Source: Chlorobiota bacterium (lineage in GTDB: Bacteria; Bacteroidota; Chlorobiia; Chlorobiales; Chlorobiaceae). From it: a DNA stretch of 39,183 bases. The notes beneath the pieces were generated by a model. It had not been told where the DNA came from. It did not search any database and saw nothing but the letters and a program-made list of their open reading frames with translations. Numbering within the stretch: position 1 is the first letter of the stretch; each line of letters opens with the position of its first letter. The position numbers and the translations under genes were made by a program. Below, piece by piece: positions 1 through 39,183 of this stretch. Location of the stretch: positions 1-39,183 of the forward strand of contig VGMX01000019.1 of NCBI GenBank assembly GCA_016866305.1, in the 5' to 3' direction.

Positions 1-570
1 GTATCGGTAGGTTTCTGATGCAGGCTGAAGTGAACGATGAACTGGTTTCTGGTGCTGAGCTGGACATTAGAGCCTGCCTTGAGCTGACCGTTTCTCATGG
101 GATCTTCTTTCATCCGTATGAAAGTGGCGTCAGGATCAGTCTTGGAAAAACTGTTCATAGCTCACATTGTGGAATTTGTAGCCGACCTCGAAGTTCAGGC
201 CAAGTTCCGGAAGCTCGGTGAAGTTGTACTCTGCGCCAAAGAAAGGATTGATGGTATAGACAGTGATATCGCCATCAAGAACATCCTGATCATCAGCTTC
301 TGCGTTAACGCTGCCGATACCGCCCTCAAGACCGACATAAAAACGGCTGTTCTCCTTGACGATCGGAGAGTACATGAGCTTCAGGGTGCCCAGAAGAAGA
401 TCGCCATGGCCGTCAAAAACCTCTGTTCCTGAGTCCTCAACATCGAAACCAGCTCTGCCGTAGAAAAGGTTGAGCTCACCGCCGAAATTCTCGGTAGCCC
501 AGTAACGGCCGCTGATACCCTGAAGGATATCACCGGCGAAAACGCCCTGATTCACCGATCCGACACGCAC
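1..570 (-). pseudogene. Outer-membrane beta-barrel protein remnant, frameshifted and lacking its 5' end
   Basis: A 144-codon frame opens at a GTG at 570 and stops at 136-138. Its sequence is typical of a small outer-membrane barrel: alternating aromatic and polar residues, short turns, and segments such as GELNLFYGRAGFD and PFFGAEYNF. There is no signal peptide, and two TGA codons lie just upstream of the GTG in the same frame, so the 5' end is missing. At the 3' end, removing one A from the run at 146-150 (a T run on the coding strand) joins the frame to a second one open to the window edge. That frame encodes barrel-like sequence containing [13 protein letters not shown] read this as one gene broken by a homopolymer indel. 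The exact family was not recognised. The broken state is well supported; a sequencing error is the alternative. Confidence 0.6.
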
Positions 571-602
571 TGCGCTTCCTCATCAATGGTTTTCGCTGTA
601 TA

Positions 603-1340
603 TTGACCCGGAAAGCCGATCGACAACGCACTGGAACCCTGACGGACGTGACCGACAAACCCTGCAGACAACCCGGCAACACGGAAAACCGTTCCGACCG
701 CCTTGGACTCAGAGCGGAAGTGGCCCGAAAAGCCATTCATCTGTCGTCGATTTCAATCGCCGTAATCTACTGCCATATAAGCCGCGATCTTGCTCTTCTG
801 CTGCTCGTACCGCTCTTCACCGGTTTTTTTCTCGTGGATATGCTGAAAAACATATCCGAACCGGTTTCGGCATGGTACCATCGCAGTTTCGGGGCGATGC
901 TCCGGCACCATGAACTTGAAAGGAACCATTTCCACCTCAACGGGGCGACATGCATCACGCTCTCTGCACTGCTGCTCGTGCTGTTTTTCCCCAAAGTCAT
1001 CGCTGTTGCCGCGTTCTCGATGGTCGCACTTTCAGACACGGTTGCCGCGTTGGCAGGAAAAGCTTTCGGCAAGCACCGTTTCGGCCATAAAAGCCTTGAA
1101 GGCAGTGCTGCATTCCTGCTCTCTTCCATCCTGATCGTCGCTGTCGTTCCAAACCTGCATATCAAGGCCGGGATCGTCATGGCCCTGAGCGCAACGATCA
1201 CGGAGGCCTTCGAGGTGCGCATCGCCGGGTTCAAAATCGACGATAATCTCACCATCCCTATATTCAGCGCAGGAGCAGGACTGCTTTGCTATGCCCTGTT
1301 TTTTCCCGAACAGCTTGCATTGCTTTCGCACTGCCGGTAG
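603..1340 (+). CDS. Polyprenol/diacylglycerol kinase-like membrane protein (phosphatidate cytidylyltransferase superfamily)
   Basis: Integral membrane protein of up to 245 residues. From about residue 40 it has alternating hydrophobic segments (ISIAVIYC, LALLLLVPLFTGFFLV, LSALLLVLFFPKVIAVAAFSM) and the loop motif GHKSLEGSAA. That pattern is seen in the SEC59/DGK1/VTE5 group of CTP-dependent dolichol, diacylglycerol and phytol kinases, which are often labelled phosphatidate cytidylyltransferases. In a phototroph a phytol- or isoprenoid-alcohol kinase role is plausible but is inference. The longest frame opens with TTG at 603. GTG at 648 or 720 could be the true start, since the first 40 residues are hydrophilic and low in complexity and no clear ribosome site precedes any of the three. 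The next gene follows after 22 bases, suggesting co-transcription. Confidence 0.72.
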   Translation: MTRKADRQRTGTLTDVTDKPCRQPGNTENRSDRLGLRAEVARKAIHLSSISIAVIYCHISRDLALLLLVPLFTGFFLVDMLKNISEPVSAWYHRSFGAMLRHHELERNHFHLNGATCITLSALLLVLFFPKVIAVAAFSMVALSDTVAALAGKAFGKHRFGHKSLEGSAAFLLSSILIVAVVPNLHIKAGIVMALSATITEAFEVRIAGFKIDDNLTIPIFSAGAGLLCYALFFPEQLALLSHCR

Positions 1341-1362
1341 ACGCAACCCATCCTCATCCTTT

Positions 1363-2322
1363 ATGCAGACCATCGTCACCGATTCTCCGGAAGAAGCCGC
1401 CCGTTTCATCAACAAAGGGGGAATCGTGGCATTTCCAACCGAAACCGTATACGGTCTCGGAGCAGGGATCTGTCACCCTGAAGCTGTTGAACGGCTCTTC
1501 GCGGCCAAAGGGAGGCCGGGGGACAATCCGCTGATCGTACATGTCGCAAAGCCCGGAGACATCCATGACGTGGCGTCCAATATCGGCAGTGAAGCAGAAA
1601 AGCTTGTCCGCCGCTTTTTCCCTGGCCCGCTGACGATCGTGCTGCAGCGAAAAAGCGCTGTCCCGGATGCGGTAACCGCTGGTCTTGAAACAGTGGGGGT
1701 GCGCTGTCCGTCGAATCCCGACGCGCAGAAATTTCTGCTGCATTGCACCTGTCCGGTCGCCGCCCCGTCAGCCAATCTTTCCGGAAAACCAAGTTCGACG
1801 AGCTGGAAAGCCGTGCTCGAGGATCTCGACGGAAAAATTGATTGCATCCTCAAGGGAAACCCGAGCGACATCGGTCTGGAATCGACCATAGTGGATTGCT
1901 CCGGGGAGATGCCCGTTCTTCTCAGGGAAGGAGCCGTTACGCTCGAACAACTGCAGGAGGTTGTGCCCTCAATCAGAACAACCGGCGCACTCCTGCAGCA
2001 TGAAACGCCCAGAAGCCCCGGGCTGAAATACCCTCATTACGCCCCTCGCGCACGTGTGGTAACCTGCCCTGCCGGCAAAACCATCCGGACACCGCCGGAA
2101 CCACGGGCAGCATATATCGGACTCTCACATCCCGTCGTGGAGGGACTGGCTCTCGTCAGGCGGTGCGGATCGCTTGACGAATACGGGAGGTCGCTGTTCG
2201 ATTTTTTCCGGCTTTGCGACTCCCGAAACATCGACATCATCTACTGCGAGCTTCCCCCTGCTGAAGGCATAGGGCGCGCCATCAGGGATCGCCTGCAGCG
2301 TGCCGCAGGACAGGGACACTGA
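1363..2322 (+). CDS. tsaC: L-threonylcarbamoyladenylate synthase (Sua5/YrdC type)
   Basis: A 319-residue protein that makes threonylcarbamoyl-AMP from threonine, bicarbonate and ATP, the first step of the t6A modification of ANN-decoding tRNAs. The N-terminal YrdC domain shows GIVAFPTETVYGLGAG near residues 20-35 and KGRPGDNPLIVHV near 48-60, the conserved substrate-binding loops. The motif SPGLKYPHYAPRARVV marks the linker to the C-terminal Sua5 domain, so this is the long Sua5 form rather than the short TsaC form. The ATG at 1363 is chosen because the family signature begins about 20 residues later; the frame extends upstream into the previous gene but is not family-like there. It converges on the HhH/barrel gene with only 8 bases between stops. 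Confidence 0.92.
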   Translation: MQTIVTDSPEEAARFINKGGIVAFPTETVYGLGAGICHPEAVERLFAAKGRPGDNPLIVHVAKPGDIHDVASNIGSEAEKLVRRFFPGPLTIVLQRKSAVPDAVTAGLETVGVRCPSNPDAQKFLLHCTCPVAAPSANLSGKPSSTSWKAVLEDLDGKIDCILKGNPSDIGLESTIVDCSGEMPVLLREGAVTLEQLQEVVPSIRTTGALLQHETPRSPGLKYPHYAPRARVVTCPAGKTIRTPPEPRAAYIGLSHPVVEGLALVRRCGSLDEYGRSLFDFFRLCDSRNIDIIYCELPPAEGIGRAIRDRLQRAAGQGH

Positions 2323-2330
2323 AAAAACAG

Positions 2331-4379
2331 TCAGAACTTCAGGAAACAGCCCAGATGGACTGATCCGGGAGCACTGGTGTCGCGCCGGTCATCCTTGTTG
2401 CTGCCGAAAACATCCCGGTCGTCAAACCAGGTGGTTTCGAACTTTCCGGCAAGCTTCAGGTTTCTGGTGACATCCCATGATGCAACCAGAAACAGGGCTT
2501 TTCCCCTGCCGCTGAAAGCCGTGCTGTTGAATACGAACGGGAGATCATCTTCGTAGGTATAGATTGCGGCATCATAGTCATCGGTGTGAAACACGGTGAA
2601 GCGTCCCTTGAGGCCAAAACGGCCCGCCCTGAAATTCGCCTGCTGATAGAACAGCCAGCCGTAATAGGTTTCATCTCCTGCGAGAAAATCCTCAACGACC
2701 CGTTTCACCTCCCCGCGACTTCGCAGATGCAGCTTCCGGGAAAGATCGATATCGCAATCGAGTCTGAAGCGGTCGGTGACCATCGGAAGCGGCGCATACA
2801 CTTTCTCCTTGCTCTTGCAGGAAACCGACCCATTCGCGCACTGTTTGAGCACATCCTCCTTTTCCTTGTGCTGAACCTGCAGGTTCCATGTCACCATGGG
2901 GGATTGTTTCCATGTCAGAAAAATCCGGGTATCATACCCTGAAGAGGGATACGCATAAACCTTCGGGTCGGGGTTGAGCTTCGGAAACCTGAACCAGTCA
3001 ACGTATGCTCCCATTGAAACCTTGCTGCTGATGGCCCCTTCGATACCGATATAACAGCCCTTCTCGTTGGATGCATTGTCGCCCCGTTCGGCAAACGCGC
3101 CGGCGAACGGCGAGTAGTAACCGGGATCATAATCGCGGACGGCGAACTGTATATTCACCTTCGGAAGCACCTGATAGTCCAGCCCGGCAATCCATGAAAC
3201 ACGGCCGTGCGGCTTTTCCGACCATGCCGCCTCCCCGAAAAATCCGAGACGGCCTATCAGGAGATCGCATTCGAGGCTGCCGAGCGATGATGCACCTTCA
3301 AGGGAGCCAAGTGCCTTGAGCGGCTCGCCGTAGTCGTAGCGCAGCCACGTTCCGCCGGCTCTTCCCGTAACCGCTCCGGATGAGAAGTGGTAAAGCAGAC
3401 CGGCGCCATAGACGGTTTCCGTCACGTTATCCTTATGGTCCCGCTCGGTGGTGGTACGATGATAACCCGATTCATCGAAGCTCGTTATCGTTCCGGTGGT
3501 GTTTCTTGCATCGACAAGATTGGCGGACCAGAACGCCGTCACTTCCAGCGGCTGCAGATCGAGTTTCGCCGCCGCTCCCTGGAAAAAACCGTACTCGGAA
3601 CTCGAAGCGAATGGCGAGAGCCGTTTCGAACCGATCCTGACGCTGTTGGATGGGGCCGATCCTTTTGACATGAAGCGGCTCTGACCGACAAGCAGCCCCT
3701 GGCCGAAATTCAGCCTGTAATTTCCAAGTACGGCCTGACGCACGATCCCGATATCGGAAGCGCTGAGGCTCAGGGAAACAAAATCCGCAACATCAGGCTC
3801 CCCGATATCCTTGTCATGCACCAGCGAGACATGGAAATTCGCGTAGTCGGCCTGCAGACGGTTATAGATTTTGAAATTGTCACCGGGATATCGCCCGTTC
3901 GAAAGCCCATCCCGTGGCGTGGTATCAAAAGAGAGCCTGCTGTAGTAACTGCCGGTGGCCGCCTCATCTTTCCTGACTGCCTTGCGTAACGCAACCGGAT
4001 CGTCAAAAGCGATATAGGGCGCAATGGCTGCAGCTTTCTCTCTGCCGATCACACCCTCGATGTCCCGGAGTGAATCCAGCCTCCCCTTCAGGTTGCGCTG
4101 TTCGATGATGGCAAGGATATCTCCGCTGTTCAGCCATGGCAACTGGCGCAATTCTTCCGCATCTGCGCTGTTGACAGGGATTTTTCTGACTTTGAGGTTT
4201 TCGAGATCCTGCTGGAGTTGTTCCAGGTCTCCGGCAAGCTGCTCCTGGTCGAACAGCTCCGCAATATTCTCCTCGGCACTTCCGGAAACCGGCTGCAGAA
4301 ACAGTACCGCAAAAAAAAGAAAGAACGCCATAATCGCAGAAGAATTATGACGTTCCGGAAGGGAAAGAAAACGTTTCAT
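2331..4379 (-). CDS. Helix-hairpin-helix protein with a C-terminal outer-membrane barrel-like region
   Basis: A 682-residue predicted exported protein. The first 35 residues form a signal peptide (a basic start, then AIMAFFLFFAVLFLQPVSGSA). Residues of about 65-125 are a ComEA-like double helix-hairpin-helix unit, with IPVNSADAEELRQLPWL followed by DIEGVIGREKAAAIAPYI. The remaining 550 residues are rich in alternating aromatic and polar strands with many Gly/Asp turns and end in Phe (CFLKF), as expected for an outer-membrane barrel. Proteins of this layout occur in the Bacteroidetes/Chlorobi group and have no firmly known function; a periplasmic DNA-binding or uptake role would be a guess from the HhH fold. 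It is the last gene of the run starting at hisH, 32 bases after rluB. Confidence 0.75.
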   Translation of the reverse strand: MKRFLSLPERHNSSAIMAFFLFFAVLFLQPVSGSAEENIAELFDQEQLAGDLEQLQQDLENLKVRKIPVNSADAEELRQLPWLNSGDILAIIEQRNLKGRLDSLRDIEGVIGREKAAAIAPYIAFDDPVALRKAVRKDEAATGSYYSRLSFDTTPRDGLSNGRYPGDNFKIYNRLQADYANFHVSLVHDKDIGEPDVADFVSLSLSASDIGIVRQAVLGNYRLNFGQGLLVGQSRFMSKGSAPSNSVRIGSKRLSPFASSSEYGFFQGAAAKLDLQPLEVTAFWSANLVDARNTTGTITSFDESGYHRTTTERDHKDNVTETVYGAGLLYHFSSGAVTGRAGGTWLRYDYGEPLKALGSLEGASSLGSLECDLLIGRLGFFGEAAWSEKPHGRVSWIAGLDYQVLPKVNIQFAVRDYDPGYYSPFAGAFAERGDNASNEKGCYIGIEGAISSKVSMGAYVDWFRFPKLNPDPKVYAYPSSGYDTRIFLTWKQSPMVTWNLQVQHKEKEDVLKQCANGSVSCKSKEKVYAPLPMVTDRFRLDCDIDLSRKLHLRSRGEVKRVVEDFLAGDETYYGWLFYQQANFRAGRFGLKGRFTVFHTDDYDAAIYTYEDDLPFVFNSTAFSGRGKALFLVASWDVTRNLKLAGKFETTWFDDRDVFGSNKDDRRDTSAPGSVHLGCFLKF

Positions 4380-4411
4380 GATCGGCGGTTGTTGCGTGTC
4401 CGCCTACGGGC

Positions 4412-5161
4412 TCAAACGGTAACACCCCCCTGCCGATAAAGCTGACGAACCTCATTGCGGGACAGATACCGCCACTCACCGCGCCGCAGTTCACCTGCTT
4501 TCAATCCGGCATAGGCAATCCGTTCAAGCTTTTTGACTTCAAATCCGAGAGTTTCGAACATCCTCCTGACCTGATGGTTTTTTCCTTCATGAATACTCAG
4601 CCATACCTGCATGCCGTCATCAAGTATTTTTGCCTGGCATGGCATGACCTTCTCTCCGGTATCCTTCAGGCGCATCCCCCCCGTCAACTGAAGCAGAAGC
4701 GTATGCGGAAACTTGTTATTCAATACCGCAATATACTCTTTTTTCACATTTGATGAAGGATGCATTAATTTATGCGCAAGATCACCGTCATTCGTCAGTA
4801 AAAGCACGCCGGTGGTCTTCCTGTCAAGCCGTCCGACCGGGTAAACCCGCTCTTTGACAAGAACATGATCGAGCACCGTGTCCCGGTTCTTTTCGTCACG
4901 GCTTGTCGTGATGACGTTCTTGGGCTTGTTGAAGAGAATGTACACCTTTCTGGCCTCCGGCAGGGCAAGCCGCTGTCCGTCCACAATCACCTCATCGTCC
5001 GCAGGATCGACTTTCAGACCCGGTTCGGAGACAATGCCGCCGTTCACCATGACCCTGCCGGATGCAACAAGCTGGTCGGCAGCCCGTCTTGAAGCAATGC
5101 CGCACATGGCCAGATATCTGTTGATCCTTACCCGATCATCTTCTCCGGAACCTTTTTTCAT
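4412..5161 (-). CDS. rluB: 23S rRNA pseudouridine synthase, RluB/RsuA family
   Basis: A 249-residue enzyme that isomerises a uridine in rRNA to pseudouridine; RluB acts on 23S rRNA near position 2605. Residues of about 11-58 are an S4 RNA-binding domain (RINRYLAMCGIASRRAADQL). The catalytic motif GRLDRKTTGVLLLTNDGDL places the nucleophilic aspartate at residue 113. EGKNHQVRRMFETLG near residue 200 is the second conserved block of the RsuA/RluB/E/F family. Length fits the family. RluB rather than RluE or RluF is inferred from the S4 domain and the neighbouring scpB; scpB-rluB pairs are common in bacteria. The start lies 6 bases after the scpB stop, so the genes are probably translationally linked. 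Confidence 0.9.
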   Translation of the reverse strand: MKKGSGEDDRVRINRYLAMCGIASRRAADQLVASGRVMVNGGIVSEPGLKVDPADDEVIVDGQRLALPEARKVYILFNKPKNVITTSRDEKNRDTVLDHVLVKERVYPVGRLDRKTTGVLLLTNDGDLAHKLMHPSSNVKKEYIAVLNNKFPHTLLLQLTGGMRLKDTGEKVMPCQAKILDDGMQVWLSIHEGKNHQVRRMFETLGFEVKKLERIAYAGLKAGELRRGEWRYLSRNEVRQLYRQGGVTV

Positions 5162-5167
5162 GGCATG

Positions 5168-5779
5168 CTACTCATCGTTATGTTCAACATCCGGAAAGGG
5201 CAGATTGCCTCCTCCGGAAAGGTATTCCTGCTCATCATGCTCCCGCAGAATCTCACGAATCTCTCGCAACCGGGGCAGATCCCTGAGCGAGTGCAGACTG
5301 AAGAGATCGAGAAATTCGGTTGTGGTGCCATACTGAAGCGCTCTTCCGGGAGAATCGGCGCGACCGCATACCGTAATCAAACCCCGCTCGAGCAAACGGT
5401 CAACGGCATAATCCGGACTGGTGCCCCTGAGCTGCTGGATTTCGCCCTTGGTGACCGGCTGGCGGTATGCGATGACCGAAAGAACTTCAAGAACCGGCTG
5501 GGAAAGTTTTCTGCGGATTCTCGGAGCAAGGAGTCTTTTCAGAAGCTCCCCGAACCCGGGTTCGGTAAGAAACCGGTATCCTCCCGCAATACGGTGAATA
5601 CGGAATGTCAGACCGGCCGCGGCATATGCTGCGTTCAACCCGGAGATAATCGCTTCAAGGTCACCGGCGGTCAGTTCGACACCGGTGACCTGCCGGACAA
5701 GGGAAAGGGTCGCGGCCTCTTCGGAAGCGAAAATCACCGCTTCGACCTGCTGCGGCAATGGCAATTCGGGTTCCAGCAC
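5168..5779 (-). CDS. scpB: Segregation and condensation protein B
   Basis: A 203-residue kleisin-associated protein that binds ScpA and SMC in the bacterial condensin complex that compacts and segregates the chromosome. It begins with QQVEAVIFASEEAATLSLV, the first winged helix of the family. The second winged helix contains QPVLEVLSVIAYRQPVTKGEIQQLRG (two overlapping signature stretches) and DRLLERGLI. The acidic, poorly conserved tail is usual. No scpA is in the window. It lies between hisA and rluB on the same strand with small gaps, so it is likely in the same transcript although unrelated to histidine synthesis. Confidence 0.92.
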   Translation of the reverse strand: MLEPELPLPQQVEAVIFASEEAATLSLVRQVTGVELTAGDLEAIISGLNAAYAAAGLTFRIHRIAGGYRFLTEPGFGELLKRLLAPRIRRKLSQPVLEVLSVIAYRQPVTKGEIQQLRGTSPDYAVDRLLERGLITVCGRADSPGRALQYGTTTEFLDLFSLHSLRDLPRLREIREILREHDEQEYLSGGGNLPFPDVEHNDE

Positions 5780-5839
5780 GGCTGTTGGTCCTGGGGTGAT
5801 TGGGTGACGAACACAAGAAAAGATGACGACGGAAAAAAC

Positions 5840-6610
5840 CTACCGTTTTCTTGCGGTGGAAAAATTGTGGTCAAGACAGATTCCCCCTTCATAATTGTAC
5901 CATATTTCCTGGCAGGGGAAATTGCATTCGTAGAGCGCTTTGCCGATAATAACCGAATCAACGCCATACTGCTGAAGCTGCGCCAGTTTTTTCAGGTCTT
6001 CCGAGCTCGTTACGCCCCCCGATGCGGTAATTTTCATGCCGGCCTTTTCAGCAAAACGCTTCGTGCTTTCATAACCGAAGCCCTGCATCATGCCGTCCCG
6101 TGTAATATCAGTGTAGATAATCCGTTCGATCCCCAATTTCTTCATTTCAAGAGCCAGTTCGTAGTCCTTCATGTCGCTGCTCTCGGTCCACCCCTTGATT
6201 TTCGGAACGCCGTTTTCCGCATCGATACCGACCACAATGCGCGAAGGACGGTAGCGTTTGAGAAGCTCACCGATAAGCTCCGGATTGGTGACCGCTGCCG
6301 AACCGATCACGACCCGGCTGACTCCGATATCGAGATACCTCCTGACCGCCTCGACCGAACGGATACCACCGCCAACCTGAATTGGAATGTCAAGCTCCTC
6401 GACAATCTCCTTTATACGTTCAAAATTGACCATTTCTCCGGTCAACGCAGCATCGAGATCGACGATATGCAGCATCTTGGCGTTCTGCTTCCGCCAGATG
6501 ATGGCCATGTCGCGAGGATTGTCGAGATAGATTTTCTGCTGGTTGAAGTCGCCTCTGGTGAGACGAACACATTTACCGTCTTTTATATCAATGGCAGGAA
6601 TGATCAGCAT
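5840..6610 (-). CDS. hisA: HisA: ProFAR isomerase of histidine biosynthesis
   Basis: A 256-residue (beta/alpha)8 barrel, 1-(5-phosphoribosyl)-5-[(5-phosphoribosylamino)methylideneamino]imidazole-4-carboxamide isomerase, the fourth step of histidine synthesis. Seen directly: AIDIKDGKCVRL with the first catalytic aspartate, DLDAALTGE, the phosphate loops IQVGGGIRS and SGGVTSSEDL, and the second catalytic aspartate region VGIDAENGVPKIKGW with TDITRDGMM. All key residues seem present. It starts 33 bases after hisH, which supplies the next enzyme's glutaminase subunit, so the pair forms a partial his operon; hisI is 11 kb away and other his genes are not in the window. Confidence 0.95.
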   Translation of the reverse strand: MLIIPAIDIKDGKCVRLTRGDFNQQKIYLDNPRDMAIIWRKQNAKMLHIVDLDAALTGEMVNFERIKEIVEELDIPIQVGGGIRSVEAVRRYLDIGVSRVVIGSAAVTNPELIGELLKRYRPSRIVVGIDAENGVPKIKGWTESSDMKDYELALEMKKLGIERIIYTDITRDGMMQGFGYESTKRFAEKAGMKITASGGVTSSEDLKKLAQLQQYGVDSVIIGKALYECNFPCQEIWYNYEGGICLDHNFSTARKR

Positions 6611-6643
6611 AGGAAAAAACGTGAAAATCAGTAAGGGAAGGCT

Positions 6644-7249
6644 CTAACATCCGGCAAAATTCTTCAGGATCTGCAATCCGGCCGCTGAACTTTTTTCCGG
6701 ATGAAACTGTACAGCGAAAATACCATTTTTTTCGATGGCCGAACAGAAATTTTTACCGGCAAACCATGTGGTTGCCGCAATATCCTCCTGATTCTGCGGA
6801 TCGCAGTAGTAGGAGTGGACAAAATAGAAAAACGTATGGTCCCCGATCCCCCTGAACAGAATGCTCTCTTTTTTCAGATCGACGGAATTCCAGCCGATCT
6901 GGGGAATCTTGTCGGTTTCGCTTTGGAAATGCACCACCTTTCCGGGAACAAGATTCATGCCCCGGTGGGAACCCATCTCCTCGCTTTCCCCGAGAAGCAG
7001 TTGCATACCGAGGCAGATGCCGAGAAGGTGACCCCCCTTGTCGACATGCTCAAGTACTGCATCGGTGAATCCCGAAGCGTTCAGGGAATCGATAGCCTGA
7101 CCGAAAGCACCGACTCCGGGCAGCAGCACCTTCCTGAAACCGGAGAGCTTGCGGGGATCGCTGCTTACAACAGCCCTGAGTCCGAGATACTCGAAAGCTT
7201 TCCTTACTGAATGAAGATTCCCGGCACCGTAATCAGCAATAAAAATCAT
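6644..7249 (-). CDS. hisH: HisH: glutaminase subunit of imidazole glycerol phosphate synthase
   Basis: A 201-residue class I glutamine amidotransferase that frees ammonia from glutamine and passes it to HisF. It opens with IFIADYGAGNLHSVRKAFEYLG, typical of HisH. The catalytic cysteine lies in GICLGMQLLLG, and the His-Glu pair lies in FAVQFHPEKSS near the end. Length is normal. It is the first gene of the minus-strand run that continues into hisA, scpB, rluB and the HhH protein. Its promoter must lie in the 184-base divergent spacer shared with nfnA. No hisF is in the window. Confidence 0.95.
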   Translation of the reverse strand: MIFIADYGAGNLHSVRKAFEYLGLRAVVSSDPRKLSGFRKVLLPGVGAFGQAIDSLNASGFTDAVLEHVDKGGHLLGICLGMQLLLGESEEMGSHRGMNLVPGKVVHFQSETDKIPQIGWNSVDLKKESILFRGIGDHTFFYFVHSYYCDPQNQEDIAATTWFAGKNFCSAIEKNGIFAVQFHPEKSSAAGLQILKNFAGC

Positions 7250-7433
7250 ACAAGATCAAAGCGTCATAGTGATTGTCTTCCTGAAGCGGTAAAACCGGAA
7301 TGCCATTTCCGGACGCACTTTTCCCTGGAGGCCATTTTTTTGTTCGGCATTTATTGCTTATAATACTTTTTCCTTTTGCCTCGCCGAAACGATCAGCAGT
7401 TCTCCATAACCATACAGAACCTAAAAAAAACAA

Positions 7434-8279
7434 ATGTACAATATTGTTTCCGCTATTTTTTTAGCTGAAAATATCAAAAAAATTGAAATCAAGGCTCCCC
7501 GGATCGCAAAAAAAAGAAAGGCCGGTCAGTTTGTCATGATACGAGTAAGCGAAAACGGTGAAAGAATTCCGCTGACCATTGCTGACTCCGATCCCGAAAA
7601 GGGAACCGTCACCATCATCGTGCAGGGAATGGGCAAGTCAACCATCGAGCTGAACGGAAAAGAGGCGGGAGAGACCATCCATGATATCGTGGGGCCTCTC
7701 GGCACTCCCTCGCATATCGAAAAGTTCGGCACTGCCGTCAGCATCGGCGGAGGTGTGGGCACGGCCATCGCCTACCCGACAGCCGTGGCACTCAAAAAGG
7801 CCGGCAATTACGTGATCACCATCAACGGAGCAAGAACAAAGGATCTTGTCATTCTCGAAAACGAAATGAAGGCGGTCAGTGACGAAGCCTACATCACCAC
7901 TGATGACGGGTCGTACGGGTTTCACGGCTTCGTCACCCAGAAGCTGCAGGAGCTTATCGACTCCGGCAGAACCATCGACTATGTGCTTGCCATCGGCCCG
8001 ATACCCATGATGAGAGCTGTTGCCGAAGTCACCAGACCGTACGGAATTCCCACGGTCGTCAGCCTGAACCCGGTCATGGTTGACGGCACCGGCATGTGCG
8101 GCGGCTGCAGGGTCACGGTTGAGAACGAAATCCGTTTCGCCTGTGTTGACGGCCCTGAATTCGATGCCCACAAAGTTGATTTCAAAAACCTTTCCGACAG
8201 GAACAGAATGTACCTGGGAGAAGAACGGCAATCATCCGAAACAGCTTCACACAAGTGCCGCATCGGCCATCAGCAGTAA
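7434..8279 (+). CDS. nfnA: NfnA-like ferredoxin:NADP+ oxidoreductase subunit (sulfide dehydrogenase beta-like)
   Basis: A 281-residue FAD and [2Fe-2S] subunit related to NfnA and archaeal SudB. It has a ferredoxin-reductase fold: flavin-site residues ERIPLTIAD near residue 42, the nucleotide-binding loop SIGGGVGTAIAYP near residue 105, and the cluster-binding tail GTGMCGGCRV and FACVDGPEFDA. In Nfn an Asp with three Cys holds this cluster. With NfnB it couples ferredoxin and NADP(H), possibly by electron bifurcation with NAD; in green sulfur bacteria this would feed NADPH from photoreduced ferredoxin or balance carriers. The same pair has been named sulfide dehydrogenase, so the in vivo role is uncertain. 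A TATAAT at 7359-7364 upstream could be its -10, but no good -35 was seen. Confidence 0.85.
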   Translation: MYNIVSAIFLAENIKKIEIKAPRIAKKRKAGQFVMIRVSENGERIPLTIADSDPEKGTVTIIVQGMGKSTIELNGKEAGETIHDIVGPLGTPSHIEKFGTAVSIGGGVGTAIAYPTAVALKKAGNYVITINGARTKDLVILENEMKAVSDEAYITTDDGSYGFHGFVTQKLQELIDSGRTIDYVLAIGPIPMMRAVAEVTRPYGIPTVVSLNPVMVDGTGMCGGCRVTVENEIRFACVDGPEFDAHKVDFKNLSDRNRMYLGEERQSSETASHKCRIGHQQ

Positions 8280-8391
8280 ACGCACGATTCCAATTCATCA
8301 ACCGAACCGGACCTGACGGCCGACACAGCGGTCAGGATAAGGGCTTGCAGTCATTCATAAACAGCATACCTTTTAGACGAAAGGAAGTACC

Positions 8392-9840
8392 ATGGATCCA
8401 AAACCAATGACGACCAAGGAGCGCCTTGCCATACCGCGCCAGGCAATGCCGGCGCAGGACCCGAAAGAGCGCATTCACAACTTCAGAGAGGTCAATCTCG
8501 GCTATACCCCCGAACTTGCGCAGCAGGAGGCCATGCGGTGCATCCAGTGCAAGGATCCGGTCTGTATCAAGGGGTGCCCGGTGAACATCAAGATCGACAG
8601 GTTCATCAAGCTTGTTGCCGAAGGCAACTTTCTCGGAGCGGCAAAAAAAATCAAGGAGGACAACGTGCTGCCGGCAATCTGCGGCAGGGTCTGCCCGCAG
8701 GAAGACCAGTGCGAAAAGGTATGTGTCCTGACGAAAAAGTACACGCCTGTCGCAATCGGCAATCTGGAACGCTTTGTTGCCGACTACGAGCGGGAGCAGG
8801 GAAAGATCGAACTGCCGGACGTAAAACCGGCGTCCGGAAAAAAGGTTGCCGTTATCGGAAGCGGGCCTGCAGGACTGAGCTGTGCGAACGACCTTGCCCG
8901 TCTCGGCCATTCAGTCACGGTTTTTGAAGCACTGCACGAACTGGGCGGCGTCCTCATGTACGGCATTCCGGAATTCCGGCTTCCCAAGGATATCGTGAAA
9001 ACCGAAATCGAAGGTATGAAGAAGCTCGGCGTGAAATTCGTCACCAATACCGTTGTCGGCCGTTCCGTCACCATTGACGAGCTTATGGGGGAGGAGCATT
9101 TCGACGCGATTTTTATCGGGGTCGGTGCAGGGCTGCCCTGGTTCATGGGAATTCCCGGAGAAAACCTGCTCGGAGTCTATTCGGCAAACGAGTTCCTTAC
9201 CAGGGTCAACCTGATGAAAGCATACGATTTTCCCCGGTCCGATACCCCTGTATTTGACTGCCGGGGAAAGAACGTCGCGGTATTCGGAGGCGGCAATACG
9301 GCCATGGACGCGGTGCGTACCGCCAAACGGCTCGGCGCTGAACATGCCTATATCGTTTACCGGCGCTCGGAAGCAGAAATGCCGGCACGCGCAGAAGAGA
9401 TCCACAACGCAAAGGAGGAGGGCATCGAGTTTCTGCTCCTGATGAATCCGGTGGAGTTCACCGGCAACGAAGAGCAGTGGCTGACCGGGGTTAAATGCAT
9501 CCGCATGGAACTCGGCGAACCCGATGAATCAGGACGCCGCAAGCCGGTTCCGGTGAAAGGCTCGGAGTTCCTACTCCCTGTAGACATGGCGGTCATTTCA
9601 ATCGGCAACGGCTCCAATCCCCTGATCAGGCAGACCACCCCGGACATCGAGGTCAGCAAGCGGGATACCATCGTTGTAGACATCAATACCATGGCGACAT
9701 CGAAAGAAGCTGTCTACGCCGGAGGAGACATCGTTACCGGAGGGGCAACCGTCATTCTCGCCATGGGCGCAGGACGCACTGCCGCAAGGGCCATCCACGA
9801 AAAGCTCACAGGCACCGCTCCGAATTTTAACGAATGGTAA
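8392..9840 (+). CDS. nfnB: NfnB-like subunit (glutamate synthase small-subunit family, NADPH-dependent)
   Basis: A 482-residue flavoprotein of the GltD/NfnB/SudA family. The N-terminal Cys-rich domain (MRCIQCKDPVCIKGCPV and ICGRVCPQEDQCEKVCV) binds two [4Fe-4S] clusters. The FAD-binding site is VAVIGSGPAGLSCANDLARL near residue 150, and the NADPH-binding site is NVAVFGGGNTAMDAVRTAKRLG near residue 292. The C-terminal FAD motif is VYAGGDIVTGGATVILAMGAGR. No GltB-like large subunit is nearby and nfnA lies directly upstream, so Nfn is favoured over glutamate synthase. The ribosome site AAGGAAG precedes the ATG by about 5 bases. The 112-base gap to nfnA shows no clear terminator. Confidence 0.88.
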   Translation: MDPKPMTTKERLAIPRQAMPAQDPKERIHNFREVNLGYTPELAQQEAMRCIQCKDPVCIKGCPVNIKIDRFIKLVAEGNFLGAAKKIKEDNVLPAICGRVCPQEDQCEKVCVLTKKYTPVAIGNLERFVADYEREQGKIELPDVKPASGKKVAVIGSGPAGLSCANDLARLGHSVTVFEALHELGGVLMYGIPEFRLPKDIVKTEIEGMKKLGVKFVTNTVVGRSVTIDELMGEEHFDAIFIGVGAGLPWFMGIPGENLLGVYSANEFLTRVNLMKAYDFPRSDTPVFDCRGKNVAVFGGGNTAMDAVRTAKRLGAEHAYIVYRRSEAEMPARAEEIHNAKEEGIEFLLLMNPVEFTGNEEQWLTGVKCIRMELGEPDESGRRKPVPVKGSEFLLPVDMAVISIGNGSNPLIRQTTPDIEVSKRDTIVVDINTMATSKEAVYAGGDIVTGGATVILAMGAGRTAARAIHEKLTGTAPNFNEW

Positions 9841-9858
9841 AGGATTCCTGAACGAACA

Positions 9859-9883
9859 GCGGGCCGGCATTCTGCCTGCCCGC
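9859..9883 (+). other. Hairpin between nfnB and nikR
   Basis: GCGGGC and GCCCGC form a six-pair outer stem, and inner GCA/TGC can extend it. There is no T tract, so it is not a standard Rho-independent terminator. It may mark the end of the nfn transcript or be chance. Confidence 0.3.
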
Positions 9884-9915
9884 ATCAGGCAAAAGCACCA
9901 AAGCAGACAGCAAGA

Positions 9916-10320
9916 ATGGGCGCATTATACCGTTTCGGCGTATCTCTCGAAAAAGAACTGATCGACGCTTTCGACCGTCACATCGAAGAACAGCACTACA
10001 ATAACCGCTCGGAAGCATTGCGCGATCTCATTCGCGAAGAACTGCTGAAAAAAAAGTGGCTGGCAGGAGGAACGGTTGCCGGCGCGATCGTCATGACTTA
10101 CGACCATCACAAGCGCGAACTGGTCAACCAGCTGATAGACATCCAGCACGATTTTCAGGACATCATCATATCAACCCAGCATGTCCATCTCGACCATCAC
10201 CACTGCCTTGAAATTATAGCAATCAGGGGAAACGCACCCGATGTCCAAAAACTTGCCGCCATCCTGAAAGCAAAGATCGGGGTAATCCATCTCAGTCTCA
10301 GCATTTCCGCCGCCGGTTAA
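9916..10320 (+). CDS. nikR: NikR nickel-responsive transcriptional regulator
   Basis: A 134-residue ribbon-helix-helix repressor. The N-terminal DNA-binding part is RFGVSLEKELIDAFDRHI, with NNRSEALRDLIREEL as the helix pair. The C-terminal ACT-like domain carries the square-planar nickel ligands: the His pair in MTYDHHKRELV, then QHVHLDHHHCLEI, corresponding to His76, His87, His89 and Cys95 of the E. coli protein. Length matches the family. With nickel bound it should repress uptake genes. It sits directly upstream of a NikR-type palindrome and the nickel ECF transporter, so self-contained local control of 10411-13804 is the obvious reading. No similar palindrome was seen in front of nikR itself. 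Confidence 0.93.
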   Translation: MGALYRFGVSLEKELIDAFDRHIEEQHYNNRSEALRDLIREELLKKKWLAGGTVAGAIVMTYDHHKRELVNQLIDIQHDFQDIIISTQHVHLDHHHCLEIIAIRGNAPDVQKLAAILKAKIGVIHLSLSISAAG

Positions 10321-10339
10321 CAATTGTTGTTGGTTAATC

Positions 10340-10366
10340 GTAACACAATACGTAATTTTGTGCTAC
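10340..10366 (+). promoter_or_regulatory. Probable NikR operator
   Basis: Inverted repeat GTAACACAA, nine-base spacer, TTGTGCTAC: 8 of 9 positions are symmetric over 27 bp. Spacing and dyad size fit NikR sites, which are long palindromes with GTAACAC-like or GTATGA-like half sites depending on lineage. It lies 44 bases upstream of the outer-membrane gene and just after nikR. Confidence 0.75.
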
Positions 10367-10410
10367 AGTCGAATTGCATCAACAACGTTTAACCCGACCG
10401 GAGGATCTTC

Positions 10411-11206
10411 ATGAAACGGATTCCGCTTGTTTTAACCTCCCTGTTCCTTGCGTCCGCACCTGCATTTGCCGCCCATCCGCTCATCACCGACGATACCGGT
10501 ACCCAGGGAAAGGGGAAATTCCAGATAGAATGGAACAACGAATTCGCATGGAACAACAGTGATGCAGGAGGCTTAACAACAGAAGAAACAGGTGGCGAAA
10601 GCGCCGTTGCCATTTCCTATGGCATAACCGAGCATGTCGACCTGGTCGCAGCACTGCCGTTCCAATGGTATGCAATGGAAGAAAACGGCGTAAGTGTCGG
10701 TGAAGAGAGCGGCATCGGAGATATGAGCATCGAACTGAAATGGAGAGTTCTTGAACAGGAAGATGAGGGATTCAGCCTTGCCATAAAGCCCGGCATTTCA
10801 ATCCCGTCCGGAGATGAAAAGCAGGGATTCGGCAGTGGAGCGGTATCCCCCGGCGTCACGTTCATAGCAACCAAAGAGGGCGATTTCGGGGCATTGCACT
10901 GCAATGTCGGCTATACCCGCAACAACTATAGCGACAAGGATGCCGACGCAGCGACAAGAGACGATATCTGGCACGCTTCGGCAGCAACCGAAATCAACAT
11001 GTCTGACAACCTGCGTGCGGTTGGTTGCCAATATCGGTATCGAAACCAATGAGGAGCATTCGGAAGATACTCATCCTGTATTTCTCATCGGCGGCATGAT
11101 CTGGGGGGTCTCGGAAAATTTCGATCTCGACCTGGGCCTGAAATGCGGACTGAACGATGCTGAAACCGATACCGCTCTGCTGGCAGGAGTTGCGGCAAGA
11201 TTCTGA
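10411..11206 (+). pseudogene. NikR-linked outer-membrane protein (MetA-phenol-degradation/transporter-like barrel), frameshifted by a GGTT duplication
   Basis: The frame from the ATG at 10411 (ribosome site GGAGG) begins with a clear signal peptide, MKRIPLVLTSLFLASAPAFA, then barrel-like strands, and stops early at 11052 after 213 residues. At 11019-11026 the bases GGTT occur twice in tandem. Removing one copy joins the frame to sequence ending VAARF at 11206, giving a 263-residue protein with a terminal aromatic residue as in real barrels. The restored protein resembles small outer-membrane proteins annotated as putative transporters or MetA-pathway proteins. Its place between the NikR palindrome and nikMQO suggests a nickel channel, which is inference. 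As read, the last 70 or so residues are lost and replaced by an eight-residue tail. It may be a pseudogene, slippage-based switching, or an assembly error. Confidence 0.8.
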
Positions 11207-11288
11207 GAATCCGGATCAGCATGTACAGACAGGGCTCTGAGTACCAGTACATCAGAAAAAGTCCTTAAACCATAAGGGAGAAAAAACC

Positions 11289-12326
11289 ATGCACATGTCA
11301 GACGCGCTGCTTTCACCGGCAGTCGGAGGAACTTTCTGGGCCATAAGCAGCGGCATGATTGCCTGGTCGGTAAAAAGAACCGCCATGGACCAGGACGGAA
11401 GAAAAACCGCACTCATGGGAGTACTCGGCGCGTTCGTCTTTGCGGCACAGATGATCAACTTCACCATACCCGGCACCGGATCGAGCGGCCATCTGGGCGG
11501 GGGGCTCCTCCTGACGATATTGCTCGGCCCCTGGCGTGCTTTTATCTCCCTCGCTTCGGTTCTGGTCATCCAGTCTCTCTTTTTTGCTGACGGAGGAGTG
11601 CTGGCCCTCGGCTGCAATATTTTCAATCTCGCCTTTTTCCCTGCGTTCGTCGCCTATCCGTTCCTCTACCGGACCATTGCAGGAAACCCGCTCTCTTCCG
11701 GACGCCTGGGACCGGCAAGTGTTATTGCTGCAACTGCAGGGCTGCTCATGGGTGCGTGCTCGGTTGTGATCCAGACAACCGCATCGGGCATCAGCGCGCT
11801 GCCGTTCGGCACCTTCCTGCTCTTCATGCTCCCGATCCATCTGGCTATCGGCATCGTCGAAGGGCTGGTAACCTGGGCCGTCGTTGTTTTCGTGGTAAAA
11901 ACAGAGCCATCGATCCTCGACATGCAGCAGGAATCGGGAAAGAACCGTTCTCTGGTTCCTGCCGTTTTCATCGCTGTCGCGCTGCTGACCGGCGGAGTCT
12001 TCTCCTGGTTCGCATCGTCATATCCCGACGGCCTTGAATGGTCGATGGCGAAAACCTCGGGACTGGAGGAGCTGGAAGGCCATGATGAACCTGTTCTCAG
12101 CGCGCTCTCATCAATACAGAAAAAGCTTGCGTTTCTGCCGGATTACGGGTTCCGGCCCTCTTCGGAAACAGCCGGCTCTCAGGAAATATCTGCAACTGAA
12201 AACCCGGTTAACCCCGGCACGTCGGTATCCGGCATCGCCGGCAGCATGATGGTGCTGATCCTTGCCGGTGCAGCAGGCATGCTTACCCGGTCCAGAGTGT
12301 ACAGAACGGAAAACGCCGGTGAGTGA
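11289..12326 (+). CDS. nikMN: Nickel/cobalt ECF transporter substrate-binding component, NikM-NikN (CbiM-CbiN) fusion
   Basis: A 345-residue membrane protein. The N-terminus MHMSDALLSP carries the His at position 2 that, with the free amino end, binds the metal in CbiM/NikM. It is followed by about six hydrophobic helices with GTGSSGHLGGG and a stretch around NIFNLAFFPAF. The C-terminal part contains the PDGLE motif (SSYPDGLEWS) near residue 240 and a final membrane segment, IAGSMMVLILAGAAGML, the CbiN/NikN-like piece fused to the M domain. With NikQ and NikO it forms an energy-coupling-factor importer. Nickel rather than cobalt is inferred from the adjacent nikR and palindrome. A strong ribosome site, AAGGGAG, precedes the ATG. 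Confidence 0.9.
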   Translation: MHMSDALLSPAVGGTFWAISSGMIAWSVKRTAMDQDGRKTALMGVLGAFVFAAQMINFTIPGTGSSGHLGGGLLLTILLGPWRAFISLASVLVIQSLFFADGGVLALGCNIFNLAFFPAFVAYPFLYRTIAGNPLSSGRLGPASVIAATAGLLMGACSVVIQTTASGISALPFGTFLLFMLPIHLAIGIVEGLVTWAVVVFVVKTEPSILDMQQESGKNRSLVPAVFIAVALLTGGVFSWFASSYPDGLEWSMAKTSGLEELEGHDEPVLSALSSIQKKLAFLPDYGFRPSSETAGSQEISATENPVNPGTSVSGIAGSMMVLILAGAAGMLTRSRVYRTENAGE

Positions 12327-13065
12327 GGGGAGCGTGCAGCAGAACCCGGCAGAACGCTCTCTGCCGGCTGGAGACCGGGCGGCACTGGCAATCCTCGTAC
12401 TCTTCACCCTGTTCGTAGTCGCTGTGCCGGGGAACAACCTGCCGGCCGTCATTGCATACGGAGCGTTTCCGCTGTTCGTGATCACATCGGCAAGGATCCC
12501 CCTGCGACTGATCATGAAACGTCTTCTTGTGCTTTCGCCGTTTGTACTGTTCATGGCGGCAGGTAATCTTTATTTTGACCGGCAGCCTGTTTTCAAAACC
12601 GGATACGTCCTTGTAACCGGCGGACTGGTTTCAGCGGGAGTTATTGCCGCGAAATCCTTTGTAACGCTCTCGGCCTTGCTGCTCTTCTCCCATTCGGTTC
12701 CGTTTCACCGTTTTGGCAATGCCTTGCGGGCTTACGGCGTACCGGAAATGTTTGCAACTCAGCTGCAGCTGGTTTACCGCTACAGCTTCCTGCTGGGTGA
12801 TGAAGCCCGTTCGCTGCAGAAGGCGCGCGACCTGCGATCATTCTCAGGCAAAGGAAAGGATATCCGCACCACAGCCCAACTGATCGGCTCGCTCCTCGTG
12901 AGGAGCACCTCACGTGCTGAAAGGATCTTCATGGCCATGAGCGCACGCGGGTTCGGCAGCAGCTTTCCCGTACGGCAAAAGGAACCGTTCACGGCGCGTG
13001 ACGGCATACTGGTTGCCGTGGCGATACTTGGGTTCTGTGCTGTCCGGATCATGTTCATCCCCTAA
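12319..13065 (+). CDS. nikQ: Nickel ECF transporter transmembrane component NikQ (CbiQ family)
   Basis: A 248-residue T component of the nickel importer. It has hydrophobic helices (ALAILVLFTLFVVAVPG, AYGAFPLFVI, LSPFVLFMAAG, AGVIAAKSFVTLSALLLFS) and the family cytoplasmic loop with the coupling motif near residues 195-215 (STSRAERIFMAMSARGF, the A-R-G box that contacts the ATPase). The GTG at 12319 is chosen because it overlaps the nikMN stop, suggesting translational coupling; a GTG at 12334 is possible, and an in-frame ATG at 12262 lies inside nikMN and looks unlikely. The nikO gene follows after 19 bases. Confidence 0.85.
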   Translation: MSEGSVQQNPAERSLPAGDRAALAILVLFTLFVVAVPGNNLPAVIAYGAFPLFVITSARIPLRLIMKRLLVLSPFVLFMAAGNLYFDRQPVFKTGYVLVTGGLVSAGVIAAKSFVTLSALLLFSHSVPFHRFGNALRAYGVPEMFATQLQLVYRYSFLLGDEARSLQKARDLRSFSGKGKDIRTTAQLIGSLLVRSTSRAERIFMAMSARGFGSSFPVRQKEPFTARDGILVAVAILGFCAVRIMFIP

Positions 13066-13084
13066 ACCCACAAGAAGGAACATC

Positions 13085-13804
13085 GTGATCACCGTAGAAC
13101 GGCTTTCATTTGCCTATCCTGACGGAACACAGGCCCTCCGGAATATCTCGCTCAGCATCCGGAACGGTGAATCGGCAGGCATCATCGGGGCGAACGGTGC
13201 GGGAAAATCGACGCTGGTCAATCACTTGAACGGGTGGCTCCGCCCCCAGAGCGGAACCGTGAAGGTCGAAGGCTCCCGATCCACCGGGAAAAACCAGGAA
13301 AACCTTCGCCGGATGGTCGGTCTGGTATTCCAGAACCCTGACGATCAGCTTTTTATGACCAGGCTGTTTGACGACATCATGTTCGGGCCGGGCAACCTCG
13401 GTTTGCCAAGACAGGAAAGCGAAGCGGAAGCGGAACGGCTGCTCAGGGATTTCGGCTTGTGGGAACTGCGCGGCAAACCGCCTTCGAAGCTTTCGCAGGG
13501 CCAGAAACGGTTCGCGGCTTTCGCCGCCGTGCTGGTCATGCGCCCGTGTGTGCTGGTCATGGATGAACCGACATCCGATCTCGATCCCCGCAACAGGAAG
13601 AAGCTTGCCTCCCTGGTCAACTCGCTTGCATCGACCAGAATCACGGTATCCCACGATCTCGATTTTATCTGGGACACCTGCAGCAGGGTGTTCATCATGA
13701 ACAGCGGCCGGATCAGCGCACAGGGAGAGGCAAGAGCCCTCCTCTCCAATCGCGAACTGCTCGAGGAAAACGCACTTGAACTTCCTCTCCGGCTGCAGCG
13801 GTGA
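13085..13804 (+). CDS. nikO: Nickel ECF transporter ATPase NikO (CbiO family)
   Basis: A 239-residue ABC ATPase that powers the NikMN-NikQ importer. Walker A is GANGAGKST, the Q-loop region is VGLVFQNPDDQLF, and the signature is LSQGQKRFAAFAAVL (LSQGQ rather than LSGGQ, common in ECF ATPases). Walker B is VLVMDEPTSDLDPR, and the switch histidine is in TVSHDLDF. The start is GTG at 13085, about 5 bases after the ribosome site AGAAGGA; the frame is open farther upstream but lacks family sequence there. It ends the nickel operon and converges on the NYN gene with a 20-base gap. Confidence 0.92.
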   Translation: MITVERLSFAYPDGTQALRNISLSIRNGESAGIIGANGAGKSTLVNHLNGWLRPQSGTVKVEGSRSTGKNQENLRRMVGLVFQNPDDQLFMTRLFDDIMFGPGNLGLPRQESEAEAERLLRDFGLWELRGKPPSKLSQGQKRFAAFAAVLVMRPCVLVMDEPTSDLDPRNRKKLASLVNSLASTRITVSHDLDFIWDTCSRVFIMNSGRISAQGEARALLSNRELLEENALELPLRLQR

Positions 13805-13824
13805 AACCGGAAGAGACGGCATGA

Positions 13825-14652
13825 TCAGGAGCGGGTTTTCACCCTTCCTGCAAGCTTTTCCGACATGGCAGGGTCCGAGAGCCTGACGGTTACTTCAGGT
13901 ACATCATGCGCGGTATCGACATGAAAAACCGTCACATCGAAACGGTCATCCATTCGGACGATTGCCGCAAGATCGACAATGCGTTCGCTCACACCGAGAA
14001 ATCCCAGCGGCAGCAGACACTTGACACGGTATGGATTGACGAGAAAAATGCCGTAGGGTTTCACGGAAAGCACCGAACCGGTAAAACGCTCCCCCGGCGA
14101 CGGGAGGCTGGTGTGCGCATGCTCCTTGCGTGTGCCGCCGGGGCCGGATTCAGACTGACTGATGAGCTGCTCAAGAGCGGAAAGATCGTGAAAATCGAAA
14201 TCGGAATCACCGTACAGCTCCCTTGAGCTTATCCCTCTGGTTGAATAGACGGAAACGTCTTTTCCCTTCAGCATCAGTGCCCTGAGCAGCGGCATGAAAT
14301 CACTGTCCCCGCTGAACAGGACAAACCGGTCATACAGATGTTCCGTCAGCATGGCCTCAACGGCAAGTTCAATATCCAGATTGCCCTTCATGACCACTTC
14401 CCCGGTTTCCTTGTTGACAATCTTCTTGACGGGCTTCGATACGATCCGGAAACCGTGCGTCAAGAGAACCCGGTTGAATGCGGCCTGCTCTGCGGAAGGA
14501 ATGTCGGGAAGAGGCACATAATAACGCGCCTGCACCACCTGGTAAAGGCTCGTGAAATAGCGCATCAGACGGGAAAAGTCAATATGCCAGCCCAGATGGC
14601 GCTGCGTAAAGAACAGATTGGCGCCATCGATAAAAAGTGCGGCTTTCTGCAT
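13825..14652 (-). CDS. NYN-domain (LabA/DUF88-like) predicted ribonuclease with S1-like C-terminal domain
   Basis: A 275-residue protein. Residues 1 to about 160 form a NYN PIN-like nuclease domain: ALFIDGANLFF (first acidic residue), KGNLDIELAVEAM and VLFSGDSDFMPLLRAL (further acidic residues), with SVYSTRGISSREL near the end. These aspartates would bind the metal that cuts RNA. After a hydrophilic linker, residues of about 195-270 (GERFTGSVLSVKPYGIFLVNPYRVKCLLP) look like an S1/OB RNA-binding fold. NYN proteins of this type are widespread but poorly characterised; RNA processing or decay is the likely field. It stands alone on the minus strand, 90 bases downstream of the AEC transporter gene. 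Confidence 0.78.
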   Translation of the reverse strand: MQKAALFIDGANLFFTQRHLGWHIDFSRLMRYFTSLYQVVQARYYVPLPDIPSAEQAAFNRVLLTHGFRIVSKPVKKIVNKETGEVVMKGNLDIELAVEAMLTEHLYDRFVLFSGDSDFMPLLRALMLKGKDVSVYSTRGISSRELYGDSDFDFHDLSALEQLISQSESGPGGTRKEHAHTSLPSPGERFTGSVLSVKPYGIFLVNPYRVKCLLPLGFLGVSERIVDLAAIVRMDDRFDVTVFHVDTAHDVPEVTVRLSDPAMSEKLAGRVKTRS

Positions 14653-14742
14653 GCTCGATTCTATGTTGCACCCTGCCTTCAGGCTTGTTATCTCATGGGA
14701 AATGCAAACAGCAAAAAGAACACAGGGAAAGCATTAACCATT

Positions 14743-15630
14743 TCAAGCTTCCGCTGAAAGCCAAACTCCTCTTAAAAGAAAACTCCAGAGGGCAAGCGTA
14801 AAAAAAGAAGCCATGATGCCGACAGCGACCATCATCGAGGCGAGAGAGGGGTTGATGCCATGTTCGGCGGCTATGATGCCGGCCGTGATCATGGGAGGCA
14901 TCGCAGCCTCGAAAAGCGTTACCCTGACCGGAAGGCCATGCAGGCCGAAAATGCCGGGATAGAGCAGACAAAGCAACAGTGGAGCCCGCAGCAGCTTGAA
15001 CGAAAGGCCGAGAGCGAGGTTCCGGATGTTACCGGACAGATGCCCTGGATGCAACTGATAACCGACGGAGAGCAGGGCGAGCGGAGCGAGGGTATCCCCC
15101 AGCCTTCCGAGCAGGAGACGGAACCATTCCGGATAGTCGAACGGCATCAGGAGAACCGCTGCAGCCATGGCAAGAAAAGGCGGAAACGTAACGATCCTCT
15201 GCAGTATCTCCCCTGCCGCAGGTTTCCCGTTCGAGTAGACCCCGGCAGTGACGATGCCGAGTGTCGAAAGTACCATAAAGGAGCCGAGTTGATCGACGAG
15301 AATGCCGTGTACCAGTGCCTCCCTTCCGAAGTATGCTTCAATCATGGGCAAACCCACAAAAGAGGTATTTCCGAGGCCCCCGGTAAGAATGAGCGCTCCG
15401 ACGGTCATTCGGGGAAGGTGCAACAACCTGCCGAGCAGCGGGAAAAAGAGAAGCGCAAACACTCCTGCCGAGAGTTTCAGATCGTGCAGATAGAGCAGGG
15501 TAAGCGCGGGCAGGGAGATATGGATAATAAAACCGTTCAGCACCGCAGGGGTTTCCGATGGCAGCCGTTTCAGGCTCTGCAGCAGAACCCCTGCAAGAAA
15601 ACAGACAAAAAGAAGAACAAGGTTCTGCAT
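14743..15630 (-). CDS. AEC-family (auxin efflux carrier type) transporter
   Basis: A 295-residue membrane protein with about ten hydrophobic segments. The first half has MQNLVLLFVCFLAGVLLQ, FIIHISLPALTLLYLHDL and ALILTGGLGNTSFVGLPMIEAYFG; the last is the conserved N-T-x-F-x-G-x-P loop of the AEC family. The second half repeats the pattern with LALLSVGYQL and FEAAMPPMITAGIIAAEHG. Family members export or import organic anions and some auxin-like compounds; the substrate cannot be told here. No obvious functional link to its neighbours. Confidence 0.85.
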   Translation of the reverse strand: MQNLVLLFVCFLAGVLLQSLKRLPSETPAVLNGFIIHISLPALTLLYLHDLKLSAGVFALLFFPLLGRLLHLPRMTVGALILTGGLGNTSFVGLPMIEAYFGREALVHGILVDQLGSFMVLSTLGIVTAGVYSNGKPAAGEILQRIVTFPPFLAMAAAVLLMPFDYPEWFRLLLGRLGDTLAPLALLSVGYQLHPGHLSGNIRNLALGLSFKLLRAPLLLCLLYPGIFGLHGLPVRVTLFEAAMPPMITAGIIAAEHGINPSLASMMVAVGIMASFFTLALWSFLLRGVWLSAEA

Positions 15631-15805
15631 GGCATCAATACAGTTCGCTTGAAAAAACCGCTTATCCCGGAATGATTACCTTCACTCACTTCCGGAGAAC
15701 GAAGCAGCGAGGGAACCTCCTCCTGAACGGCACAAGCGGAGGTTCAAAACGGTTTCGGGCAGGAAAAACAAATCGTATCACCGGCAGACAGGCAGCGCAT
15801 TGCAC

Positions 15806-16816
15806 TTACGGAAACGGACGGAAAAGAATCTGCGAAGCCGCTCCGGCAACTCTCTGTCCAAGGTAACGGGTAAAGGCCGGCGATTCATTCATACTGGGTA
15901 TGGTCCGTACCGTACAGGATGACGATGTCATACGGAGCAACTCCTCTGCACGGTGCAGGGTCTCATTGCCGTCCGCAAAATATCCTGCAGCGAAAAGGGC
16001 GACATTTGTGGCGCCCGACTTGCGAAGCTGCCCGGCAACCTCCTCGAAAGCAGGTTTCGTCCACTCTCCGCCAACAGCATGATTGAGATAGGCGGTCATA
16101 ACCCGGCCATAGGGATGCGTTGCATCCTTACCGATCGCTCCGGTCAGTTGTTCGGCAAAATGAGCGGTTTCCTGCCGGCCGGTACGGAAGCGGGGAGGCT
16201 CTCCCCGGCTGTTGCTGACAAGCGTACCGTGAAAAAGCAGAAGAAGGATATTGGCATTACTTCGAAGCAGCCCGTGCTCGGCGCTTTCGGCAACAATATG
16301 GCCGGTATACAGGTCATACAGCACCGGGTCGTTCCAGAACCGGCTGATCACCTTCACCCGGCTCAGATCGTTCCCCGCGAGATTCTCTGCAAGATAGCCG
16401 CAGAGCTGCCCGCAGGTCAGTTCATTATCGGACGGCGACATGGAAACGAGAATACGGGCATCATAGTGCGAGGTTGCATCGATCACGCCCTCTACAGGCG
16501 GATCGGAAGCGGAAAAAGCCGCATGCACCTCAAAGGAGACCCCGCTGCTCCGGTAGCATGAGTCAAGATAACGCTGCAGGGACTCCGCCTGCTGACGGGT
16601 AATCCGGTTATGGGGCGAGCCGCTTGCGCTTCGACCGATCTTTTTCCGCACGGAAGAGAGGAGGGAAATGCCTGCCCGGAGAATGGAAGGAAGCGCCATG
16701 ACTGTCGAGGCATGTTGCAGCGTTCTGTAACTCACCCGGTAATTTTCACGAAACCCGGTACTTTCCGCCTCTCCGTGGGCGGCAAGAATAACCGCTATTT
16801 TTTTCTGCTTCTGCAT
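15806..16816 (-). CDS. Ferrochelatase-like protein (HemH/CbiX chelatase superfamily)
   Basis: A 336-residue protein. It begins with KKIAVILAAHGEAESTGFRENYRVSYRTL, and the centre has ILLLLFHGTLVSNSRGEPP, where the histidine matches the metal-binding catalytic His of ferrochelatases. HPYGRVMTAYLNHAVGGEWTKPAFEEVAGQL resembles the second half of the chelatase fold (peptide loop W-T-K-P as in ferrochelatase W-L-x-P). A chelatase acting on a tetrapyrrole is likely: protohaem synthesis, or a related metal insertion given the heavy bacteriochlorophyll traffic in this group. It starts 16 bases after the adaptor-protein stop, so the two may be co-transcribed. Confidence 0.72.
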   Translation of the reverse strand: MQKQKKIAVILAAHGEAESTGFRENYRVSYRTLQHASTVMALPSILRAGISLLSSVRKKIGRSASGSPHNRITRQQAESLQRYLDSCYRSSGVSFEVHAAFSASDPPVEGVIDATSHYDARILVSMSPSDNELTCGQLCGYLAENLAGNDLSRVKVISRFWNDPVLYDLYTGHIVAESAEHGLLRSNANILLLLFHGTLVSNSRGEPPRFRTGRQETAHFAEQLTGAIGKDATHPYGRVMTAYLNHAVGGEWTKPAFEEVAGQLRKSGATNVALFAAGYFADGNETLHRAEELLRMTSSSCTVRTIPSMNESPAFTRYLGQRVAGAASQILFRPFP

Positions 16817-16832
16817 GAGGCGCCGGCCTGCT

Positions 16833-17918
16833 TCATGGCTTGTTGTTTTTTACGGCAATCCTTGCGTCCATACCCTCGCGGAACCTTTCTTCGGGCACAG
16901 GAACAACCTTGTCACCTTTTCTCAGGCCATCGATGACCTCAACATAAGCAAGATCGCCCGCCCCGGTTTTCAGGGACTGCTTCCTGAGTTTTCCATTCTC
17001 GATTTTCCAGACATAACTGACATGATCCTCCTCGAAAACCGAGCTTTTTCTGACCAGCAGGGAATTCGGCTTGACATTGTAGATGATATTGGCCGTAGCC
17101 GTCATTCCTGCCTGTATGCCTTTTACCGGAGCGTAAAACCGCAGATACACTTTCGAGGTTTTCGTAACGGTATCGGTTTGCGGCACAATACGTGAAACAA
17201 CGGCATCAAGACGTTTGTCCGGCAATGCATCAAGGACGATGGCGGCTTTCTGGCCCGAACGGATTCGGGGAACATCGAGTTCATCCACCTCGACACTGAC
17301 AACATAATCTGTGGTATCGATAACCCTCGCAACAAGGGTGTTTGCCGTTACATAATCACCGGTCTTGACCCCCTGAAAAGCAAGAATGCCGGTGAATGGC
17401 GCTGTAACGGCAAGTTTTTTCAGGTCATCCTCCCTGATTTTCAGTTGCAGCCTTTTCTGCTCGAGCAACTCATCCGCCTGGCGCATGTTCTTCAGGGCAT
17501 CATCGAGGTCCTGACGGGATACCGCCCCTTCCCCGAAAAGATTGCGAATCCTTGTGTATTTCAGTTTTCTTTCTCCGCTCATGGCAAGTTGCTCCGCGTA
17601 GGCTGACCGTGCCTCTCGCACGGCGAGATCGGGCTGAACCGCATCGAATGCAATGATCGTCTGACCGGCAACAACACGCTCCCCTTCAAGAGCCCCCACG
17701 CTCTTTACCGTTCCTGAAAACTCCGCGCTGAGGTTTGCAACGGCATCTGCCTCCACAAATCCGGTTGCGTAGACCGCCTGCACCAGTTCGGCATGGGTCA
17801 CCTCAACGGCGTCCACCTCCACGGTATTGCCCCGGGTTATGAGGTAGATAACGGTAACGACAAAAACAAGGGAAAGAGCGATGGTATACTTCGGGAGGAC
17901 TTTCTGTAAGGTCTGCAT
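16833..17918 (-). CDS. Efflux transporter periplasmic adaptor subunit (HlyD/RND or MacA-like)
   Basis: A 361-residue membrane-fusion protein. One N-terminal transmembrane anchor, TIALSLVFVVTVIYLITRG, is followed by a barrel-sandwich half-motif (ANLSAEFSGTVKSVGALEGERVVAGQTI), a helical hairpin at about 95-155, the second lipoyl half (VTAPFTGILAFQGVKTGDYV), a beta-barrel domain and a membrane-proximal domain ending VPVPEERFREGMDARI. It would link an inner-membrane pump to an outer-membrane channel. Neither a pump nor a TolC-like gene lies next to it, so its partner is unknown. It is divergent from hisI across a 164-base spacer. Confidence 0.85.
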   Translation of the reverse strand: MQTLQKVLPKYTIALSLVFVVTVIYLITRGNTVEVDAVEVTHAELVQAVYATGFVEADAVANLSAEFSGTVKSVGALEGERVVAGQTIIAFDAVQPDLAVREARSAYAEQLAMSGERKLKYTRIRNLFGEGAVSRQDLDDALKNMRQADELLEQKRLQLKIREDDLKKLAVTAPFTGILAFQGVKTGDYVTANTLVARVIDTTDYVVSVEVDELDVPRIRSGQKAAIVLDALPDKRLDAVVSRIVPQTDTVTKTSKVYLRFYAPVKGIQAGMTATANIIYNVKPNSLLVRKSSVFEEDHVSYVWKIENGKLRKQSLKTGAGDLAYVEVIDGLRKGDKVVPVPEERFREGMDARIAVKNNKP

Positions 17919-18027
17919 ATCGATCAGGTTATTGATTCAGCTTTTGGAAGTTACATGTTTTGAACTTTTTCTCTATTGCGACCTTGGTTTTTCCATTATT
18001 TTATGAATCTTTGAAAACTGATTTGCC

Positions 18028-18043
18028 CGGCAGTTTTCTGCCG
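18028..18043 (+). other. Small hairpin upstream of hisI
   Basis: CGGCAG, loop TTTT, CTGCCG: a perfect six-pair stem 39 bases before the hisI ATG. It could sit in the 5' leader. No T tract follows, and no regulatory role is claimed. Confidence 0.3.
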
Positions 18044-18082
18044 CGTGCTCTCTTGCAAAAAAACACTTAATCCAACGAGCCG

Positions 18083-18496
18083 ATGAGCGAGAATCAAGAC
18101 CTGCAGAAAGGCTTTCTTGAAACAGTCAAGTTCGATGAAAAAGGGCTGGTACCGGCAATCGTGCAGGATCATGAAACAGGCAAAGTGCTGATGATGGCCT
18201 GGATGAACCGCGAAAGCCTTGCAATGACCCTTGAAAGGAAAAAAGCCTGCTACTGGAGCCGGAGCCGTCAGAAACTGTGGCTCAAGGGAGAGTCGTCAGG
18301 AAACATGCAGGAGGTTCACGACATCCTCATCGACTGCGACGGTGACACGCTCCTGCTCAAGGTTTCCCAGAGAGGCGGGGCTTGCCATGTCGGCTATCAC
18401 TCCTGCTTTTACAGAAAAGCCAAAGAGGATCTGTCAATGGAGATCTGCGACACGCTCATGTTCGACCCTGAAGAAGTTTACGGCAAAAAAAGCTGA
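18083..18496 (+). CDS. hisI: Phosphoribosyl-AMP cyclohydrolase (HisI)
   Basis: A 137-residue single-domain HisI, the third step of histidine synthesis. It contains [36 protein letters not shown], the catalytic and metal-binding [11 protein letters not shown], and [14 protein letters not shown] with zinc-binding cysteines. There is no fused HisE domain, which is usual in this group. The menG gene follows 12 bases later on the same strand, although the two pathways are unrelated. Confidence 0.95.
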
Positions 18497-18508
18497 CCGA
18501 GTATTGCG

Positions 18509-19234
18509 ATGAGCCAACCCATAGAAACCGCAAAATTACTGAACAGGACAAAGTCCCGTACTTCCATCCGCTCCATGTTCGACGAGGTTGCGCCAACCTA
18601 CGATTTTCTCAACCACCTGCTGAGCCTCGGTATCGATAATTTCTGGCGGGCGACTGCAACGGCAAAGGCAAAAAAGCTGCTTGCCGGTACACCATCCCTC
18701 CACATTCTCGATGTTGCTACAGGCACCGGAGACCTGGCCGCTTCGATGGCAAAGATTCCCGGCGCAAGAGTCACCGCGCTGGATCTCTCACCCGAAATGC
18801 TCGGCATTGCAAGAAAGAAATATCCCGGTATAACGTTTCTTGAAGGTTATGCAGAAAAACTCCCTTTCGATACCGCAAGTTTCGATACCGTCAGCGCGGG
18901 GTTCGGCGTCAGGAATTTCGAGAACCTCGAACAGGGCATGCGCGAATTCCACAGGGTGCTCAAACCGGGAGGGCACGCTTTCATCATCGAACCGATGATT
19001 CCCCGCAATCCGGTCATCAAGAGTCTTTATCTGGTTTACTTCAAAAAGGTGCTCCCGAAAATCGCAGCCTTTTTCAGCAAGTCGACCTTCGCTTACGACT
19101 ACCTGCCGCACTCGGTTGAGCAGTTTCCACAGACCGAAGACTTCACGGCCATCCTGAAAGAAAGCGGCTTCCGCACCGCGGAGTATTTTCCGATGACTTT
19201 CGAAACATCGATCCTTTACGTGGCAATGAAGTGA
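18509..19234 (+). CDS. menG: Demethylmenaquinone methyltransferase (MenG/UbiE)
   Basis: A 241-residue SAM-dependent C-methyltransferase for the last step of menaquinone synthesis. The N-terminal [28 protein letters not shown] is the UbiE family signature. The SAM-binding loop is [15 protein letters not shown], and a further block is [28 protein letters not shown]. The C-terminal [12 protein letters not shown] is also diagnostic. Green sulfur bacteria use menaquinone and chlorobiumquinone rather than ubiquinone, hence the menG name. It converges on the vanZ-like gene with 23 bases between stops; that spacer holds a short ATGCC/GGCAT inverted repeat. Confidence 0.95.
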
Positions 19235-19257
19235 AATGCCCGACGCCCGGCATGGAC

Positions 19258-19665
19258 TCATACTGACCATCGCTCACGGATAAACGGAATGCGTTTCAGC
19301 AAAGGTACGGAAAGCATGAAAAGCACCATGCCCGCACCATCCGCAGCAAGATCGGCAAACGAACTTTTCCGGTAGGGAAGAAACAACTGGACGATTTCTA
19401 TGGCACTGCCGTAACTCATGAGAACCATGATCTTCACGGCATTGAACGCTGATTTCGGAAAGGCGAAATCAACGAGCAGCGAGAGAAAATAAAACGCGAA
19501 CACATGCAGGATCTTGTCTGACAGCTGCCAGGGAATAACCGATACAGAAGAAGGGTTCAGGGCGAGCGTACTGATGATCATGACCGAAGCAACCAGCAGC
19601 ACCTTCCCCTCAAGAGCAAGCGTTCCTTTGATATTCTTCACGGCGGCAAATTTTGCATTTTTCAC
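19258..19665 (-). CDS. VanZ-like membrane protein
   Basis: A 135-residue protein with four hydrophobic segments ([68 protein letters not shown]) and the VanZ-type core: [15 protein letters not shown], then [23 protein letters not shown]. The family is found in teicoplanin resistance and in many bacteria without it; function here is unknown. It overlaps the upstream LOG-family gene by 4 bases, so the two are translationally coupled. Confidence 0.85.
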
Positions 19666-20285
19666 GCTTTATGCTGCAACTCCACCCTGTATTTTGAAAA
19701 ATTATTGCAGGCGTGCCCGTCCTTCAGACGATCCTCATGGATTTTTCTGATCAGCTGGACAACCTGTTCAGGTTCCATGACATGAAAAATCATATGCATG
19801 TCCTTGCTGCCGAAGAGACCTCTCGGCAGCACCTCCGTCTCAAGCCAGAGCAGGAGGTTCGTCCAGATTGCCCCGTACAGGATAATCGGTGTTTCGCAGA
19901 TGTGCTCGACCTGCACCAGTTGCCAGGCGTAAAAAAGTTCAAGCATGGTGCCGATACCGCCGGGAGCGACGACAACCGCATCGGAAAGCGACATGAAGGT
20001 ATCGAGACGGCTGCTGAAACGTGAAAACTCCTGTTTGATGTCCAGATAGGTGTTCGCCTCCTGCTCCCTGGGCAGCCTGATGTTCAGGCCTATTGAACGG
20101 GAACCCGACTGTGCGGCTTTAGAACCCGCATTTGCCGCCTGCATAAGACCAGGACCACCTCCGGTGACAATGTCGAAACCAGCTTCGGCAAGCCCCCTGG
20201 CAATCCGGAACACATCCTGATAATCCATATCTCCTTCCCGGATTCTTGCGGATCCGAAAATGGCAACTCTGTAATGAAGGTCCAT
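19662..20285 (-). CDS. LOG-family protein (TIGR00730 type, Rossmann fold nucleotide hydrolase-like)
   Basis: A 207-residue protein with [14 protein letters not shown] near residue 42 and the diagnostic [15 protein letters not shown] near residue 108, the PGGxGTxxE motif of the LONELY GUY family once called lysine decarboxylases. Plant and some bacterial members release cytokinin bases from nucleotide precursors. The bacterial role here is unclear; nucleotide 5'-monophosphate hydrolysis is the likely activity. The start ATG is at 20283-20285. It lies 105 bases downstream of the decayed oxidoreductase gene. Confidence 0.88.
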
Positions 20286-20390
20286 AGAACCGGTACTGAC
20301 GTTTGATAAAACTGAAAGAAGCAGGTGATCCGAAAACCGGATATCCTTTCAGAAAGGTGAAATATACGATTCTGAATGCGCTGTTTTGCA

Positions 20391-21519
20391 TTAAGGTTTC
20401 ACAGGAATCCCTTTCCGGTAGTCATCCACGGATGCCTGCAGTTCCCTGATCAGCCGCATCCCTTTCTCCGATGCAAACAGATGGCCAAACCGTTCCTGTT
20501 TTTCAGGTACTCTTCGACCGGAACTCTTGTCCGGGGAATCATGGTATGGACAATGTGCCCATCGACATACTCCTTAAGCGGCCATATGCCGGTCCGGACG
20601 GCAAGATTGCCGATCATGACGCTTTGCGCAGGTTCAAAACCCCAGCCCGTCGGACACGGAGAGAGAGAGAGAGCAAGAAGCATTCTCGGGCCACGCAGTG
20701 ACCTGAGTTTTTCAATCTTTCTGGCAAGATCGAGAGGTTCCGATGCGCTGACCGTCGCTGCATATGGAGGATGATGGGCAGTCCAGAGGGAAAAAAGATC
20801 TTTTTTGCCGCGGTCGATGGCTCCGGACGTTGCGGAAAGACCCATACCGTAAGCCGCGCCGTCACCCGTCAGCACGACGACCTGGAGGTTTTCCTCACGA
20901 CGCAGACAATCCGATTCAAGCAGGATATCAAGACCGTCGCGTACGCCCTGGGCACCTGCCGGAACGGAAGCCATTGCGGTATAGAGCCACGATCCTTCAA
21001 GAACGGAAGGAGCAAGAAACCCGAGTTCCTCTCTTACCGCACGTGCAAGTGTGCTTTTCGGTATGGCGCCGCAAAGCCTCGCGGCGAGAGCCGCACAACA
21101 GATACCCGCCACTCTCTGCCCGGCATACCCCCTGATGGCCTCAGGTCTGGGGATACTGACTATTTGCGAATCGAGATTGAGGCGGCGGCGCCACGTTCCC
21201 TCTGGTACTTCGCTCAGAATCGCCATGACCGTATCACCCGTGACGCCTCCAAGAACGTCAGCTTCGGGAAGACCGGCAAGCGTATCGTCGGCAACAACCA
21301 CAAGAGAGGGACGACGTACCACTCCACGCTCAAGAATGAGGGTCCGAGAAGCCCGGACAGAGGCGAAAATCGGTGCACCGCGACGTTCAGCGCCATAGCG
21401 GGGTGCATCCTGCACCTCGAAACCTTCCATGAAAAAAGCCGTACCGAGGATGCGCCCGGCGGTTTTCATGCCCTGACCGCCCCGACCATGAAACCTGATC
21501 CTGTATATCGAAGCTGCAT
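20391..21519 (-). pseudogene. 2-oxoacid:ferredoxin oxidoreductase remnant: gamma domain joined to a partial TPP (beta) domain
   Basis: The main frame (20450-21649) holds a gamma domain starting RIRFHGRGGQGMKTAG and containing DAPRYGAERRGAPIFASVR, then runs directly into the TPP-binding beta domain at SWLYTAMASVPAGAQG. Delta (ferredoxin), alpha and the CxxC-bearing start of beta are absent. Inside beta, GDGAAYGMGLSATSGAIDRG jumps to KKDLFSLWTAHH, skipping about 40-45 residues that normally include the DNExYxNTG cofactor motif. At the 5' end, removing one AT at 21504-21508 gives an ATG start (21519) reading MQLRYRIRFHGRGG. At the 3' end, adding one base to the run at 20499-20503 restores a normal tail, EKQERFGHLFASEKGMRL, ending at 20391. 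Two deletions plus two frameshifts make a functional enzyme very unlikely. Confidence 0.8.
20791..20806. repeat. Perfect 16-bp palindrome at a deletion junction
   Basis: AAAAAAGATCTTTTTT, perfectly symmetric. It encodes the KKDLF codons exactly where about 40 residues of the beta-domain are missing, so it may have helped form the deletion by slippage or hairpin bypass. An operator role is unlikely because it is inside a gene. Confidence 0.6.
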
Positions 21520-21527
21520 TTTCCTGT

Positions 21528-22663
21528 TCAGAGAAAACCGGGAGCCGAGGAAAACAGGGAATACCTGCGCAATCCCATGGCGGTTCTGATACGTCCGAGA
21601 GCAAGCTGCATTGCCGCTTCACGAGGTGCGAGGTTCCTCCGGAAAGCATCGCCGAGAACCTGACGGGTATTCTCCCTGATCTTTTCCCCGAGCACCCTCA
21701 TGGCCTGCTCTTCGGAAGCTCCGTGATATTCCATCGCAGCACAGATCACCCCCCCTGCATTGGCAATGAAATCCGGGATGGAAAGAACTCCTTTGCGATG
21801 CAGTTCGGCTTCGGCCCCCGGCGTCACGGGAATGTTCGCGCCCTGAACCACCATTTTCGTCCTGAGCCTTCCGACATTGCCCTCATTGATCACGTCCGGC
21901 CTCGCGGCCGGAATCCAGATATCACACTCCACGTCGATCAGGTCTTCACGCCCGACCGGTATGCCACCCGGGAATTCGGCTACACTCCGCCCTTCGTCCT
22001 TCAATACCATGAGTGACTGAACATCGAGACCATCGGCATTCATGACAGCGCCCCTCGAATCGGATACCGCAACCAGCACCGCTCCCTGTGCGGCAAGCAG
22101 GCGTGCGGCATGCTTGCCTACCGCACCGAATCCCTGGACAACGAAGCGGGAGCCCTTCAGGGAAAAACTGCTGAATTCCAGGGCAGCTTCGAGGGCATGG
22201 AAAAGCCCGGCCCCGGTCGCCCCGATCTCGTCGAGCGGAATACCGCCGAGATCACGCGGCAACGCCACAGCCCGGCCGATTTCATCCTTCACCCAGGCCA
22301 TGCAGGTTTCGTCAGTGCCCATGTCGGGACCGAAAATATACTCGTCGATATTGCGCAGGGACTTCGCCAGGGCCCTGACAAGCACCTCCTTCCGGGATGC
22401 CGGCATGGCCGGATCTGCGGCAATCACCGATTTTCCTCCTCCATGAGGCAGGCCTGCCGCCGCATTCTTAAGCGTCATGGCTCTTGCAAGACGCATGCAC
22501 TCGCCGACCGAAACATCGGGTGCGATCCGCAACCCCCCGATCGAGGGGCCTCTTGCAACATTATCGACAACAAGAATACCCTTCAGACCGACAGACGGCT
22601 CATACACATATGGATTACCTTGGAAGGCCCCATATCGTCAACGAGACTGAAAATATCCGGCAT
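21528..22663 (-). pseudogene. Glutamate (Glu/Leu/Phe/Val) dehydrogenase, 5' frameshift
   Basis: The 359-residue frame opens with GTG at 22607 and carries dehydrogenase blocks: ARGPSIGGLRIAPDVS, AAGLPHGGGKSVI (substrate lysine), GPDMGTDETCMAWVKDEIG, the NAD(P) loop VVQGFGAVGKHAA, and PAARPDVINEGN. The family's leading residues sit in another frame: ATG at 22663 reads MPDIFSLVDDMGPSKVIHM and would join the main frame if one 2-bp unit of the GTGT tract (22603-22608) were removed. As read, translation from 22663 would stop soon after. Starting at the GTG would drop about 19 residues, so a shortened but active enzyme cannot be excluded. It was probably co-transcribed with the oxidoreductase remnant downstream, as an amino-acid to 2-oxoacid to acyl-CoA route. 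Confidence 0.75.
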
Positions 22664-22862
22664 AAGCATCCTGTTGTTTTCGCGGTTTCCGGCTGAAAAA
22701 GGGTGATGAGCGCTGCAGATGATGAAGAGCATGAAGATTCAAGCCGCATCGCTGTGGCGATCAGCCCTGTATTGAACCTGACCGGTTCTTTAACATATAC
22801 CCGTTCAGAAGGCTTAAAGGTGCCGCAGCAGCGGAGGAAAGCACAAGTTGCCTGAAGGGGGG

Positions 22863-24896
22863 TTACTGGAGCATCGCTCTGAACCCGTTTTCATCAATAA
22901 CTTTCACGCCGAGTTTCCCGGCCTTCTCAAGCTTGCTGCCGGCATCCTTTCCGGTAACGACGACTGATGTTTTCCGGCTTACCGAGTTCGTCACCTTGCC
23001 GCCTCTTGCCCTGACCATTTCCGAGGCCTCATCACGGGTATACCAAACAAGCTCTCCGGTAAAGACGACCGTCATACCCGCAAAATTCCTGTTGATCAGG
23101 ACTTGCTGTTCTGCCACCCGAAACGGCAAGCCGGCCTCCTGCAACTTCCGTAACAGCTCCTGATTGGATGGAATGGCAAAAAAAGAGAGGATACTCCGGG
23201 CTACTACCGAACCAATATCCGGCACGGATGCAAGCTCCTCCACACTTGCCGTGCGGAGATCATCGAACACAGGATATGCCCTGGCCAACTCCCTTGCCGT
23301 GGCTGCACCGACGTGGCGGATGCCGAGGGCGTAGAGCAGGCGTTCGTAGCTCCGTTTGCGACTCTCATCGAGTGCATGGAGAAGATTCAATGCGGATTTT
23401 TCCCCCATGCGTTCAAGCTGTGCAACCTGATGCAGCTCGATCGAATAAAGATCGCCTGCATCCCTGACCAGACCGCTGACCACAAGCTGGTCGACCAGCG
23501 CACTGCCGAGCGACCGTATATCCATGGCATTGCGGGAAGCGAAATGCAGAATCCTGCCCCGTATCTGTGCCGGGCACCTCTCTTCGTTAGGACAGTACCA
23601 GCTTACCTCGCCTTCCGGTTTTACGAGTTGCGTACCGCATGAAGGACAACCTGAAGGCACCGGTATGGGCTCGCTGAAGAGGGTTCGCTTTTCAGGCAGG
23701 GCGCGGATTATTTTCGGAATCACCTCACCGGACTTCTCGATCACGACACGGTCATGTACCTGTACGCCGAGCCGCTTGATCTCGTCGAAATTGTGAAGGG
23801 TGGAACGCGAAACGGTGGAACCGGCCAATCTTACCGGCTCGAGTTCCGCAACTGGAGTGATGGTACCGAGCCTTCCCACCTGAAACACCACGCCAAGCAG
23901 TACGGTTTCAGCCTGCTGAGCCGGATACTTGTATGCGATGGCCCATCGGGGACTTTTCGAGGTGGCTCCGATACGGTCCCACAGATGCACGGCATTGAGC
24001 TTCAGCACCACGCCATCGGTCTCGTAAGGAAGCTCCCATCGTTTTTCAGCCCAAAAGCTGATGAAATGATTAATCTCGGAGAGATTCGTGCAAGGAGCAA
24101 AATTGTTACCTTTTTTGCCCGTATAAAACCCGAGTTCTCCGAGCAACCTGAGTCGATCATATTGAGTTACTTCTTCATTGTCAAGTCCTTTGAGGAAATA
24201 GGCAACAAAGGTCATCCGGCGACGGGCCACCTCTGAGGAGTCCTGCAATTTGAGGCTCCCTGCCGTAGCGTTGCGGGGGTTTGCGAAACGATCCTCCTCC
24301 GGACGCCCCTCGTTCAACCGTTCGAAATCGTCCTTCCGCATGAAAACCTCGCCCCTGATCTCAAGTTCCCTCTTGCTGCCCGGTAGGGATTTTGACCATA
24401 ACAAATTGAGGCGCAGTGGAATAGTCGGAATAGTCCTGAGATTAACCGTAATATCATCACCCTGATAGCCATCACCTCTTGTAGCGCCCCGAATTAAAAG
24501 GCCATCACGATAAAGAAGACTGATAGCAACACCATCGTATTTTTGCTCGGCTACGATATCCCGCTCCTTTACCCCTTCATCGTCCAGCAGCTTGCCGAGA
24601 CGAGTGTAGAAATCGGCGACCTCTTCAAGCGAGTAGGTGTTGGAAAGGCTGAGCATGGGTTCACGGTGGACGACCGTCGGAAACTCTCTGGTGATCTGGC
24701 CACCGACGCGCTGGGAGGGACTATTGGGTGTCAACAAATCAGGAAACTCGCGTTCCAGCGAGATCAGCCGCTCGAGCAACCTGTCGAAGTCGTAATCGGA
24801 TATTTCGGGTGCTGCCCGAACATAATACAGAAAGTTATGGCGCTCGATCTCCGTGCGAAGCCTCTCGATCTCGACGGCGGCTTTTTCTCTTTCCAT
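22863..24896 (-). CDS. ligA: NAD+-dependent DNA ligase LigA
   Basis: A 677-residue ligase that seals nicks in replication and repair. Order of domains: Ia ([21 protein letters not shown]), adenylation with the active-site lysine in [19 protein letters not shown] fold, zinc finger (CPSCGTQL, then [12 protein letters not shown]), helix-hairpin-helix repeats, and a BRCT domain from about residue 600 ([24 protein letters not shown]). Three ATGs are possible. The one at 24896 is chosen because GGAG lies 8 bases before it and family sequence starts there. The ATG at 24914 overlaps the upstream stop as ATGA and is the main alternative. Confidence 0.95.
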
Positions 24897-24910
24897 CTTC
24901 CGCTCTCCAG

Positions 24911-26452
24911 TCATTTCGTCGATGAGAATGCCCATCCGGCAAGGTTCTTAAGAAAACCCGCAGAACCCTGCACACCGAGTTTCTGCCAGGTTGCCAGGAT
25001 GATTTTCGGATAGCGTACGGCAACACGCAGCATCACCGTCACCAGTTCGTCGAGCCTCAGTTCGTCACGGAACATCGCTTCACGGTAACGCGGGGGAAGC
25101 TGGTCGAGCACGATCATCACCTCGTTCATCATCTCGTTGACGAAATTGGGTTCATCGGTTCCGGGATTGAAGCACATGTACTTCATGAGGTTGGCCATCG
25201 ATGCGACATTCGGCTCGTAGGCACTCACTCCGGCAAGATTTTCTTTTCCAAGAGAATCCTCCCGCAATGCCCTGTCAAGCCCCTCCGTCAGCCGCTGCAT
25301 GTTTCGCACCATCGAACCGAAACCGCAGAACGTAAGCGGAGAGGCAAGCGAGGCGGAATCACCGAGCAGGATGATGTGGTCGTCGGCGATCACCCGTGTC
25401 CGGTTGAAGCCGTCATGAAAATAAGCCGGTATGATGCCGTACACCGGACGATGGATAACGAACTGTTTTCCGGGACGCTTGTACTCCGGGAGCGTGCGAA
25501 AGTAGGTTTCGAAAAGACCGAGCAGGGTCTTGTCGTTGGGTGAATCGACTTCGTCATAAAAAAACAGGTAGGTGATGTACTGCTCCCCCTCGGCGGGAAA
25601 TCCTTCCCAGATCAGCTGGCGCCCCTTGCCTTCAGAAATTTCGGCAGGACCGATGCTGGCAAGAATCTCGCCGGTATCGAAATCCGCATTCTCGAAACCG
25701 CTGGCGAGTGTTCCCACGGTCGGGCAGACATGGGTCTGCGGACGCCCCTCGTTGAGCTGCCTGGCAACCGGAGAGAGAACGCCCATCACATCGACCAGCA
25801 CTTTGGCTTTGTAGTATAACCGTTTGCCGGCCCTGTCTTCGACCTCGACCACGACGTGACCGGGAAAGCGGTAACAGCAGAGAAAGGTTGTCCCGTCAAG
25901 CACACTGTTTCGAACACCCGAAAGAACCTTCTCTTTCGAGATGCCGAGCAACCGGTCGGCATCAACGGCGCAGTCGAGCACATTCTGCATAGAGAGCCGC
26001 TTCTGGTTTCCATCGGGCAGGTAAAACTCCACCCATCCGGTTTTGTAGCTCCGGACAATCACTGAATCAAGCTCCGCAGCCGTGTATACACCGGTTTCGG
26101 CAAGCCGCTGCAATTCGTTGCGCGAAATGTTCCAGTCCCTTGTAGAACGTGCCGAGATATACCTGTCGAACACCAGAACAGAGCGGCCATACCGTTTGGC
26201 CATCACCGCGGCATGCAGGAAGCTCAGGGTTCCTCCGGCATAGACAAGATCGAACTCACCGCTCACCACCGCATCTGCCGGCAATTCACCTCCCGGTTTG
26301 ATGACCGCAGGCGTGCCCTGCAGGGGTGTCTCCCAATAGCTGTCGAGATCCATGATACGCTGCAGATGGTGCTCGCCGTCTGCAAGAACACTGAAAGCCC
26401 TGAAGACATGCGGATGGGAATTCGCTATACGATCGAACAGTGAAGAGGGCAT
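24911..26452 (-). CDS. cruA: Lycopene cyclase, CruA/CruB family
   Basis: A 513-residue FAD-dependent protein. The dinucleotide-binding part starts [31 protein letters not shown] near residue 67, and the C-terminal flavin-contact block is [22 protein letters not shown] near residue 370. This pattern matches CruA, the non-homologous lycopene cyclase of green sulfur bacteria, or its paralogue CruB, which converts gamma- to beta-carotene in brown species. CruA acts on the way to chlorobactene. I cannot separate CruA from CruB by eye, so the gene symbol is tentative. It follows the lolD-like gene by 15 bases and abuts ligA, an operon of unrelated functions. Confidence 0.8.
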
Positions 26453-26467
26453 GGCGGAATGGTTTGA

Positions 26468-27211
26468 TTACTGGCGCATTACAGGGGAAAGTCCCGGGCT
26501 CTTCAGCATGCTGTCGCTCTCGATCATACCGTCAACCAGATGAATTCTGCGCCCTGCCCTGGATGCAAACTCCTCATCGTGAGTTACCACGATCACGGTC
26601 TGGTTCAGTTCCCTGTTGAGCCTGTCGAAAAGTTCATAGACGTTCCGTGCGGATTTCGAATCGAGATTTCCCGTCGGTTCGTCACCAAGCAGCACCTTCG
26701 GATCGTTTGCCAGAGCGCGGGCAATGGCTACCCGCTGCTGCTGCCCGCCGGAAAGCTGACTGGGCTTGTTGGTATACTTGTTTTCAAGACCAACCGTATC
26801 GAGCAGTTTTCTTGCCCGGTCCCGGATCTCCTGTTTGCTGAACCGCCCGCTGATCATCATGGGCATACTGACATTCTCGACGGCGTTGAACTCCGGCAAC
26901 AGAAAATGAAACTGGTAGATAAATCCGATTTTTTCATTACGGATACGGGTCATCTCGGTTTCGTTCTTTTCGGTGATCTCGTCACCGTCGAGCCAGACCT
27001 TGCCGTAGGTCGGCTTGTCGAGTCCCCCCATGATATAGAGCAGAGTCGATTTACCCGACCCGGAAGGACCTGTAATGGCTACGAATTCCCCTGCCATGAT
27101 CTCCATCGAAAGATTCGGAATAATGGTCTGGCGAACATCGCGCGACAGTTCGAGTTCCCTTCGGATATTTTCAAGTCTGAGGATTTCCGTAGGCATCAGC
27201 GGAACATTCAA
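26468..27211 (-). CDS. lolD: LolD-like ABC transporter ATP-binding protein
   Basis: A 247-residue ATPase of the LolD/MacB group that drives lipoprotein release from the inner membrane, or a related MacB-type pump. Walker A is GPSGSGKST, the Q loop is [20 protein letters not shown] (the FHxLLPEF stretch is typical of LolD), the signature is [15 protein letters not shown], Walker B is [13 protein letters not shown], and the switch is VTHDEEF. The ATG at 27211 has AGGAAA about 10 bases upstream and is preferred over the ATG five codons later. No LolC/E permease is adjacent, so its partner must be encoded elsewhere. Confidence 0.85.
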
Positions 27212-27252
27212 TTAAACATTTCCTGCATGATCACTGTTTCCGGTTGCCTGTA

Positions 27253-27279
27253 AGTATAACAAAAAAACCACTGAAACAA
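27253..27279 (-). promoter_or_regulatory. Possible promoter of the lolD-cruA-ligA operon
   Basis: On the minus strand TTGTTT (27274-27279) and TATACT (27253-27258) are separated by 15 bases, short for a sigma-70 type promoter but with good boxes. They lie 41-68 bases upstream of the lolD start. Confidence 0.4.
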
Positions 27280-27384
27280 CGGACTCTAAAACTCGGGGGA
27301 AGTTACGGATCGAGCAGGGTTCTCCTGTCAGCAGGAATGGCTGGGTACTCACCTGCCCAGTCCGGACCGTCAGAAAGAACATCA

Positions 27385-27398
27385 CCGGAATGCTCCGG
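27385..27398 (-). terminator. Possible terminator hairpin after acr3
   Basis: CCGGA, loop ATGC, TCCGG: a five-pair stem 11 bases past the acr3 stop in its direction, followed on that strand by a T-rich stretch broken by other bases. Weak support only. Confidence 0.3.
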
Positions 27399-27409
27399 AA
27401 TCCAGGTCG

Positions 27410-28465
27410 TCATGTTCCGGATTCACCACCGAAAAACTTTTCCCTGAACCAGAGCGCCACATTCACCAGACCGATCAGCGCAGGAACCTCCACAAGCGGA
27501 CCGATCACCGCGGCGAACGCCTCTCCCGAATCGATGCCGAACACCGCCACGGCCACGGCGATTGCGAGCTCGAAGTTGTTGCTCGCGGCCGTAAAGGAGA
27601 GCGTGGCTGTTTTGGAGTAATCCGCTCCGACCTTCCGCCCCATCCAGAAAGAAACAAGGAACATGATGATGAAGTAGCCGAGCAAAGGGATGGCAATGCG
27701 AACGACATCCATGGGAATTTTCACGATATACTCACCTTTGAGCGAGAACATCACCACGATGGTGAAAAGCAGCGCAATGAGCGTAAGAGGACTGACGCGC
27801 GGCACGAAGACGGTTTCGTACCACTCCCTGCCTTTGAGGCGGAGCATGACGAACCGGGTAAGAAAACCCGCTATGAAGGGAATGCCGAGATAGATGAAGA
27901 CCGACGAGGCGATTTCGGCGATGGTGATATCGACCCTGAAGGATGAGAGGCCGAGCCAGCCGGGCAGCACCGTGAGGAAGACCCATGCGTAGACGGAGAA
28001 GAACAGCACCTGGAAAACCGAATTGAAGGCGACGAGACCTGCTGCGTACTCCGTATCGCCTTTTGCCAGTTCGTTCCAGACGATCACCATGGCGATGCAG
28101 CGCGCCAGGCCGATCATGATGAGCCCGGCCATGTAGTGCGGCATATCGGAAAGAAAGAGCACGGCAAGCACGAACATGAGCACCGGCCCGATCACCCAGT
28201 TCTGCAGGAGCGAAAGTCCGAGCACTCTGGTGTTGCGGAAAACGTCGCCAAGCTCCTCGTACTTCACCTTGGCCAGGGGCGGATACATCATCACGATGAG
28301 CCCTATGGCGATGGGAATATTGGTGGTGCCAGACTGAAAGGTGTTCCAGAACGCCGCCGTACCGGGAACAAGATAGCCCGAAAGTACGCCGATACCCATA
28401 GCGAGAAAGATCCACAGCGTGAGGTAACGATCGAGAAAGGAGAGCTGTTTCGTTGACATGCCCAT
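27410..28465 (-). CDS. acr3: Arsenite efflux transporter Acr3
   Basis: A 351-residue ten-helix membrane protein that exports As(III). The conserved cysteine of transmembrane helix 4 is in [19 protein letters not shown], and the conserved glutamate near the end is in [15 protein letters not shown]. Helices such as [19 protein letters not shown] and [22 protein letters not shown] match Acr3 and not ArsB. The ATG at 28465 is selected because AGGAAG sits 8 bases before it; the frame is open 63 codons farther upstream, but that part overlaps arsC. Four bases separate it from the arsC stop, so they are coupled. Confidence 0.93.
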
Positions 28466-28469
28466 GGCG

Positions 28470-28898
28470 CTATCTTCCTGCCTGCATTTCGTTAGAGAAG
28501 CTTCTGAACCCTTCGCGGATTTCGTCGCGAACCCGCCTGAACACGGCAAGCACCTCTTCGCGGCTCCCTTCGGCTTCCGCAGGATCGTCAAACCCGATGT
28601 GTACCCGGTGCTTGACCTCACCCGTAAAGACGGGGCAGGACTCCTTTGCCCCATCGCAGACCGTCACGACCCGGTCGAAGGCCATGGAAGTGAATTCCTC
28701 GACGCTTTCCGGACGTTTCGCGCTGATATCGATCCACTCTTCGCGCATCACTGCCACAGCAAGCGGATGCACGGCTTCAGCAGGGTTCGTGCCGGCCGAA
28801 AAAACCTCGAGTTCCGGATCGAACGAACGCAGGAACCCTTCGGCCATCTGGCTCCGGCAGGAGTTCCCGGTACAGAGAATAAGCACGGACTGTTTCAT
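28470..28898 (-). CDS. arsC: Arsenate reductase, low-molecular-weight phosphatase type (thioredoxin-coupled)
   Basis: A 142-residue enzyme that reduces arsenate to arsenite for export by Acr3. The P-loop is [13 protein letters not shown] with the nucleophilic Cys near residue 9. The later cysteine pair lies in [12 protein letters not shown], where the disulfide relay of thioredoxin-type ArsC is found. The acid-base aspartate is in [10 protein letters not shown]. The ATG at 28898 is 22 bases from the end of the 142-bp repeat, which therefore forms its immediate upstream region. Confidence 0.93.
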
Positions 28899-28916
28899 GA
28901 ATTCAGTATTGAGTAT

Positions 28917-29066
28917 TGTAGGGCACCTCTATAAAGTGTGATGAGCGATCAAAGTGCAAGGCGGACGGAGCGGAGAAACCGGAGTGTACACGTAGTACAT
29001 GAGGATTTCGAGCACCGACCAACGCAGCAATTTGGGTGCGCAATAACTTTATAGAGGCGCCCTGTA
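28917..29066. mobile_element. MITE-like element, copy 1, with TGTA target duplication
   Basis: A 142-bp element at 28921-29062 flanked by TGTA on both sides (28917-28920 and 29063-29066). The ends are inverted repeats: GGGCACCTCTATAAAGT on the left and its complement on the right match at 16 of 17 bases. The core from about 28958 to 29031 is nearly identical to copy 2. No transposase gene fits inside; small open frames reading Cys-rich peptides are spurious. It lies between the permease stop and arsC, so it splits the probable ars operon. A mobilising transposase would have to be elsewhere. Confidence 0.8.
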
Positions 29067-29067
29067 T

Positions 29068-30141
29068 TCATAAGGTTGGAAAGACTGTATTGAAGACGAA
29101 TCCCACCAGCATGATGCCGAGGGCCACCACACCGGCGAACACCGCGATAAGCTGCGGCTTGAGCACCTTGCGCAGGATGATCATTTCGGGAGCGGAGAGC
29201 GCGATCACGCTCATCATGAAGGCCATGACCGTACCGAGCGCGGCGCCCTTTCCGAGCAGCGCCTGCACCACGGGAAGGATACCTGCGGCATTGGAATACA
29301 TCGGTACTCCGAGCAGTACCGCTGCGGGCACCGACCACCAGGCCTCCGCACCCATCACCGAAGCCATGAAGTTCTCCGGCACATAGCCGTGAATACCGGC
29401 GCCGAGACCGACGCCAAGCACAATATAGAGCCAGACCTTGCCCACGATCTCGCGCACATGCGTTACGCCATTCTGCAGGCGACTTTTCCAGCTCATGGCT
29501 TCGTCCGTTTCAATGGCACCGCAGCTGCAGTTCTGCTGCAGCTGCTGCACCCACTCCTCGATCCAGCGCTCCATACCGAGCCGGCCTATCGTCATGCCGG
29601 CGACTATCGCCACGAGCAGCCCCATCGCCATGTAAAGCAGGGCGACTTTCCAGCCGAACATGCCGAAAAGCAGCGCAAGCGCCACCTCGTTGACCATTGG
29701 AGCCGAGATCAGGAAGGAGAAGGTGACGCCGAGCGGCACGCCGGCCTGCAGGAACCCGATGAAGAGCGGCACTGCCGAACAGGAACAGAAGGGCGTCACG
29801 ATGCCGAGCGAGGCAGCAAGCACGTTACCCGCACCGAGACGCCTTCCCGACAGGATTGCCCGCGTCCGCTCCGCGGAGACGAAGGTGTGGATGACCCCCA
29901 TCACGAAGACCACGCCGGCCAGCAGCAGCAGCACCTTGGGAACCTCATAGATGAAGAAGTGCAGCGCCTCGCCGAAACGGGTCGCCCGACTGATGCCCGC
30001 CGTTCCGAGCAGGAAATCCGCTGCGGGTTCGAGGTTGCCGTAGACCAGCAGCCAGAGAAACCCCGTCAAGGCAACCGTAGCGAAAAGCTTCAGCGTTACC
30101 AGAGCGGCTGCCGGTTGTCGATTTGTGCTCATGGCGCTCAT
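29068..30141 (-). CDS. ArsP/SO_0444-type permease (DUF318), probable organoarsenical or metal export
   Basis: A 357-residue membrane protein with 8-10 helices. The conserved block GIVTPFCSCSAVPLFIGFLQAGVPLG is followed by SFLISAPMVNEVALALLFGMFG; the CxC pair and the second-half block GVPMYSNAAGILPVVQALL are typical of the ArsP/SO_0444 permease family. A hydrophilic loop near residue 205 is Cys-rich (QQNCSCGAIETDEA). Family members export trivalent organoarsenicals; other members are known only by association with thioredoxin-like proteins and ArsR, as here. It is placed 34 bases after the small thioredoxin gene. By eye its codon use is more GC-rich than in the adjacent genes, hinting at transfer. 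Confidence 0.85.
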   Translation of the reverse strand: MSAMSTNRQPAAALVTLKLFATVALTGFLWLLVYGNLEPAADFLLGTAGISRATRFGEALHFFIYEVPKVLLLLAGVVFVMGVIHTFVSAERTRAILSGRRLGAGNVLAASLGIVTPFCSCSAVPLFIGFLQAGVPLGVTFSFLISAPMVNEVALALLFGMFGWKVALLYMAMGLLVAIVAGMTIGRLGMERWIEEWVQQLQQNCSCGAIETDEAMSWKSRLQNGVTHVREIVGKVWLYIVLGVGLGAGIHGYVPENFMASVMGAEAWWSVPAAVLLGVPMYSNAAGILPVVQALLGKGAALGTVMAFMMSVIALSAPEMIILRKVLKPQLIAVFAGVVALGIMLVGFVFNTVFPTL

Positions 30142-30175
30142 ACCGTACGTTCCGGATCAGTTTCGGCACTTCAAC

Positions 30176-30466
30176 CTAACAGCAACTGCTTCCGTTTCCT
30201 CCGCCGCCGCAGCACCCTCCCTTTTTTGCCGGACCCGCAAGCAGTTCCTTCAGCTCGGAGGCCGACGGGACGCGGCCTTTACAGCGCACCTCGCCGTCAA
30301 CGACAAGCGCGGGAGTCGAAAGCACATTGTAGGCCATGATCTTCTGCATATCCTCCACCTTTTCCACCTCCGCTTCGATGCTTTCCGAAGCGATGACCGC
30401 GTTGACGGCATCGGCGAGCTGATTGCATTTCGCACAACCCGTACCGAGAATTTTTACCTGCTTCAT
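30176..30466 (-). CDS. Small thioredoxin-like (redox-active disulfide protein 2 type) with Cys-rich tail
   Basis: A 96-residue protein with the active site TGCAKCNQLADAV near residue 9 and the cis-proline turn STPALVVDGEV near residue 50. The tail has GGCCGGGGNGSSCC, four extra cysteines that could bind a metal(loid). Such proteins commonly pair with SO_0444/ArsP permeases and may hand reduced arsenicals or a metal to the permease; that is inference from association. It has its own ArsR-type palindrome 26 bases upstream of its start. Confidence 0.85.
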   Translation of the reverse strand: MKQVKILGTGCAKCNQLADAVNAVIASESIEAEVEKVEDMQKIMAYNVLSTPALVVDGEVRCKGRVPSASELKELLAGPAKKGGCCGGGGNGSSCC

Positions 30467-30491
30467 GATTTTTCTTCCCTTTTATCTGTTT

Positions 30492-30507
30492 ATCGCAAAT
30501 GAACGAT
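30492..30507. promoter_or_regulatory. ArsR-type operator in front of the thioredoxin-permease genes
   Basis: ATCGCAAATGAACGAT, a 16-base inverted-repeat site (ATCG, 8 bases, CGAT), matching the site before arsR at 14 of 16 positions and at nearly the same distance from its gene. Confidence 0.65.
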
Positions 30508-30540
30508 TATTATAAAAAAGCAATGACCTGCCGCATGCGC

Positions 30541-30873
30541 TCAGCAATGACAAACCCCGCTGCGACCCCGCTCGAAAAATGCCCCGAAAAGCCGCTGTGC
30601 ACGATCCCAGTTCTGCCGGTTGATACAGTACTTGACTTTCGGGGGATCGATCTCACCCTGAATCATCCCGGCTTCGAGGAGCGCCTTCAGATGCTGGGAA
30701 ATTGTTGATTGAGCCATCGGAATCACTTCCGTCAGCTCTCCGGTAAAACAGCAGGTTTCTCCGGCAAGCAGCCCGAGTATTTTAATCCTGACAGGATGGC
30801 TGAGCGCCTTGGCTATTCCGGAAAGAGCCAGCTCATCTTCAGTATAGGTCACATCCGATAACGTTCGCTGCAT
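30541..30873 (-). CDS. arsR: ArsR/SmtB-family metalloregulatory repressor
   Basis: A 110-residue winged-helix repressor. IAKALSHPVRIKILGLLAGETCCFTGEL is the N-terminal helix block, with adjacent cysteines in the metal-sensing alpha-3 region, and AQSTISQHLKALLEAGMI is the recognition helix. The C-terminus ends GVCHC, adding thiols that could join the metal site. The ATG at 30873 is preferred over one at 30921, because the latter would place a likely promoter and operator inside the coding region. It should respond to As(III) or Sb(III). The promoter and operator lie immediately upstream. Confidence 0.9.
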   Translation of the reverse strand: MQRTLSDVTYTEDELALSGIAKALSHPVRIKILGLLAGETCCFTGELTEVIPMAQSTISQHLKALLEAGMIQGEIDPPKVKYCINRQNWDRAQRLFGAFFERGRSGVCHC

Positions 30874-30894
30874 CAGGATCCCATTTTTTAGTTC

Positions 30895-30910
30895 ATCGCA
30901 AATATACGAT
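30895..30910. promoter_or_regulatory. ArsR-type operator in front of arsR
   Basis: ATCGCAAATATACGAT, with ATCG and CGAT half sites, 22 bases upstream of the arsR ATG. It overlaps the -10 box of the predicted arsR promoter, the expected arrangement for self-repression. Confidence 0.65.
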
Positions 30911-30929
30911 AAGCAAAACAAAACAACAA
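30901..30929 (-). promoter_or_regulatory. Predicted arsR promoter
   Basis: On the minus strand TTGTTG (30924-30929) and TATATT (30901-30906) are 17 bases apart, close to the sigma-70 ideal. The -10 lies within the palindrome. Upstream sequence is rich in A and T. Confidence 0.6.
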
Positions 30930-31134
30930 CTGTTTTTACTATCGATTTGAATTCTTTAGGGAACAGTGCAACTGGACCGGGACATGTGAAGAAAAGTCGC
31001 CGGTATATTACCGTAATGTTTTCCGTATTCCGAAAAGCATGAGCAGCCCATTGGATTGCTATTTTTCATAACAGTTCAGGATAAGTGATGATGACTTGAC
31101 ATATAATATGTTATCCCAGCCTTTCATTAATACT

Positions 31135-31284
31135 ATAAGGGTATCTCGAAAAAGTGTCGTGAGCGCCTGGAGAGCAAGGCGGACGGAGCGGAGAAACCGG
31201 AGTGTACACGGAGTACATGAGGATTTCGAGCACCGACCAACGCAGCAATCCGGGTGCGGAATAACTTTTTCGAGGTGCCCATAA
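31135..31284. mobile_element. MITE-like element, copy 2, with ATAA target duplication
   Basis: A 142-bp element at 31139-31280 in the same orientation and of exactly the same length as copy 1, flanked by ATAA on both sides (31135-31138, 31281-31284). The left end GGGTATCTCGAAAAAGT pairs with the right end at 15 of 17 bases. The two mismatches would be G-U pairs in RNA. The core is almost identical to copy 1, while the ends differ in a way that keeps pairing within each copy. Confidence 0.8.
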
Positions 31285-31304
31285 ATCATTTTCATATAAC
31301 AACG

Positions 31305-31633
31305 TATACAGTAGAGAAACTCTTCGAGGAAACAGGCCGTGAGCGGCATCCTGCTGTTGATCTGGTTCGTTGTGCGGCCAAGGCTGCATGGGCGACTGAG
31401 CGGGCTGAAGCGGAGGCTCAGGCCTCAGTTGCCACCGAGCGGCAGCAGGATGCAGTCAGGAGGCTGGAAACGGTTCTCGCCGAGCTGGAGAGTGTGAAGC
31501 AGGAGAGCAGGACGGCACTGGATAAAGCGCAGCAGGAAACCGCAGAAGCGCGTGAGCATGCTGCAGGCCTTGCCGGTCAGCAGAGGCAGTTACGGCCCAG
31601 AACCGGGAGCTGATGGCGGCGTTGAAGCGGTGA
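31305..31633 (+). pseudogene. Remnant of a KfrA-like coiled-coil (plasmid DNA-binding type) protein
   Basis: A frame with long Ala/Glu/Arg-rich heptads (VEKLFEETGRERHPAVDLVR, then AEAEAQASVATERQQDAVRRL and ELESVKQESRTALDKAQQ). It lacks the N-terminal DNA-binding domain expected of KfrA-type proteins. Near 31595 one base appears to be missing: adding it turns the ending into LTAQNRELMAALKR, which closes at 31633 and looks like the family's C-terminus. It lies a few bases beyond MITE copy 2. KfrA assignment rests on composition and the tail only. Confidence 0.45.
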
Positions 31634-31936
31634 AAACATAGATAAAAAAGTTGCCCGTATTCTTGAAAATACTCTTTTAAATATTGCTTTGGCATATGTC
31701 GGATTCGGAAGATGATGTTGCAGAGAGTTGATAATTGGAACAGCTTTGCTGGGCTGCAAGTACGGCATTGCTATTCTCGATGTTGGAGGGCTGAAATCGA
31801 CTTCAAGCGTTAAGAAATAGCGCAAAGTATTCTTATAATTACGATTACCCTACTTATTCTATTGGAAAAGCCACACATTCTGTGCATCGTAAAGGGGATG
31901 GAAACTCCGGTTTAAGAAAAGAGAAGATTCTGCTTC
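31634..31936. other. Gene-poor spacer upstream of hsdM1
   Basis: About 300 bases, A/T-rich compared with its surroundings. A TATAAT at 31834-31839 could serve hsdM1 but lacks a clear -35. A 29-codon stretch ending at 31818 contains GTALLGCKYGIAILDVGG, which faintly recalls TIR-like or predicted nucleotide-binding defence proteins; too short to call. No RNA gene or repeat was recognised. Confidence 0.4.
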
Positions 31937-33460
31937 ATGAAATCAAAGAATGGCATCAATAGAACTTCGACAGTACTGGATATCGGAAGCCTTTCAAGTC
32001 ATTTGTGGGAAGCTGCCAATATCCTTCGAGGGCCTGTCGATGCCGCAGATTTCAAGACTTACATCTTCCCGTTACTCTTTTTCAAGCGACTCTCCGATGT
32101 TTATGACGAGGAGTTTGCTGCCGCTTTTGACGAGTCCGCTGGTGATGTGGAATTTGCCCGGTTTCCCGAGAACCATCGTTTTCAGATTCCGGATGGCTGT
32201 CATTGGGAGGAAGTTCGGGAACGGAGCGCTAATATCGGCCATGCTCTTCAGAAGGCCATGCGTTGCATCGAGCAGGCCAACCCCGACTCGCTTCATGGTA
32301 TTTTTGGAGATGCCCGGTGGACAAACAAGGAGCGTCTCTCCGACACACTGCTTAAAGACCTGATTGAACATTTCTCTTCGCTTGATCTTGGCAATGAGCA
32401 CTGCAAGGCGGACATCCTTGGCCAGGCTTATGAATACCTGATCAAGAAATTTGCCGATCTGACCAACAAGAAAGCAGGTGAGTTCTACACCCCACGTTCT
32501 GTAGTTACGCTGATGGTTCGCATCCTTGCGCCGCAAACCGGTGAGACAATCTATGACCCGGCCTGTGGAACGGGAGGCATGCTTCTCGAAGCCCTTCATT
32601 ACGTCAAAGAGCATGGTGGCGATCAGAATCTCATGTTGGGGAAACTCTTCGGGCAGGAGAAGAATCTGACAACCTCTTCTATCGCCCGCATGAACCTCTT
32701 TTTGCATGGCGCAGAGGATTTTCATATCGAGCGTGGGGATACCTTGCGCTCTCCCTCCTTCTATTCGGGTGACAACCTTGCGGCTTTCGACTGCGTTATC
32801 GCCAATCCTCCGTTTTCCCTTGAAAAATGGGGAGAAGATGTCTGGCTCAATGATCCTTATGGGCGGAATTTTGCGGGTCTGCCACCGGCCAAATCGGGTG
32901 ACTATGCCTGGGGGCAGCACATGGTCAGTTCTATGGCATTCAGAACAGGACGTATGGCCGTTGTGCTTCCTCATGGCGTTTTGTTCCGGATGTCAAAGGA
33001 AGGCGAAATCCGTCGCAAGCTTCTCGAAATGGATATTCTCGAAGCGGTGATAGGTCTCGGGCAAAACATATTCTATGGCACAGGTCTCGCCCCTTGCTTG
33101 CTTGTTTTTCGTGATATCAAACCGACAGAGCATCGTAAGAAGGTGCTGTTTATTGACGCATCGAAGGAGTTCAAGACCGGTCGTGCCCAGAATGAACTCT
33201 TGCCTGAGCATGTCGAGCGCATCCATCGTTGGTACCAAGAGTATCGGGATGTCGAAGGCGTTTGCCGGGTGGTTACGCTCGATGAAATCCGGGAAAACGA
33301 TTTCAATCTGAACATCCCTCGATACGTGGAACCGGTGATCGAGGAAGAGTCAATGACTGTAGATGAAGCAGTCGAGAACCTCAAGCAGTCACTACAGGCC
33401 GCTTATGCGGCTGAAGACCGGTTGAAGGAGCTGCTGATAAGGGAGGGTTTGCTGTCATGA
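31937..33460 (+). CDS. hsdM: Type I restriction-modification methyltransferase subunit HsdM (first copy)
   Basis: A 507-residue N6-adenine methyltransferase. The HsdM N-terminal helical domain covers about residues 15-150 (LSSHLWEAANILRGPVDAADFKTYIFPLLFFKRLSDVYDEE). The SAM motif YDPACGTGG starts at residue 206 and the catalytic NPPF at 290. GEFYTPRSVVTLMV before motif I is typical of the family. The C-terminal helices would contact HsdS. It overlaps the next gene by 4 bases (ATGA). It is clearly related to, but far from identical with, the second hsdM at 35087, so this is not a recent duplication. Confidence 0.92.
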   Translation: MKSKNGINRTSTVLDIGSLSSHLWEAANILRGPVDAADFKTYIFPLLFFKRLSDVYDEEFAAAFDESAGDVEFARFPENHRFQIPDGCHWEEVRERSANIGHALQKAMRCIEQANPDSLHGIFGDARWTNKERLSDTLLKDLIEHFSSLDLGNEHCKADILGQAYEYLIKKFADLTNKKAGEFYTPRSVVTLMVRILAPQTGETIYDPACGTGGMLLEALHYVKEHGGDQNLMLGKLFGQEKNLTTSSIARMNLFLHGAEDFHIERGDTLRSPSFYSGDNLAAFDCVIANPPFSLEKWGEDVWLNDPYGRNFAGLPPAKSGDYAWGQHMVSSMAFRTGRMAVVLPHGVLFRMSKEGEIRRKLLEMDILEAVIGLGQNIFYGTGLAPCLLVFRDIKPTEHRKKVLFIDASKEFKTGRAQNELLPEHVERIHRWYQEYRDVEGVCRVVTLDEIRENDFNLNIPRYVEPVIEEESMTVDEAVENLKQSLQAAYAAEDRLKELLIREGLLS

Positions 33461-34980
33461 GAATAAAGGTCTTTATCAGCTCTGTTCAGAAAGAACTCGG
33501 AGATGAGCGGCTTGCGTTGCAGATTCTTCTTTCTACTGATCCGTTTCTTTCCCTGCATTGTGTTCCGGTTTTATTCGAAGACGAGCCAACGACACTATAT
33601 CCTGACCCACAGGCTTACCTTGCGTTACTGAAAACCTGTCATGTGTATGTGGGAGTTGTGTGGAAAGAGTACGGCAGGTTGATCGATGGGCTCTCTGCAA
33701 CTCACCATGAATACCGTCTCTCCAGAACACTGCCGTTACCAGCACTTGTTGCAATCAAAGGTCCCAATGATCTTGCCCGATCGCCGGAAACCAACGCATT
33801 CATAGAAGAAATCAAAAGGGACGGCCATACCTACGAGCGATTTGAAAGCACGGAAGAACTGCAGGAAAAAGTCCGGAAACGACTGGTTCGTTACATCAAG
33901 GACTCCTACGACATAGAGCCTACAAGCGATCAGAATACATCAGCCCATAAAACAATTCATATCGCATCTCTGTTTGAGCGTCAACGCCTTGAGGTACTTC
34001 CCTGGAGCGGCATTGATACCTCTATTGCTGTTCGTATGGTTGCAAGTTCGGAAAACCTTCCTGCCGGGAGCATAAACAGTGATGAGGTGATGCATGCGCT
34101 CTGGGAACGAGGTTACTTGTGGAAAGATGAGGACAAGCGATTTTTCGCGACAGCAGCCGGAATCATGCTTCTTGCGCCTGATCCTTCAAAGTATTTCGCC
34201 CATGCCCGCATTCAGGTAGCCGCATACGCTGGGAGTGTTCGTACAGCCACCCCATCTGATCATGCGACTATCAGAAAACCATTGTCAGAAGCCATTGATG
34301 AGGTGGTCGCCTTTATCCGAAAAAACACGAGACATCCGTTGCGCATCGTCGGTTTGCAGAGAATCGAAGTGAATGAATATCCCGAGGCCGCCTTGCGCGA
34401 GGCACTTGTAAATGCTTTGGCCCATCGCGACTATGAGGATGCTGGCAGAAGAGTAACTGTTGATCTGTTCAGGGACAGAATCGAAATTATCAGTCCGGGT
34501 GCTCTTCCGGGAAATCTGAGTCTTGCAAAACTTCGTTCAGGAAAAGCCCGGTCACAATCGCGAAACCCGAATATCGCACAAGGACTGGTTTTTCTTGGTC
34601 GAATGGAAGAGCGAGGCACCGGTATTATCCGTATGCGTGATTCAATGCTGAACCACGGCCTTGATGCCCCGCTTATTGCAATATCCGATAACGAGGTCGT
34701 GGTAACATTGATCGGTCCAGGAGAAAATATGGAGCGGATACTGTTGCCTGAAAACATCACCGGAGGCATCAGTCCTGCTGTCGCTGAAAAGCTGAATGAA
34801 CGGCAGAGGGCGATACTGGCCGAAATTGTAAAAAGCGGCTCCGTTACCACCGGCTGGATTACCAAAACCCTCGGGGTCTCCAAAGACACGGCTTTCAGAG
34901 ATGTCAGAGAGCTTGTTGCCTTTGGCTTGATAGAACCTGAAGGAGAAGGACGGGGACGCCATTATATCCTTAAACCGTAA
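33457..34980 (+). CDS. DUF4062 - HATPase - winged-helix protein embedded in the type I locus
   Basis: A 507-residue multidomain protein. Residues 1 to about 150 are DUF4062-like (KVFISSVQKELGDERLAL, LLKTCHVYVGVVWKEYG, ATHHEYRLSRTLPLPALVAIKG), a Rossmann/TIR-like fold seen in defence and NTPase proteins. Residues of about 170-430 match the C-terminal part of RecG-like AlbA_2 proteins: PEAALREALVNALAHRDY at 310-326 (the HATPase N box, Asn319) and GRMEERGTGIIRM. The end (ERQRAILAEIVKSG, then TLGVSKDTAFRDVRELV) is a winged helix. The usual AlbA_2/Schlafen N-terminal domain is replaced by DUF4062. The ATGA overlap with hsdM1 ties it to the modification system. Function is unknown; a sensor or regulator in defence is inference. 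Confidence 0.75.
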   Translation: MRIKVFISSVQKELGDERLALQILLSTDPFLSLHCVPVLFEDEPTTLYPDPQAYLALLKTCHVYVGVVWKEYGRLIDGLSATHHEYRLSRTLPLPALVAIKGPNDLARSPETNAFIEEIKRDGHTYERFESTEELQEKVRKRLVRYIKDSYDIEPTSDQNTSAHKTIHIASLFERQRLEVLPWSGIDTSIAVRMVASSENLPAGSINSDEVMHALWERGYLWKDEDKRFFATAAGIMLLAPDPSKYFAHARIQVAAYAGSVRTATPSDHATIRKPLSEAIDEVVAFIRKNTRHPLRIVGLQRIEVNEYPEAALREALVNALAHRDYEDAGRRVTVDLFRDRIEIISPGALPGNLSLAKLRSGKARSQSRNPNIAQGLVFLGRMEERGTGIIRMRDSMLNHGLDAPLIAISDNEVVVTLIGPGENMERILLPENITGGISPAVAEKLNERQRAILAEIVKSGSVTTGWITKTLGVSKDTAFRDVRELVAFGLIEPEGEGRGRHYILKP

Positions 34981-35003
34981 TGGTCAGGAGTAGTCTGGAA
35001 TTG

Positions 35004-35058
35004 AAAAAAACGTCCGATAATCGTCCGAGTATTTTTCGATAATCGTCCGATAATCGTT
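35004..35058. repeat. Array of 11-bp units upstream of hsdM2
   Basis: CGATAATCGTC at 35015-35025 and 35037-35047, and CGATAATCGTT at 35048-35058, fall on an exact 11-base period. A diverged unit starting CGAG fills 35026-35036, and a CGTC end precedes them at 35011-35014. The core CGATAATCG is itself a palindrome. It lies in the 106-base gap between the DUF4062 gene and hsdM2, close to one helical turn per unit, as expected for tandem binding sites. Confidence 0.7.
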
Positions 35059-35086
35059 GAAATATGAGGATGTTTAAGCCTTATCG

Positions 35087-36619
35087 ATGAAGAAGAAGAG
35101 CCACATTTCCCAATCTGAACTGGAGTCCTACCTCTGGGGTGCGGCTACCCTGTTGCGCGGCTATATCGATGCCGGGGATTACAAGCAGTTCATTTTTCCT
35201 CTGCTGTTCTACAAGCGGTTGTGCGATGTATATGATGAGGAGCTGAATGAGGCTTTGGAGGAATCAGATGGCGATCAGGAGTATGCCGCTCTTCCCGAGC
35301 AGCACCGGTTTCAGATTCCGGAGGAGGCACATTGGAATGTCACCCGAACCAAAGTCAGGAATGTGGGTAAGGCGATTCAGGACGCCCTTCGTGACATCGA
35401 AAAGGCAAATCCCGACACCTTGTTCGGTGTTTTCGGCGATGCCCAGTGGACCAACAAAGATCGCTTGCCTGACCATATGTTGCGGGAGTTGATCGAACAC
35501 TTCAGCACGAAAACGCTTTCGCTTTCAAACTGCCCGGAAGATGAACTCGGGATCGGCTACGAGTTTCTGATCAAGAAGTTTGCTGACGATTCAGGTCACA
35601 CCGCTGCGGAGTTCTACACAAACCGCACCGTGGTGCACCTCATGACCGAGCTGCTCGAACCGATGCCGGGTGAATCGATCTACGATCCGACGTGCGGTTC
35701 TGCTGGCATGTTGCTCTCTGCGGTCGCTCATTTGAAACAGCAGGAAAAAGAGTGGCGAAATCTCCGACTGTTTGGGCAGGAACGCAATCTGCTCACCTCG
35801 GCCATTGGCAGAATGAACCTTTTCCTTCACGGCATCGAGGACTTCCGCATTGTTCGGGGCGATACCCTCGCCCATCCTGCGTTTGTCGAAGTCGACCACT
35901 TAATGAAGTTCGATGTTGTCCTTGCCAATCCGCCTTACTCGATCAAACAGTGGGATCGAGAGGCATGGGCTGCCGATCCCTGGGGGCGGAATATCTACGG
36001 CACTCCGCCACAGGGCCGTGCCGATTATGCTTTCTGGCAGCACATCATTGCAAGCATGAACGCCCGTTCTGGTCGTTGTGCGATTCTCTTTCCGCACGGA
36101 GTCCTTTTCCGGAAAGAGGAACTGTCGATGCGCGAAAAGCTGATTGCTCATGACGTGGTGGAGTGTGTGCTGGGCCTTGGGCCGAATCTGTTCTACAACT
36201 CACCAATGGAAGCCTGTGTGGTCATTTGCCGGATGGATAAGCCCAAAGAACGCAGGAACAAGGTGCTGTTCATCAACGCGGTGAATGAGGTGACCCGTGA
36301 ACGGGCACAGAGTTTTCTTACCGATGACCATATCCAGCGGATCGTTGGTGCATATCAGGCTTTTGCCGATGAGGATGGCTTTGCTCGTGTGATCGGCAAT
36401 GATGAAATCAGGGAGAAGGGATGCAGCCTCAGTATTCCGCTGTATGTCCGGGCAGTGACCAACCGAGCGATGTCGGTATTGGAGGATTCGGATCGGTATG
36501 GACAGAATTCCCTGCAAAAGGCGATTGATAACTGGCAGGATAGCTCAAAGGCATTGCGAGAATCTATGGACGAAATGTTATCAATGTTGAAAGAATACCA
36601 AGATGATCAAGCGAATTAA
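35087..36619 (+). CDS. hsdM: Type I restriction-modification methyltransferase subunit HsdM (second copy)
   Basis: A 510-residue N6-adenine methyltransferase with the same layout as the first copy: HsdM N-domain (LESYLWGAATLLRGYIDAGDYKQFIFPLLFYKRL), AEFYTNRTVVHLM, SAM motif DPTCGSAG from residue 200, and catalytic NPPY at 281. Motif I differs (TCGSAG against ACGTGG), and the C-terminus is of a different type (NSLQKAIDNWQDSSKALRESM). Both copies keep the catalytic motifs, so both may be active. It is separated from the upstream gene by the 11-bp array and overlaps the next gene by 17 bases. Confidence 0.92.
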   Translation: MKKKSHISQSELESYLWGAATLLRGYIDAGDYKQFIFPLLFYKRLCDVYDEELNEALEESDGDQEYAALPEQHRFQIPEEAHWNVTRTKVRNVGKAIQDALRDIEKANPDTLFGVFGDAQWTNKDRLPDHMLRELIEHFSTKTLSLSNCPEDELGIGYEFLIKKFADDSGHTAAEFYTNRTVVHLMTELLEPMPGESIYDPTCGSAGMLLSAVAHLKQQEKEWRNLRLFGQERNLLTSAIGRMNLFLHGIEDFRIVRGDTLAHPAFVEVDHLMKFDVVLANPPYSIKQWDREAWAADPWGRNIYGTPPQGRADYAFWQHIIASMNARSGRCAILFPHGVLFRKEELSMREKLIAHDVVECVLGLGPNLFYNSPMEACVVICRMDKPKERRNKVLFINAVNEVTRERAQSFLTDDHIQRIVGAYQAFADEDGFARVIGNDEIREKGCSLSIPLYVRAVTNRAMSVLEDSDRYGQNSLQKAIDNWQDSSKALRESMDEMLSMLKEYQDDQAN

Positions 36620-38933
36620 TGTTCTAAAAGGAGTTGGTCGTTTTGCCCAGCTTAATCCCGTGCGAGGAGCAGAAGGTGATTTCGCCAGTTTGAATGTAAT
36701 CTATGGGAGCAATGCTTGCGGAAAAAGTACCCTGTGCGACGTTTTCCGATCTATTGACACAGGAAATCCAAGCTATGTGATTGGTAGAAAGAGACTTGGT
36801 TCAAATGACCAACCAGAGGTCGTTGTTTTGATGGACGGGGGGCAAACAATCCGATTCCAAGGTGCTCAATGGTATGGGCGTGAAAATTGTCAGCCAATTC
36901 ATGTCTATGATGACAGGTTTGTGGCGGAGAATGTTTTTATCGGTCATCACATAAGCGTCGATCAACGCCGTAACCTTTATGGAATAGTAATCGGGGATCA
37001 AGCCATTGTTTTGCAGCAGGCGGTTGATAACGCCGAACAACAACTAAGCAGTGCTACCACTGCGTTAAATACTGCACAGGCAAACCTCAACAGGCTAATT
37101 CCCATCGGTTCCACTATAGAATCGTTTAGAAGGCAGGCGGCAGTAGACGATGTTGATACGAAAATCGCGGAAGCAACCCGCGAATTACGTTTAGCTGAAC
37201 AAGCAAAAACAAAGACAGATGCTATTCAGGCTCGCAGGCCGCTGGCCACATTGCCGATAGCGGAGGTTCCCGAGTCATTGGATAGGGTGTTGAACTCAAC
37301 ACTCGATAGTGCCTCTCTAGCTGCGGAAGAAAAAATCAGGAATCATCTCGCGGCTACATCTCAAGGGCTTTCAATAAGCTGGATTAAACAAGGTTTCGAT
37401 TCACAAATCAGTACGACGTGCCCCCACTGTGGGCAGGATATGCAGGGTCTGGACATTCTGGATTCATATCGCTTGTTCTTCTCCGGCGAACTACAAGCTC
37501 AGGATCAGCTTCGGGAGTCGGTACAGTCAGCTTTGCAGAGAGCATTTGGTGAAGCTGCACAAAATCAGTTTAGGCAGATTTTCATCTCTCACGGCACAGA
37601 GCAAGATTGGTGGAAGGATGTAGCTGGGTATGAATTTTCTTTGCCAGAAATCGGCGATATCGACACCATACTGGCTTTACTACAAGGAGCTTGTCTGGCG
37701 ATAGATTCTGCGTTGAAACGAAAGCAGGCAAGTCCGGGAAGCGAAATAACCCTGACTGTTGAAGAGTCTACCGAAATTACTTCTTGGAGGGGGACGGTTG
37801 CCAAACTGAGAGCCTACAATGAAGCATTAAGTACTATAAATGCTGAGCTGCAAGTTCGTCAAGCCAGCGCCGGAGAAATCGATCTGGCCCCATTGCAGCA
37901 AAGAGTGTCTACCTTAAATAACAGCAAGAAAAGACATGAGTCAGAAACTGTAACTGCTTACTTAGAATACGATGCTGCTGCCATCCAGAAATCAACGGCC
38001 CAAAGGGAAAAGCAAGGAGCCAACGATGCACTTCGTGAGCAATCCAACCAGTTGTTCGAGCGTTATGGTAGTCGAATCAATGAGTTGCTGACACGTTTTG
38101 GGGCTGATTTTCAGATTGTAAGTGATGGAGTGAATTTCAGAGGCGGTCCCCCATCTGGACAACTTGCAGTTAAAGTTTGTGGAGAGAGGGTATCAGCTAC
38201 ACCTGAAGCTGCCTCTGACCCCTCACAGGTTTCATTGGCAAATACATTGAGCGGTGGAGATCGTAGTACATTGGCGCTCGCCTATTTCTTGGCAAAGGTT
38301 GAGATGGCAGCAAATGTGGCTCGTTCAATCGTGGTGTTTGATGACCCATATCATAATCAGGATCGAAGTCGGCGACAGTGTACGATTGAAAGAATTCATC
38401 ACCTTACGGGAATTGCAAATCAGTGCTTTGTATTTTCACATGATCTCGAATTCGCGAGAGCCGTTGAGAAACGCCCAGGCACCACGGCAAAAACCTTTGT
38501 CCTTAATCCTCTTAGTGATTCGACAACACTTGAGGCCAGGACTCTGCCTCTTCTACCCAGTCAAGCCTATTTGAAAAATTATCATCTCCTGCACAATTAT
38601 TCTGAGAGCCCGGCGGGCTATCTTCAGCATCTAAAAGAGGTTGCCGATACGCTTCGTGTCATTTTGGAAGAGTACCTTCGCCTCAAATTTCCTAAAGCAT
38701 GGGCTGAGAACGACTGGCTGGGAGATATGATTCGGAAAATCCGAGAAGCTCAAGCGGGAACACCACTATCTTTGTGCCAGCCCTTGGCTGAGGAACTGGG
38801 TTATATCAATACTTACTGCCAGCGTTTTCATCATGGTGGAACTGGAGAGGTGGCGGACGAACCTGAACCAAGAGAACTGAAAACTTATGTAGATAGAACT
38901 CTTAACGTGATTCACGCCGGAGGGCATAGATGA
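36603..38933 (+). CDS. rloC: RloC-like zinc-hook ABC ATPase, probable anticodon nuclease (AAA_13 family)
   Basis: A 776-residue protein. Walker A GSNACGKST is at 35-43. A long coiled coil is interrupted by CPHCGQD at 273-279, a zinc-hook (CxxC) as in Rad50 and RloC. The ABC signature LSGGDRSTLALAYFLAK begins at 549, and Walker B IVVFDDPYHNQDRSRR has Asp580-Asp581. The C-terminal region has RVILEEYL (Arg685, Glu689) and FHHGGTGE (His743/744), placed like the Arg-Glu-His triad of PrrC/RloC anticodon nucleases. RloC genes are found inside type I hsd loci and are thought to cut tRNA when restriction fails or DNA damage occurs. Length suits RloC. The triad spacing is longer than I expect, so nuclease activity is not certain. 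By eye it is more AT-rich than the genes in the left part of the window. Confidence 0.8.
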   Translation: MIKRINVLKGVGRFAQLNPVRGAEGDFASLNVIYGSNACGKSTLCDVFRSIDTGNPSYVIGRKRLGSNDQPEVVVLMDGGQTIRFQGAQWYGRENCQPIHVYDDRFVAENVFIGHHISVDQRRNLYGIVIGDQAIVLQQAVDNAEQQLSSATTALNTAQANLNRLIPIGSTIESFRRQAAVDDVDTKIAEATRELRLAEQAKTKTDAIQARRPLATLPIAEVPESLDRVLNSTLDSASLAAEEKIRNHLAATSQGLSISWIKQGFDSQISTTCPHCGQDMQGLDILDSYRLFFSGELQAQDQLRESVQSALQRAFGEAAQNQFRQIFISHGTEQDWWKDVAGYEFSLPEIGDIDTILALLQGACLAIDSALKRKQASPGSEITLTVEESTEITSWRGTVAKLRAYNEALSTINAELQVRQASAGEIDLAPLQQRVSTLNNSKKRHESETVTAYLEYDAAAIQKSTAQREKQGANDALREQSNQLFERYGSRINELLTRFGADFQIVSDGVNFRGGPPSGQLAVKVCGERVSATPEAASDPSQVSLANTLSGGDRSTLALAYFLAKVEMAANVARSIVVFDDPYHNQDRSRRQCTIERIHHLTGIANQCFVFSHDLEFARAVEKRPGTTAKTFVLNPLSDSTTLEARTLPLLPSQAYLKNYHLLHNYSESPAGYLQHLKEVADTLRVILEEYLRLKFPKAWAENDWLGDMIRKIREAQAGTPLSLCQPLAEELGYINTYCQRFHHGGTGEVADEPEPRELKTYVDRTLNVIHAGGHR

Positions 38934-39183
38934 GTGAATTTAAACCCGGTTGGAAGATGGTAAAGTTCGGTGAGGTGGTTAAGAACGCCAATCTTGTGGA
39001 GCGCGATCCCGAGGCCAATGACATTGAAAGAATCGTTGGACTGGAACACATCGATCCCGAGAATCTGCATATTCGACGTTGGAACTCCGTTGCGGATGGG
39101 ACCTCGTTTACCCGCAAGTTTGTGCCGGGACAAACGCTCTTTGGCAAGCGCCGGGCTTATCAACGCAAAGTCGCCTATGCCGA
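38930..39183 (+). CDS. hsdS: Type I restriction-modification specificity subunit HsdS, 5' part (cut by window end)
   Basis: The ATG at 38930 overlaps the RloC stop as ATGA, and the frame stays open to the last base (84 full codons). The start FKPGWKMVKFGEVVKNANLVER is typical of HsdS, and GLEHIDPENLHIRRWNSV followed by FVPGQTLFGKRRAYQRKVAYA matches the N-terminal half of a target-recognition domain. HsdS gives the complex its DNA sequence specificity. The rest of the gene, and probably hsdR, would lie beyond the window. Confidence 0.9.
   Translation, partial: MSEFKPGWKMVKFGEVVKNANLVERDPEANDIERIVGLEHIDPENLHIRRWNSVADGTSFTRKFVPGQTLFGKRRAYQRKVAYA

What the first reader, a model, noticed from the sequence alone, without database searches (positions are those of the whole stretch)
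31937..39183. Type I defence locus with two different HsdM genes, a DUF4062-HATPase protein and a RloC-like ATPase
Order is hsdM1, DUF4062/HATPase/wHTH, hsdM2, rloC-like, hsdS, with overlaps of 4, 17 and 4 bases at three of four junctions. Both HsdM proteins keep SAM and NPPF/NPPY motifs but differ strongly, so this is not a simple duplication. Classical type I systems need one M, one S and one R gene. Two M proteins plus two ATP-binding accessory proteins could form a mixed methyltransferase or a two-layer system in which the RloC-like nuclease answers restriction failure. I know of hsd loci with rloC, but not of this exact arrangement.
Basis: partly seen in the sequence, partly recalled or inferred. 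Interest (0 to 1): 0.75.

Follow-up and report, generated by a model that had tools for sequence, protein, structure and literature searches.

The report
Two-methylase restriction locus with NADase cargo
A green sulfur bacterium carries a DNA-restriction system of a known two-methyltransferase kind (one marks adenine, the other cytosine) with extra defence genes lodged inside it; one of these, a predicted NAD-destroying protein, is followed by a short repeated DNA 'address' that its own DNA-binding helix appears to read, which I have not found described before.

Summary
In detail: hsdM1, DUF4062-HATPase-wHTH ('DH'), hsdM2, RloC-like ATPase and the start of hsdS, with 4-, 17- and 4-base overlaps. 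The window is a whole contig. A near-identical relative has the intact locus (M1-DH-M2-ATPase-S-X1-X2-R), and X1-X2-hsdR lie at another contig end here. The two HsdMs are one-to-one relatives of PacII M1 (NPPF, m6A) and M2 (NPPY, m4C), so this belongs to the known heterodimeric M1M2S type I class. Relatives keep M1-M2-S-R and swap cargo, including DH. DH's N-terminus has a TIR/NDT fold and an invariant glutamate; DUF4062 was recently reported as an antiphage NADase. The ATPase has RloC's motifs. New here: DH genes carry a 3' array of three direct repeats (AATC + 6 variable bases, spaced 11 and 21/22 bp) in 27 of 29 non-redundant loci, against 2 of 600 shuffles and 2 of 521 other gene ends. The variable bases covary with the wHTH recognition helix (r 0.69, partial Mantel p 1e-4) and not with the rest of the protein (r 0.04). 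In the window the array is 35008-35050. I infer that each DH binds its own array. What that binding does is open.

The parts
31937..33460 (+). hsdM1: m6A-type (NPPF) methyltransferase subunit of an M1M2S type I system
   Evidence: Pfam N6_Mtase/HsdM_N; PDB best hit PacII M1 7vru_A 605 bits vs 482 for M2
33457..34980 (+). DH: DUF4062 (TIR/NDT-like fold, candidate catalytic Glu85 at 33709-33711) + GHKL HATPase_c_4 (residues 330-418) + DeoR-type winged helix (about 440-507); predicted NADase effector with sensor
   Evidence: Pfam; AF2 model pLDDT 87.7; TIR/NDT matches Z 11-13 over residues 1-150; Glu85 and GHKL motifs invariant in 54 homologues; DUF4062 NADase preprint PMC13174449
34873..34920 (+). 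DH winged-helix segment, residues 473-488 (recognition helix 476-488), that covaries with the repeat word
   Evidence: sliding-window and per-residue correlation peak, residue 477 highest
35008..35050 (+). three direct repeats AAACGTCCGA (35008), AATCGTCCGA (35019), AATCGTCCGA (35041), plus a degenerate fourth (AATCGTTGA) at about 35052: the array that belongs to DH
35087..36619 (+). hsdM2: m4C-type (NPPY) methyltransferase subunit
   Evidence: PDB best hit PacII M2 7vru_B 631 bits vs 450 for M1; M2-type Arg (PacII R29) conserved as R24
36603..38933 (+). RloC-like ABC ATPase: Walker A, CPxC zinc hook (273-276), LSGG signature, Walker B, Arg685-x3-Glu689-x53-His743 (cargo gene)
   Evidence: AAA_13; motifs; invariance in an 11-sequence alignment with plasmid homologues and near-invariance in a 12-sequence alignment with viral-contig homologues; Rad50/SMC head fold
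38930..39183 (+). hsdS 5' end (84 codons; N-terminal target recognition domain), truncated by the contig end
   Evidence: PADLOC Specificity_I; relative G026 has the full 407-aa gene with Methylase_S

Best explanation
This is a heterodimeric m6A/m4C type I restriction-modification operon whose backbone (hsdM1-hsdM2-hsdS-hsdR) carries interchangeable defence cargo. M1, M2 and S should form one M1M2S methyltransferase, marking adenine on one strand and cytosine on the other; HsdR on the neighbouring contig adds restriction. DH, lodged between hsdM1 and hsdM2, is a predicted TIR-like NADase effector joined to a GHKL ATPase and a winged helix. The winged helix of each DH binds a private three-site DNA array at the 3' end of its own gene, here 35008-35050. 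The RloC-like ATPase is a second cargo effector, probably a Rad50-like sensor with a C-terminal HEPN-type RNase. Shown here: gene content, one-to-one M1/M2 relationship, cargo swapping, conserved array geometry, array-helix covariation. Inferred: NADase activity, the C-terminal RNase, array binding, and that binding keeps DH low or inactive until infection disturbs it.
For: M1 and M2 each prefer their own PacII partner (605/482 and 631/450 bits); PacII M1M2S makes m6A and m4C (PMC9613975); G026 HsdS N-terminal half matches PacII S TRD1. Intact eight-gene locus with one S and one R in G026, and matching X1-X2-hsdR at the C30 end. Backbone 80-85% conserved with different cargo in relatives. dN/dS 0.06-0.31 for all compared genes. 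DUF4062: TIR/NDT fold, Glu85 and GHKL residues invariant in 54 homologues. Array: 27/29 loci vs 2/600 shuffles and 2/521 control gene ends; none in 400 bp upstream in 26 loci; the pair occurs once per genome in G000, G026 and G030. Word vs recognition helix r 0.69, partial p 1e-4; rest of protein 0.04; the C-terminal stretch nearer the array 0.095, which argues against simple linkage.
Against: No experiment. Binding of the array is inferred from covariation in 24 loci; registers were set by an AATC anchor and two words (L092, L109) were fixed by hand, although without that the result was nearly the same (r 0.66). DH homologues under 40% identity have another spacing (11+9) in 16 of 40 and none that I could see in others. 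In 20 of 26 loci a same-strand gene follows the array, so local regulation of that gene is not excluded. The ATPase triad spacing (x53) lies just outside the published RloC range (x36-52). The C19-C30 junction is inferred from G026; about 1.2 kb is missing.
Confidence: 0.72

Rival explanations
1. The array is an ordinary operator: DH is a transcription factor that regulates the next gene (here hsdM2 and beyond), so DH is a control gene of the RM operon rather than an effector.
For: In the window, L093, L104 and L109 the array lies just before an RM gene; in 20 of 26 loci a same-strand gene follows. RptR shows that type I islands can carry dedicated repressors (PMC12255303).
Against: Six of 26 loci have a convergent neighbour and still carry the array; DH is often away from RM genes; the DUF4062 domain with its invariant glutamate has no role in this reading; DH is an insert in an operon that lacks it in relatives.
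Confidence: 0.25
2. M1 and M2 are two independent methyltransferases (two systems stacked), M1 with DH and M2 with the ATPase, S and R.
For: M1-DH stands without M2 in G030.
Against: M1 and M2 are adjacent without DH in five relatives, with a single S where the locus is complete; one-to-one match to the two subunits of a solved single complex; G030 holds the first 15 codons of hsdM2.
Confidence: 0.05
3. The word-helix covariation is a by-product of recombination that moves the 3' end of the gene and the array as one block, without binding.
For: Array and winged helix are physically adjacent, and wHTH-plus-array remnants exist.
Against: The C-terminal residues lying between helix and array do not correlate (r 0.095) while residues 477-481 do; geometry is kept while words change.
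Confidence: 0.08
4. The 776-aa ATPase is not an RNase-bearing RloC relative but another Rad50/SMC-type defence ATPase whose effector is elsewhere.
For: No solved RloC or PrrC hit by sequence; the C-terminal helical domain was not tested separately; spacing of the triad is off by one.
Against: Arg685, Glu689 and His744 invariant and His743 nearly so, together with the CPxC hook; size 776 aa within 658-897.
Confidence: 0.3

Closest known systems
PacII non-canonical type I system (M1M2S, m6A/m4C; PMC9613975, PDB 7vru/7vs4)
   Same: two different HsdM subunits (NPPF and NPPY), one HsdS; each subunit here is closest to its PacII counterpart; M2 Arg29 kept; S TRD1 of the relative G026 matches PacII S TRD1
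   Different: cargo genes lie between hsdM1 and hsdM2, between hsdM2 and hsdS and between hsdS and hsdR; specificity and methylation not measured. Cargo in the PacII locus itself was not checked.
Swarozyc (DUF4062 NADase, KpSwz; preprint PMC13174449)
   Same: DUF4062 TIR-like domain with an invariant glutamate, and a winged-helix-type C-terminal auxiliary domain
   Different: DH has a GHKL ATPase between the two and a cognate DNA array; in KpSwz the auxiliary domain binds the phage portal protein; DH NADase activity untested
RloC/PrrC anticodon nucleases (PMC2610378)
   Same: ABC ATPase, CXXC hook, Arg-x3-Glu-...-His, size
   Different: His spacing x53 rather than x36-52; substrate unknown; homologues on plasmids mostly away from type I genes
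DarTG2 embedded between hsdS and hsdR of a type I RMS (RRDM island, PMC12255303)
   Same: abortive-type defence cargo inside a type I operon; that paper also notes an RNA-binding-protein/AAA-ATPase pair at hsdS-hsdR, which may correspond to X1-X2 here
   Different: different effectors, insertion also between the two hsdM genes, and cargo carrying its own array
SLFN AlbA_2-HATPase_c_4-wHTH proteins (PDB 3lmm DIP2311; C5 locus of this genome)
   Same: HATPase_c_4 + winged helix; also lodged in type I loci; whole-model match Z 22.1
   Different: other N-terminal domain; in-frame 12-nt coding repeats upstream of the wHTH instead of the 3' array

Membership tests
Heterodimeric m6A/m4C type I RM (M1M2S) | two different HsdM subunits in one operon with one HsdS | tested here: met
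   intact locus in G026
Heterodimeric m6A/m4C type I RM (M1M2S) | one M with NPPF, one with NPPY, each closest to its own PacII subunit | tested here: met
   sequences
Heterodimeric m6A/m4C type I RM (M1M2S) | M2-type arginine (PacII R29) | tested here: met
   aligned R24 in hsdM2; hsdM1 also has Arg at this position
Heterodimeric m6A/m4C type I RM (M1M2S) | hsdR of the same system | tested here: met
   in G026 and G012 in place; in G000 on contig C30, junction inferred
Heterodimeric m6A/m4C type I RM (M1M2S) | m6A on one strand and m4C on the other | not testable with these tools
   needs a methylome
DUF4062 NADases (Swarozyc) | DUF4062 domain with TIR/NDT fold | tested here: met
   Pfam E 9.4e-14; structural matches DNPH1, MilB, plant and SARM1 TIR, SPARTA TIR, Z 11-13
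DUF4062 NADases (Swarozyc) | conserved catalytic glutamate | tested here: met
   Glu85 invariant in 54 homologues; its equivalence to KpSwz E97 is inferred from position, not aligned
DUF4062 NADases (Swarozyc) | NAD+ hydrolysis and abortive infection | not testable with these tools
   no experiment
DUF4062 NADases (Swarozyc) | portal-sensing auxiliary domain | not tested
   DH has GHKL + DeoR-type wHTH; no direct comparison with KpSwz was made
RloC | ABC ATPase motifs and CXXC zinc hook | tested here: met
RloC | Arg-x3-Glu-x36-52-His near the C-terminus | tested here: inconclusive
   R685-x3-E689-x53-H743 (x54 to H744), invariant or nearly so; spacing one beyond the published range
RloC | tRNA anticodon nuclease activity | not testable with these tools
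   no experiment

The most novel reading that the evidence does not exclude
DH is a DNA-tethered NADase guard: it is held inactive on three sites beside its own gene, each lineage with its own repeat word read by a matching helix, and it is released or switched on when a phage (or failure of the surrounding restriction system) disturbs that DNA. This would be a self-addressed abortive-infection system that carries its target site with it as it moves between loci.
Probability: 0.2. Interest if true: 0.85.

Novelty: new variant of a known kind. Interest (0 to 1): 0.6.

Why it matters
The two-methylase part is known, but the locus shows a conserved m6A/m4C type I backbone being used as a dock for exchangeable abortive-infection cargo. 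The DH family adds something I did not find in the papers searched: a predicted NADase that travels with a three-site DNA array whose sequence changes in step with the protein's recognition helix. If binding is confirmed, this gives a natural helix-to-sequence code for a winged-helix family, a bioinformatic handle to find and type these defence genes, and a direct way to ask how a DUF4062 NADase is kept silent.

Tried and rejected
Simple hsdM duplication: rejected, each M matches a different PacII subunit. Separate M1-DH system: rejected, G030 is a recent truncation. Second hsdS in the genome for this system: only the 5' piece on C19 and the C5 system's hsdS were found. AAA_13 relatives: rare, 3 of 394 genomes of the phylum at E 1e-60; scattered on plasmids, mostly away from type I genes. 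Phage decoy arrays: 72 viral-contig matches to the two-site patterns, 3 with a third copy, none convincing; most are probably chance. Array as a general feature of HATPase_c_4-wHTH genes: rejected for the SLFN type, which has in-frame 12-nt coding repeats. Linkage as the cause of covariation: the stretch nearer the array does not correlate. No separate fold search was made for the ATPase C-terminal domain; the PDB rows covered residues 1-652 only. The 2016 m4C type I paper and the 2024 'embedded defences' preprint are not held, so they were not read. Searches for prior description of the array found nothing, which is weak evidence of novelty.
Full report
CHECK OF THE OBSERVATION. The window is the whole of contig C19 of a 2.24-Mb, 47-contig genome, which from its relatives (Chlorobium sp. 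N1 and a Chlorobiaceae MAG among them) is a green sulfur bacterium. The locus is therefore cut by the assembly, inside hsdS.

THE REST OF THE LOCUS. The genome has one other complete type I system, on C5 (hsdR, hsdM, AlbA_2-HATPase, hsdS, OLD-like ATPase). A second hsdR lies at the end of C30, preceded on the same strand by a GNAT-domain gene that runs off the contig (X1) and an AAA-kinase-like gene (X2). Relative G026 carries the uninterrupted locus with proteins 92-99% identical, HsdS apart: M1, DH, M2, ATPase, S (407 aa), X1, X2, R. So C19 and C30 almost certainly join across about 1.2 kb, and the system has two M, one S and one R. The window's HsdS N-terminus is only 48% identical to G026's, so specificity probably differs.

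THE TWO HsdMs. Against solved structures, M1 is closest to PacII M1 (7vru_A, 605 bits; 482 for M2) and M2 to PacII M2 (7vru_B, 631; 450 for M1). [quoted passage not shown]). The M2-type arginine is kept. The N-terminal half of the G026 HsdS matches PacII S TRD1, which reads the cytosine-modified half site. I therefore place the backbone in this known class; the methylation itself is not shown.

CARGO. Among 98 genomes of the class, M2 relatives (80-83% identical) occur in G036, G064, G083, G035 and G082 with M1 directly next to it and no DH. Cargo between M2 and S and between S and R differs: a 344-aa gene; a 211-aa gene plus SLFN-HATPase; X1-X2; in G012 SLFN-HATPase, the ATPase, then PRTase and reverse-transcriptase genes. 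The order M1-DH-M2 is shared by G000, G026 and G012, by Mariprofundus and by a Deltaproteobacterium; in Rhodopirellula DH sits between S and R of the same kind of system. Of 80 DH loci, 18 have hsdM plus hsdS or hsdR within six genes and 37 have at least one type I gene (many contigs are short). [quoted passage not shown] coli island (PMC12255303). In G030 the homology stops after 15 codons of hsdM2, and M1-DH shows no synonymous difference from G026, so it is a fresh remnant. All compared genes are under purifying selection between G000 and G026 (dN/dS 0.06-0.31; few changes in DH). DH and the ATPase are less diverged (97-100% DNA identity in most stretches) than hsdM2 (90-96%) or hsdR (84-98%), as expected if cargo moves independently.

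WHAT DH IS. The AlphaFold2 model from 54 sequences is good (pLDDT 87.7). Residues 1-150 match nucleoside-deoxyribosyltransferase-like enzymes (DNPH1, MilB) and TIR domains (plant, SPARTA, SARM1) at Z 11-13; the whole model matches 3lmm, a protein of the HATPase_c_4 kind, at Z 22. Glu85 and the GHKL residues are invariant. A May 2026 preprint reports that DUF4062 is a TIR-like NADase and that bacterial members (Swarozyc) give abortive phage defence (PMC13174449). NADase activity of DH is an inference from these facts.

WHAT THE ATPase IS. It has Walker A, CPxC, LSGG, Walker B and Arg685-x3-Glu689-x53-His743-His744; these are invariant or nearly so in divergent homologues. The published RloC rule is Arg-x3-Glu-x36-52-His with a CXXC hook and 658-897 aa (PMC2610378). 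Residues 1-652 match Rad50/SMC/RecF heads. RloC-like is fair; strict membership is inconclusive.

THE ARRAY. The DH-hsdM2 spacer holds AAACGTCCGA (35008), AATCGTCCGA (35019) and AATCGTCCGA (35041). Similar arrays follow DH genes elsewhere, also where hsdR, hsdS or a convergent gene comes next. I asked for three 8-mers (at most 1 mismatch between neighbours) spaced 10-11 and then 20-23 within -60 to +140 of the stop codon: 27 of 29 non-redundant DH loci of at least 40% identity have them, against 2 of 600 shuffled sequences and 2 of 521 3' ends of other genes in the same loci. The first copy starts within 12 bases of the stop in 24 of 27. Spacing 11+21 is by far the commonest (20 of 30; 11+22 in 6). 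DH relatives under 40% identity have an 11+9 spacing in 16 of 40. In 26 loci, each searched with its own word, there are 91 copies in the array region, none in the 400 bases upstream, and 0.012 per 220 bases elsewhere. In G000, G026 and G030 the two-site core occurs once per genome, behind DH. Two relatives (G068, G079) keep only the DH C-terminus, with an array still behind it.

COVARIATION. The unit is AATC plus six variable bases (GTCCGA, GTCAGA, ATCCGA, GTTAAG, TACTAC, TATCAC, GGCTCA and others). Loci with the same word share recognition-helix residues (ATCCGA with VRDTA; GTCAGA with TRDT..RDF; TTAA words with S[RAG]P; TA[CT][TC]AC words with A[LY][LQ]TV; GGCTCA and GCCTCA with [SR]ATA.RLL). 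Word distance against helix distance gives r 0.69; against residues 1-430, 0.04; against residues 489-504, which lie nearer the array, 0.095. Partial Mantel for the helix given the rest is 0.69, p 1e-4. A scan along the protein peaks at residues 473-488, with residue 477 highest. Caveats: 24 loci, an anchored register, two words corrected by hand (before correction r 0.66).

HOW IT PROBABLY WORKS. Shown: composition, relationships, array and covariation. Inferred: M1M2S marks host sites with m6A and m4C, and HsdR cuts unmarked DNA; the RloC-like protein and DH are second-line effectors acting on RNA and NAD+. Each DH binds three sites on about one face of the helix beside its own gene. Because the array is at the 3' end, never upstream in the loci tested, and is present whatever follows, I favour a role in holding or assembling DH itself over control of the next gene, but regulation of the next gene is a live rival.

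VERDICT. The new part is the DH array and its helix code, found only by comparing loci. I rate it a new variant of a known kind.

Noticed in passing
window 28920-29071 and 31138-31289: A 152-nt direct repeat (85% identical) beside the arsenic-resistance genes next to the RM locus.
   Followed up: no
window 27410-30921 (- strand): Genes that read like an arsenic-resistance cluster (ACR3-like and other permease, ArsC-like, redox protein, ArsR-like) directly upstream of the RM locus; from the translations, not searched against families.
   Followed up: no
L010 (G000 C5:98000-114000): Second, complete type I system with an AlbA_2-HATPase gene whose 12-nt coding repeats give SEQVSEQVSEQV just before the winged helix; such coding repeats recur in SLFN-HATPase genes.
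   Followed up: partly
L044 2895-5480 (-) (G012): PRTase-CE/wHTH and reverse-transcriptase genes (retron-like) lodged between hsdS and hsdR; hsdM2 and the ATPase are each split into two frames in that genome.
   Followed up: no
L043 84-2123 (-) (G030, Chlorobium sp. N1): After 15 codons of hsdM2 the sequence turns into other DNA with a NACHT-like ORF; hsdM2 and the ATPase were not found in that assembly.
   Followed up: partly
L046 near 6950-7400 and 9500-9850; L047 2540-2900 (G068, G079): Isolated DH winged-helix fragments, with CGTCCG repeats still behind one fragment in each genome: remnants of lost DH genes.
   Followed up: partly
L247 (IMG/VR contig), - strand near 2470-2760: Tandem 11-bp repeats of several words (ATCAGG/GTCAGG, ATCCGA, GGCTCA-like) with hairpins and no DH gene in the 4.3 kb held; neighbours of unknown family. 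Possible orphan or decoy arrays.
   Followed up: partly
DH loci under 40% identity (e.g. L142, L148, L152-L154): Another array type, copies 11+9 apart (AAAGGGCTCA, AAACCCGCCA, AAACGCACCA), often running into the coding 3' end as KGSKGS-like tails.
   Followed up: partly
L092, within about 115 bases after the DH stop: Two successive triplet arrays with different words (TACTAC, then GACCGA) behind one DH gene.
   Followed up: no
window 39183 / L009 end: The assembly breaks inside hsdS and the missing ~1.2 kb was not found elsewhere in the genome; cause unknown.
   Followed up: partly
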